From Bryoerythrophyllum caledonicum (taxonomy: Eukaryota; Streptophyta; Bryopsida; Pottiales; Pottiaceae), in NCBI GenBank assembly GCA_963971425.1, contig OZ020519.1, positions 6,588,028 through 6,652,027 on the forward strand: 64,000 nucleotides of DNA, written 5' to 3'. The notes under the pieces were generated by a model. That model saw nothing but the letters and a program-made list of their open reading frames with translations, was not told where the DNA came from and searched no databases. Below are positions 1 through 64,000 of this stretch, in pieces. The position numbers and the translations under genes are program-made. How positions within the stretch are numbered: the stretch's first letter is position 1; each line of letters opens with the position of its first letter.

Positions 1-175
1 CCATATCAAGTCACCCTGCGCACACCCCGGTTGATACCCGGTCGATGTCCTGTCTGATACCTGGGTTGAGACCCTGAGTCCGGTACGTGGTACCCGAGTG
101 ATCGTTTGATGCTCGATACCCGAGTGAAACTCGTTTGATACCCAATCATTACTGGGGTGGTCCTTGGATGGGAAT
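1..175. repeat. Degenerate short repeats around GATACCCG
   Basis: The stretch contains many imperfect copies of a GATACCCG/GGTGA-like word (TTGATACCCGG, TCTGATACCTGG, CTCGATACCCGAGTGA, TTTGATACCCAA). It looks like an eroded low-complexity or minisatellite array and runs off the left edge of the window. Confidence 0.5.
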
Positions 176-718
176 ACCCTAAATTCTTGTTCTACTACTT
201 TAAATTTAGTGCTTAGTATAGGCACACTCTATGATTTATAAGTTCTTACTCCTGATGAATATTTTTACCAACCAAGTTGACAATGATCCCCCTCTTTAAG
301 TAGTGTAAATATTTGTACTCTCGGTAAGAATCTTCATAAACGGTAAATAGTTATAGCACCTTCAAATCATAAAGCATAACCACATTATACATAAAATCTA
401 AACGTTATTTTTAATTGTAAATTTATAATTTTTATTTAAATTAACGTTATTTGAATTCTATATTAAAAATAACGTTAATTGGTATTATATTAATATAAAT
501 TCCAATTTTGTATTTTGTGAAATTTAAACATACTTTCAATTCTAAATGTCTTGTATTTTGTATACGTACAATCTACGTATGATTGGTACACTTCAATGTT
601 TGTCAGCAATTCAGAAGGAAGACTTTCAGGCCGAGCTACAAAAATTTAGACGAAGCAAGGAACGTGAAAGAGATTGATATCATGGAGTCTGAAAACTTTG
701 AGTCGAAGTTGATATTAG
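176..718. other. AT-rich intergenic DNA, weak MITE match
   Basis: No coding signal is visible. Around 200-360 it weakly resembles the P-family palindromic MITE seen intact at 8356-8579 (the ATATTTTTACCAACCAAGTT and GGTAAGAATC segments). At about 400-480 the word AACGTTA recurs in both orientations in very AT-rich sequence. Confidence 0.4.
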
Positions 719-1070
719 TAAGGTAAGCTCCCCATAACCAACCAAAACCCATAGCCAACGCCTATTAAATTGGGGTATATCCAACCCTCTTCCATCCCAT
801 TACCACCAACTCAGTTCCAAATGGAGGTTTGCTATTAGTCAAGACCCTTACTTTTGGTCGTTGGTTATGGGCGGTACCTACTACTGGCCACCCACTAAAC
901 ATGGTTGCACAGTTTGAAAATTCATAACTAATTCAATTTTCATTGGAAAAATATGAAATCACCTGGGTTGGAATTGTAATTCTATTAGCTATCACTGAAA
1001 AATAATAGTATAATTATCTCCTCTCCATATATGCTCATTCCTTAACTTGTCGGTTTTAGGGGGCTTACCT
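719..1070 (+). mobile_element. H1 MITE (TAAGGTAAGC ends, PIF/Harbinger-like)
   Basis: About 350 bp. It starts TAAGGTAAGCTCCCCATAAC and ends in the inverse form, CGGTTTTAGGGGGCTTACC. Three more copies are at 15975-16317 (inverted), 17541-17899 and 43265-45556 (interrupted). TAA/TTA next to a GG-starting inverted repeat fits the three-base target preference known for PIF/Harbinger MITEs. It carries no ORF. Confidence 0.7.
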
Positions 1071-1356
1071 CAATGGTAAGTTGGTTGATCCTTCTGGACA
1101 GAAAGCTACACTTCAAGGAAGAAGAACTTTTGGTAAATCTGGTGACAAGAACTTGGGTTTGGATCGAGTAATGTTTAGCACGTTAGAAGATCCTGTGAAC
1201 GAATATAACATCAATGTTAGTTTTGGAATTATGACTATTATTTTAGGGGGGGTTTCAAAGGAGAATGGATTTGTTAGCTGATTTTGTTTGCTGTAAGGTT
1301 GGTGTTGCCCTTGAACCTCCTATTTAAACTTGAGGGAAGTATATGGATTTATTTGT

Positions 1357-1731
1357 TGGAAGAAGAACTCCGGTTTCCGAAGGAGACTGGCGTGAAAATA
1401 GTGTTTGTTCATTCTCTTCACTAAGCATATGGCCACGGGACATAGGCTACTGTAGTGTAATAGGACTACTCCCCCCTCTCGAGGGTAAACACTTTTCTAC
1501 ACTAAGTGCTTCCTTACACTAATTGCCTTAGAGAGAACCAACATGTCATCTCCGCAAGGGCTTTGAGGGTCCCCAAACAACAAGGCCTTGGGACCCCCAC
1601 CATAATTGGGTGGACTATGGTGGTAGGCACCACGCCAGCAATAGGACTTGAACTCACAACCACCTCACCAGTGTACCATGACCCAAACCACTACACCAAG
1701 GCCGTGGTGCCTTTAATTGTTGGAGGCTTTT
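1357..1731 (-). mobile_element. tRNA-headed SINE, near full length
   Basis: Read on the minus strand, the element begins at about 1731 with an 86 bp tRNA-like head bounded by GGCACCACG and CGTGGTGCC. The head carries an A-box-like TGGTGTAGTGG and a B-box-like AGTTCAAGTCC, i.e. an internal Pol III promoter. A body follows (GTGTTTACCCTCGAGAG, then GGAAACCGGAGTTC) and the element ends in a short TTC repeat near 1357. Body and tail recur at 16368-16503, 54545-54695, 11650-11765 and 45925-45990. The weak T-stem pairing argues against a functional tRNA. Confidence 0.65.
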
Positions 1732-1995
1732 ATAAAGATAAAAAACAATTGCAACTTTTAATTTATAATTGTCCATTGCATACAAGAATCTCAAAGTGTA
1801 AAGTAACTTCCAATACATGTATGTATTCTACACCGTACAATGATATACACTGTGGATGCATTAGAAATGTGGGTGAAAAATGATGTGTACCACGTCAATG
1901 TTGATTTTGGATGTGAACACTAAATCAATGTGGACACGTTTCAACAGGTGCCATGCTCCTCACTGCCACCTCACCGCCGCTCATTGCCATACATC

Positions 1996-2067
1996 TTCCA
2001 CTCCCCGCCACTCACCACCACCTGTCCATCATTCCACTCCCCGCCACTCACCACCACCTGTCCATCA
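1996..2067. repeat. Two exact 36 bp tandem copies
   Basis: The unit, starting TTCCACTCCCCGCCACTCAC, occurs twice back to back (1996-2031 and 2032-2067) and a third copy starts. C-rich. No gene evidence. Confidence 0.9.
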
Positions 2068-2883
2068 TTCCATGTAAATTTTGTGTCAACAGTTTTGAAA
2101 CACCACACAATATTTTCTAATGACATACATGATTTGATGTGGACTGAGAATTGAGGTGGACTACTATAAATCTACTTTTATTGGAATAAGTATAGGTATT
2201 CTAGAATAGTTTGATCCGCATGATGTATAGTGAACGGTGTAGTTTTTTTGTATCCAATTCTTTGTGTTCCTAGTCTTGCTCATAGGTAAACACAAAAACC
2301 ACCAACTTGAGATTCCGAAGTAAGCCATTAAAAGAGTAATTCTCTTCTTTTGCAACTAAAATTAGATTAAATATGTGCCAAATTACAAAATACGTAGCAA
2401 TGACTAGGTTGCAACTTGCTACACAAATAAGTTAGTGCAGATGACAGGTGAAGACACAAGTGAGCTACTGGTGGACATTCTGAAGCACATGCACAGTAGG
2501 TGCATCGAACACTGAGTTGCTAGGATTCCCTGGCACTAAGTTAGTCAGGGCCAAATGTCAATAGCTATCTACACCAACCCATGGACTATGTTGTACCCAA
2601 CACAGAGAGATCATGTGCTGACTTAACTCTTCACTGATGAGATTTGCACACACGTTGTACGCACACTTTTCAAAAAATCAGATCATGATTTGGGGTTATA
2701 GAACTTTTGGAATACATTGCCAAATCCACAATTAACTACACTCAAATATAACAAATACCTATGAATACAATGTCATCAGTACTATGTAGTGTTTTATACA
2801 CATGGAAAATGATTTTTGATTTAAATTTCGACTGATATTTGTCTCGAAGAGACTCTCTATTGTTTTGTGAACGTTGATCTTCT
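2068..2883. other. Intergenic, nothing recognised
   Basis: Unique-looking AT-rich DNA. Only short chance ORFs are present, and I see no repeat family or RNA gene. Confidence 0.5.
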
Positions 2884-3100
2884 AAACCCTTTCACGTCAG
2901 TGTATATCGGCGCGTATTTTACTTTGTAAAATTCAAAGAATGTGTTAAAGTTTAGCAAGACTTACACCTTTGGATTGAAGATTCTTCAAATCACATCTTT
3001 CATTTCAACATGTGAACCTTATCATGTTCAAATACGACACTGTACATGTGGAATATTGTGGCCACCAGAGGCACCTTCTAACGTTCAACGGCTATTCACA
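2884..3100 (-). mobile_element. T2 MITE, inverted, partly eroded
   Basis: It reads CCCTTTCACGTCAGTG at the left and contains the family words TAGCAAGACTTACACCTTTGG, ATCATGTTCAAATACGACAC and GGCCACCAGAGGCACC. These match the reverse complement of the T2 copies at 37660-37893 and 55505-55705. The right terminus has lost its TTAA. Confidence 0.65.
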
Positions 3101-3984
3101 AATAATTCTTCTTTTTCAATTCATACAAGCTGTGAAAAATCTTTGTATACAATCAAGTAGACAATAGATGAAACTTTGTCAAAACTCTTCATAACTCTTA
3201 ACTTCACATCTTATATGTCAATGCAAAGCTATCAACATAGCGCAAGTTCGTCTTCAGAATGGTTTTTTCTTCTTTTGCAAGATTCAATTGTTGGTAAAGT
3301 AGTACACCCTCCAAATCCACAATTTTTACTACCAATATACATTAACTTTAAACACTATGATCTACTCCATCAACCATCAGATGTTGATGCACAAATTTCC
3401 CCGAGAGTTAAGATCATAGGTTAAGTTGGATTCTATAAGATTAAAGGGTAAAATCAAATACTCAACTCCCATGAGAAACAAATCAAACGAAAAAAGCAAT
3501 GCAAATTGTGAGACTGTGGGGAAAGGCCCGGGTCACTCACTAAAAGGGTTAAATATTAAGTTCACGTGGCTGTGCAGATACCGCAACCTCAATAAGTACG
3601 CAAATTCTGAATCAGACAGAAAGAGTGCGGCGCAAGCAGACACATGTCTCTTCCATCAAGAAGAATTTAGGCCATGTCAGATTAGTTGTTTATTCTTGGG
3701 CCATTGCTATGGAATTGGGGTTCAGTTCCTAGCCAGATGCTCTGTGAAAATTTGTCAAAAAATTTACACTTCATTGTTCACAGTGAGGGACGAACAGAAG
3801 CGAAATGTACAAATCACACAGGAAGTGTTTTGAATAGTCCAATTGATTTTTCTACCATCTCGTCATCTAGGCACTGATTTTTCTATTCCATGATCCTACA
3901 CCTTAACCCATGAACACCTAGGACACTTTTGGTGGTTTTGCTATTTCCACAATTGGCCATTGTCTCTCATGGATCACCTTGTTG
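3101..3984. other. Intergenic, nothing recognised
   Basis: Short ORFs of 82 and 135 codons fall here, but they have no recognisable domain and no coding-like composition. I take them as chance. Confidence 0.45.
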
Positions 3985-4236
3985 ACCCTGGTCGAGCGGT
4001 GCACCAAACCTCAGCCTCGGGTGGGTCCATTTTTCTGGCCCTGCCCGTTTTAGGATCCCAGAGGTTTTTTTTGGATTTTTTTTTGCCAAAATTGAAGCCT
4101 GCGGCCCCAAATTACACTCTACAGTCCTTGAGAGGATCAAATAGGGCCCCACTCCAACACAAAAATAGGGGAAGGTTTTGTCCCACCCCTCCCAAGCCCC
4201 ACCGAGCCTGTGGCTCGTGCACCGCTCGACCGGGGT
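3985..4236. mobile_element. 252 bp MITE with 20 bp inverted ends
   Basis: The left end ACCCTGGTCGAGCGGTGCAC is the inverse of the right end GTGCACCGCTCGACCGGGGT, with one mismatch. The inside is GC-rich and non-coding. No clear target duplication is visible, so the superfamily is not assigned. Confidence 0.7.
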
Positions 4237-4982
4237 AAATAGGCAAATCCATCTCTCAGGTCCTTGGAACGATGGATCTCTCCAATGGATCTCTCCAATC
4301 TCCAATCCATGCATGCATTAGCAAACTACAGTGATTTTCGTGAAGTTGGGTCGTACTGAAGTGTATCTGATGTATAGATGATGTTCTACCTAATCTACTA
4401 CACTCGTAGATTCTTCCAGGCTCTCATGGTCTACTTAGGCGTTAAAGGGTTCACTACGAGCGGTACCGGATTGGACGCTGCAAGGCTTGTCTCCATTTGC
4501 CTGCAACTCACACACCGATTGCACATTCTTGATTAACCCTACAAGGTCGATGAGCTTTTCTAACCAGTGAAAATCTACAACTGCTCTAAATCATGGAGAA
4601 TAACATCATCGCGGAGGGTAGTAGATGCCCATCTTCCTCCACCTCTAAGTCATGGTATATTTTCTCGTTTGAGGTGGCCTGTAGGTTCTAGCGCCCAAAC
4701 AACCCATATAAAGTCATTCGGCCTTAAGATTTGGCCGGTAGGAGTGTACTTTCAGCATATTTCAAACTCGCCGTTAAATCCACAAGTGACAAAACAAGTG
4801 ACCAAACATCCAACAACACAAGGCGCCAAGAACCATGATTGAATTCTTCGAATTCATGTAGCTACTTCCAAAACGTGGAACAGTAGCAGAAAAGAAAAAC
4901 ATGGCCCTACAACTGCTAGAGCAACAAAACAGTCAACATATTAGGATTACACTTGAAACAAACGTCCAGACAGCGGAAAGAC
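4237..4982. other. Intergenic DNA downstream of the MAKR gene
   Basis: No gene or repeat family recognised. Short ORFs only. Confidence 0.4.
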
Positions 4983-5219
4983 GACATGATCGAAGAAGCC
5001 GAAAGAGTTCGAAACTTGAATGATCCGTAAAATACAAGTTGAATGAAGTTTACGGATCATTCAATGCAGATACAACGTCGACGCTCTCTGCATGATCGAT
5101 GACGAGCAAAAACACGTAAACCAATCACGAGAAAAGATGGCATGATCGAAGAAGCCGAAAGAGTTCAAAACTTGAATGATCCGTAATATACAACGTCGAC
5201 GCTCTCTGCATCATCGATG
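4983..5219. repeat. Interleaved direct repeats 3' of the MAKR gene
   Basis: A ~50 bp unit beginning CATGATCGAAGAAGCCGAAA occurs near 4985 and again near 5141. A second ~31 bp unit, TACAACGTCGACGCTCTCTG plus CAT(G/C)ATCGATG, occurs near 5070 and again near 5188. The block lies 120-350 bp past the MAKR stop codon, so it may be in the 3' UTR or terminator region. Confidence 0.75.
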
Positions 5220-5336
5220 TCGATGAGCTGGTTCTTATTCTCGGAAAGACAGGAGATGCGAGAGTAGTACACACATCCTCAGGTTATTCGGGATCCGACT
5301 ATGTTAGTTACAGAGGAGGTGATGATGGGGAGGCGA

Positions 5337-6848
5337 TCAGTGGAGTGGCGGCGCGGGCGAGAGGAGGCCTGAGTGGGACTGCTTGCAGTGCGCGATGGCG
5401 CCTTGCACGGCGCTGTGGAGCTCGCTCATGCTGCTGGCGCTGCTGCTGCTCATGCGCGGGCTGTTGGAGTTGACGCTGCTGCTGCCGCTGCTGCTGCTCA
5501 CCTTGGGGCTGGTGGTCCGGGCCACCCTGGGGCTCAGGCTCATGAGGCGCGGGCTGGCCGCGGCGCTCTTCATCGTCACGCGCGGGCTCGACTGCGCCAG
5601 GAACGAGCTGCTCTTCCTGATCTTGGCCGCGCTGCTGGGCCCCGCGGGCGGCATCATGCTCGACCGCGCGGGCGGAGCGGAGGAGGGTTGGAAGACGGGG
5701 TTCGAGCGCGGGCGGAGTGGGGGCGTTTTGAGGATCGCGGGCATGGATTTGGCCCGCGTGTGGACGTACTCGGTTGTTGGAGTCAATGCCGGGAGGGTTG
5801 GCAGCGACCCGCTGTCGCGCTCCATCGTCTTCGAGGTCGCCGTCGTCTTCGGTCCGAACGGCGGTTTCAGCATGCGTAAGTACTTCATCCAGCGCTCGCG
5901 GATGCGCAGAATGCCGCCCGCGTCGCGCTCCCGGTCGGAGGAGAGCACGGACCGGACGTCGGAGGAGTCGCTGCAGCCCGGGTGGTGCGGGGGGGTTTTC
6001 ACGGGGAGCGCCAGGAACGACTTGGGCTTCCCGGGAAGGTTGTTCTTGTCGTCGCAGTTGGGCGGGTTGAAGAGACGCGACATGGGTCGAGCCGCTGCTG
6101 CTGCGGCGGGGCGATCGTGAAGCTGGGGCGGTTTGGGTGGTTTTCTGGAGCCGAAGATCCCCTTCCACTTGAGCGGCGAGAGGATCCACGAGGCGTTGGG
6201 AGGTGGTATCTTCTCGTCCGTCACCACTGATCTTCGATCCGTAGGATGTGGCGCGGGTTTGCTCGGGGTTGCGGCGTCAAAGGCGCGGTCGAAGGTAGTG
6301 TCGGTGCTCACGGAGCTGGCGTCGTTGGAGCTGCCGTTCGAGTCACGGCTGGTGGTGCTGTCGCCAGTGTCGCGCTCGCTGACGGAGGTTTGGGAGCGGA
6401 AGCTGGAGCTTCGGGAGTCCATGGCGGTCTCCACCGGGGGCACGTCGGTAGAGTTCACGCAGAACTTGCTGTACTTGGGCTGGTACATGCGCGACAGGCT
6501 GTGCGGCGACATTTGGCTGAAGGGCTCCGACACTGTGCGCTGCGACACCACGAACGTCGTCGCCGCGAGCTCCTGCTTCCTGTACACCGGGTGGAACACA
6601 TCGTCGTCGTCATCGAAGTCCACTCCCGGCGACGGGGCCGCGCACTTGAAGGAGAAGTCCGCAACGTTCCGGAGCGCCGTCCTCATGACCGGCACTTTCG
6701 CGTCAGTGTCGAAATAGACGTCTCGCTCGCTCGCAACGCTCGGTCTCTTGAAGGAGAACGCACTAGCTTCGCGGCTCTCGAACACATCGTCGCGTCTCGA
6801 CGTGATGAACGCCCTGTACTCGTTCGTGCCCCAACTCTCCATGACCAT
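5337..6848 (-). CDS. BKI1/MAKR-type membrane-associated kinase regulator
   Basis: Single-exon reading frame of 503 codons, taken from the first ATG (6848); a second ATG two codons on (6842) is also possible. The C-terminal SAVQGAIAHCKQS (about residues 479-491) is the signature tail of the plant BKI1/MAKR family. In BKI1 this tail binds the kinase domain of a leucine-rich-repeat receptor kinase such as BRI1. Other family-like segments are WILSPLKWKGIFG (221-233) and WMKYLRMLKP (320-329), the latter resembling the conserved KYLKMIKP block. The rest is Ser/Pro/Arg-rich and disordered, as usual for these peripheral plasma-membrane proteins. At ~500 residues it is longer than Arabidopsis BKI1 (337). 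Coding GC is far above that of the flanks, and long antisense open frames here are composition shadows. Family assignment is firm; the subgroup and partner receptor are unknown. Confidence 0.85.
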   Translation of the reverse strand: MVMESWGTNEYRAFITSRRDDVFESREASAFSFKRPSVASERDVYFDTDAKVPVMRTALRNVADFSFKCAAPSPGVDFDDDDDVFHPVYRKQELAATTFVVSQRTVSEPFSQMSPHSLSRMYQPKYSKFCVNSTDVPPVETAMDSRSSSFRSQTSVSERDTGDSTTSRDSNGSSNDASSVSTDTTFDRAFDAATPSKPAPHPTDRRSVVTDEKIPPPNASWILSPLKWKGIFGSRKPPKPPQLHDRPAAAAAARPMSRLFNPPNCDDKNNLPGKPKSFLALPVKTPPHHPGCSDSSDVRSVLSSDRERDAGGILRIRERWMKYLRMLKPPFGPKTTATSKTMERDSGSLPTLPALTPTTEYVHTRAKSMPAILKTPPLRPRSNPVFQPSSAPPARSSMMPPAGPSSAAKIRKSSSFLAQSSPRVTMKSAAASPRLMSLSPRVARTTSPKVSSSSGSSSVNSNSPRMSSSSASSMSELHSAVQGAIAHCKQSHSGLLSPAPPLH

Positions 6849-7540
6849 GATCTCGGAACACAATAAAGAACACTAGCGAATCAAAAAACCCAGGGCGCGC
6901 TTCCTAACTCCACAAGTGAGGGCGCCCTCGTTCGCGCCATCACCATGACGCTCCTTGGACTCTCAATCTCTCAATAATCTCCATCTCCCTCTGCAAACCA
7001 TAAAAAAAACAATCACACCACTAACAACAACCCGAAAACAGAGCCACATCGCGTAGAATTCCGGGCACGTTCTCACTGAAAACACTGGATCTGAACCAGA
7101 AACCGAAATCACGCACACAAGTATCTAGTTCTTTTCACGCTACATGAACCAAAAAAAAACCTACGAGACGGCATAAATCCTCAAGACCACCTCCACCATT
7201 GTCCGAACAGCTATGGACACTGCAGACTCCGAACAAAAAAACCCAGTAGACCCAGTACAACTTCAGTCCTTGCCTCAAAGCATGGACAGAGCGCAAAGCT
7301 TCTTCACAGTACCACAAACGCAACAAACAACGTCTCTCCCAACAAAAAAGGTGCCCAAGCAACAACAGCCGAAAACACCGTCCTGCATTCTCCTCACACT
7401 CATGATTCAACTGCAACACCACCTCAAAGTCCATACCTGATCACCAAAGCACCACTTTTAGCACACCATTCGATTCAGATAGTACACTCTCAGAAGCTAG
7501 AAAAAAAACTCACACAGCAAATGATGCTTTGCGTGCACAC
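6849..7540 (-). promoter_or_regulatory. Upstream region / presumed 5' UTR of the MAKR gene
   Basis: This is the sequence directly before the start codon on the minus strand. It holds short A/T runs and no coding signal. No TATA box could be placed with confidence. Confidence 0.35.
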
Positions 7541-7589
7541 GAGTGAGAAGGTTTCACAAGAATCTGAATGAAGTTGTTAGAGGCGTGAT

Positions 7590-7765
7590 CTGGTGCGAGG
7601 AGAGAAGGAGGTTAAAGGCGGGAGCGGCGCCGGCGGCGGACGTCGTCCGCCGCAAGCCGGCGTCAACGGCAGTCGCGGTTGTCTGCGCTATTCCGGGCCG
7701 GGTGGCCGCCAAACCGGGTGCGGGCCCGAACGGTTCGCGGACCCTTTTGAGAATCTTCGGGGGAC
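7590..7765. promoter_or_regulatory. GC-rich island upstream of the MAKR gene
   Basis: About 175 bp rich in CpG (GGCGCCGGCGGCGGACGTCG and similar), about 750-920 bp before the MAKR ATG, in otherwise AT-rich DNA. It is open in several frames because of composition, but none has a recognisable domain. It could be the core promoter or first exon of a MAKR transcript with a 5' UTR intron. That is an inference. Confidence 0.35.
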
Positions 7766-7904
7766 TTTTTCTGGGTCCCAAAGCCGTGCTTCGTGTGGGA
7801 TTCCTTTTCTTTTTACTTTCTTGCTTCTAACTTTTTTAGCTTTTAACATGACACGGTTGCATATCAAGTCTTCAAGTGCAAATTCTAGTTTTTATATATT
7901 ATCG

Positions 7905-8072
7905 GTCGGGTTAATTATTTTTTCCGATCGTTAGTGGTTTGGACACAACGGGTATCACCTGGGTGTTACATGCGTATTACCTAGATGTTACATGGGTATG
8001 GCCTTGGCATTACATGGGTATTTCCATTTTGAATTAATTATGTACGAACCCATCCAACTCGTGGGGTATAAC
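7905..8072. mobile_element. MITE copy, GGTCGGGTT ends
   Basis: It shares GGTCGGGTT near the left, GGACACAACGGGTATCACC, repeated TTACATGGGTAT words and ATTATGTACGAACCC at the right with the fuller copy at 8984-9212. The right end AACCCATCC is roughly inverse to the left. Confidence 0.55.
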
Positions 8073-8355
8073 CACACGAAACGTAAATTAAGTGGAGTTC
8101 AAAAATGTCACGATTGTCACCTGCATGAATTTGTTCCAAAAAAAAAAGCATTTTTATGGAGGAAAATGTTCCAAGCAGTAAATGTTCCATTTCTGCATTG
8201 AGTAAATTGACCCAAAAGCCACAAGGATTCTTTCCAGTGAAATATGGGTTTTCAAAGTTAGTTACGAATGATAGAAACTTAGAGATTGCTCCATTTGATT
8301 TCATTTCTAATTGGAATTTTTTTATAAAATCGAGATGGTCAAAAGGCCTCCAGAA

Positions 8356-8579
8356 CTACACTAAAGATGACATTTAGTGTAGCGCCCAGTAAATGACTTG
8401 TAAATGCTGTAAGTTTTTACTATAAGTGAATATTTTTACCAACTATGTTTATAATGATCCTCTTATTTGAATAGTATAAAGAGTTGTGCTCTTGGTAAAA
8501 AATTGGCATCAAGAGTAAAAACTCATCGCATGTACAAGTCATTTTCTAAGCACTACACTAAATGTCATCTTTAGCGTAG
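8356..8579. mobile_element. P-family palindromic MITE
   Basis: 224 bp beginning CTACACTAAAGATGACATTT and ending AATGTCATCTTTAGCGTAG. The inverted similarity continues inward (AATGACTTGTAAATGC against TGTACAAGTCATT). Related copies: 18222-18428, 47043-47468 and a weak one near 200-360. No ORF. Confidence 0.75.
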
Positions 8580-8983
8580 TAGCCTAAAGTATTTCAGTTA
8601 GAGATCCATTTCTTCTTCTTCTTCTTCTATTTGCACAAAACAAACATTCCTATTTTGTACAGTAAAGTTAACTGTTTGCTTTACATCGTTGATTATTGGG
8701 TTTTTTTTGGGAGAGGGGAGGTTTAAGTGCATTCATAATTAGGGCCCCAGCTAAGCAAGCCCTCACTTTTCGTCCCAAAATTGGGGGAGGGGGGAAATCA
8801 CATTGTATTACAAGTCATGGCCATTGGCTATCCAGAGCCAAAGTTGTGCTTGCTCCTGCTGAAGCCTCCTTCAGGTGTCACTTGGCAGAAGGTGGTATCA
8901 GAAAGTATTAAAAATCACTGATGTAAATTATTTACTCGGCTGTTACTAATCAGTCTCTCAGAGTAAGTTACTAAACGCATCGG
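8580..8983. other. Intergenic, TTC run, nothing else
   Basis: Holds a short TTCTTCTTCTTCTTC run near 8611 that could be a SINE tail scar. The TGGTATCAGA at about 8893 resembles an initiator-Met tRNA primer-binding site, but there is no LTR around it. Confidence 0.35.
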
Positions 8984-9212
8984 TCGGGGTTGGACACTCC
9001 CTTTCGAATTGATTACTTTTTCCAATCCACACCCGTTCGGACACAATGGGTATTGCCGAGGTGTTACATGAGTATTGCCTATATATTACATTGGTATGAG
9101 CTTGGCATTACATGGGTATCACCTTAGACAAATCCTTAAATTTTCCAAAAGACTTGGACAGTCTCCATTTTGAAATGATTATGTACTAACCCGACCAACA
9201 CGTAGGGTATCT
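8984..9212. mobile_element. MITE copy, GGTCGGGGTT...AACCCGACC
   Basis: The ends GGTCGGGGTT and AACCCGACC are inverse to each other. The inside carries repeats of TTACATGRGTAT. It is in the same orientation as the copy at 7905-8072. Confidence 0.6.
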
Positions 9213-9567
9213 TTAGTTGGAGGTGGACCCATGTGGAAAATAAACCATCCAAAATAGTGTTCTTATTCTACTTCATATCATAGATCATATATCATAGAGT
9301 GGTTTTTTCAGCTCATCCAGAGAACTCAATTATCCAGAATTTGCAAAAATGGGAAACTCTCACTAACTTCTGTTTAAATATGTGGTGGTTGGTGAATTGT
9401 CACCAAAATTATCTCATATTTATGAATATTGACTTAGTAAAATACAGCGGGAGAAATGACCCCCCCACACCCAAGAGATGGAAAGGGGAAGGACGGGGTC
9501 AACTTCTCTCCATTCCTCAACCCCATTCAAAACCTGATCCATAAATATCATGAATAAACCCTATACT

Positions 9568-10517
9568 TTAACCCCTAAAGGACGAAGTGTAAAAAATGGG
9601 CTTTTTGAACGTTCGGCCAGGTTCCTATGGTGTCAATTTCCAACATTTTTCTTTGAAATTTTTACTATAGAAAGGCATTACCAAGACTTTAGGGGGAATT
9701 TTTTTTTTCCTAATTTGGACATTTGGTGAAAAATTTATAGGGTTTTGAATTTCAAATGGAGGGAGCGGGCACCTGGGGCACCTCCCAAAACTTTTGCTAG
9801 GACACTCTGTTGAATGTGAGATTTTCACTACTGGCAAGTAATATTATTTCCCGTCATATTGTCAAAAAAAAGTTCTTGTCTTTAGTGAAAAATAGCATAC
9901 CAACCCAAGTCAAACATTTTCACACATTGTCACTCATTGTTGGGCAAGGTATTAAAATGCTTTTCTTTCCCACATAAAACCTCGATATCATTATCTTTTT
10001 CACTTTTTATTTTCTCCACATCAATATGTGTTGTAAACCTTCTTGTTGACCACTCGAATTATCAATCTAAAACATATTAAGTTCACAAAAAATTAAAGTG
10101 TGAATTGGCAAATTTCGAACCTCCACTCTTGCAGAGTTGTTTTGAATATGCTACATCGGTCCTCTACCTCTAAAAATTGGTGTATAAGGAACTAACATCA
10201 TGCATAACAAGATGGTAATGGACTAAGACCTTATATAGTGCAAAAATTTGACACCAAGTGAAGCCAAAGTATGTCGATCCACTGAACACAGGGAAGAAAA
10301 TGAACCATGTGCTTGACTTGAAACACTATAATATTTCAATCCGTGTGGTCAAAGTTTATGAAATTTTGAATATATATTTCTTAATAAGTCTTAATTGAGA
10401 TCCTACGGTCAGAACTAGAAATCAAAGTTTTTGTTTCCTCCTTTGTTCATTGCACTAGAATCGAATAATTTTGAAGTGTTTTTGGTGTAAAACTATCACG
10501 GTACCTTAGGGGTTTAA
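9568..10517 (+). mobile_element. T1 element, complete (TTAA|CCCCTAAA ends)
   Basis: It starts TTAACCCCTAAAGG and ends CCTTAGGGG(T)TTAA, ~945 bp between the TTAA words. No long ORF, so non-autonomous. Diagnostic inner words are CAAGTCAAACATTTTCACAC, TTGGGCAAGG, TCAATCCGTGTGGTCAAAG and CATTGCACTAGAATCGA. Other copies lie at 12280-13688, 18429-20319 (with a second copy inside), 23368-24316, 39254-40145 and 46205-47013. A TTAA target and CCC-starting termini are the hallmark of the piggyBac superfamily; that assignment rests only on the ends. Confidence 0.7.
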
Positions 10518-10667
10518 GCCTAGGGCAGAGGGGAGGGGATGACCCCATCGACCCGGGTCCATCCTATTTGGGGGGGGTCTTCCCAGCTATAAAATACACG
10601 AGGATTAGATATCATGCATGTTTCTAACCAGACACAGTTCTATGATAGCGAGTTTGCAGTCTATGAG

Positions 10668-11045
10668 TAAGGTAGAGGCACCACGAACCGTACCCCCCCG
10701 AGATCCGTTCCAAGAAAAAGCACCTACAATCGTTCCCCAATGCACCAGCTCCCACACCCAGTGCAAAGCAACAGTGATACATGTCCAAGTGAGATTGGCT
10801 CTTAGCTAAGGTGGATCACGGTGACATCAAGAGCGGTTATGAAGCACATGTCCGATGGAAAGTGGTGAGACATGAGTTCTGACTTTGAGGAATTATTGCG
10901 GCCTGGTCACTTGGAATTAAGTTGTGGTTTTTGCACCATACTCATAAATTTCATTTGTCTTTCCGGTGACATTTTTGCTTGATTTTTGTGACTTCAGATG
11001 TGGTCCGTATAGCTTAAAGGGACGGTTAGTGGTGCCTCCACCTTA
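10668..11045. mobile_element. H2-related MITE (TAAGGTAGAGGCACCA ends)
   Basis: The left TAAGGTAGAGGCACCACGAACC is mirrored at the right by GGTTAGTGGTGCCTCCACCTTA. It is ~378 bp and shares only its termini with the H2 copies at 24643 and 51137. TAA/TTA at the ends suggests a PIF/Harbinger-like MITE. Confidence 0.65.
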
Positions 11046-11649
11046 TGTTTGTAGAATGGAGCACTCTGACTACAAAGACATTTCGATGTTATGGGCACTG
11101 TATATAGATGTTGATAGCTTGACATAAATAATAAGCTCATCTCTAGAGGAAAAATTGAGTGTTATTATGCCACAAGTTACACGAATTTGTGCATTGATTA
11201 ACAGTCTTGTGCTTTTTGTTATAATGAGGCTTTGATGATGTAGTCAACTCCTGCAATTATCATACGTGATCCATTCATCTCGAACACAAATTTGGGATGT
11301 CTAGCTCTCCAAATTTACAGATGCAATGGGAAGGTCAGGGGCTTCTATGCCCCATTGGTCCGCTTCCATTTATTGGGGGTGCATTATTTTACAGTTAAGA
11401 AGTCGCGTTGCATTTTCTATTTACTTTTATTTGCTTTTTGAGATAAAGTACATCAGTTCAAGCAGTGCACATTGGTTCCTTTTCCAAAAGAACTTTTATT
11501 TTCTAGCATTTGCACATCTTTTGTTGTTTTTCTTTTGGACACTATGAATATAATATCAGTACTGCCACGGGTAGGATTTTTATGTTGAACAACTCCAAAA
11601 AAAGAATAAGAATTTTTTTGACCAATCCAAGTAGAAGAGGAATACATAA
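11046..11649. other. Intergenic, nothing recognised
   Basis: AT-rich, no coding or repeat signal I can name. Confidence 0.4.
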
Positions 11650-11765
11650 TAGTAAGTGCCAGTTGTATGTGAGTTCAAATCCTCCATTGGACATGGGTTT
11701 GGTGGTAAAACAAATAAACACTTTATTCATGTTGGCCTCCAAATGAGAGAAGTCCAAAACCAAAT
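11650..11765 (+). mobile_element. SINE fragment
   Basis: It contains a B-box-like GAGTTCAAATCC followed by CATTGGACATGGGTTTGGTG and CAAATAAACACTTTATTCA. These match the body of the SINE at 1357-1731 and 54545-54695, in the opposite orientation. The TTC tail is missing. Confidence 0.5.
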
Positions 11766-12279
11766 AATAGGAAGAAAGGCAAGGGCCTTACAAAGTACAA
11801 CAAAGCTTGGATTGCATCATATTACCTTTTCTTCTTTCTTCAAATCTAGCTACATTGACCTCCGTAATATTCAAACCTTGGAAACAATTCTATCATGTTC
11901 TAAATGCCCTGCCATCAAAAAGTAGTCTAATATTAAAAAATGTCAAGTGAGTCCATTCTCACTGACATTTCATAGACAATAGTGGAAGTCTTCGATGCAT
12001 TCCACCAAAAACCATTCCATAAAAAAATAAATTCATGGAGTTTATTTAATGCAAATCCCAAATGTATGCTTCTCATATTGGTTTTGCAACATGATTTGTT
12101 TCCATTACAAACAAATTTTACTATGAATTACCAACGATTTACCAATTGATTTTTTTGAAGGGGCCTTGCGCTAGTCAAGTAGTAAACAAAATAGGAGAAA
12201 AAAGGTGGTGGTCAATTCTAAAAGAGATACCTGTAGAATCCATCAAATCACCCCTACTTCTCATGTTCTACTTTAGCTC
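11766..12279. other. Intergenic, nothing recognised
   Basis: AT-rich, only chance ORFs. Confidence 0.4.
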
Positions 12280-12764
12280 TTAACCCCAAAAGGGCCATTT
12301 CCCTATGGAGGGACTTTTTCCACTTTGGGCACGTTCTTATGGTCTCAATTCTGATCATGAATTTCCAAAAAATAAAATTTAAAGATGCAATATAGTAGTA
12401 GCTTTGTGGAAATGTCATTTTTTTAACACCAAACCTTTTAAAAAACAAATTGTTGCTATTTTGAGTGCAAAATTGGGAATCTAGGCAGCTCCAAAATCTT
12501 GCTAGAAATTTCTATTGACTTTAAGATATTTCAAACATATTAAGAATATTACCTTCTTTGAAGATGTCAATTTTTTTTCATCTTTAATATTGTAATTAAT
12601 TTTATTCCAAGTCAAACATTTTCAAACATTGTTGGGTAGGGGGATCTTGCATTTGAAATGCTATAATCTTCAAATCCGTGTGGTGGATTTCAACCAAAAA
12701 ATATGGCATGTTCAAATAGAAGTCTATTTGAAGACCTTATGGTCAAAACTCAAAAAAAATACTG
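12280..12764 (+). mobile_element. T1 element, internally deleted
   Basis: It starts TTAACCCCAAAAGGGCC and follows the T1 left half up to about GTTGGGTAGGG. It then jumps to right-half sequence (CAAATCCGTGTGG, CTTATGGTCAAAACTC), so roughly half is deleted. It abuts the inverted T1 copy that follows. Confidence 0.6.
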
Positions 12765-13688
12765 TAATCCCTAAAGGCCCATGACAATTTCACACCAAAA
12801 ACCCTTCAAAATTGTTGATTCTAGTGCAATGAGTAATGATGGACACAATACCTTATATTTATAGTTTTTACCTTAGGACCTCAATAAAGACTTATTAAGT
12901 AACATACTTACAAAATTTCAAACACTTTGACTGCACGGATTGAAATATTATAGTGTTTGAAGTCAATAAAATGGTTCATTTTCTTCCCTGCGTTCAGTTG
13001 ATTAGCAGACTTTGACTTCACCTGGTGTCAAATTTTTGAATTGTATAAGATTTAAATTCATTACCATTGTGTTCAGCATGATGATAGTTCCATATAAACC
13101 AATTTTTAGAGGTAAAAAAGGGGTGTAGCTTATTCAAAAACAAGTGTGGAAGGAGTGGAGGTTCAAAAATGGTGAATTCACGTTTTAGTTTTTGTGAACT
13201 TAATATGTTTTAGAATGACAATCCAAACGGTCAATAAGAAGGTTTACACCACATATTGTTGTTAAATAAATAAAAAGTGAAAAATATGAAGATCTCTAGG
13301 TTTTTTGTAGAAAAGAAGAAGTTATTTTCCTTGCCTGCCAGAAATGTGCAAAAAATTAAAAAAATTACACTAAAGACCAAAAAAAATATTGACATCTTCA
13401 AAGACAGTAATATGCTCTACATGAATGAAAAATCTCAATGTCAATAGAAACTTCTAGAAATTTTTTGGAGCTGCCTGGAATCCCCAATTCTATAAAATAA
13501 AATAAAATGGGTAGTTCTAACTTTCAAACCATGAATTCCCCAAAAAAAAAAAACTCTTCACGAAGCTCTTTGAAGGTGCAACTTGATATAAAAATTTCAA
13601 TTTTTTATTTTTTATTTTTTCAAATTACAGGAACGTGCGGAAAATCAAAATTGTCCTCCTAGGGGACACTTGGTCCTTTAGGGGTTAA
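12765..13688 (-). mobile_element. T1 element, inverted copy
   Basis: From TAATCCCTAAAGGCCC to GGTCCTTTAGGGGTTAA, matching the reverse complement of the 9568 copy throughout (for example GCACGGATTGAAATATTATAG and TCTATGACATT-like blocks). The left TTAA has decayed to TAAT. Together with the preceding fragment it forms an inverted pair. Confidence 0.7.
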
Positions 13689-13882
13689 TATGTGAACTTT
13701 TATGCCTCTTTTTACCGTGGCAATTTTGGACTAGCTTTGGAGCAAAATTTGCGGTGGTCCTTGAGGGGTTAAATGACTGGAAGCAGAAACTTAATCAAGG
13801 GAACAACTCAATTCCACCCCAACATTCCTCACAAAGCACAAATATAAAAGTTTATCCAGGTGAAGTATGCTATGGGATCCTA

Positions 13883-14311
13883 TTATCCGCTTCCAATGCA
13901 AGGATGCATGTCCTTCACGCGCAACTCATATGATGAAGCTCTTGGGTTCCGCATTGGCTCCAGCAGCACAAAGGTTGCATGTTTCTCATGCCCAGCTTAA
14001 AGCATGAACTTCTGAGCTTGCTTTTGCATTCTTTTCGAGCGCCTCCATCCCACTAAAGCCATTGGAGATTCTGATCGGGCATGATTCACATTGTCGTTTC
14101 ATAGTTGGTTGCAGACATTTGGACGACTGCGGCCACCCTGTGGCAAAGAATTGAACCGTAAAATTAAAGCAGCCATAAAGGTCCCAGAATTCCACATGTG
14201 GATGCCACAGAGGGATGACACAACAACCCTGTCCCCAGGATCCCATCCTCTTTCTATGCGGAAACCTGCACCCAAAAGCTTCTTCTCGTGGGCCAACACG
14301 TATTCTGGCAA
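13883..14311 (-). pseudogene. Unidentified decayed coding sequence
   Basis: On the minus strand one frame reads as plausible protein for about 140 codons but is broken by TGA and TAA. Readable pieces include LPEYVLAHEKKLLGAGFRI, NSGTFMAALILRFNSLP, SPMALVGWRRSKRMQKQ and KHATFVLLEPMRNP. The pieces stay in one frame across the stops, which is what a once-coding sequence would show. I do not recognise the family. It may be an exon of a dead gene or of a transposon protein. Confidence 0.45.
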
Positions 14312-15974
14312 GCTTGCAATTTACATCCTCTTTGCATGTAAAGACATATATAATTTCGGCTTGTTTCCAACTTGTATTCATCTTGTATCCGGACTTGTAT
14401 CCAACTTGTGCACCAAGGGCGGTAACATGTCAGGAGCAGCTCACTAATTGTCGGTGGACACAAGAGAATTTTCATCTTTTTTTGTTGAATGACCCGGAAA
14501 TTTAGTTTCTTTCATTTTGGGAATTTGTTTGTCTTTTATTTGTTTGTTTTTCCAACCATAATTTGTTAAAAGCATGAGTGATATTTCTTTGTCAACCCAC
14601 GGCGATTTCAGAAAATGCTTGACTGATATGGTAAAAGCTTTTCCGGTTGGAGTGTGGAAGGAATTTGAGACCATGCTCTAGCACGTAACCCAATTGTACT
14701 CATCAACTTCATGACTTGTGCACTGCAAAGATGTTACATTTTGTTGAAACCAACACATGGTTGCACTTATGAAGGAACTGCAAGAATTGGAGCTAGACGA
14801 ATTATGTCTGACTGCCTTTGTCAGCTTCATCATTGATCCCTCGATTACTTGACGGACGGGGCATGTACATTAGTACCGTTATATACCACTCATCAATTGT
14901 CTCCCGCTGCAGAAAGAAATGAGTAAGTTGTTGATGGGGGATATTCAATAACTTGGCATCGGTAAGTTTGGTGGCTATTCACAAACTACTTATAGGACCG
15001 AGGCCTTCAAGAGGCTTCTCCACCAAGAGAGAGTGTAACCGTAGGATCTTCTTCTAAACGTATTTGAGATGATGTGATAAGCTGTTTCTGTTAATTTTGA
15101 CCAGAAAGATAATTGCATTTGAAGTGAAAAGAATTTATGCCCCTAACGGACAATTGGTAACCCAAGGGTTAAGAAAAGCTATTCAAAGACATTACATATA
15201 AGTTTCAATAAGATATTAACCTTCCTTTCTGAAATATTACTAATTTTTTACGTCTAATAGCAACTAGGAGCTTGGTGATAAATCTATACTTAGTCAATGG
15301 TGGTCTCTAAACTCAAGCTAAACTTATTTTTAGCCACCATTGAGAACTCTCATTTGAGTTCGTATTGTACCATGAATCAAACCCACCAAGTTGTCTTCTT
15401 TGAGCCAATAGTTGAAACATAGAACTATGAATAACCCATAATGATAACTAAAAATGAGAAAAGAAGTCAAAACTTACGGTATCGTGTCCGACTTCACAGA
15501 TAACTCTTTTTTTGCTTTTTTTCTCTTTTTTGTCGGAAGGAAACAACTTGTTGTTGTTGTCACCGTTACAGCAATATTACTAGGTGAACCACTCTGGGCC
15601 AAAGCACATGCATGGGGTCAGCTCATCATCATCAGCATCAGCAGCGGCTTAAGCGTACCAACATGTCTGCTGCAATGGCGTGGCCGGTCTACCACCCGGC
15701 CCCCGTCCCTACGATCATTTTCCTCTGCACTATCTGCTGGCACAACCAACACATTCCACCCCGGCCTTAAATCTCCGCTGCAGACACGCGCTAGTACCAC
15801 ACCCCATCATTCTCCCTCTTGTCCGATGTGCTTGGCCTCCTCACCGATTCACCCCTTTTTACTCTTTTGCAGGAACCAGGAGTTTCGGATTTGAGGTACA
15901 AATATAAGGTGGTATTTACTATTTTAGAACCGTCAAGATACTACTAGAAAGATGGCATGAGTATGGTAGACGAG
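14312..15974. other. Intergenic, nothing firm
   Basis: It includes a somewhat GC-richer patch at 15540-15890 with several open frames but no recognisable domain, and otherwise AT-rich DNA. No RNA gene or repeat seen. Confidence 0.35.
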
Positions 15975-16317
15975 TAAGGTAAGCCCCCCTAAAACCGACA
16001 AGTTAGGGAATGTGCATATATGGAGAGAGGAGATAATTATACTACTATTTTTCAATGATAGCCAATAGAATTACAAATCCAACCCAAGTGCTTTCATATT
16101 TTTCCGATGAAAACTGAATTAATTATGAATTTTCAAACTGTGCAGCCATGTTTAGTAGGTACCTCCAATAACCAACAACCAAAGTAAGGGTCTTGACTAA
16201 TAGCAAACCTCCATTTGGAGCTGAGTTGGTGGTAATGGGATGGAAGAGGGTTGGATATACCCCGATTTTATAGGTGTTGGCTATGGGTTTCTGTTGGTTA
16301 CGGGGAGGCTTACCTTA
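15975..16317 (-). mobile_element. H1 MITE, inverted copy
   Basis: It runs from TAAGGTAAGCCCCCCTAAAA to GGGGAGGCTTACCTTA, 343 bp, with symmetrical TAA/TTA at the two ends. Inner words such as TAATTATGAATTTTCAAACT are the reverse complement of the copy at 719-1070. Confidence 0.75.
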
Positions 16318-16324
16318 TACTAAC

Positions 16325-16503
16325 CCTTAAACGTCAAAAGGTGCCACTCGTGGCCACAATACTCCAAAGAAGAAGAACTCGAGTCCCTCTGAGGGGGCCG
16401 GAGTGAATAAAGTGTTTGTTTGTTCCACCACTAAATCAATGTCCACTAGACAAAGGTTTAGTAGTATGAAACTACTCTCCTCTCTTGAGGGTAGACACTA
16501 TGT
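16325..16503 (-). mobile_element. T2 end fragment fused to a SINE fragment
   Basis: 16321-16367 is the first ~45 bp of T2 (TAACCCTTAAACGTCAAAAG, then GGTGCCACTCGTGGCCAC). It switches abruptly at about 16368 to the SINE tail (AGAAGAAGAACTCGAGTCCC on plus), running to about 16503 (TTGAGGGTAGACACT). The SINE is in minus orientation and apparently inserted into or truncated the MITE. Confidence 0.6.
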
Positions 16504-17394
16504 AACCAGTAACAGTAACCAAGGACCAATCAGAGCCACATGGCTCATTTTGAAGAGATGAAATGTAAAGGTTAAGTATGTGTTTTTTTAACGTTTTTGT
16601 GGGGTATCATTTAATTCGAAAAGATGTTGGTTGTTTTCAAAAAAAAAATTGGAGAATGGACATCGCATGTTGGATAGCAATGGTGTTAATTTTTGTGAAT
16701 GTCTCTTTAATTGGGTTTATGGGAATATTGAATGTTTTTTTGAGACTTTTCATAGAAGAGATAAAGGTAGTAGCTCTAGCTCCAGCGGTGATGACAATAA
16801 GGGGGTAAACTTTCCAACCAAGAGCTGCAATGTTGTTAATAATTGGTTGGTATTTATGAATTTTGTTTTCAATTGCTTCTGAGGAAAATTTATCATTACG
16901 ATAATTGAATCTGATAATTTGGATAGTAAGGTTTGTGTTTATGTGGACCGGTCAAGGGTCTTTATATGATAGTCCTTTAACGCATAATATGTTTGGTTTA
17001 AATCTGGCATTACAATGACATCTTTGGATTCCACATGTGTATGGAAGTAGCCATGGTGGGACCTTGTTTTCTTGTGGATTGTCGTTGAAGGTTTGGGCGT
17101 TCATAAGTATAAAGCATTTGGATTTGTTTGAGGATACAATTAGTTTCCGGATTTCTCATACCACTTTGTTGTGTCTTTTGACAATTAGAGAGTGTATGTG
17201 ATGGTTTTGGCATTTGACGAGTACGTGTAACCATGTGTCCGAGTCCGTGGATGTGCATATTGGGCATATTATGGATGGAAATAGTTCTATCCCAAAGAAG
17301 AGTTGTTTGCGGGCATTTCCCATATATTGTCTCAAAGGTAAGTTGTTAAGGCATGTTTTTTGTGAGTCTGTAGTCCACAATATTATACATGCAA
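16504..17394. other. Intergenic, nothing firm
   Basis: On the minus strand around 17040-17330 the frames hold words such as GNARKQLFFGIELFPSIICP and STDSDTWLHVLVKCQN. The latter resembles the tail of plant LINE-type reverse transcriptases (a CxxC...H..HL..C-like segment). The match is too short and broken to annotate as an element. Confidence 0.35.
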
Positions 17395-17478
17395 AGTGTT
17401 GTATTTGAACATGATCATTTCAAAATATGTATCTTATCATGTTCAAATAGAACACCATACATGTAGGATATTGTAGCC
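17395..17478 (-). mobile_element. T2 MITE fragment
   Basis: Contains TATCTTATCATGTTCAAATA, ACACCATACATGTAGGATAT and TGTAGCCACTAG, the reverse complement of T2's left half. Both ends are missing. Confidence 0.55.
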
Positions 17479-17540
17479 ACTAGGCGGCAATTATGATAGT
17501 CATGGGTTAAACAATGACTTGCTATGGTATGGATTGCCAC

Positions 17541-17899
17541 TAAGGTAACCCCCCTAGTAACCAATCAAAACCCATAATTGACACTTATAAAATTAGGGTA
17601 TATCCAACCCACTTCCAGCCCATTACCATCCATTTAGCTCCAAATAGAGGTTTGCTATTAGCCACAATTCCTTACTTTTGGTGGACGCTTATGGGGGCTA
17701 GCTATTGGCAGCCACGAGCTAAATATGGCAACATCCTTTGAAAATTCATAACTAATTTGCATTTCATCAAAAAAATAGGAAACCTCTTGGGTTGAAATTG
17801 CACTTCTATTGGCTATCATTGAAAAGCCAATTGTTTTATTATTTGTTCCCTCCATATATACACATTGCTTAACTTCTTAGTTATGAGGGGTTTATCTTA
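17541..17899 (+). mobile_element. H1 MITE
   Basis: It starts TAAGGTAACCCCCCTAG and ends GAGGGGTTTATCTTA. Inner sequence (CCATTTAGCTCCAAATAGAGG, ATTCATAACTAATTTGC) matches the other H1 copies. Confidence 0.7.
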
Positions 17900-17943
17900 G
17901 TTGTTGGATTGACTTGTTGGAGAGCTCATGTTGTTGTTACAGG

Positions 17944-18170
17944 GTTAGCCCTTGAACGTGAGAAGGTGCCACTAGTTGCCACATTGTTCTACATGTATGG
18001 TGTCCTATTTGAAGATGATAAGGTTCATGTATTGGAATGACCCCAAAATGAAAGATGTTAGTTGAAGAATCTTGAATCCAAAGGTGTAAGTCTTGCTAAC
18101 TTAATACAATTTTTGCACCCCTTAGAATACAAAACATGCCTCTATCTACAATTCCCAACTCGCGTTTAAG
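17944..18170 (+). mobile_element. T2 MITE, right end eroded
   Basis: It begins GTTAGCCCTTGAACGTGAG, GGTGCCACTAGTTGCCAC and follows the family through GAATCCAAAGGTGTAAGTCT. The right end is not recognisable. Confidence 0.6.
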
Positions 18171-18221
18171 GATTATATGAGGAAGTGATGAATTATACTG
18201 AGGTGCTTTTGGACGAGACCA

Positions 18222-18428
18222 CTACACTAAAATGATGTTTAGTGTATCCACACTAATTGATTTGGATGTGCTATAGTTTTTTTGCTTTGGATGAAGGATT
18301 TCACCGAGATCACAACTCTCTATAATTAAAGAGGCAAATCATTGAAAACATAGTTGGTAGAAATATTCATCAAGAGTATAATTTATAGCATTCTTGAGTC
18401 AATTAGTGTGAATACACTAAATATCATT
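18222..18428. mobile_element. P-family MITE
   Basis: It begins CTACACTAAAATGATGTTTAG and ends GAATACACTAAATATCATTTT, with inner TTGATTTGGATGTGC and AATATTCATCAAGAGT. It directly abuts the T1 copy that starts at 18429. Confidence 0.6.
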
Positions 18429-20319
18429 TTAACCACTAAATGAAAAAAATGCCAAGGCGGGCTTTTGCATATCTTGGGCACGTTCCCATGATTGCAATTT
18501 ATATTTGCAATTCTTGAAATTTGGTATAGAGATGCGAGAAGACAAGAGGTTCGTGCAGTTATAATTTTTCATTCTCATCGGACTTATAGAAAAAAATTAT
18601 GCTCTTTAAAAGAAAAAATTGTCGAGTGCGTGCACATGGGGCGACTCCAAAAACTTTGGCTAGAACACTCTAGTAAATTTGAGATTCACAAGACTAGCAA
18701 GTAATATTATTTCCTTTTTTCCACCAAAAAATATTTCTTGCCTTTAGTGAAAAAATGCATTTTATCCCAAGTCAAAGATTTTCATACATTGCCACACATT
18801 GTTGGGCAAGGAACCAAAAATACTTCTTCTTTCCACATAAAACTTGAAGATCTTAATAATCTCCACTATTTATTTTACTATTACAAGACGTGGTGTAAAC
18901 CTTCTTACTGACGGCTCGGATCATCATTCTAAAACATAGTTTGTTCCCAAAAAATTAAAACGTGAACTGACACTTTCTGAACCTCGACTCCTTGCACAAA
19001 CTTTTTGAATATGCTACACCCCTTCTCTACCTCTAAAAATTGGTGTACAAGGAGTTAATATTATGGTCAATATGATAATATAAAATTTAGACCTTGTGTA
19101 GTGCAAAACTTTGACACCAAGTGAAGTCAAAGTCAGTTGATCCACTTAATGCAAGGATGAAAATGAACCATTTTTCCTACTTTAACCCCTAAAGACCCAA
19201 GGCATTTTCACACCAAAAACACTTCAAAACTACTCGTTCTTGTGTAATGAGTAATGAGGTAATCAAAACCTTTTATATTTCTACACTTAACCATAGGATC
19301 TAAGTTAAGACTTATTCATCAATGTCCTCACAAAATTTCATAAACTTTGACCGCACGGATTGAAAGATTATAATGTTTGAAGTAGAGAAAACCGTTCTTT
19401 CTCTTCCCTGCTTTGAGTGGATGAGCAGACTTTGACTACACTTGGTGTCAAACTTATGCACTACACAAGGTCTTAAAACAATACCATCATGTTGATCATG
19501 ATTTTATTTCCTTGTACACCAAGGTTTATAGGTAGAGAAGGGGTGTAGCATATTCAAAACAAATGTGCAAGGAGTGGAGGTTCAAAAATTGCCAATTCAC
19601 ATTATATTTTTATGTGAACTATATATGTTTTAGAATGATAATCCGAATGGTCAATAAGAAGGTTTACACCACATCTTGTAGTAGAAAAAACATAATGCAA
19701 GAAATATCAAGATCTTTAAATTTTATGTGGACAAGAAGTTTTTTTGGTACCTTGCTCGACAGTGTGTGACAATGTGTGGAAATGTTTGACTTAGATTATT
19801 ATGCTATTTTCCACTAAAGACAAGAGATTTATTTTGACAACATGAAAGGAAATGATATTACTTGCTAGTATTGAAAATCTCACATTTAATAGATTGTCGT
19901 AGCAAAAGTTGTTGGAGGTGCCCGATGTGTCCACTCTCCCCATTTGAAATTCAAAATCCTATAATTTTTTCATAAAATGTCAAATTTAGTGGAAAATTAG
20001 ACTCACACGAAGCTTTTAGCATCTACAATAGAAATTTAAAAAAGGAATGCTATAAATTGACACCATAAGAACCTGCCCAAACCTTCAAGAGTCTTCCGAG
20101 GGGACTCTTGGGCCTTTAGGAGTTAAACACTACAATCTTTCAATCTGGGCAATCATAGTTGATGAAAAATTGTAAGTATGTCATTTATGAAGTGTTTAAT
20201 GAGATCCTACCATTAAAACTAGAAATACAATTTTTTGTTTCCTTCCTTACTCATTGCACTAGAATCAACAGGTTTGAAGTGCTTTTGGTGTGAAATTGTG
20301 AAGGAAATTTAGGAGTTAA
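18429..20319 (+). mobile_element. T1 element split by a second T1
   Basis: The outer copy starts TTAACCACTAAATG and ends AATTTAGGAGTTAA. Its left part runs to 19185, an inverted T1 fills 19182-20126, and the right part resumes at 20127 with ACACTACAATCTTTCAATC. The other T1 copies have this same place uninterrupted (for example ACTTCAAACACTATAATATT at 24117-24135). Removing the inner copy and one TTAA restores the expected order. Confidence 0.75.
19182..20126 (-). mobile_element. Inner T1 element with TTAA target duplication
   Basis: The inner copy begins CCCCTAAAGACCCAAGGC (19186) and ends GGGCCTTTAGGAG (20122). It is flanked on both sides by TTAA, and the host copy supplies the target TTTAAACACT. 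This is direct evidence for a TTAA target duplication. Confidence 0.8.
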
Positions 20320-20850
20320 GGGCCTCTTTATGCTGCAAACCAAGTTGAGAGGCCAAACTTCCAAAAGCCTAGTGAAGGTCCCTCGCTTCAAATCCAAAGG
20401 ATGGCCTTTGGTAGCCATGGCCTTTGGAAGTAGTATACAATCAGAAGAGGCCATCAAGTGGACCAAATCATTTTTTAACATAAATTAAAGAAGAATTATA
20501 GCAATGAATAGTACTAGTCGATAATCAAGTTATTTGAAAAAGACTTATAAATATACATATCTTATTTTTTCATAGCTATTTCAGAACGGCTTGTTGCATT
20601 TTCCGTCACGCCCACCTCAAAGCGGTAGATTGGACGGAAATTCCGGGTGACACAAAATCGAGGCACTTTGTCTGCCACGTAGGAAAAAAAGGTACTTGCC
20701 ACATCATTTTCTCATCCTTTCTCCTCTTAAGCTGATTTTTTCACCATAAAGCCAAATTTGAGGGACTTCTCAATTTTGACCAATCACAACATTTGAGAAT
20801 GCTTCAACTTGCGGCTTCTTGCCTTAGAATTTGCAACGTAAAGTGGCCCT
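20319..20850. mobile_element. MITE-like, AGGGCC ends
   Basis: The left AGGGCCTCTTTATGCTGCAAA is mirrored at the right by TTTGCAACGTAAAGTGGCCCT. It is ~530 bp and non-coding. GGGCC-type termini are seen in Tourist/PIF-Harbinger MITEs, but the target duplication is not clear here. Confidence 0.5.
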
Positions 20851-23367
20851 AAGAGTACTACATGCCCCACATAGAAATAGTATTGTCTACGTCATGTAGC
20901 TTTGGATGCTGTTGAAAGGAGGGACGGAAGAATTACAGTATAATTAGAGTTTGTTATTTTTTTAAATAATAGATTTGACTTGTAAGATTTGTTTGCAGAC
21001 ATGTCACATGAGCGGTCAACATTCATTTGCATGTGTGTGTGTGGGTACTAATTCTGTGGCCTGACACCATCGGATGCAATTCAGTGGTGGTCTGTACCGA
21101 GCGTGATGTGAAATCATGCGCGCTATAACTCACAGTCGACCATCTGCGCTTGATCACTTGGAGAATTATGGCCTATTCTATCATTGGAGGGACCCCAATG
21201 ATCTGATGATCTAGTAATATTGCTTCAAGAATATGAGTTGAATTGATAAATGAGTATAATCAAATAGCGGTGATTTACACCTAGTTTGGGTGTGAAATGA
21301 TGATGGTAATATGAAGTAGTAAGGTGGAGCGACTCATGACTGTTCTTTTAAGTCAAATGGGGTCTAAAATGTAAGTCATAGGAAACTATGCAAAAAGATG
21401 AAGAACTGGGAATGAAGCTTTATGAGTAATGTTTCAATATTAATCTTAAAGGTGCCAACTTGATATGGAATTTGAAAGCCCTAAAATCCATCAAAAGTTG
21501 AACCGCGTTGTAGAGTATGTGCTACTTGTCATGGAGTTGGGTCGGATTTTGTGCTCCCCTGTTGACCAATGCTAGGGCTAACCGCCAGTAAAAGCGAGAA
21601 GGCATGCCATGCATTACCCAAAATCACACCAGCACGTCGAGACTTTTGAGCAAGGCCATTGATGACAAGCTCAAATGAGGTGAAGCAACCTAAAGTTGCA
21701 CACCTTCATGTCCCAATGCCGCCCCTAAGTATTTCTAGTGACAACTATCCAAAATTTATGTTGATTAATTCGTGTCAAACTTCACCATTTCATACATACT
21801 CTTCAAAATTGATTTTTGTGGTGGTGTGTTAACGGGTTGTTCCACCTTGCATTCAAGATGTACCATCATAAATAGGGAGGAGGTTAATTTAGGTGTTGAA
21901 TGATAAGAGTATTTGATATTATTGTTCACCTCAAAAGAGTGCACTATTCAGCTCTACAATACTACTATTGAGCTCCATTGAACCCTACCCAGCTACGCGA
22001 GACTCAAGTTTTTGATGTCAAAGCACCATAACATTTCCCGTACAAGTCCTAAATAGGAAAAAAAGAATCCCCGTAAGGATAACCCCCATTCCTATCATAA
22101 CAAAATTTCAAGGATATATCTTCAAAATTATTTCTTTTGGAACCTGACTAAACTCAATCTGTAACTGGCAGTTACAAATAGTCCTCACGGTTTTGAAAAA
22201 TAAAAATAAAAATGTCCATTTGTTTCAAGAGAATACAAGTTTATCCACTTATTTACAATCGACAATTTCTTGTGGATGAAGAATATAAAAGTGTGAGGGT
22301 TTTGGGGGAGTGCGATTGGATCAGATTTATCATCTGGGATTCCGTCTCTGATTAACTTAATTCCAATGTCAAATCTGGCACAAGCACACCTCAGGTATTA
22401 CATCTGAGATTCTGTTCAAGGTTGATGAGGATCATGGAGTGCATGTGTGAGGGCCAACTCCCAACCTTTGAGTATGTTTACGCAAGTTTATGTGTTTGTT
22501 TGGACAAGAAGTACCGTACCTTTCGTGTACATTTAGATATTGCAGGTAACGAATAACTTATTCCTCAGCTAGTTTCTAGTTGCAGCTAACTTACAACTTT
22601 GTTGACATGTAATCTTTTCTAAGTTGAAATCTCTACTAAGTTTTAGAGCTTCCGAGCACTAAAACGGAATGTGCCGAGCACTAATACCGAATGTGGTTAC
22701 TGAAAAAAAGAATTGGCAGGTCAAGTGCAAGGACAAGTTGTCCCCACCAATTCACAGGGAAGATGCTAGGATTGGCTATGTCATTGAGACTTGAGGATAT
22801 GCAGCCATGATTACTTTGTCTAAGGTAGAATGAGGCAAAAAAAACCGCACTCTATTAGGTCTATTATTTGGCATTTGATAATACTTTTGGAGGACGTATG
22901 ACACTTTGAATTTTTGAAGTGGTGTTGGTGAGGAGCCATTTTCCACTTTTTAGACACTTTGACCGCATATTTTTATGTTACAATGTGGTAGTAACTGTTT
23001 AGACACTTCGAACACATATTTATATGTTCCGCATACTTATATGTTTTTAATCCCTTCTCACTTTTTATCACCCCCATCCACATGTGCCATACTTAGCTAT
23101 AACTTACACGAGGGATGAGTGAATAATGCTTCAAATAGAACAATTATATGGAGACATAAGGGGTACTAACAAAATGGATGAGAAAGTCTTGACTATTTAA
23201 CTTATGAAGGACCAAGTTTCTATCCAGGGGACATTTCTTTTCACTTTGACTGCAACTATCTTTCAATTGGTACGGTCAAATTTCACAATATGTTTACCAC
23301 ATCATCTCATATAAATGTAAGAGAAGATCCTACGGTTATGTTCTCAAAACGTTCATCATGGCAGTTT
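20851..23367. other. Intergenic, nothing recognised
   Basis: About 2.5 kb of AT-rich DNA without coding signal. The part at 21480-21880 contains GAGCTTTATGAG, GATATGGAATTTGAAAGCCC and GGCAAGGCCATTGATGACAAGCTC-like words, shared weakly with the inside of the H2 elements. It may be a very old H2 copy. Confidence 0.4.
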
Positions 23368-24316
23368 TTAACCCCTAAATTTCCAATAGTCCCCTTGGGA
23401 GACTCTAGAAGGTTTGGGCAGGTTCCTATGGTGTCATTTTATAATATTTTTCTTTGAATTTTTTAATGTAGTTGGATATTACTAAAAGCTTTGTGGGAGT
23501 CAATTTTTTCCTAAATCCGACATTTTATGAAAAAGTTATAGGGTTTTGAAGTTCAAATGGGGAGAGCGGGCAAGTCGGGCAACTCCAAAAACTTTCGCTA
23601 GGACACTCTATTGAATGTGAGATTTTCAATACTAGTTGATAATATTATTTCCATCATATTGTCCAAAAAAATCTCTTGTCTTTAGTGAAGAAAGGCATAT
23701 AAATCCAAGTCAAACATTTTCACACATTATCGCACATTGTCGGGCAAGGTACCATAAAAACTTCTTTTTTTTCACATAAAACTTTGAGACCATTGTATTT
23801 TTTACTTTTTATTTTTTCCGCAACATTATGTGGTGTAAACCTTCTTATTGACCATTCGGATTCTCATTCTAAAACATACCAAGTTCACAAAAAATTATAA
23901 CGCAATCTGACAACTTTGAACCTCCACTCCTTCCTCAATTTTATTGAATATGCTTTATCCCTTTTCTATCTCTAAAAATTGGAGTGCAAGGAGCTAATAC
24001 CATGCTTGACACAACGGTAATGTATTTAGACCTTGTGTGGTGCAAAAATCTAACACCAAGTGAAGTCAAAGTCTGCCGATCCACTAAACGCAGAGAAGAA
24101 GATGGACCCTTTTCACTACTTCAAACACTATAATATTACAATCCGTGCGGCCAAATTTCATGAAATTTTGTAAGTAATTTACTTGATAAGTCTTAATTGA
24201 GATCCTATAGTTAAAACTAGAAGTAAAAGTTTTTTGTTCGGTCCTTACTCATTGCACTAAAATGAGCAATTTTGATGTGTTTGTGTGTGAATTTGTCAAA
24301 GAAATTTAGGGGTTAA
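23368..24316 (+). mobile_element. T1 element, complete, intact TTAA both sides
   Basis: TTAA|CCCCTAAATTTCC at 23368 and GAAATTTAGGGG|TTAA at 24316, 941 bp between. The inverted ends agree over about 12 bp. This is the best-preserved copy for defining the ends. Confidence 0.8.
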
Positions 24317-24642
24317 TCAATAGAGTAGAGATTCCTCTAAAATGCCTTGTTACTATAGCGGTTAAGTACAGTACAGTATGTCTTTGGTGACATGTACATT
24401 TCTAAAAAGCCATACAGCAGCACTGCATCTGCAAGTCAGACTCTACTAAAGTTTCGTCCACTCCACAAGTTATGATAAGGAACAAGGATGTGTGTGCAGG
24501 GTGGAGTGGCCCGAGCATTCATGTGAGTGGGCTATGGATGTGGGCTACTGCCAAGCGACGGTACAACCAAGCAAAACAATAGCATGTGGACATGGGGTGA
24601 GGAGGATTGGCTGTGAAAGTTCACCGGTTTATTCCAGACCCC

Positions 24643-25167
24643 ACTAAGGTAGAGGCACCCAATTCCGATCACTTAAGCCTGTTCGGGACGCAAATGACAT
24701 TGTATGTCAAAAACATTTATGTAGAAAGATGCCGAATTAGGAATGAAACTCAACAAATATTTTTTTTTGAATTTAATCACAAAGATTTGGAATTGATATA
24801 GATTTTAAAAGATCATAAACCACTGGAGCCCATAATCAAACTCTAGCGTAGGTGAAATTTGGTGCCCTCCTTTGCCCAATGTCAATAAGTGAGACTGAGT
24901 AAAAGAGAGAGGACATGCCATGGATAACCAACTCATGGAGGGTACCCAATGCCGATTACTTTTGAGGCAAGGCCACCAATGAGAGCTCAATTGAGGTGGA
25001 GCAACCCAAAATTGCACACTTCATGATCCAATGCCAATAATGACTAGGGTTTTCAGATTTTGAGATATCCGCTCTGGGTCGGTTCATGCGCCATTTCATG
25101 CACCATGCCATGCATACTCTACTGATCGGAATTGGATGGCGGATTGGAATTGGGTGCTTCTACCTTA
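24643..25167. mobile_element. H2 MITE
   Basis: 525 bp. The left end TAAGGTAGAGGCACCCAATT is mirrored at the right by AATTGGGTGCTTCTACCTTA. The second copy at 51137-51670 is closely alike throughout (for example AAACATTTATGTAGAAAGAT and GAGAGCTCAATTGAGGTGGA). TAA/TTA flanks suit PIF/Harbinger. No transposase. Confidence 0.8.
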
Positions 25168-25547
25168 TTTCTACCCCATGAGCAATACATCACAGTTGAC
25201 ACAGGGGGCTTCAATCCTTCCCCCTGTTGCCTGGCTGCCCGACCTCCCGCTGCCAGTGTGACAACCCCATTAACCTATTCTCCGGCACGCCATTGGGGCT
25301 CCCCACCCTGCCCCTCCCACTCAATCCCAGCCCTAAACCATCCACATGCAACTCTTCTCCAACGCCCACATTAGGCCGACGTACATGACTACCATATGGG
25401 GCTTCATCTCCCACATATGGTCCCTAAAAGTTTGGATTTGGCTCCTCATGCCCACATGAGTTTCACAATAAATCCGATGTGGTTCCAAACCAAACCATTT
25501 GGTTACCTTCTTCTGATTTACCTTTTTAACCATAATATTACCACAAT

Positions 25548-25675
25548 GTTCCCAATGCGTTCCCAACGAGTTCCCATGTTGTTCCCCAAAGTTCCCACCG
25601 TGTTCCCCAATGCATTCCCAGTGTTCTCAGTGCTTTCTCCATGTTCCCAAAGAGTTCCCAATGCGTTTACACTTG
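25548..25675. repeat. Degenerate 11-13 bp repeat, GTTCCCAA-type
   Basis: About ten imperfect units: GTTCCCAATGC, GTTCCCAACGA, GTTCCCATGTT, GTTCCCCAAA, GTTCCCACCGT and so on. The run sits in DNA with no other gene sign. Confidence 0.75.
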
Positions 25676-26744
25676 GGAACCAATTTACATATTTTAAATT
25701 TATCCAAATTTACCTTTTGTTTGTTGGGGCTCCCAAGCGGAGGCTCATCCGCACCATGTGCGTCTGCCTATTAAGTACGCCTAACCCATATTGAAATCTA
25801 TTGCACCTAAAACCTTGAGCTCTGCACGTAGAGAATCCATCTCATGTTAGAGTGTGCTTCTTCGTGAAGGAAACTATACACTAAACCCTCGTGTATACCC
25901 TAAAGTTGTACCTCGTCCAAGTGTAATGCCATGAATAACAACATTTATAACAGATGGATCAAGAACATGACGACAACAACGTGATCCAAGTGGATGAGAA
26001 GGGTAGGGTGGATAAGATAGCAAAGAGGGGATGTGTGCAAGGAAGAGGTTAAGGTCAGGCGGGTGAGCCGAGGAACTATAATGGCGAGCAGGAGGCTACA
26101 ATGGCAGGGATGCGTGCCACATTGGCGATGGGAGGTGTAGTTTATGAGGAAATGAAATTTGTCACGATCGGCGCATGGAGGTGTTTGTATAAGTGATTTT
26201 TGGTTAGAAACCACCTAGAGTGTTGTGGAGTTACCAAAAGGCGTACAACTTAGCCTTAATTAGTGATTAGGGCTAAGGTCAGTGCCTTGTGATGGCTAGG
26301 TCAACGGTGGTATCTTTTGACACCTCATTTGAGACTTGGAGCCCAATTGACCTCTACGTGTCGTTGAAGGAGACTCATCTTTCTCAAGTTGAGTCTTCCA
26401 TGTAATGAAATGAGGGTGTGTACATGTTGCACATCATAAGCCTCATTGATATCATGCTTTCACTCTTGAAGAGTGGCATGGACTCGACTTATTGTGACTT
26501 ATAAGTGGTTTTTACTAATTTATTACTTGAGAAAGATCACCACTTTGATATGAGTGTAGTCTTAGTGGATTTCTAATACTTAAAACCGTCAATACCATAT
26601 CACAGCTATATTTAAATGTTGATTTTGTTGCAAGAACTCAAGCTTGTTTAGAAGGGAATGGATGAAAGTTAGAGATAAGGTTATAACAGAAGGTGGAGAG
26701 CAAACCAATGGAGATAGAGTTGGATGATATTTTGTTGACTCTTA
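25676..26744. other. Intergenic, nothing firm
   Basis: No recognisable gene. Short ORFs only. Confidence 0.35.
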
Positions 26745-27150
26745 CCTCATCCACAGAGAGTGGGAGCCTTCATCCAAATCCACTTCCTTGGGAGTTTGTG
26801 AGCTAAAGAGGAAGGTGGACGTCGACTTGGAGTTCTAGAAGCGGGAGAGGTGTTTGAACAAGCTGCAGGAGCAAGGAGAGAGTTGACCATGTGAATGCAA
26901 CGGGATCGGGTGCGCGGTGCGACGAGGAAGGTGACGGAGTCGGCGGGGATTGTCAATGCGAAGCGGAGCATTCTCATGTACCGTGAGGCGGTGGAGTTGT
27001 AGCTGTAGGCGATTAAGAAGCACAACTATTTCGTGGTGGTGAGCGCATTGGGGTTGGACGTGTGCCAACTCCTGTGGCAGGTGACGTTCGTGAGCCTGTC
27101 CGAGGATTTGGCTAAGTTTGGGCAAGGTCGACCAACACACCATCGCATCT
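26745..27150 (+). pseudogene. Unidentified decayed coding sequence, GC-richer
   Basis: One plus-strand frame reads as protein-like pieces split by TGA/TAG codons: MQRDRVRGATRKVTESAG, IVNAKRSILMYREAVEL and IKKHNYFVVVSALGLDVCQL, then LWQVTFVSLSEDLAKFGQG. It is helix-like with many charged residues, and GC is higher than in the surroundings. The family is not recognised. Several of its stops would be CAG/CGA/TGG codons by single transitions, as expected for methylation-driven decay. Confidence 0.4.
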
Positions 27151-28541
27151 AGTTTTGGGTCGCAGGCGTTGAGTCTGCAAAATGAATAGGGATTGCCCTG
27201 AGACGGTGCACAATGTTAATGTCTATGTGCTACGGAGGGTGCGATTCATGCAACAAACTTGTGAGCAGGCGCCGGGTGTGGGAGTCTCAAACTCCCACTT
27301 GGTAGCCCCTACCAAAAAAATTAGCTAAAATTGTGATTTTTAGTTTGGATAACCGGCAAAGTAGTTAGTATTGCATAGAAGTAGATTGTATAGCAGTTAG
27401 TGAAAGTAGGAGAATGCTTAACTAGTTAATTAGTGTTATAATGGTGAGAAAACCAGACCTTAAAACAACCAAGTTTTATGCCCGGTAAAACCTAAAAAGA
27501 ATGCCCGGAAGGAATCTCCGAGAAAAGGATCTATTTCACCACTTGGGCTAAATTAGCTAGTCAAAGTTTTCCACAGATAGATAGATTAATTATAGTTTTT
27601 CCTTCTAATTGTTTAGGTTTTTTTTTTAGTTTAGTATTTGTTAGAGACTTAAATTCTTATTCAAAAGAATAGGAGTTTACTTTTATATGAAAGAAAAAGA
27701 TAAAAAGGAGAAAAAAAATTAAAATAAAATAAAAATCCCTAGGGTTTTGAATTTTGCAACATGGAGTTTGAATTTTGCAAACTAGGATTTGTGGAAGATT
27801 GTGGTGGAAGGGGTTTTAGACACAAAAGAGATGGTGATTATCGGGCGTGGAGGTGGTGCAAGGAGGTCCACATCTGCAGCGAGAAGATTCAGAGACTAAA
27901 CCACAATTTGCAAGGAGGTTGCGGTCGCAGCAAGGAGGTGGCAAGAATTGTGAAGAAAATGATTCTTGTCAATTGATGGATTTTCTTGTTTGTACAACTT
28001 CCTCGTTTGTAAGATCTCTCCTCATTTTCCTTTTCCCGAGGTGAATTCCGGTTGCCTTCTTTCCGGTCTAGAGAAAAGTCTCTCGGTAGACTCTACTTAG
28101 GCCTCGTACGTCCTGAATCTTGAATTCTTGTTACTCGTGCATCTACTCTTTGTCCCATCATTTATTTTCCATTGTCCCGGCCTTTAGGCAAGTCTCCTTT
28201 TGTGTTCTCCCTACTCTTCCCCTTTTCCTAATTTTGCCTAGAATTTCCATATTTTTCCCGGTCTCTTTGGTCTCTCGGAAAACCCCCTTCAAAATTTTTT
28301 ATTCTCCTAACATAATCATCTCGTTTGCTTGAAGTGGTTAATTGTTACTTTATTTTATTAGTTGTATTTCTAGATATGTGAGATGCCTACGTCCACGTTA
28401 ATCTAGAAAAGTGTTCTAGAGAGAGTACACCGGATGCCCGGTATACTTGTGTTTTCCAGGCCAGACCGAAAATTGTGATAAGTTGGTAGGGTGATTGGTG
28501 GAAGTACATGCACATCCGGAAGTTAGTCCATTCCGAACAAC
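27151..28541. other. Non-coding DNA before a decayed ORF
   Basis: AT-rich, with A/T runs at 27600-27740 and many CCGG-containing words from 27470 on. It could be the LTR/leader of the retroelement-like sequence that follows, but I could not find a matching second LTR. Confidence 0.3.
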
Positions 28542-29640
28542 ATGTCTAAATCGGTGACATTGAAGCTCTCCAAGATTGACCCTAACAAGTGCGAGGGGAC
28601 GGAGCAAGGAGGAGAGTTGGAGGAAGACCTCACCCGGATTGGTTGCATGAGATATTATGAGAAACCTTGGGTCTTCTAGGAGGAATATGCGGCTGCAGAG
28701 TTACTACCTTCTAAGACACTCCGGGGAGTCTACCGAGCTTATCCCCCGACATGGACCAGAGAAGTATGGCGTAATACGTACTCTTTCCAAGAAGAGGAGA
28801 GATGGACACCCGGGGTCAACCGGGAGTTCCTGAATAAGCACTTATCAAACTCCTACGACGTATTGGAATGCTACCAGAGTGATCAATTCACAAACAACCG
28901 ATTGACGAGGGTGGTTGAGTTTTTGAACCCAATCTCCCACCTCAACGATGTGAAAGAATCAAAACACGGCTAGCCACAACCTACATATAGGCATTCTTCG
29001 AGGATTCCTTCCCAGCAGAAGATTTTTATTGGAAGAAGCGTTTTTGCCACAGCTCCGGGCAATTCAACAAGGTGGATGTTCCAAGACTTTCTTGACTCCA
29101 TACTTCATGCATTTGTTTGAGTATTATGACCGTCTGGAGCCGGAAGAAAAGAAGATTTGGAGGTAAGGGATGGTTTTCCAGGACAATGCTCCCCGGGCCT
29201 TTTTCTAAAGTACGGTTGGCGCTACCGGCAAATCAACAAGAAGCGCCATCATCCCGGTCACTCTAGAAAGATGGTAGGTCATTCCGATCTCACTATGGAA
29301 ATCCACCACCACCACCCCGTCCATCCAAGAATCTCACACTAATGAAGAACATAGCTAAGTTCTCCCGGGATGTGATCTGGGATGTCTAGCAGATGCAGAT
29401 GGAGCTTCTAGAGGCAAGGAGTTTTTAGAGGGCTCTCTAGAAGGTGTTTGGAGTTGAAAAAACATAAGACATTTTAGCTATAGCCCAGGAGGTCCAGGAA
29501 CAGTTCACGAAAGTGATGAGGGATCTTCAGACATCCCAGAAGGAGCACTTTGGTACGAAGGTCAAGGCATAGGAGACTATGGTCGCACTAACCAAGCTGC
29601 TTGTTGGACAAACGAGTGCCACCATACCAATGTAAGACCA
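28542..29640 (+). pseudogene. Unidentified decayed ORF, retroelement-like
   Basis: Starting with an ATG at 28542 (MSKSVTLKLSKIDPNKCEG), one frame stays protein-like for about 140 codons with one TAG. It includes LRGVYRAYPPTWTREVW, RNTYSFQEEERWTPGVNREF and LTRVVEFLNPISHLNDVK. After a stop near 28970 the sense moves frame (AFFEDSFPAEDFYWKKR, TPYFMHLFEYYDRLEPEE), with further stops and shifts to about 29640. I do not recognise the protein. Length, position and decay would fit the first (gag-like) protein of a dead retroelement. Confidence 0.45.
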
Positions 29641-29691
29641 GAGCCAAATTAGGAAGAAGATAAGGTTTGTGTATACTAGTTTTCTTTCTTC

Positions 29692-30017
29692 AAAAGATCT
29701 TCACTCAATGTTCAATGAATGGAGCGGATTCTCAATCTTCCAAGGAGTGGGGTATAAAAGTCTATAGGAGACAACGAGGTCTCCCGGTAAATCCTTCCGA
29801 GAAGGAACCAGATGATCTTTCCTTCTCACAAACGAATTCTTTGGCTGAATCTCCGGTAGTTATGCTTGTTGATCCGGTGGAGACTTCTCATGTATCGGTG
29901 GATACTCCCAATATACCGATAGATACTCCCAATCTACCGGTAGACCTCCCGGTTGAAACTTCCAACCTTCCGATGGATACTCTTGACTATGTACCCGTCG
30001 GTACCTCCAATCTTTGA
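29692..30017 (+). other. ORF with PVDTPN-like repeats, uncertain
   Basis: A plus-strand open frame downstream of the decayed ORF encodes a run of short imperfect repeats (VSVDTPNIPIDTPNLPVD, LPVETSNLPMDT) after a polar start. It has no domain and may be the continuation of the same dead element. Weak evidence of a real gene. Confidence 0.25.
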
Positions 30018-33000
30018 GTCAATCTTTCCTTGGATCTACCGGAGAATAAATCTATTCTTTCGGATAAGTCTTCTGGATGAGCCTATGTTATATGCTACTC
30101 TGGATTTATCTTATCGATTGATAGGATGTTGCTAGATGCGATAGATAAACGCTAGGGTGGGAGTAATGATGTCCATGAGGCCCCATTGTGCACCTGATCA
30201 CTACCACTTAAGTGAATTCTCCGACTACCTACTGATGTTAAAGTATGTTTTTACCGGTCTCGAACCGGGAGTCTTCCTGTTTATCAGTCTAACTGATAAT
30301 CTGCCAGTGACTAGGCAACCCTCAATTCTAGAGTCTAGATGCCGTTTCCCACCTTTCGTAGATCTAGTTTTTGGAGAGTAGCTAGTATCCTTTGTGTACT
30401 TAAGGAGCCTTGGGCTCTTGGTTTAAGAGCTCTTCTCTTTGTTGCTTTGCTTGTGTTTTGCCTTCATTGTTTATGTCTAGAGTCATTGTTGAGCTTGTGT
30501 AAGTAAAAAGGGAGGAAGTTGAGTCCTCCTCGTGGATCTTTGCTAGGATGTACAAGGTTGTGATTTGTCGAGTGTTATGTGGTTGAATGTGAGGTAAGGC
30601 TTCCGGACGTAGTAGGATATCCGGGCTAGATGGTGGAGTAAAATCTAGGATCTATTTTAAACCCTATACCGGTTGGACCAAGTAGAGTTGCTTATCGGAT
30701 GGAATCCGAGAAGCCCACTACTATTTATGATAGCATCCTTTAAGTCGGAAGTGTTTGGATTGGTGGGGAAGAAGGATGACATCTCTCCTCTTGGTACACT
30801 AGGAGAGATCCCGGCTAAGCCTCAGTCTGGAGTATTCCCGATTTTCTACCCTTACAATGGATGAGATCCCTTGATACCCATAGAAAGTCATCTTGCTTCT
30901 GTGAATTACTTAGCACTAGATTGTTGTGATTCTTGTATTTTCCTTGTTTAATTGATTAGGTGTGGTGTAGTTGGAATCCGGCTTTGCGTAACCGATTTAC
31001 CGGAACTGTTTTCCGGGTTGTTTCCGTGACTATTTTCCAGTAAATTGTGAGGGCCGGTGAACTGGCTGCAACCTTTTAACTCTTTCATGGTGTGGAGTTA
31101 GGTTCTGGAGATTGTGGCCCCTGGACTTCGAGAACGGAGGGCACTGACTATCCAGGCATTATAAAAACTTACCTGAAAATTACTTTGACGCTCAACAAAG
31201 TTTAAATTAAACATTTGTGGTTACTTGTTACCGGTCACTAAGGTACCAGAGAAGCTATCCTCTCGGATGTGCTGAGGTATTGAGTATGAATTGTCCTTAG
31301 ATTTAGAAAGTTTGACACACGATAAAAATCCTTGGAAACAATTAGGTAAGGTAGGCTTGCTTAAGGTTAATTTTGATTAACTTTGGGAATTACAAACCAC
31401 TGGACTACGACACCGAGAGGCCCCGTTTGAGTGATGGCGCAGTCCGAAGCATGGTTCAGGGTTTATTGCTGCAGTCGGGGCATAATAGCGTCGTAGAGCG
31501 CCCACTGCTCTAGATATTGGAAGAAGATGTGTTCCACAACCAACGGCGACGAATTTGCAGAGTACGGGTCACAGTGGAGAATTCGAGGGACTCTTTATAG
31601 TGCGTGGCGAGTTGCAAGCACCCATGCGGAGGTCAATGAAGGAGATCAGTGTGGAAGCTAGATCTAGAAGTGTCCAGCCATCGGTCACCACAACGACACA
31701 TGTGGAGGTGCAGAAGCTTTCTGCCTCAAAGGAAGCGCGGTGTGGTGAGCATTACCATTCGCACCGAGTTACATTGGCAAGAAAGATGAACCGCATCTGA
31801 ATTCATTTTCCATCTGGAAGATGAACCAACGAAGGCCTGCAAAGGCAATTCAAGGGATTGTGTATCCTTACAAAGCTTGTGTGCATGTTTGTGCGGCTCA
31901 CAGTCGCAGGGTAGGTCATGGTTCGACGAATTGTACGGATGTACATCATCCAAGATCGATAGTATTTGTTAATTGCAATCCAGGGTTCAGCAAACAGAAT
32001 TCATCCAAAATGGATGATGTTGGGTACTCCATCAGCTTGTAGACTAGCGCGACAACTTTCATCTAGGGATGATGAGGTTTTTATCCCCTTCATCCAAGTG
32101 GTTCCATGCAATAAGTACCGGTGTTGTTGCTTAAGGGTCCAAGGTTGACTCTAGTATGGAAGATCACTTTCTTGTCCAAATGCTCTAACTAATTAGAGTA
32201 AGGTGTTGGGGATGTCTTCATATACGGTAATGTATCGTGAAGTGATTCGGATAAAGCCGTAGGTGGCAATCCGGTTGTGCAACACCCACATAACAACCAA
32301 GCAAGTGATTGACACTTGTGGGTTTATTGATAGATAGCCTGTGTACATTTTTGTGCAAGAATTGTACATTTCAAGTGACTTTGATCATTTAAATTTTTGG
32401 GCATTAAGCTAGAACTTGTATAATTTAAGAAAAAGGCCAGCCTCTGGCACGAGATGTTAAAATGCTTTGAGTGGAATTAGATTTCATTCATAGCCTAGAT
32501 GTGGTAGATTTTGCTATCTAGAGGCTTGAAATGTCGTCAACAAGATAAAGTATCCAAAGCCATTTTGGGAGGGGTTGTCGCACAATGGGAGATTGGTCTA
32601 TATTTGTGATGCATGGCATGTTTGTGATGCTCACTGACTTCCCTGTGGTTGAATTGGATCCTTTGGAGAAGAGAATTCCTGCAAATTGAAATCGCATTTG
32701 AAAAATGATAAGTCATTCTTCCCTCGTGGCTAGCTTGAAATACGTGATTGAAGGGTGAAGAACCATCTTTCCCGCGTAGATAGCCCTAAAATATACGTTT
32801 AGAGAATGACAAGTTCATCCTTTCCGCTTGGCTTAGAGCATAAGCTTTGAGAGGATGACAAGCTCACCCTCTCCTTGCTTGACTTGGAAACTTCTCTTCG
32901 TACCCATTTTAATTAGAAGATTAGTTCAATGAGTGTTTCTTGGCGTAGATTTCCGATTTCTACCAAGAATTCGTTGATTGATCGGGAGATTTGATGATGG

Positions 33001-33177
33001 TGCATTGTAGAAAGGAATGATACAATTCTTTTTAGAATCACGTCAGTTCCTTTGACTCTAAGAAACTTGTGGTTTGAATGAAGGTAAAAGGGTAGAAACT
33101 AGTTCATATGGACATCCACTTTAAGACCACTTGATACAACCACGTAAAAAGTATGGGTTGTATTGAGGATATACGAC
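30018..33177. other. Decayed, unrecognised DNA
   Basis: About 3 kb with CCGG-rich composition to about 31100 and ordinary AT-rich DNA after. No LTR pair, primer-binding site, domain or RNA gene could be identified. Short ORFs around 31550-32150 look like chance. Confidence 0.3.
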
Positions 33178-36100
33178 ATGGATAGTGGTGGTAGCAAGAA
33201 GAAATCAAAAGAGTCTAGTGCGTCTAAGGTAGAGATTAGCAGTGAGACACTCAATCATTTGATTTTGTATCTCTAAGATTTGCAAGTGAAAGTTTCACCT
33301 TCCAAAGCCAGCTCTAGTAGTGGCAATTTTGAACTATCCCCTATAGCCAAGTCTCCAACCGGGCCCCAGGATTTACCAAAGTGAGGCACAAAGGTGCTAA
33401 ATGAGGACTTCGTGACGTATTGGACCTCACTTGCTGGTATGCGCAAGGTTTGGGCCATTTGGGCATTAGAGGGTGTACTAGTACCTCTTTGTCGTGAGCA
33501 GGGCTAAGTTGAAGCCATGGATCCTGTGGTTGGAGATAAGGTCCTTGTCCTAAAGAACGTTGGGTCAAAATACGTTGTGGAGGTGGAAGATTTCCGTCGG
33601 GATAACCACTTGCTCACGTTGTCTTTTATCTTCACAGAGTTTGAGAGTGAGGGTTTCTTCTTTCACACTACGTAAGAGTGGAAAGTCCATACGTGGCGAG
33701 ATTGTGCCAACAGTGTGTGGGACATACTCAACTTGGAGATGCTCGATGAGGAAGTACCACCCACCATTTACGCTCCGGAGAAGAAAGGTACGCATGAAGC
33801 ATCGCGCTTCTTTGATTGAGCCACCCAATTCTTAATTTGGAGACGTGGAAGGGGCCCGGTTTCACTTGGAGAAATTCCTCCTTTGGGGTAGGCGTTTGTG
33901 AAAGAGTAGTCGAGGAAGTTGTCAATCAACCCGAAGAGGAGGAGGACACGGTTCAATCGATAGTGGAAGACAAAAAACTTTTTGGCGAGCCTAACGTGAG
34001 TGTTGTAGAATCAAATCTACTCAAGAGGCTACATCAATCATATTTTTGATTGCATAGACATGGTTTCATCATATGGAGGTGGAAAACATGGGATATAAAG
34101 ATTTTTGGGTGCCATGGGCACCAGTTAGGTCGATGACTTCAAGAGGGAGTTCACCATATGGTATGAACTCCAGAAATCCTGTAATTCCAACCTCAAGCCG
34201 TATATGGTTTGGAGGGCCTTATTTGGATGTTTGGAGGAAGCTCCGTCAGCAGATTATGGAGAATTTGAGGAGGCTTATCTTGCAGAAGTCCTAGCACTGA
34301 GAGATTTCTATGCACTGAACTACGCAGATGCTTTCAATGGAGCATCGAGGGTGCCATCACTTGTGGGCAAAGGAAAACATAAGAGGGCACAAGTGGTGCC
34401 AGGAAGATGAGTCAACATGTAGAGATGGTCAGTGCCCCACCTCCATTCAATCTTATAGTCAAGTTTTATATACAGCTTCGTTGAGACTACCAAAGTCAAT
34501 TGACACAAAAGATGAAGACGTTGAGGTCTTTTGCACGAGGAGGAATGAATCCTCGCGCGTAGCTCATGCAAGATTGCGGAGATTGATTTCTAGTACTCAT
34601 AGAGTCATGGGGCAACAAGCGGTGCGACATTCACACAACATCCTAGAGAAGGAGTTTTAAATCTTAGTTTGCAATGAAGCATTGCAATTGGGTGAGCCAC
34701 CAGCCTTGCGGTTTGTGTTCGAGACTTTAGAGCAAATTGAGATCAATTTGCTCGAGGAGAAGGTGGCCATGGGATTTCTCAAACGTGAAGAGAAGGCTCC
34801 CGAAAAGGCAAAGGTTGCCAAAGCTGTCATTCCCTCCTATGCCACTGGAACTAAGCCCTTATGCTAGGGTTGTGGTAACTCAGGACATTTGAGAAAGGAT
34901 TGCAAGGAAAGCAAGTCCTATATCCTCTAGTTGGTGGATTTTGCTTCGGTTGCGTTGCCAAAGGCCACTCCAAACTTAGGTATTGGAAGCTTCATCCCGA
35001 GTTAAAGCCTTCTAGAGGAAAATGAGGCAAGACAAAAGGCAAAGACAAGGAGTCGAAGACCTCTAGAGGAGAGAAGAAGAATTGGAAGGCCACGTTTGCA
35101 GAACTGGAGGCTAAGATGGAGGTCATGAGCACGAATGCTACTTCACTGAATAGTAAGCCTTAAATAATTCCTTGTTTTTATGCTAGGAGCAGGTTTAGAC
35201 CCAATGATGATAAATTAGAGGATTACATGCTCAGTGGCATGGCATTTCCTACCACGATGGCTTCCGGGAGGCTTATGTCCTTACACGGAGTCTAACACGG
35301 GTGATTAGGGAGACACCACGTGGAGCGAGCCCAACTTTGGATCCTCAACATGGAAAAGACAATCGGCAAGCTCGGTTATTAGAAACCTTCACGTTAGAGG
35401 AGATGGTGTCAAAATCTTCCATGAGATCTCTACTTTGATGGGAGGCGCCTTCAACACGCCCTACGATTGGAGTTGAAGAGCCAACGGATGCGGTGGTAAT
35501 TGAAGCGGCAAACATGGTTTGTTAGGCTTCGGTGTTTTTTCTGCGAAATTGATGTCACTAAAGGGCTTTAGCTTGGCCGCAGTCTTCAGGATGGCGGCCA
35601 CAATGTATGAGTTCAATAACATGGGCGTCAATGCGTTGACGATGGACGTGATTGAGGAGGCAGTGGATGAGAGTTGTGAAGACAACGTGGAGAAGTTGCT
35701 TTCAGTAGCCATGTGTCTCAACACCATGGCCGCCAGACCTGCAATTGAGAGGTCATCCATTACACCTAGTGTGATGGTGGTTGGCGACTCCCAGAGAATA
35801 TTCCAACTTGATGCACCTAGGTGGAGAGTTTTTGCAAGAGACAAATTTGTTCAAGCAGGTCGTGCCTATGGCATTGGAGAATCTTTCCATTGCTCAACAT
35901 CGAGATATATTGGGCTATGCTACAATACGGAGAGGAGGCTACCGACCGCAAGTGCGGCATTTTACTCTTAGAGACTATGTGTTTTTGCAGCAAGCAGCGC
36001 TCACCACCTTGGATGTGACGGTGGAACGAGTGATCTTGCGAGTTCGTGAGTTGAAGAACTCAAGAGTGTTATTGTTGGAGGGTTGTGATGGTAAGGTGTG

Positions 36101-36269
36101 GAAGGAGCACATGTGCAATTTGCCATTTGCCATTTGCCACATATTGATGGCACGGTACACCCTGGTCTTTCTCACACCTCTACTGGATTGCAATGTTAGT
36201 TGTGTGGTAGTGCCAAACGGGCTACCACAATGGTCATTTGTGACTTGTGTTCTACGGGGTGGCATTTAG
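33178..36269 (+). pseudogene. Decayed Ty3-type retrotransposon (gag plus integrase tail)
   Basis: A gag-like frame starts at about 33178 (MDSGGSKKKSKESSASK) and continues with stops and shifts (MDPVVGDKVLVLKNVGSKYV, EFTIWYELQKSCNSNLKP). Near 34861 there are two nucleocapsid zinc knuckles: one with a stop in its first loop (C-stop-GC, then GNSGHLRKDC), and a second, CFGCVAKGHSKLRY, that has lost its last Cys. Only ~0.7 kb later the frame reads MALENLSIAQHRDILGYAT, RRGGYRPQVRHFTLRDYVFL, LDVTVERVILRVRELKNSRV and LLLEGCDGKVWKEH. This resembles the C-terminal part of plant Ty3-type integrases. Protease, reverse transcriptase and RNase H are missing, so most of pol is deleted. No LTRs found. Confidence 0.65.
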
Positions 36270-37659
36270 AATAATTAATCCCACCTCTTTTAGAGGTATT
36301 TGTGGGTCAATGGTCGTGTCCACAATGTTTAGCACATTGAGAGTCTTCGTGGACAATTCTAGCCATTAAGAAAAGTGTTGGAGGTGATTAACAATGGGGC
36401 TCCCATTGCGCCCGACCTATCCTTTGTCTATGCAGTCTATTAGTGTCCTTTCTGTATATCGACCTGATTTCTCTAAACTTGAGAGGTTTTCATGATCGGT
36501 CGTTCCTCAAATTTACTTAATTGTGTGGTTTGGTGATGTGGAAGGGGCCTCAGTACCGGCAAAGGGGGCAAGTAAAGGGGTCCTTGTAGACCAATTACTA
36601 AATGTTGTGGTTTGGATATTTCTTTTTCCTAACCTAGGTCGTTGGATGGTTGATAGTTTCTGTCGTAACTATTGTTTTCGTTGTTTACGGAGGCAACAGT
36701 GATGGTTTAGCGTCCATAGCTCCAAATTTGTCTTTAACCATGCGCTCTCACATTTTGGCACGATGTTATCTTTACACGATGTGTTTGAGCACGACAAATT
36801 ATTTTTTTGCACCTTGTCCAAAAAAGGTGAAAAACTTGATTCATTGTGGAGTGAAAGATGTACACTATGGAAGGTTATTAATTTGACAATATCAAATGAA
36901 ACAATTTTATTTACTTTTGCTAAAAGTCTCATATTCATTGGAAGGTTGCAATAAAGTTCTTATTATGTGCCTATCCTATTTTTTTATTATTAAAGATGAC
37001 ATACCATTTTGTGTATAGATCCAATGAGTATAAAAATAACATTCCCACGTAGTTCTTATCTTCTCACAACTTTGTACAAAATTCAAAGTATCAAAAATAT
37101 ATATTACAATCTTGAGATTTCTGAGATCTAACAATTACAATCTAAACGTTCATGACATTTGCAAAAGCCCACTTTGGAACTTTTGATCTTTAGTGGCTAA
37201 ATCTACAAGTAGAGTTGGGCAAAAAAAAAATCTTGTCAAGTTGAATTTTCACCTAATGAAAAGTCTTGCTCTAAGAAGTAATTCCCCAAAAAATTGAAGT
37301 TTATTTTAGAATAAAATTGAAGAGGGATGGAAAACTATGGGTAAGACTAAATTAGTAGTTTAAAAATGTTTATTTATTTTTAATTAACTTTCACCGATTT
37401 TCACATGGAATGAACAGTCTTCAAGTGCTCTTTCTCTCCCCCGCCCCTTTTCTTTCTTGGATGAATACAGCTTTGAAGTTTTAAAGGTCCATGTACTTCA
37501 ATGTTGATAATGCGTGCCATCAACTCTCAAATGCATATCAAAGCCATTACCTTGTCACACTTGGTACTCGTTTCAATCTAGCCTGATTATAGTTATTTGC
37601 TACACAACTGAGAACATGGTCAAAGAACATCCAAGGAAGGTGGGCTTGTGAAACATCAC
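36270..37659. other. Intergenic, nothing recognised
   Basis: AT-rich DNA downstream of the retroelement remnant. No matching LTR and no coding signal. Confidence 0.35.
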
Positions 37660-37893
37660 TTAACCCTTAAACATCACAAGGTGCCGCTGGTGGCCACCGT
37701 ATTCTACATGTACGGTGTCGTATTTGAACATGATAAGGTTCAAATATTGAAATGACTCCCAAATGAAAGATGTTAGTTCAAGATTATTTAATCAAAAGGT
37801 GTAAATCTTGCTAAACTTTAATATATTTTTGGTATCCTACATAGTAAATTATGGTCATGTGTATATGGTTTTAGATTGACGTTTAAGGGTTAA
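37660..37893 (+). mobile_element. T2 MITE, complete, TTAA both sides
   Basis: TTAA|CCCTTAAACATCACAAGG at the left and TTGACGTTTAAGGG|TTAA at the right, 226 bp between. This is the reference copy for T2. Inner words: GGTGCCGCTGGTGGCCACC, GTATTTGAACATGATAAGGT, AAAGGTGTAAATCTTGCT. Confidence 0.8.
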
Positions 37894-38114
37894 TTCTTAA
37901 ACATCACAAGGTGCCACTAGTGGCCACCGTATTCTACACGTATAGTATCGTATTTGAACATGATATACTTCATATAACGAAATGACCTCCAAATGGATGA
38001 TGTTAGTTGAAGAATTTTCAATCCAAAGGTGTAAGTCTTGGTATATTTTCTATATCCTAGACGGTAAAATATGTGCCTATATATAAGGTTCCTAACTGAC
38101 GTTACAAGGGATAA
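37890..38114 (+). mobile_element. T2 MITE, second tandem copy
   Basis: It begins at the TTAA that closes the previous copy (TTAA|TTCTTAAACATCACAAGG) and ends TGACGTTACAAGGG|ATAA. Same orientation, with several differences from its neighbour, so it is not a recent tandem duplication. Two insertions at one TTAA is the simplest reading. Confidence 0.75.
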
Positions 38115-38152
38115 CTTATGTGCCATATCCTGAGTTACATCCCTTTCGCTCT

Positions 38153-38429
38153 GGCCAGGGAGAATTGACCCCCTCGCTCGTCCTTATCCGAGGTGGCCAC
38201 GAGGTGGTGGGGCCAAACCTGGCCCCTATTTTGTTTTTGGATGGGGCCCTATTTACACCAAGGTAGGGTCCTACGAGGTAAACAATCGCCGAAGGCCCCA
38301 AATTTGTCCCCAAAATCCAAAAATAGCCTCTGGACCCCCCAAAATAAGAGGGCCAGAAAAATGACCCCATGTAATTTAGACGGGGCCCACCTCGAGTAAG
38401 GACGAGCGAGGGGTCAATTCTCCCTGGCC
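38153..38429. mobile_element. Mutator-like MITE with 9 bp target duplication
   Basis: The left end GGCCAGGGAGAATTGACCCC is repeated inverted at the right (GGGGTCAATTCTCCCTGGCC). The inverted ends run ~34 bp in total, on through the CTCGCTCGTCCTTA block. The flanks are TTTCGCTCT and TTTCACTCT, a 9 bp target duplication with one difference. Nine-base duplications are typical of Mutator-like elements. 277 bp, non-coding. Confidence 0.75.
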
Positions 38430-39253
38430 TTTCACTCTCCTGTGCTGAAAATCTAAAGTATGCCCTCCGCCCTCAACACTTCACCTTCAGTGAAGTTGAT
38501 CCATTCAGTGAGCATCATGGGTTGTGGTTTTCTCGTATAGCATTAACCTTAATTAGTGATGTACTTTCCAGAAACAGACGTAACTTTTTGCAGGAGCTTG
38601 TAGTGCCTTAAAACAGCCCATCCGAGTTTGTTCAACTGATATATTAGGAAGGCCATGCTCGCCACATGAAGAATAGAATCTCATTCATGGGCAACTACTA
38701 TGCAGAAATGAGGGACTTTGCATTGGACGATCAGGGGGGTTTCACACTTGGAGGAAGGACCGAACTACATCAAAGACCGAACTCTGCTGAGAGGTTGAGT
38801 TTTGGAGAAGAAAAAAATGAATTCAAATATGAAAGTTGCGGAGGTTGGGTTTTTGTAGTGTCAAAAGGCCAAGGGTTGAGTTGAGAGTTTGTGATTTGTA
38901 TCATTCGGTGAATTCAATGTCAATTTTTATTTCTTAAAGGCTATTTTAAAAATTCTCTTATCTCATTTTCTTTAGTCATGGAGCATGAAAGGAAACACTT
39001 TTTTTTTCTTTTTTCTTTTTTCTTTTTTTGGTGGGGTTACAAACACATCACAAAAATGGCAAAAATGCTCATCACACACTGAATTCCAGCACAAGTACCG
39101 ACCCAAAAAAACGCATGTGAACGTTTAGGGTACAAAATTTAGGTAGAAGTTTTAGGTAGAAAAGTTTGGGTAAAAACCTGAGGTAAAGAATAGTGGTCAT
39201 AAGAAGTTATTGTTTCAAGCTCTCAATTGAGATCTTGTCAGAATTTGAATGTT
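38430..39253. other. Intergenic, T-rich run
   Basis: Holds a long T/C-rich run at about 39000-39030 and otherwise no recognisable feature. Confidence 0.4.
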
Positions 39254-40145
39254 TTCACCCCTAAATTTCATTGACAACTTCCAATGAAAAAAATCACTCC
39301 AAAATTGCAAATTCTCGTGCAATGACTAACGAAAGAAACAAAAACTTTAATCTCTAGTTTTGGCCATAGGATCTCTATCAAGACTTATTATGTATGATAC
39401 TAAAAAAAAATTGCAAAACTTTGACCGCAAGGATTGAAAGATTATAGTGTTCAAAGTAGGGGAAATGGTTCATATTCTTCCATGCTTTGAGTGGATGAGG
39501 AGACTTTGACTTCACTTGGTGTCAAATTTTTAAATTACACAAGAACAAAATTCATTACCATTGTTTAAGCATGATATTAGTTCCTTGTACACCAATTATT
39601 AGACGTAAATAAGGGATGTAGTATATTCAAAACAATTGTGGAGCGATGCTATCTTGTGAGTGGTAAGTAAAAACAAAATAGGAGAAAAATAATGATTTTG
39701 TATTTTTCTTTGAAAAGTATGAAAGTGATACCTATTACTAAACCATAAAACCTAAAATGTAAACCCTAATAACTAAATCCTTAACCCTAAACGCTAAATC
39801 TGATTGCTCAATGCTCACCGCTCACCATTTACCACTTACAAGATATCAATCCTCTCCAAACGGTCAATAAAAAGGTATTCACCACATATGAATATGAAAA
39901 AATAAATTAACAAAAAATGTGAAGACCTCTAAGTTTTATGGGGAAAGGAAGGAGTTCTTTGGTACCTTGTCCGACAGTAAGTGATAATGTGTGAAAATGA
40001 TTGACTTTAGTCAAAATGCTATTTTTTACCAAAGAAATGAATTTGTGTTTGACAACATGAAAGGAAATAATATTACTTTCTATTGTTTAAAATATCACAT
40101 TTAATAAAGTGTCATAGCAAAAGTTCTTGGAGTTGCATGACGTGC
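39254..40145 (-). mobile_element. T1 element, inverted, right end lost
   Basis: It begins TTCACCCCTAAATTTC (TTAA decayed to TTCA). It follows the reverse T1 order (GACCGCAAGGATTGAAAGAT, GACTTCACTTGGTGTCAAAT) to about 40145, where similarity stops at GCATGACGTGCCTAC. A ~200 bp segment at 39640-39850, with degenerate CCTAAACCC/AACCCTAA-like words, is extra relative to other copies. Confidence 0.65.
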
Positions 40146-41395
40146 CTACACTAGAGAATGTTTCCTCTAAGATGGCATAACTTTTCTTCCATAAGTTTAA
40201 TGATAATAAAAGTCATATTTTTTGGTAGCTCATGTCTTCTTGCATCTTTGTTAAAAAATTCAAGGATTATTAATTGCAACTATGGGAACGAGGCCAAGAT
40301 CCGCAAAAGTCCACCTTGGGACTTTTGTCATTTAGAGGTTGATGAAAAAATGTTCGGCACCTTGGCAAGAGTTTGGGTTTCTATTCTTATTCAACCAAAA
40401 CTTTCTTCAAGTGACCAAACTCTTTGCCCAAAGAGTCTCAAAAATCGTTGCCATGTACTAGGCCATTTTGGACACCATTTGCCACTCGAAATTAGAGGTA
40501 ATTGCAAGGTATGGCTAGAAGAGGAAACATGGAATACAATGTCATGGAGTTTTCTAGAAGAGGAAAGAGAAGAGAAGGCTCGGTGAGACTCGGATACAAA
40601 TAGAAATGGAGCACGAGGAATTTTCATGCTCCCTCTTTATGCATAAATGAAATGCATAAGTAGCGATGGCAATCAATGTTCTTGGGCCCTTCCGGATGCA
40701 AGCTAACGCATCTCCATAGTACTCCAAGTTCCCAACTTCACTACACCATTCACCTTATATAATATGGATGTACTATTGATGTGGATCATCTACACTAATT
40801 TGCATCAAGTACATGCATGTCAAGTTTGGATTGTGTATTCATTTTCAAGCAAGTGCGTGCCAATCACAGATTGCATGTAAATTTGTAATTAGTATAGAAA
40901 CTTGAATTACTATATAAAATGAATAGTGTAGTGGTTCCCCCATATCTTTCCTAGGCCAAGTCGCTCTCTCCATGTGGTCCCAATTACTAACCAAAGACCA
41001 TAAAGTAGGGGTGACTACATGGTCATCCCTTTTCACCTTTCAAGAAAATGAAAAATTCCGGACTTCCTAAAAATTCAAATGTTTGTAACTAGTATCCCAA
41101 AATTCCAGACCGGTATAAATGGACACCAACCCATAGGATATCAAACAACATTCATCAACTTATTCACAAATAGCATAGTGGGATAACTACACTATTCATA
41201 CCACTACACTATTCATACCACTACACTAAACATATGTTTTAGTGTAGTGACCACACATTGGACAATTTTGCATTTTACATTTTTTTTACTGGTCTAGTTT
41301 TCTGTTACAAGAGAGAGACCTCTAATTGTGGTGCAAGAATCAATACAAGCTTGTTGTGTTCTAAGGCAGATTTCAAGGATGTTAGTTTCTATTTG
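40146..41395. other. Intergenic, palindromic MITE scraps
   Basis: An open frame at 40158-40586 has no domain. Near 41180-41250 the sequence repeats ACTATTCATACCACTACACT and ends in a TAGTGTAGTG palindrome, resembling P-family ends. Nothing else is recognised. Confidence 0.35.
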
Positions 41396-41397
41396 TA

Positions 41398-43049
41398 TAG
41401 TGGGGTACCAATCAAAATGTCGTTTTTGAATTCGCAGTGAGAAAAATTTCAGTACTGCCAACTTTGAAAGCCTCCTCAGAGCTCAAAAATTGGTATTTTA
41501 CCACAAAAATTTTACCAAAGAATTGTCTTTAAGTCAATTACATGTATACCAAATTTCAAGGCCAAAAGATTCACCAAAAAAAAGTTATTCAAAATCTACC
41601 AACATTGGTAGTTGTGGAAATGTTTTCATTGCTGCCAACTTTGACAGCCTCCCAAAGATTGAATTTTTTTTCTTTGCCATGAAATTCTTGGAACAAAAAC
41701 CTCTTTATGTTAACAACATATGATAAAAATTTCAAGGCCAAAAGATTAATACAAAAAAAGAAATCCACAATCTACCAACATGTGTAGTTGTGGGAAACAA
41801 TGGGGGAAACCATTTCATTGCTACCAACTTTGACACCCTCCCAACGGTTGAGAAATTGTCTACTTACCATGAAATTTTTGGCACAACATGCTCTTTATGA
41901 TAACAACATTCATGCCAAATTTCAAGGTAAAAAAATTTATACACAAAAAACATTTACAATCTACCAATGTGTGTAGTTGTGAGATACCTTTTATTAAAGA
42001 CATTGAAGTTGTTGAAGTATGTCAGTCAATCATGCTTCTAGATTGAAATTCTCCAGATGATGCAATCTCTAATCATGAATGCTTCTCAAAAAAATCAAGG
42101 ATAGCCAAATTTAGTTGTGTGCACTTGTCAGATCTCAAAGACTTGCTTCATTTTATGAGTAGAGTGCTACAGGGATTGCTCATGGAAGATGGCGCACTTG
42201 TCCATCCTAGCAAAGTATGTGAAGAATGGAGACAAACAAACCTTGTGAAGAAGCTCGATTGGCATGCAAATTCTCCCGATCTCAATCCAATTGAGAACCT
42301 TTGGAAGATTTTGAAAGATGCTGTGCAACAAGGCCCAATATGTCCAAAAAATTTAGATGACTTGAAGGTAGTTACTGAAGAGAGCGGAGGTTAATCAATG
42401 ATACAAAGCTCCTTCAACTATGTCATTCTATGCCTTCTAGGTTACAAGCAGTGATTGAGGCAAATGGAGGACATACACGTTGGTAGATTGTAAATGTTTT
42501 TTGTGTATAAATTTTTTTACCTTGAAATTTGGCATGAATGTTGTTATCATAAAGAGCATGTTGTGCCAAAAATTTCATGGTAAGTAGACAATTTCTCAAC
42601 CGTTGGGAGGGTGTCAAAGTTGGTAGCAATGAAATGGTTTCCCCCATTGTTTCCCACAACTACACATGTTGGTAGATTGTGGATTTCTTTTTTTGTATTA
42701 ATCTTTTGGCCTTGAAATTTTTATCATATGTTGTTAACATAAAGAGGTTTTTGTTCCAAGAATTTCATGGCAAAGAAAAAAAATTCAATCTTTGGGAGGC
42801 TGTCAAAGTTGGCAGCAATGAAAACATTTCCACAACTACCAATGTTGGTAGATTTTGAATAACTTTTTTTCGGTGAATCTTATGGCCTTGAAATTTGGCG
42901 TGCATGTAATTGACTTAAAGACAATTCTTTGGTAAAATTTTTGTGGTAAAATACCAATTTTTGAGCTCTTAGGAGGCTTTCAAAGTTGGCAGTACTGAAA
43001 TTTTTCTCACTGCGAATTCAAAAACGACATTTTGATTGGTACCCCACTG
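41398..43049 (+). mobile_element. Tc1-like element with ~575 bp inverted repeats
   Basis: 1652 bp. The ends are TAGTGGGGTACCAATCAAAA (left) and its inverse, TTTTGATTGGTACCCCACTG (right), flanked on each side by TA (41396-41397 and 43050-43051). The left arm (41398 to ~41972) and right arm (~42474-43049) are nearly identical inverted copies. Each arm is built of ~165-190 bp subrepeats starting CCAACTTTGACA. The centre holds a broken Tc1/mariner transposase end. TA duplication and CAGT-type ends are known Tc1 traits; such long arms are not. Confidence 0.85.
42079..42486 (+). pseudogene. Tc1/mariner transposase C-terminal fragment (DD34E)
   Basis: The readable frame includes LLMEDGALVHPSK, which carries the second catalytic Asp, then DWHANSPDLNPIENLWKILK, the hallmark Tc1 block with its Glu. 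The Asp-to-Glu spacing is 34 residues, hence DD34E. The frame stops near 42394. A different frame then gives the usual Tc1 tail, SMPSRLQAVIEANGGHTRW, ending at the TAG at 42484, so there is a frameshift. The N-terminal DNA-binding domain and first catalytic Asp are absent. The last codons lie inside the right inverted repeat. Non-functional. Confidence 0.85.
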
Positions 43050-43480
43050 TACAGGTAAATAAAGCCTGCATGTCTTCATTTGCATCGCCTTCGGCTGCTC
43101 TCAGCTAAGATTCAAGAATCAACAACAAATTACTAATCCTTTCATTTTTTATTTTTTGTTTTCTAGATTGAAAGCATGTACCCCGTTTACATACTATATT
43201 AAAAGGAGAGTTAGGTACAGTCAGCTCTCTTTACCATAGCATATGTTACACCACTCATTGTCATTAAGGTAAGCACCCCATAACCAACAGAAACCCACAG
43301 CCAACGCCTATAAAATTGGGGTATATCCAACCCTCTTCCATCCCATTACCACCAACTCAGCTCCAAATGGAGGTTTTCTATTAGTCAATACCCTTACTTT
43401 TGGTCGTTGGTTATGGAGGTACCTACTGCTGGCCACCCACTAAACTTGGCTGCACTATTTGAAAATTCATAATTGATTGA

Positions 43481-44092
43481 GGCGCGGTTTACACTAAAGA
43501 CCAAGAGCCGTGACCAAGGAAAATGGATTAATTCCATGGTCACACTTCATGGTCACACTTCCATGGTCTCACTTCAAACAAATGTAAGTCTTAAAGCCCT
43601 TGGGCCTCTCACTAAGTGTAAACCGAACTTGGACCGGGAGGAATGACCATGTACTAAATAGTGGGCGTGTTGATTTTTTTAATGAATGCCTAAAAAGGGC
43701 GGTATTGCCTAACGTAACAAAGAAAATAAAACAAGCCAGAAAGACAAAAAGGGTGGCTGCCATTGTATCTACAATAAAATTGGGCCCGTCCAAAAAACCA
43801 ACCAAAAAAAAAAAACAATTTAAGAATAATAAAACGGCATTTCAGGCCCATGGTCTCCTCGTTTCAGCAATGAGAGAACCCATTTTGCCTCTTTCACCGC
43901 AAAATCCGGGGGACCCTTCAACATTATCCATTAGGCCTATTTCTAGGCCTTTTGAGGACCTCAAATCCTTTGGTCACTTTTCTTTTTTCCTCGTAGTGTA
44001 AATCCAAGTCATCACTAGATGAGTTGATGGAGCCAATCACAGATTTTAGAGGTGCATGGGACTAGTTCTTGGTCCATAGTGTAAACCGCCCC
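43481..44092. mobile_element. Insertion with GGCGCGGTTTACACTA ends
   Basis: The left GGCGCGGTTTACACTA and the right TAGTGTAAACCGCCCC are inverse to each other, 612 bp apart. It contains a 133-codon open frame on plus (43600-44001) and a 78-codon one on minus. Neither has a recognised domain, so I treat it as a non-autonomous DNA element. Target duplication unclear. Confidence 0.65.
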
Positions 44093-44197
44093 TCAGTTTT
44101 CATCGAAAAAATATGAAATCACTTGGATTGGAGTTGAAATTCTATTGGCTATCACTAAAATGTAAGAGTATAATTATCTCCTCTCTCCATAAATGTA

Positions 44198-45517
44198 CAA
44201 TACCCTCACACAAGTATACGTACGTTTTGCTTTTGTACGTTTCCGCACTACACTACTGCCAACTTTGGCACCGTCTTGAGGGCTAAAAATTTGTCAATTT
44301 ACGATGAAATTTTTGGCACAAGATCACTTCTATGTTGAAAACATGTGTGCCAAATTTCAAGGCCAGAATATTTATACAAAAAAAGATATCCAAGATTTAC
44401 CAACATGGGGTAGTTGTAAGAAAAGTTTCTTAGCTTCCAACTTTGACACCCTTCCAAGGATTGAAAGAATTTTTTTGGCCCATGCGATTTTTAGCATGAA
44501 ATGAACTCTATGTCGATTATATGTGTGAAGAATTTCAAGTCCAAAAGATCCACACAATTAAAACTACATCAAAAGCTAGCAACATGTGTAGTTGTGAGAA
44601 ACATTTCACTCCTAGCCGACTTCGACACACTCCCAAGGATTGGGTTTTTTGGTATTTTCCCATGAAATTTATGACATGAGACTATCTCTATGTTGATCAC
44701 ATGCGTGCAAAACTTGAAGGCCAAAATATCTACATATCAAAAGATTTTTGAAATCTACCAACATGTACAGTTGTGAGAAACATTTCACTGCTGCCAACTT
44801 TGACACCCTCCTAAGGATTCAATTTTTTATTTTTTCCCATGATATTCTAGAAATAAGATCATATCTATGTTGGTCATACACGTGCTTAATTTCAAGTCCA
44901 AAAGACCCACAAAAGAAAAGAAACAAATCTAAATCTACCAATATGTGTTGTTGTGAGAAACAATCAACGAAACCATTTCACTATTGTCACCCTCCCTAGG
45001 TCGAAAAATTTGTTAATTGACCATGAAATTTTTGGCACAAGATCACCTTCATGTTGATAACATGTGTGCCAAAATTCAAGGCAAGAAGATGAATACAAAA
45101 ACCATCTTCAAAATCTACCAAAATATGTAGCTACAAGAATTTTTTTTTAATATCCTTTTTTCTATTCATCATGGGACCTTGGAATTTGGCACACTTATTA
45201 TAAACATAGAGGTGGTCTCATGCTAAAAATTCCATGGGCAAAAATAATTCTTTCAATCCTTGGGAGGGTGTCAAAGTTGGTTAGCTGTGAATGGCTCACA
45301 ACAACACACCTTGGTAGATTTTGAATATCTTTTTTTGTATTCATCTTTTGGCCTTGAAATTTGGCACACATGTTTTCAACATAAAGGTGATCTTGTGCCA
45401 AAAATTTAATGGTAATTTGGCAAATTTTCAGCCCTCAGGAGGGTGCCAAAGTTGGCAGCAGTGTAGTGTGGAAACGCACAAAATCAAAAAAGTACGTATC
45501 CTTGTGTGAGGGTGCTG
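44198..45517. mobile_element. Foldback element made of Tc1-type subrepeats
   Basis: It starts CAATACCCTCACACAAG and ends CTTGTGTGAGGGTGCTG (1320 bp). The outer arms are inverted (CCGCACTACACTACTGCCAA against TTGGCAGCAGTGTAGTGTGG). The inside is mostly copies of the ~165 bp unit that also builds the arms of the Tc1-like element at 41398 (CAACTTTGACACCCTCC, CATGAAATTTTTGGCACAAG, TGTGTGCCAAATTTCAAGGC, AATCTACCAACATGTG). No transposase remains. The left flank has TA; the right has TT, possibly a mutated TA. Confidence 0.75.
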
Positions 45518-45556
45518 TTCATTCCTTAACTTATCGGTTTTTGGGGGCTTACCTTA

Positions 45557-45924
45557 TAACAATTGGCTTGCCAGGTACTGTACATTTACTCATTTCTGGA
45601 CCAAAATTCCCTGCATTACAAAAGCCTCTTTTGATAACATGCAAACAAACATGTCTGTTGTGAAGGGAGCTCAATGTTCCTTTTTACATTCCACATCTCA
45701 TGTTCATATGTTTTGCATTTGAGAACCCAACTCTTTCCATATGTTGTGCTATTGGTTTATTAATGATCTTTTCGTACATGGCTTTTCTAGAAGTCCTACT
45801 ATGTGATTACTGTCTTCACAAATGCTGAAGGTAATGAATTCACTTTGGATTGTAAACACTAGCCTTTGATAAATAAAAAGTAAAATCACATTAACTATGA
45901 TTTTGGGTGTGGGTATGGTCTTTG
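45557..45924. other. Intergenic, nothing recognised
   Basis: No coding or repeat signal. Confidence 0.4.
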
Positions 45925-45996
45925 TGGGTGGAATAAACAAACACTTTATTCAAATTGGTCCCCTTTTGGGGACCGGCGTTCTTCTTCTTCTTCTGA
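45925..45996 (+). mobile_element. SINE 3' end fragment
   Basis: AATAAACAAACACTTTATTC, then GGTCCCCTTTTGGGGACCGG (a perfect hairpin) and a TTC run. This is the tail of the SINE family in plus orientation. Confidence 0.55.
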
Positions 45997-46204
45997 TTTT
46001 GGCTGTGATTTAGGTTTCAATAAATACATAAAACTTACAAATGGCTCTAAGGTAAGTGAGTTCCAAAAGGTCTATTGTTTGCAACACCACATTGGACTCT
46101 TTGTAAGTCATCCCTTGGTAAGGGAGCAACACCTAAAATATGCTAGAATAAGATTTGCAACTTTTACATGAGCTAATTACCGTAAAGAGTGTGGGAAGTT
46201 GTTG

Positions 46205-47013
46205 GTAATAACCCTCATAGGTAATTCGTAAAGAGTGTGGGAAGTTTTGGATTTTGAATTTCAAATAGGGAGGGCGGACACAACAGGCAACTACAAAAAC
46301 TTTTGCTAGAACACTCTATTAAATGTGAGATCTTCAATACTAGCAAGTATTATTATCTCCTTTCATATTGTCAAAAAAAATCTTGTCTTTGGTGAAAAAT
46401 AGCATATTGACCCGAGTCAAACATTTTCACACATTGTCACACATTGTCGGGCAAGGTACAAAAAATACTTACTTATCTTCATATTTTTTTTAAATAAAAC
46501 TTACTTATCTTAATTTTTAATTTTTAATTTTTTTAACAATGATATTTGGTGTAAACCCTTTTTTTGGCCATTTGGATTATCAATCTAAAACATATTAACT
46601 TCAGAAAAAAATTGAAACGTGAATTGGCAATTTTGAATTGCATAGTTGATTTGAAAATGCTACATCCCTCATCTACCTCTAAAAATTGGTGTATAAGGAA
46701 CTAATATCATGCTTAACACAATTGTAATGGATTTAGACCTTGTGTAGTGCAATAAATTGACACCAAGCAAAGTCAAAGTCTGCTTATCTACTCAACGCAA
46801 GGAAGAAAATAAACCAATTTATTGACTTCAAACACTATAATCTTTCAAAGTTTATGAAATTTTGTGAGTATGCTACTTGGTAAGTCTTAATTGAAATCCT
46901 ACGCTCAAAACTAGAAATAAAAGTTTTTGTTTCCTTCCTTACTCATTGCATTAGAATCAACACATTTTTGAAGTGTTTTCGGTGTGAAACTGTCACGATC
47001 CTTTAGGGGTTAA
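46205..47013 (+). mobile_element. T1 element, left end lost
   Basis: It joins the T1 order at GGATTTTGAATTTCAAATAG and continues to the right end, CGATCCTTTAGGGG|TTAA. The first ~130 bp are replaced by unrelated DNA carrying two copies of GTAAAGAGTGTGGGAAGTT (about 46182 and 46228). Confidence 0.65.
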
Positions 47014-47042
47014 TATACAATGGCCCCAATTTGACTACACCA

Positions 47043-47468
47043 ATTTTGGTTTTTAGTGTTATGCACACTCAATGACTTGTATATGCTACAAGTTTTTACT
47101 TTTGATGAATATTTCTACCAAGGGCTCAACAATCTCTACTACACCAAACACTACATACAGTGTGTAACAAAGTAGTTCAAGTTTCAACACAAATTGAAAA
47201 TTTACATCCAATCGGCAACTGGCACGCACTTGCTAGAAAACAAATAGCCAACCAGATTTAGACATGAATGTGCTTGATGCAAATTTAGACATGAATGTGC
47301 TTGATGCAAATTTAGACATGAATGTGCTTGATGCAAACTAGTGTGGATGATCCACATCAATTATGAATCCACACTATATTCAGTGTTTGATGTATGGATC
47401 ATTGGAAAAAATACTCATCGAGAGTCATTTACAAGTCATTTACTGTGCATAACACAAAACACCAAAAC
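47043..47468. mobile_element. P-family MITE with an inner insertion
   Basis: The left TTTTGGTTTTTAGTGTTATGC and right GCATAACACAAAACACCAAAA ends are inverse, as are ATGACTTGTATATGC and GTCATTTACAAGTCATT further in. From about 47135 to 47400 a second palindromic piece (ACCAAACACTACATACAGTG at its left) and a minisatellite interrupt it. Confidence 0.6.
47257..47337. repeat. 27 bp minisatellite, three exact copies
   Basis: The unit TTTAGACATGAATGTGCTTG plus ATGCAAA is repeated three times without change. Confidence 0.9.
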
Positions 47469-47905
47469 CAGTTTACTAGAATGAGCATAATTTACAGAGG
47501 CGCCTCTAATCGACCTTGAATGTGTCCTTCTCAAAACACGGCAACTTCCGCTTCGATTACGAGTACTATTACAATGAGCTGAGGCCCAAACATCATTTGT
47601 AAACTGTTGCAATTGTCGGTAAGCTACGACTTCCATTCATAAATACGGAAACAAGGCTTCAACAGCTTTGGACATTCACTTGAGATAAAGAGGCAAACGA
47701 CAGTAGCTCCTCAACCCCTCATGACAGGCAAAAGCCAGGAGTTTCAGGAGATCAACTAGGTTTGAGAACAGACCTTGGCGTGCAATACCAAAAAATGCTG
47801 GACTACCTAACCCCAAATCTGTGTTTCTAGACTACTTGCACCACTCAACCAGACCCCAATACGAGTCTGCATCGACACAGGAAGAGAAGGCTCTCACTAA
47901 TTCGT

Positions 47906-49503
47906 TTACATAAAATCGTAATCGTCTACGGCGTCGTAAGAAACGCCACCCAATCCATCGTCGTCTGGCTTGTCAACGATGAGCTGCTTCTTCTTGGCAC
48001 CTGCACCGATCAAACACGCGAGTCGTATGAGTACAAATGATGCGCCAATGGATTTAACCGAGGTGATAAAATTGATGTGATATCCAACGAGACATAGGAA
48101 TGCGAATAATTACCTGTCTTCTTCTTTCCTGCAGTGGCGTCTTTCTCCGCTTTCAACTTCTCATTGGCAATAACGGTCATACTTGATGAAACCTCCTTGG
48201 CATCAGAAGCGTTTAAGCTTGCAACTGAATGTCGCATCAATGCCTTGAGAAGAGGCTTGTAATAAAAACTTTTCTGCAAAAATTGCAGAGAGCCCGCCGC
48301 ATATATCAGCACAAGAGAAATGCGATCTGAATACCTCAAGTAACGTAAACGATCACAGGCAAACTAGCTTGGACTCGCTCATGTTCTCTCTGAAGCAAAA
48401 AGCTAGATAAAATCTCTCGAGCATCTAGACGAAGTCCGGGTGCTCAACGAATGCAAGCCAGGACCAACGAATCAAGATAACTACAACTTGCATACGAGGA
48501 ATTGCTCACATGTAGAAGGGAGGTGCATGATCAAGGAGATAGAGCTTCAAAATACCACCCAGGTAGGGACTGCGGATACTATACCTCGAAAGGTCTTAGT
48601 TTTTGAGCAAGCAACTCGGCATATTCAAGAAAGTCATCTTCAGATTTGGGGAAAAATCCCTCTAGGCTACGGCTTCCGCTTTGCTTGCCTCCAAAAAGCT
48701 CCGACGTATGCTGATAATCAGCTTCCTCGACCAGCCTGTCAAATGAACCAGCGTCATGTGTAAACGATATGTTGAAAACTATGAATTGTTCCGAATCATT
48801 CGAACTTTCCCACCCACATGTAGACCCACAGAAACTAAAACGAATCTACCAAACAAGCACATGTCCAATTGTCGAAAGAGTTAGTACAACAGCCAATTAC
48901 GAAGGTGAAACAGAGCGGCGAAGCCTGGGTACCTTTGTTGACGCAACTTCTCCGCCACTGGGTCGGCAAGTGGCCCCTCATCGTCAACCTTCTTAACCTT
49001 CTCCTTCTCCTTCTTTTTCTCTGCTTTGGGCTTAGGAACCTGCAATGATGTTGAACCAGTATCAGACGCGACAGCCGTGCCCTATATTGAAGATGGGCCA
49101 AAAAAATTGTCAAATACACACGCCCAATATCCTGGTCAGACAGAACTAAAAAAACCAGCATCTACAGAGAAGAGATCAGAAGCTTCTATTGATTTCCATC
49201 TTTCAACATCTGATTGAAACTTAAGCCAGGGGTTTTAACTCACGGGTTTCGACTTCTCCTCTTCCTTCGGCTCCTCTTCTAGGTCTTCGTCATCCCATTG
49301 GCTCTTGACCTTGGGCTCCTCCTTAGCCAATACGGGGAGCACAGGAGTAAAATCCTCCGCATCTGCAATGACAAGACAAAACGTCAGTGACGCCATACCA
49401 AATGACGGAAATCCCGTTAAAAAGCACACACCAATTCACACTTCTGTGAAAATTCACTACATCCAGTCCAGGAAGAGAGGTAGATACCCCAGTCGTCATC
49501 CAT
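47906..49503 (-). CDS. Eukaryotic translation initiation factor 3 subunit J, six exons
   Basis: Spliced product of 215 residues, close to plant eIF3j (~220-225). Exons on minus: 49488-49503, 49244-49362, 48933-49039, 48585-48735, 48114-48273, 47906-48000. All introns are GT-AG and the frame is continuous. eIF3j is the loosely bound eIF3 subunit that acts at the 40S decoding site in initiation and recycling, in the cytosol. Seen in the product: a tiny first exon (MDDDW), the acidic SQWDDEDLEEEPKEEEK, a Lys-rich block, DPVAEKLRQQRLVEEADY, DDFLEYAELLAQKLRPFE, SSMTVIANEKLKAEKDA, KKKTGAKKKQLIVDKPDDD and the typical last residues YDAVDDYDFM. These blocks match the family in order from start to end. 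The short first exon is inferred from the splice phase and the family start; the rest is firm. Confidence 0.95.
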
Positions 49504-50925
49504 GGTGCAACACTAGGAAAGCGTCAAAAGGTGTTAAAGGAACTGCCGAGACAGGAGATAAATCCACGCCTTCGAACACGTCTTCCACGAGTACCACCAA
49601 GTCTTCACACCCACTACCTGCCTCAGCAAAGGATCACAGTGAGAAAAGGAGCAGCAGCAGGTCGACAACACTGACAAATTAGGGAGGTGACAAACGATAC
49701 TCCCCACAGTAAACAGGGCAATGACCGAGCCACTAACGCAAAACACAGCAGCGGGAGCATAATAGAGAGGTAAAAGAACAATCTACAGGAACCACCCCTG
49801 GGTTGAACAAGTACGACAAGCTCCAGCACCCAACCTCAAAGCTTATGCAGTTTCCTAAAGCAATAATCCTTGAGGTTTATTATCTGATAGCAATTTTAAC
49901 AATTGTTAAAATAACAATCTGACAATCTGAAACACGCAGAGCGATGACCTCTACGACATAACACTACCAAGAGATGTCATTCTGGAAGCTACAGAGGATG
50001 AAACCCCGCAATCCGTCGAGATACGACGATATCTACCGGGCACAATGCCAAACACACGACAAATAGAAAAATGCGGCCGCACAAGCCCGAAAACAGACCT
50101 AGAAATAAGCGCGCTATTAACAAATCACCGTGGTAGCGAAGTGGTCAAACAAATACTCCAAACCTAAAATAAAATCCCATGAGGTGGAAGAAAAAGCGTG
50201 CAAACCATACGAATCAGCAAAACAAGCTCCAACAGAAGAATTCAGAACCGAGAACTTTAGAGAGGGCTCAAGACATTCTGCCGCCACTGCAATATCCTAG
50301 ACAACATCAACTCCCCACTCCCAACCAATATCCCAATCCACCCAACGCCGACGAGAGACGCACAGAAAACGAGGCAGAGTCGCCAAAAAAATTCCGACGA
50401 ACTCCCTCCACCACTCACATTCACCATCTAAACCCGCCGCCCTCCCCAAGGAGGGCGGCATACACCAACACCACGCATCGAAACTCTTGGATTCACACCA
50501 AACCAAGTCAAAACCCTAACTCACGAAATCCTCCACTGCACACCAGATGAGGTTTAACCCGCCACCAAGACGCAAAACCTAGTCACCTCCTCCGAGTTTG
50601 ATCACACAACGAACAGAAACAACGAATCCAGATCGTAGACACTCGAGAGGCAGCCCCCCCTCACCGATGCGAGTTGGTCGCCCGGCGCAAAATGGCGGTG
50701 CGTCCGCGATAGGGCACCAAATGAGGCGACGTAAGCGCGCACGGGGCCTGCGTGCTGCGGCGGCGGAGGCCGAGGGGCGCAAATGGCGATGGCGGACGGC
50801 GCGATACGTGTGCGAGAGCAACAGCGCGAGTGCGAGGCCGAGAGAGAGAGAGAAAGTTAAGGGTTGGGCTACCAGTGTTCCTTGTTCTTTGGATGAATAA
50901 ATGAAGATGGATGATAATCATCGTA
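49504..50925 (-). promoter_or_regulatory. 5' region of eIF3j with GC-rich promoter
   Basis: About 1.4 kb before the start codon. The part at 50640-50850 is strongly GC- and CpG-rich and is the likely transcription start area. The AT-richer 49510-50560 part probably holds a 5' UTR intron, with a possible acceptor TTTCCTAG just before the ATG. A unique donor could not be chosen. Open frames here on both strands lack domains. Confidence 0.45.
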
Positions 50926-51030
50926 ACTGGATGGATTTAGTTGACCGCGTCCACACGACGCTTTTGATTGGGATGTTTCTAGAGTTGTTGGCTTGGGAGG
51001 CAAGGGGAAATTTTATTAATTCAAGGAAAG

Positions 51031-51066
51031 ATTTAACCCTTAGACGTTAGAAGGTGCCAACCAACC
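51031..51066 (+). mobile_element. T2 MITE end fragment
   Basis: TTTAACCCTTAGACGTTAGA and AGGTGCCAAC, then divergence. Only the left end of T2 remains. Confidence 0.5.
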
Positions 51067-51136
51067 CCTCCCACAATAAAATGATACCCCTTAAAACCTC
51101 GCAAATGCACACTTATCATTTCTTCAAATGTGGCTC

Positions 51137-51670
51137 TAAGGTGGAGGTACCCAATTCCGATCACTTAAATGACATGGTATGTTTAAAACATTTATGTAGA
51201 AAGATGCGGAATTAGGAATGAAACTCAATAAATATTTTTTTCAAATTTAATCACAAAGACTTGGAATTGATGTAGAATTTAAAAGCCCGAAAACCACCGG
51301 AGCCCATAATCAAACTCTAGAGTAGGTGGGATTTGGTGCCCTCCTTCACCCAATGCCAATAAGTGAGAGTGAGTAAAAGAGAGAAGATATGCCATGGATA
51401 ACCAACTCATGGAGGGTACTTAATACCGATCGGCCTTGTTCGACTTTCGAGGCAATGCCACCAATGAGAGCTCAATTGAGGTGGAGCAACCCAAAATTTC
51501 ACACATCATGACTCAATACCGATAATGACTGGTGTTTTTTAGATTTTGAGTTATCGGTTTTGGGTCACTCCATGCACCATTTCAAGCATTTGCCATTTTC
51601 ATGCACCATGCCATGCATACTCTACTGATTGGAATTGGGTGGCCGATCGGAATTGGGTGCCTCTACTTTA
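51137..51670. mobile_element. H2 MITE, second copy
   Basis: Starts TAAGGTGGAGGTACCCAATT and ends GATCGGAATTGGGTGCCTCTACTTTA. Similar along its whole length to 24643-25167 and in the same orientation. Confidence 0.8.
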
Positions 51671-51775
51671 ATTGGTCCTTCATCCTTGGTTAGTGGCTAC
51701 TCATACTGGTAACGGGTCACGTAGTGTCTACCCTGACACTACGTGAGTTTGGGGACCGGAGTTTTTTATATATAT

Positions 51776-51988
51776 TAGAAGGTGCCACTGGTGGCTCTAG
51801 TATTCTACATGTATGGTGTCTTATTTGAAGATGATAAGGTTCAGATAGTGAAATGACCTCTAAATGAAAGATGTTGATTGAAGAATCTTCGAGTGTGTCT
51901 TGTTAAACTTTAATACATTTTTTTGGTATTTTATAGAGTAATATACGTGCATGTCTATATGGTTCCCGACTAACGTTTTAAAGGTATG
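51776..51988 (+). mobile_element. T2 MITE
   Basis: From TTAGAAGGTGCCACTGGTGG to GGTTCCCGACTAACGTTTTAAAGG. The left TTAACCC is missing and the right GGGTTAA has decayed. Confidence 0.6.
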
Positions 51989-52029
51989 TGGGGGACCATA
52001 CATACGGTCATGTGTCTTACTTTTAGAAT

Positions 52030-52170
52030 ATGATTAATATGTTAAATTTTAGCAAGACATACACCTTCGGATTTGAAGGTTCTTCAATCAACATCTTTCA
52101 TTTAGAGGTCATTTTAGTATCTGAACCTTTTCATGTTCAAATAAGACACCATATATATAGAATACACGGC
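52030..52170 (-). mobile_element. T2 MITE fragment, inverted
   Basis: Contains TTTTAGCAAGACATACACCT, TTCTTCAATCAACATCTTTC and TTTTCATGTTCAAATAAGAC, the reverse complement of the T2 middle. Confidence 0.55.
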
Positions 52171-52639
52171 CATTATTTGCAACTTCTCAAACACGTCGTA
52201 GGTGCAATAATGATCTCAGTTTGATATGCTATGTGTCATTGGATCGGGCTTGACATTTTTGTAACTATTGTATATTACATCAATTCTTACACCTCATATG
52301 TCGAATACACATAAAACATCATAAAAAAACACATTAGGCTTCTCCGACGTGTAAGGTTTTGTATCTTTAAGGATTGACAATAAGATTTTTGTATTTTTAT
52401 TTTATTTGATACAAACATTAAGATTGTGTTGCATTTAATTAAATTGGATGTTTATGATGTTGGTTTTTGTTGAGTCAATAGTAATCAAAATTACATATGA
52501 GTATGAGCAAGGTATTCAAATTGATAATTTAGTGTACAATGGGGAATGACACTTATATGTTATTAGTTTTTAATATCTTTGATAAAAACATAATGAGTAG
52601 TCTCAATTAACAAAAGGGGTAGTGTCGACTACCACCTTT
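52171..52639. other. Intergenic, nothing recognised
   Basis: AT-rich, no signal. Confidence 0.35.
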
Positions 52640-54100
52640 TTATTTTATTGATAGTGGTGTATCTTATCATGTCACAATATCTTTGTTTTTGTTACCATTA
52701 AAAGGTGATTGGGCTTAGTTGGTTGGTACAACATACATATTCCTACTTTTATATTTCTCACCGATATAGCCAAGCTACTACATTCCTCATAATTGCTCAA
52801 AAAAATCTAAGAGATTTTGAATCTAGACCAATTACATGAGATACACTTGTTTCAATCAACAAATTTGACCCGTAGCTTGGCAACACTTTCCTTGTACAAA
52901 TAATACTCAACTCCTCTTTGATTTGATTTTCCCCCAGGTAAAGTTTCAAATGTCTTTTCAATATAGTGCTCACCATCTTTCAAGAACAACATTAGTCTTT
53001 TACTATTGATCATTGTCATTGCATAAAGTACAATTACAACTAGACCTTAATTCATGTTGTTTCTTCAAAAGGGACTCAAGTTTTACTTTTGGTTTTGTAG
53101 ATGTTGTCATGATACCTCAATTTCTTGTAGTATAAACTAGGTTTTTAGAAATTCGAAGATTGAGTTTTGACGAGACTCAATATGTATAGTAGGTAAGGAT
53201 GTTTATTCTAAAAGTTGTAAAGTGGTGAATTTGTGGTATATATTCTGTGGTTACTAATTTATAGGTGTACATTAACAAGGTGTAAGAATATACATATTGT
53301 TGTAAATATCTATATTTTGACACAATGTGAACAAATGGTGGAGTAGACATATGTAGGTGTGTATATTGATTGTGCATGATTGCACTAAGCCTTTGAAGTT
53401 GTGGATTTAGATGAAGTTAGCAATGCATCATTGGGTTCATTGTATGATTTTGTTGTATTTAGAAAATGTGAGATATTCCAAGTACTATAAGGAAATTCAA
53501 ATCAATCTTTGAAAAGAAGTCGTTATGAGATGGTGAAAATTAGTAAGCAACGAGTTTGACCCTATATAAATGATCCAAGTTTTGGAATTTAGCATGGTAG
53601 TCTTTAAAACTACACATGTGCATTGGTGATAGTCTTATAAGTTGGTTCTATTATGCTTAGTGGTCGAGTGTATCTATGTGCAGGGTGTTTTTTATAGGTT
53701 GTTTTGAAGGTTGAGACGCACATCAAGTATGCATCATGTTACTTAAAACAATGTTGGACATCATCTATATTTGGAATGAATCATACATCGTGTTGGAAGA
53801 GAAGGAAATGACATCACTTGTGACCACAATATTACCAAGGATATTGAAGTTTGTGAGATTCTATTATAAAGATATGAGGTAGTGCCATGTAAATATTATG
53901 TATTGGAATTGGGTCTCTCTAGTAGAGCTAATTAATGAGAAAGTATTTCTACATTTGTCCAAAGCCAACCAACATTCAAAGTTCATAGAGTCTTCATTTT
54001 GGCATGGTTGCTTGACAAATGCTGTTTTTGCATTAAATGTGATCCTTTTGAAGAGAGATATTATTCTAGATGGTGGCCCCCTTTATTAATTTGAAAGAAG
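52640..54100 (+). pseudogene. Probable decayed Ty1/copia pol
   Basis: At about 52652 one frame reads FYFIDSGVSYHVTISLF, close to the copia protease signature (D-S-G-A/C-S-x-H-M-T). About 1.3 kb on, at 53960-54085, another frame reads SKFIESSFWHGCLTNAVFAL, followed by a GGPLY-like stop. That resembles the end of the copia integrase core (S-F-W-x-E-A-x-x-T-A). The spacing fits protease-to-integrase in a copia element. The sequence between is full of stops, and no reverse transcriptase, LTR or gag was recognised. Confidence 0.4.
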
Positions 54101-54544
54101 TCACAAAAGTGAAGATGAAGACCAATTGACCCATAGGGTCATTTAGGGGGTTTATAACCTTTGTTGATGGTTGAAAGGTTCACTGAAGTTGATACGTAAG
54201 AAGGATATGGTTGACTATGTTATTATTGTATTGTAGAAGGTTTAAGACTTCATTCTATTGAGATGTCAGTAGTTGATTTATTCTTCCATATTACGGGTAA
54301 ACTTTAAAAAGATGGTAGTAGAAGTTATAGATAGTAGGTAAAGCCAGTGTTCTTGAAGTGGTAATCTTACTAATAAGAATTTTTGATATCATAGCCTAGG
54401 ACCAAGTTTGGCTGTAATCAATTGAAAGAATGCATGCCAAATTAATTGGGAAAGTATCAAGTGAAAATACCAACATTGGAATAATATTATTAAACAAGAT
54501 TTGTGACTTCCTAAAACATCAATGGGAAGTGGGACTTGTTCAAG
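54101..54544. other. Intergenic, nothing recognised
   Basis: May be continuing retroelement debris; no readable motif. Confidence 0.3.
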
Positions 54545-54695
54545 CCTTGACCTTGGAAGAAGAAGAAGAAATCCGGTCCTCCAAAGGAACCGGGGTGATT
54601 AAAGTGTCTATTCGTTCCAACACTAAATCCATGTCCACCGGACATAGGTTTAGTAGTATGGAACCACTCCTCGCTCTCAAAGGTAAACACTTGAC
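54545..54695 (-). mobile_element. SINE fragment
   Basis: Minus strand: GTGTTTACCTTTGAGAG at the left, GTCCGGTGGACATGGATTTAG in the body, and ACCGGTTCC then a TTC repeat at the end (54556-54570 on plus). No tRNA-like head. Confidence 0.55.
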
Positions 54696-55504
54696 CTTGG
54701 AAGTACATGCATGAAGGATTGAAATTGGAGTATGGATTTTTAGTTCAAATCCCTTGTTTGTCAAAATATGCTCAATTTAACAGTCAAAGATGAGGACTTA
54801 ACTAGGGATTGCCCGTGCCATTGGTCTTTATAAATAATAGAAATTGGTGTTTATGCGGTCAAACTTAGTCCTTTCATTTTTTAAATGTCTTTTACTTACA
54901 CTTTAATACTTTTATTTTATTAGAATCTCTATATATAAAAGTGGTTTTTGTTTGTTTATGCGTGCGGTCAAGTTATTTACCTTTTCAGAAGATTTCACAC
55001 TTTTCCTTTGCTGCTTTTATTTTATACTTTTTAACCCCATCAAGGACGACGGAGGTTCCACTACGTTGGCTGACAATAGAAAGTTTTGATTTTTAAATAT
55101 AATTATATACAACTTGAAAAGGAAAAAACATATTCCAATGTAGAAATAAGTGATCATCTCAATTTTTAAAATTATATCTTTACTACTCATATATATATAT
55201 ATATATGAATGAACAGGTGGACCTGCCTATTATTCCCAACACGGCAAGGGCAATCTCAAATTAAGTCATAATCAAATCCTAGTCAAGTCCCAATCAAATC
55301 CCACTAAAGTCCTCATCTTCCTCTTCAGAAACTCCGCCTAATATCTCCTAGCAAAGTCCCCGCGATCCATCCAGGTGGCTTCAACGAGATTGCCGCTACT
55401 TTTCAACCTTGCACTATAATCGATTCATTAAAAGCTTTCAGACTCGTACTTGAAAAGTAAAAGCATGTACCAAAATAAAGAAGAACTGATCATGTTTCTA
55501 GGGT
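54696..55504. other. Intergenic with a (TA)n run
   Basis: AT-rich. A short TATATATATATATATATATA run lies at about 55187-55206. No other feature. Confidence 0.4.
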
Positions 55505-55705
55505 TTAACCCTTAAAACGTCAGAAGGTGCCGTAGGTGGCCACTATATTCTACACGCACAATATCGTATTTGAACATGATAAGGTTGAGATATTGAAACG
55601 ACCTCCAAAATGTTCAATCCGAAGGTGTAAGTCTTGGTGTTGGGTATTGTACAGAGTAAAATACGTCCCTGTACGTACATACGGTTCCCGACTGACGTTG
55701 AAGGG
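55505..55705 (+). mobile_element. T2 MITE just upstream of the MYB gene
   Basis: TTAA|CCCTTAAAACGTCAGAAGG at the left, CCCGACTGACGTTGAAGGG|TAAA at the right. It ends 170 bp before the MYB start codon and only 25 bp before the shared leader sequence, so it lies in the promoter. Confidence 0.75.
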
Positions 55706-55730
55706 TAAAGCACGAGGCTGGGTCTTCGAA

Positions 55731-55852
55731 GCTAGGGTTCGAGGGTTTAAGCAGGGTTTAAGGACGAGGATCGGTCTTGGAGAGGACAGAGCGAGAGGGA
55801 AGCAGAGATGGTGAAGTGAGGAGTGAGCTGTGCGGGGGCGCTTCTTTGGGTG
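55731..55852 (+). promoter_or_regulatory. Leader of the MYB gene with a short uORF
   Basis: The sequence GCTAGGGTTCGAGGGTTTAA, then AGAGATGGTGAAGTGAGGAG, GAGCTGTGCGGGGGCG and TTCTTTG, is repeated in diverged form at 59381-59516 before the kinase gene. ATG GTG AAG TGA at 55808-55819 is a four-codon upstream ORF. The region is rich in telo-box-like AGGGTTTA words, common in plant promoters of growth-related genes. A further GATTAGGGTTTAGGG lies directly before the start codon. Confidence 0.7.
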
Positions 55853-55875
55853 ATTAGGGTTTAGGGTCGGAGGCG

Positions 55876-58601
55876 ATGGTGGCGATGGCCCTGGCTGGGG
55901 TGTTGCGGGTGCCGGAGGAGGATGACGAGGAGGACGACCTAGCGGATCTGTTTGACGATGAGTTTTTGATGCACATGGAGTCGTTGAAGCAGGCGTGCCA
56001 GATGATGCCGGGCGCGGAGGTAAGGCTCAAGACCTCAACCGTAGCGTCGTCGTCCAAGTTTGAGGAGGAAGAGTATGAGGAGGAGGGGGACGGGGAAGTC
56101 GATGATGACGATGATGATGATGATGCGCTGCTGTTGTCGATTGAGCGTAGGTTTTTGGGGAAAGGTGGGTTAGGGGCCCGCCCAGGTGGGAAGGGTGGTG
56201 CCACCCGGAAGCGTGGGGAGGTGCAGCCTGGAAGAATTGGGGATGACGATGAGGAGGACGACGATGACGACCTCTTGAGGTCGGTGAAGGAGCGCTGTGG
56301 GGCTCTGGATCTCGTGAAGGCGTCGAAGCACACGAAGACGAGCTTTCCGGATGCGCCGCTGGATGTACAGCCGGTCTCCAGCTTGGAAGGTGATGCGGGA
56401 GGGAAGCACACGACGACGAGCTTTCCGGATGCGCCGCTGGATGTGCAGCCGATTTCCAGCTTGGAGGATGGTGCGGGAGGGGGGGACGACGATCCGCTGC
56501 CGATTTGTAGTTTTCTTCCTGCGCAGCTGGACGATGAGGAGTTTGAGGAGAGTGCGTTGCCGCTCGCTGTCCTCGGGGAGCCTGCGGCGCCGAAGGTGCC
56601 AGACGGCGTGCAGGCAGTTACAGAAGCGTTGTTGAAGAATCGCGCCTGTCAGCAATCGCTTCGAGAGGTTCTTCGCCAGGTGGAGCGGAAGCTGCATGAG
56701 AATCACGAGATGCAGAGACGCGCGGTGTCGTTGGTGGAGTATCAGAAGGCCTGCACTCGGAAATTCTGCGGGTTTACAGAGGTAGCCAACGCGTCTGTGG
56801 AGCTGATCGCCACGAAACCAGCTGCCGCCAGGAGGAAAGGAGGCGGGGAGTTCAAGGTGAAGGGCCCTCCCGAGAATCCAGACGTGGAGGTGTATCGTAA
56901 GCTGCAAAGCCAGCTTCCGGCGGAGTTCAACGTGAAGAAGTGGACGAAGAAGGAGACGCAGGCCCTGGCGAAGGGAGTCCGGCAGCAGCTGCAGGAGATT
57001 CGCGTCCTTGCCATACTGGAAGACTCGGATGAAGAAGAAGGGCAGGACTTCGACACGCAGATGCGGAACATTGGAGAGAGTGAAGAAGAGGAGCTGAAGA
57101 AGGGCTCCTCATCCATTGATTGGAACGAGGTTGCGCGCATCTACGTCAATGGGCGTTCCGCGTGGGAGTGCAAGCTGCAGTGGGAGAACAAGGAGGATCC
57201 AACGCTGAACTCGAAGCCGTGGACCAAAGCTGAAGACAAGAAGCTCCTCGCGACTGTGCAAGCGCACGACATGGTGGAGTGGGCTGCAATTGCTGAGGAG
57301 CTTGACACGCAGAGAACGCCCGCGCAGTGTGCCATTCGCTATCAACGCAGCCTGAACGCCTCAATCCTGCGCAGCAACTGGACTCCCGAAGAAGACCAGG
57401 AGCTCCAGGCAGCAGTGGAGAAGCTCGGAGAGAAAGATTGGCAGACGGTTGCCGCTTGTATGGAAGGCCGGTTAGGCTCCCAATGCATGTCCCGATGGAC
57501 GAAGGTGTTGCACCCAGACCGTCATCGGCGTGGCCGTTGGCTTCCCGAGGAGGACACTCGCCTGAAGTGGGCGGTCTCTGTGTATGGTCCTCGGGGTTGG
57601 AGGAACATCGCCGCGCACGTCCCAGGACGCTCAGATGTGCAGTGCCGGGAGCGCTGGTGCAACGTGCTGGATCCTGCAGTGAAGATCGATGAGTGGACTC
57701 CGCAGGAGGATGCCAAGCTGGAGGATCTCGTTCTCAAGTATGGCCGTCACCGCTGGGCTGCAGTGGGAGCAGAGCTGGGGCGCACAGATAACCAGTGCTT
57801 CCGCCATTGGAAGCTCCTCCACCCTGAGCACGAGATCTCCTTCAAGAAGGACATGGTCATTCTCCGAGCTGCTCTCTCTACCAACTTTGTCGGAAGAGAG
57901 AAGGAGCGACCGGACCTCGGATTCCAGGATTTTCTCCCGCCACCAGGGATTGGAGAGCGCGCATCGAAGGGGGCTCCCAAGCGCAGGACGAGACTCTCCA
58001 AAGAGAAGCCTCCTCCCAAGCCCAGGAAGAGACCACCCTCCAACAAGAGGAAATCACCTGAGCCCTCGTCTGAAGCTTTGGAGACGAACCAGCCCAGTTC
58101 AGAAGTGAATGAGAACCACGTGATGGAGCCCTGCTCGCTCTCTTCAGAAGTGGTGGAGAATCAAGGCGCTGAGCCCTGTTCGAAAGTGGTTCACTCAAGG
58201 AAGAGGCGTGCTCCTCCTCAACCAGGTGCCAGAGGCTCCAAGAAGAGGAAACCTCCTCCTGAAGAAGAAAACCATGAAGCTGCTGCACCGCTGATTGTTT
58301 ATACAAGACGGAAGGATCGATTCTCCAGCAGCTGTGGTAAGTCATCCCTTGACCACAGCAATGAAATATCCAGTGCGGAGAGAGGCACAGTTGAGGAACC
58401 CACATTGAGGAGACATAGGAAGAAGTTGACACTCGCTCCTTCCCAATTGACGTAAGTCTCTTTTTTCAAAATTTTGACCCATTCTTTTTTCATCTATTAT
58501 ATTCTCGTAGCAGAGGTTAGTGCACAATTTTGAAATGCAAATCTAGTGAAAGTCCTTATTATTGCAGGAGTTCTGCATCTACAATTTTTTCCCAGCTCTA
58601 G
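55876..58601 (+). CDS. 4R-MYB / SNAPC4-like transcription factor (MYB4R1 type)
   Basis: Exon 1 (55876-58451) plus a proposed short exon 2 (58568-58601) gives 869 residues. Exon 1 ends AC|GTAAGT. Unspliced it stops at once (TAA inside the donor); spliced, 10-11 residues (SSASTIFSQL) follow before TAG. N-terminal third: very acidic, with Asp/Glu runs and a 26-residue tandem duplication (56326-56481). Residues ~413-443 form a half MYB repeat (IDWNEVARIYVNGRSAWECK). Four full repeats follow: ~445-492 (PWTKAEDKKLLATV), 498-547 (NWTPEEDQELQAAV), 551-600 (RWLPEEDTRLKWAV) and 603-651 (EWTPQEDAKLEDLV). Four and a half repeats is the SNAPC4 layout. SNAPC4 is the subunit of the snRNA-activating complex that binds the promoter element of snRNA genes in the nucleus, and plant MYB4R1 is its likely counterpart. 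The C-terminal part is basic, rich in Lys/Pro, disordered. Function here is inferred from the family. Confidence 0.92.
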
Positions 58602-59222
58602 GGAAGTTCTTTGTCTTGTGTTCCAAGCCTTCTACTTCTGCTCTCACGTCAAATCTAGTTGTTTACTGAAGAGCATTCGATACTGGAAATGAATGAGGAT
58701 TTGCTGGTACTGTACATGGCATAATTATCACATGATTGGACTGTTTACGTGAACATTCTTGCAGGAGAATATTCATCTCATGCTTTTAGGTCAAGTCCAC
58801 CAAGTTCATGCTCTTTGAATCATTGACGTGACAACTTATATGGCTCATTCAAGTGCCATGACGATGCAACATGTTGCACCTCAGTAGGGTACTTTTGTTG
58901 ACGCTCAGGCCATGCGTTTAACTGCAACAATGCACGTCTTGACACTTTGATCCAAAGCCTCAATGTTTCGAGAATGTGCGGTATCATTTGTCTTTGAGAT
59001 AACAAGTTGCGACAGTGCTGTGTATGCTTCCGCATCTGCCTGATTTGGGTTTGAACCAAAGTTGCCGTAAGCACGACAGCCAAGCTCCAATATAAAACAT
59101 AAGAAATATAACAAAGAAATGTGAACAAAAACGAAACAAATAAGGATTAGAAAAATAAAAAATGAAATGGATGAGTAATCTGAAGGAATATCAAACCTCT
59201 ACATGCACGTAAGGTGGAAAAT
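58602..59222. other. Space between the MYB and kinase genes
   Basis: It holds the MYB 3' UTR and probably its terminator. On the minus strand, 58905-59085 reads smoothly as GCRAYGNFGSNPNQADAEAY, TALSQLVISKTNDTAHSRN and EALDQSVKTCIVAVKRMA, then a stop. This could be a last exon or exon relic of an unidentified minus-strand gene. No partner exon was found. Confidence 0.35.
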
Positions 59223-59375
59223 ATGCACACAGAGAGCGATGGCGATGGCGATGACGAGAATGTGAGCTCTCCGCTCGCCATGGACCTCCTGGACGCCGCC
59301 GAGGACGCGCTCTCGGGCGGCCACAACAGTTGCTGCAGTTATTCCCCGTTCGCCGTGGATTTCCGGGACTTTTAG
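59223..59375 (+). CDS. Small GC-rich ORF, 50 codons, unidentified
   Basis: From ATG at 59223 to TAG at 59375. Acidic start (MHTESDGDGDDENVSS), then two related motifs, SPLAMDLLDAAED and SPFAVDFRDF. The composition is coding-like (GC-rich, third-position C/G) and contrasts with the AT-rich DNA just before it. It sits upstream of the kinase leader, so it could be a leftover first exon, a separate peptide gene or a long upstream ORF. No family recognised. Confidence 0.35.
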   Translation: MHTESDGDGDDENVSSPLAMDLLDAAEDALSGGHNSCCSYSPFAVDFRDF

Positions 59376-59380
59376 GGTTT

Positions 59381-59516
59381 GCTAGGGTTTAAGGGTTTGA
59401 GGGTTTAAGGGTTTAGGCAGGAGGATTGTTTTTTGAAGCTTCGACAGAGAGGCGAATTAGAGATGGTGAAGTGAGGAGTGCCAGAATGCAAGCTGTGCGG
59501 GGGCGGTTCTTTGTGT
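59381..59516 (+). promoter_or_regulatory. Leader of the kinase gene, copy of the MYB leader
   Basis: GCTAGGGTTTAAGGGTTTGA and further AGGGTTTA words (telo-box-like), then GACAGAGAGG, AGAGATGGTGAAGTGAGGAG, and after an 11-base insert GCTGTGCGGGGGCG and TTCTTTG. It matches 55731-55852. The uORF ATG GTG AAG TGA is at 59463-59474. The insert CCAGAATGCAA supplies the kinase start codon (59486), which the MYB copy lacks. Confidence 0.7.
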
Positions 59517-62403
59517 ATAGTTCGCTGTACAGGGACGTGATGGCGTCGGCGGTGGTGCAGGCGAGGGTCTTTGTTGCGGGGGTGCCAATGGAGGTAGTGC
59601 GCAAGGGGAGGTGTTCGGACGTGCTGGTTTCGGAGAGGCGGGTTGTGGCGGTCGGGCGGGCGGCTTCGGGGCTTCGTTCTTGCAATGCGAAGCGGTGGGA
59701 CGGCGAGGGGTTTGCGAGGTCGGGTTTCGGGAGTCTTGCGCGGGGGTTGAGAGCTTTTGACGTGAGTGCGGGCACTCGGGAGGTTGTGGGGGAGATTGGA
59801 GCTGCGCATTCGGAGCTTGAGGGAGCAGGGAGTGAAGAAGCGAATGCCGTTGTTGCAGAAGCGGATGCAGTTGTGGCAGAGGTGGACCTTGCTGGTGAGG
59901 CGTAAACCCTTTTTCTATGGAAGAGGTTTGAGTTTTGGAGCTTTCTTGCTGACCCGAAAGTTTATCTTGTGTGTGGCAGGAAGAATGCGAGAGCGAAGAC
60001 GACGGTCCCTGGGTGCAGGCGCTGGTCCACTTCCTGATCTGCTAACTGTTCCTGGAATTGGACCTCGCAACATGGAGAAGCTGGTTTTGAAAGGAATTGC
60101 AAAGTTGGATGAGCTGAAGCAGCTGTACCGGGACAAGGTAGGTGTTGGCTCTGGTCGTTGTTGGAGCAAATGTAACGAGAAGTAATGTTGATCTCTTTGT
60201 TAGGATGTGCTCTCGTGCTTCGCCGAAGATGATTTGTGTCGTCTCTTCCTAAATTTGGGGAAGGTATCTTTATTGCAAAGTAATTCTCTGATTTTTTTGT
60301 TTTGTGTCTTGAAATGTGTTTGTAGTTCAGGGATAACGGCTGCGAAAAGATGGTGGAGTACTTGCGGGGCTCAGTAGGTCTTCACAAGCACCATGCTGCT
60401 AGCATCACCAACTACATCAGGGACAAGGTGGAGGCAGAGTTGGCTCCCAAGGATGAAGGAACTCGCCAGAGAAAACGCTTGACATTTTGTGTAGAAGGTA
60501 ACATCAGCGTCGGCAAGTCTACATTCTTGCAGAGAATCGCAAGTGAGACCCTTGAATTGCAAGACCTTGTGGAGGTATCACTGGATTGTCTCTCCTTGAG
60601 GTTTTTACTTGCAATTACCATCTTCCATCTTGTAGTCAGTTAGATCATGTTTAAGGTTGATCGACTTTGCTTGAGAATTGAGAGTTGATTCTCTTGCTAA
60701 TGTGCTCCTGACCTTGGGAGTTGCATTTCAGATCGTCCCTGAACCCGTCGGGAAGTGGCAGGACGTAGGTGCCAACCATCACAATATTCTGGAGTCCTTT
60801 TACCGGGAGCCAGAACGATATGCCTACACGTTTCAGAACTACGTATTTGTGACCCGTCTAATGCAGGAACGAGAGTCTGCTCATGGGCTAAAGCCTTTAC
60901 GTTTGATGGAGCGAAGTGTTTTCAGTGACCGAATGGTAAGCCCTCTGACTTCCTGAAGGGAATGTTTCAGTGTACATTTATGTAGTATTGATCCCTCTTC
61001 GTTTCATGCGCAGGTCTTTGTACGTGCTGTCCACGAGGCCAAGTGGATGAGCGAGATGGAAATTAGCATATATGATTCATGGTTCAATCCAGTTGTGTCG
61101 GAGCTTCCAGGGTTGGTTCCTGATGCCTTTATTTACCTTCGGGCCAGCCCTGACACTTGCATGCAGCGTTTACATTCTCGAAAGAGGCAAGTCATAACAC
61201 CCTTTCAATCTATTTTTCTATAAATACGTGGATTTACACCCTATCTCAATCAGATGTTACTTGTTTCACACTTCTTTTGTTGAACGCTTTTTGAGCGTTT
61301 CACACATTCTTGTGGCTTGTTTTTGTCCTGAGCATGTGTTAGGGGGGCACCCACGTTGTATTCCTAATGCACGCGGTATTGCAGGCCAGAAGAACAAGGT
61401 GTAAGCTTAGAATATCTTCAAGGGCTTCATGAAAAGCATGAGCAATGGCTTTTACCAGCGCAGACTAGCAACGGGGGCATTCTTTCTGTTAGTCCGGCGC
61501 TCAGAGAGCCAATGTCACCTCGGATTCGCAATCGTGTGTTCTATCTGGAGGGCGACCATGTGCACTCATGCATCCAAAAGGTTAGTCGCTCAGAACCTTA
61601 CTTTCCGTGCATTTGTTGCAATCCTCAAATGGCGGCAGCAATGTGTGTTTTGGACGACCAGTGCATAGTGTGCTTTTGACGATGTGTATAAATCATATGA
61701 CAAGTCTCTGATTGTCAAGTGTTGCTGGTTTGATTTGCCACTACCACCGAGGCACACGTTTTATCAATTTTCTCTTCAGAACTGGCACTAGTGATATTAA
61801 CCACTGAACGGCTGAGAAGATTCAAACTTGTTCCATGATTCTCTTTCAGTTTGTCACTACCACTGAAGTAACTGTGTTTGGCATGTTACGTTCCTCTTTT
61901 AGCGTCATATTTGGCGAACCAATCGTGTGACTAAAGGTTCAAGCCTAGTTTACACATGAATGTTAGCTTTACTGTCGCATTCTTTGGTGCAGGTTCCTGC
62001 TCTGATGTTGGACTGTGATACCAACATCGATTTCAACAAGGACATTGATGCGAAGACAGAGTAAGTGATCAAGTTGCATGCTTTTAATTAATCTTTTGAT
62101 CAAGGACGTTTCTACTTCAGATTCAGTTACGTCTATGATAATTCCTGACCTGGTTTCATCTCATTTGTCACCTAGTTCTTGACTGCTGAATGTTCTCCTG
62201 ATTGCATATGAAGATATGCAAGACAAGTAGCGGAATTCTTTGAGTACGTGCATCAAACCAAGGACATCCAACTGGGATCTGGAAGTCAGGTGGTGGTTCC
62301 ACGCACAGGAGGCTTGTTAGGACCCGACGGAGCTCAACTTCTTGGCAACGCGCACCTGGACGCAGCGGATCTCAGTCGGCGGATGTCTTCTCTTCGTGTG
62401 TAA
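59486..62403 (+). CDS. Deoxyribonucleoside kinase with N-terminal HhH region, nine exons
   Basis: Exons: 59486-59894, 59980-60137, 60204-60263, 60326-60574, 60732-60935, 61014-61186, 61385-61580, 61993-62060, 62214-62403. The frame is open throughout, 568 residues, near the ~580 of the Arabidopsis dNK. It phosphorylates deoxynucleosides with ATP for dNTP salvage. Exon 1 (1-136) is Arg/Ala/Val-rich with few acids at the start (MQAVRGRFFVYSSLY), a likely organelle-targeting region. Residues ~155-190 (LLTVPGIGPRNMEKLVLKGI) form a helix-hairpin-helix-like motif. The kinase core has a P-loop at 267-275 (GNISVGKST), the ERS motif at 352-354 (in MERSVFSDRM), SPDTCMQRLHSRKR as substrate/lid region, and YLEGDHVHSC. 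Intron 6 uses a GC donor (AG|GCAAGT); the others are GT-AG. The start was chosen as the first ATG of this frame; an upstream TTG is ignored. Location in plastid or mitochondrion is inferred. Confidence 0.94.
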
Positions 62404-64000
62404 ATGGCATACTCTCTTCCCCTCTTCACAAATTTCTCATGATTCAGGACCGAGAGCTCACACTTCTTTTTTTTAACGTTTTGTACAGATAAACGTTTTC
62501 ACAATCCTTTTCAATGTCATATCATGAACTGATATCAGTGGTTTCTACGCAGTGCTCTCAAACCTTTTGGGTGTAGGAAGGATTGTGTGAGGTCTCTAGA
62601 ATAGACCTGACTCTTTGTAAAATACCCCACTAATTTCTATGAAGATTTCAGACATTGTACGAGCGACAGATTCTTTGAAGATTGCTTCAAAACTTGCACC
62701 CAAGTCTTAAAAAGCAGATAAAAGTCATATTCCGGTGTAGAAGTACATTTTTAGGTGTTTTGAGAAAGAGAAAGTATCCCCATAGTCACTAAAAGAACTT
62801 CACCCATGAGCATGTGAAGCCTCTGGCTTACAAATAAGCTTTTCATTTGCTTAATATATATCATTTGCATACTATGTCTCTCCATTAGTGTTTTTATTAT
62901 ATTTAATCCTTCATTGAAGTGGCCACTTAATACTGATAGTCTTTTGTATCTCTAACCTTCATATAAAAAACACTCTTCTGTTGTTTCACCAATCGCCAAT
63001 GTCTACACAACAAGCATTGCCTTATTGATTAACCTTTACTAAGAAGCAAAACGGCCATAGAAACCAATGCAAAATGCTCTATGTTTAGAATTTGAACAAA
63101 GTACAATATAAACTTGGGAAATATGCATGGTGAGATTTCTCACCCTGGATGTATTTCCGTTTACAAATCTCGCCCTCCTTTGGCAATCTATAGCGGGTCT
63201 TTTTGGTTGACACAAGATGCCCATCCTCTAAATTTCAAACTTTCAGGAAAACTCTAATATCTGTAACTTATGAACACATTTTTCAAATGCACATGTGATT
63301 GTCACACAATTTATTTGAGAGTGCACACTAAAAAAATAGTGCCATATCTTTCGTATCCTTGTCCCTTCAAATCTCCACAAGGACAAAAATGTCAGGTAAG
63401 AAAGCACTTAATAGAGTTATGTGTAGAGGCAAGCAATGATAATATTCTCAATTTTGATCAATGAAATCAACCCTAAATAGCTCCACCTTCTGTTATGAAC
63501 TCAAAGAAGAAAAGGCAGCTCAGATTCATGGTACAACGTGAGCTCTCACTTCACAAATAACTCTAATATCTTATAAAATTCGAAGCGACTCGTCCCAAAC
63601 AATCATCCGGAAGAATCCAAAACCATGTAAAAAAAGAAGGAAATCTTACAAGTGTGGTGCAGTCAAGCTCCTTGAGAAGGTAGAAAACCAGTGCCCACCG
63701 AAGTCGACCTCAAATCCTGTTGAATACACAAAAAGGTCAAGCGAATCCCACATCAACGCGGCAACGGTCGACGATGATGCAACCATACTTCTGAAGGATT
63801 CACCACCAAGCTCTTCCACATCTATTAAGAGTGAGATAAGACTAGTATTGTAAACAAAAAGAGGGGGTGAAACTTAGGGTGGAACTCCTGCTTCAGTGTT
63901 GATAGGTTTATGGAGAAGGTAAGCTAACCTCGGCGATGGTAGGGATGGTAGAAACCAGTGCGCACCAAAGTTGACCTGTTGAATGCACACAAGGTGAAGC
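62404..64000. other. Downstream of the kinase gene, diverged direct repeat at edge
   Basis: 62404-63650 holds the kinase 3' UTR and AT-rich DNA without signal. At 63677-63740 and again at 63948-64000 a ~55 bp unit recurs (AGAAAACCAGTGCCCACCGA and AGAAACCAGTGCGCACCAAA, then GACCT, GTTGAATACACA / GTTGAATGCACA). The second copy reaches the window edge, so this may be the start of a larger array or gene family. Confidence 0.45.

Follow-up and report, generated by a model that had tools for sequence, protein, structure and literature searches.

The window analysed here, a stretch of 64,000 nucleotides at C7:6588028-6652027 of a 437-Mb moss genome (G000), holds two neighbouring genes, one for a SNAPC4-like MYB protein and one for a deoxynucleoside kinase, each of which is preceded by a copy of the same short segment. 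The features concerned are listed by window position.

55499..55708, no strand assigned: dispersed repeat, about 200 bp long and by eye similar to a MITE, with imperfect inverted ends; adjoins the SNAPC4 copy on its left, right edge set by eye
55734..55851, forward: SNAPC4 copy of the shared leader segment, with AGGGTT words at 55734, 55742 and 55753, uORF, 22-bp tail
55808..55819, forward: uORF ATG GTG AAG TGA (MVK) in the SNAPC4 leader; context GCAGAG/ATGG
55876..58455, forward: SNAPC4-like 4R-MYB coding region, 859 aa in one open frame
59236..59376, forward: kinase upstream block, common to the C11 kinase and absent at SNAPC4
59392..59516, forward: kinase copy of the shared leader segment, with AGGGTT words at 59392, 59400 and 59408, uORF, first kinase codons
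59463..59474, forward: uORF ATG GTG AAG TGA (MVK) in the kinase leader; context TTAGAG/ATGG, stop TAA in the C11 copy
59486..62400, forward: deoxynucleoside kinase gene, exons within the span; the last match to P0029 ends at C7:6650427 (62400)
59486..59539, forward: probable in-frame N-terminal extension from ATG1, MQAVRGRFFVYSSLYRDV
59540..59542, forward: ATG2; the starts of moss relatives align near here, with weak alignment at that end

Two unrelated genes with a common leader

The upstream gene, named SNAPC4-like in the initial annotation, encodes a protein with five stretches of PF00249; its matches include Marchantia Mp4R-MYB1 and moss proteins, the nearest being from Ceratodon purpureus (70%), followed among the named mosses by one from Sphagnum. 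The frame stops at TTGACGTAAGTC (58440-58470), where GTAAGT is a possible splice donor, so that a further exon may hold the final codons. To the left of its leader, the dispersed repeat has inverted arms (55498-55516 and 55698-55716) that are 74% complementary, and has relatives in the window near 37660, 37884, 3085-2956, 51777 and 17942, the longest of which covers 55499-55699. The kinase was modelled with exons 1-6, of which exon 3 (60204-60263), absent from the moss-like kinases P0029 and P0030, is doubtful and probably intronic; the query for the homologue search included it. PF01712 is present in the listed homologues (120 of 683), as a domain precomputed for those proteins, and no kinase named from Ceratodon or Physcomitrium occurs among the matches listed (these 120 of 683 and a further listing of 51). 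One kinase intron, 61187-61384, is apparently of the GC-AG type (AAAGAG/GCAAGT ... GCAG). RNA families and tRNAs were looked for across the window, and none was found.

The initial annotation had proposed that the leaders of these two genes align even though their coding regions are unrelated. Both points hold: a five-MYB-stretch protein stands beside a kinase with PF01712 homologues, and blastn inside the window aligns 55734-55851 with 59392-59516 at 74.4% identity over 129 columns (E 3.6e-17), and the local alignment scores 124, whereas 1000 dinucleotide shuffles reach no more than 37. The common part runs from the telo-box cluster through to TTCTTTG, and the two uORFs lie 3655 bases apart, in agreement with the proposed copying over about 3.65 kb. 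Although the local-alignment optimum extends weakly on to 55918/59594, the sequence downstream of the segment (55852-56100) scores 28 and 23 against shuffle maxima of 33 and 35 (300 shuffles), which is not significant alone, and stretches upstream (55200-55503) score inside the shuffle range. Significant similarity is therefore limited to the leader segment. What had been described as a copied promoter and leader is thus a copied telo-box cluster and leader; the common part is not a whole promoter, because the left flanks differ, consisting of the dispersed repeat at SNAPC4 and of a block shared only with C11 at the kinase.

Copies, age and direction of copying

We searched the genome with each leader, the counts obtained being lower bounds. 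With the SNAPC4 leader as query, at least two places were matched, namely itself and the kinase leader. The 5' region of the kinase gave at least 11 matches, which comprise itself, the SNAPC4 leader, a kinase paralogue on C11, a 29-bp piece next to the match at that paralogue, and seven telomere-like arrays (four on C640 and one each on C1, C6 and C12). Three copies of the segment are found, two on C7 and one on C11, each before a gene. The 29-bp piece (C11:3249162-3249190; L023 9163-9191) is a telo-box array with AGCAGG at its end, and resembles the beginning of the kinase leader at 93%. It precedes the C11 leader by about 220 bp, within a short stretch that has no counterpart in C7, and hints that the telo-box array is prone to local copying.

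Similarity between the C11 kinase and the window extends from about 59185 to 62726, and further kinase copies comprise a gene on C4 and a truncated relic on C14. The relic (C14:18986000-18995000, minus strand; L042) is about 85% like the window's gene and matches only 59912-59972, 60231-60450 and 60449-61389, the last of these stretches being preceded by an insertion of about 2.6 kb. The C11 gene has about 400 bp extra relative to C7 (L024, about 1797-2226), in the intron before the exon corresponding to 61014. Between C7 and C11, the kinase introns have diverged by 0.100-0.113 and the leader (59377-59460) by 0.114. The upstream block 59236-59376, which looks coding, was considered as a gene and rejected, having no Pfam match in the one frame scanned, a net C7/C11 indel of 4 (counted by eye) and intron-like divergence.

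Over the 103 columns in which all three copies have a base, the SNAPC4 copy carries 7 private changes, the C7 kinase copy 6 and the C11 kinase copy 8, with one column in which all differ; pairwise, 14 columns differ between SNAPC4 and C7, 16 between SNAPC4 and C11, and 15 between C7 and C11. This star-like pattern indicates similar ages for the SNAPC4 copy and the C7/C11 kinase pair, and would date the copying to about the time of the kinase duplication, subject to the noise that some seven changes per branch entail. As to the donor, the kinase segment sits in a longer 5' block common to C7 and C11 (59236-59539), whereas the SNAPC4 segment is an island between the dispersed repeat and unrelated sequence. 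It is mainly this island-like setting that inclines us, by a small margin, towards the kinase as donor; the synonymous C7/C11 changes in the first kinase codons, described below, point weakly the same way.

We consider it probable that the shared leader is an old local copy, with kinase to SNAPC4 the slightly favoured direction, that supplied SNAPC4 with a telo-box/5'-UTR module. At roughly the time of the kinase duplication to C11, about 120 bp holding the telo-box array, the start of the 5'-UTR including its MVK uORF, and some 22 bp that serve the kinase as its first codons would have been copied across about 3.65 kb, by a small templated insertion from a nearby template during break repair or by an equivalent local duplication; telo-box words at both places perhaps helped. 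By eye, the junctions fall in telo-box words and in diverged sequence. The copy is plausibly an ordinary module of its kind, with transcription presumably starting just downstream of the telo-boxes, and the segment could well bring along its own start site and leader. In Physcomitrium, telo-boxes are described as more frequent in the last 50 bp before transcription starts (PMC12616469), so that both uORFs would fall inside transcripts, a placement that we infer from telo-box position. The MVK uORF would then be translated, and ribosomes would reinitiate at, or leak to, the SNAPC4 start or kinase ATG2; the SNAPC4 leader, lacking the 10-nt piece that holds the kinase ATG, is spared a second upstream ORF.

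The reverse direction is the strongest competitor, less probable but still to be taken seriously: the kinase ancestral to those on C7 and C11 would have received the SNAPC4 leader and would then have gained a new in-frame ATG through an insertion of 10 bp. The distances among the three copies fit this order equally well, and related kinases of mosses, like the one on C4, begin close to ATG2 and show no MQAVRGRFF, so the extension may be new in the lineage. The contrast between an isolated segment at SNAPC4 and a segment within a longer shared block at the kinases argues against it, as does a second close SNAPC4 copy in the assembly, on the small contig C381 (L031 6601-9657, one open frame), which is without the leader; no kinase similarity occurs across that contig's 16.8 kb. 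In a tree of 10 proteins the C381 protein pairs with the relative P0005 (support 90/87) and the C7 protein with Ceratodon (support 98/97), and the C381 gene is possibly assembly contamination or an old paralogue. Because the older C4 kinase also lacks the leader, either gene could be the donor. The C4 gene, which is P0030-like and begins MPPTIF, has neither ATGGTGAAG nor GCTGTGCGG in its 600 bp upstream and a single AGGGTT 375 bp before the start; it may be too diverged to show a leader. Beside the C11 kinase, a search of 18.5 kb for SNAPC4 gave nothing beyond the leader, telo-box words and chance matches.

The MVK uORF and the kinase start

Both leaders carry ATGGTGAAGTGA, at 55808-55819 and 59463-59474, just as the initial annotation had reported for its four-codon uORF. 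In the C11 leader the reading is ATG GTG AAG TAA, preceded by an extra short uORF. The uORF is the sole ATG ahead of the SNAPC4 start within 55715-55880, while in 59377-59545 the kinase has the uORF, ATG1 (59486) and ATG2 (59540). From uORF stop to main start there are 56 nt in SNAPC4, and 11 nt to ATG1 or 65 nt to ATG2 in the kinase; at these distances, reinitiation would favour ATG2.

ATG1 itself had been attributed to an 11-base difference between the leaders. It does lie in an extra piece, CCAGAATGCA, but this indel is 10 nt long, and relatives start near 59540. For P0029, P0030 and P0038 (from Sphagnum), all moss-like kinases, alignment to the window protein begins at about ATG2 and is weak at that end. 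Together with the C4 start, this alignment suggests that ATG1 probably gives an N-terminal extension of the kinase. Between C7 and C11, codons 1-10 after ATG1 show four substitutions, all third-position synonymous, and the next indel is 12 nt, which suggests that the extension is translated and that ATG1 may also be used. The argument is weak, because the entire exon 1 changes at roughly the rate of the introns (C7/C11 mismatches over the three codon positions, 10/10/17).

If the leader had been kept for its function, the MVK uORF and the bases that follow would tune the translation of both genes jointly, a reading that we regard as unlikely. From the uORF onwards (45 columns) the SNAPC4 copy has no private change, whereas the 58 columns ahead of it hold 7 (Fisher 0.017), but the cut was made post hoc, and the same split over all branches together gives 0.094. 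The change of stop from TGA to TAA in C11 leaves the peptide intact, and the start context looks strong by the context rule; across the uORF and spacer (59461-59485), however, C7 and C11 differ at 4 of 25 positions, above the introns. In a neutral simulation at the C7/C11 divergence, the uORF was kept in all three lineages with a probability of 0.27 with substitutions and 0.13 with indels as well. Conservation thus does not exceed the neutral expectation and is weak evidence of function, and the leader RNAs fold no more stably than shuffles (z 1.09 and -0.84).

Mobile elements, convergence and meaning

A further possibility, that a dispersed mobile element including the segment was inserted ahead of both genes, is very improbable and largely refuted by the copy searches. 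A dispersed repeat adjoins the SNAPC4 copy, and there are weak matches of 19-22 bp in multicopy families, but a dispersed repeat with many copies, which the initial annotation had named as fatal to its proposal, does not emerge from the whole-segment searches, which yield just three copies as a lower bound. The 19-bp pattern GAGATGGTGAAGTGAGGAG occurs exactly twice in the genome, both times inside the window, and with up to 2 mismatches at 55 places (8 for the reversed-pattern control). A blastn comparison of ten of the 53 further places (L005-L014) with the leaders gave a match for L005 alone, over 20 bp; among L005, L006, L007, L009 and L010, read by eye, L006, L007 and L009 resemble one multicopy family. 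The 22-bp tail pattern, with up to 3 mismatches, occurs at 52 places (control 1), three of them the known copies; three of the 49 others (L046-L048) have about 20 bp in common with the leaders and are mutually about 96% identical over kilobases. Convergence of two independent, look-alike telo-box leaders, for which one could cite the enrichment of telo-boxes before ribosomal-protein genes of land plants including Physcomitrella (PMC3212954), deserves almost no credence and is refuted by the shuffle control, in which the leaders without their telo-box words score 93 against at most 38 in 1000 shuffles.

The old local copy of a leader, with the kinase as the slightly favoured donor, is real as a copy and is an ordinary small-scale genome rearrangement; a role in control is putative only. 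Were the captured leader to have put a presumed snRNA-gene transcription factor under the transcriptional and translational control of a nucleotide-salvage kinase, with the kinase uORF also setting the ratio of the long (ATG1) to the short (ATG2) form, the two would form a co-regulated pair of unrelated genes, and we give this reading only an outside chance. The locus shows cleanly how local copying can spread a gene leader, and in it a third copy at a gene duplicate serves as a yardstick of age, and the pair would be a natural leader-swap experiment if expression data showed co-regulation. Within the search wording used, no leader or promoter duplication of this kind was found in the literature.

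Among known systems, the closest in process are the templated, or filler, insertions that Arabidopsis and tobacco are described as acquiring in double-strand break repair (PMC5217109), in which, as here, a short stretch is copied from elsewhere; unlike these, the moss copy is about 120 bp long, old and situated on a gene leader, with junctions too diverged for microhomology to be read. A gene duplication that carries its leader along accounts for the C11 copy, which belongs to the C7/C11 kinase pair, whereas the SNAPC4 copy arrived without a gene. In-frame upstream AUGs that extend a protein (NTEs) are a known class (PMC7889888), in which the putative ATG1 extension of the kinase would find its place. 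The telo-box 5' regions described for plant genes likewise have clustered AGGGTTT words close before the start codon (PMC3212954, PMC12616469), but one of the moss clusters is a copy of its neighbour's. Similarly, the MVK uORF resembles other short eukaryotic uORFs in consisting of an AUG and a stop in a presumed leader, and differs from them in being common to two unrelated neighbours through copying rather than through gene ancestry.
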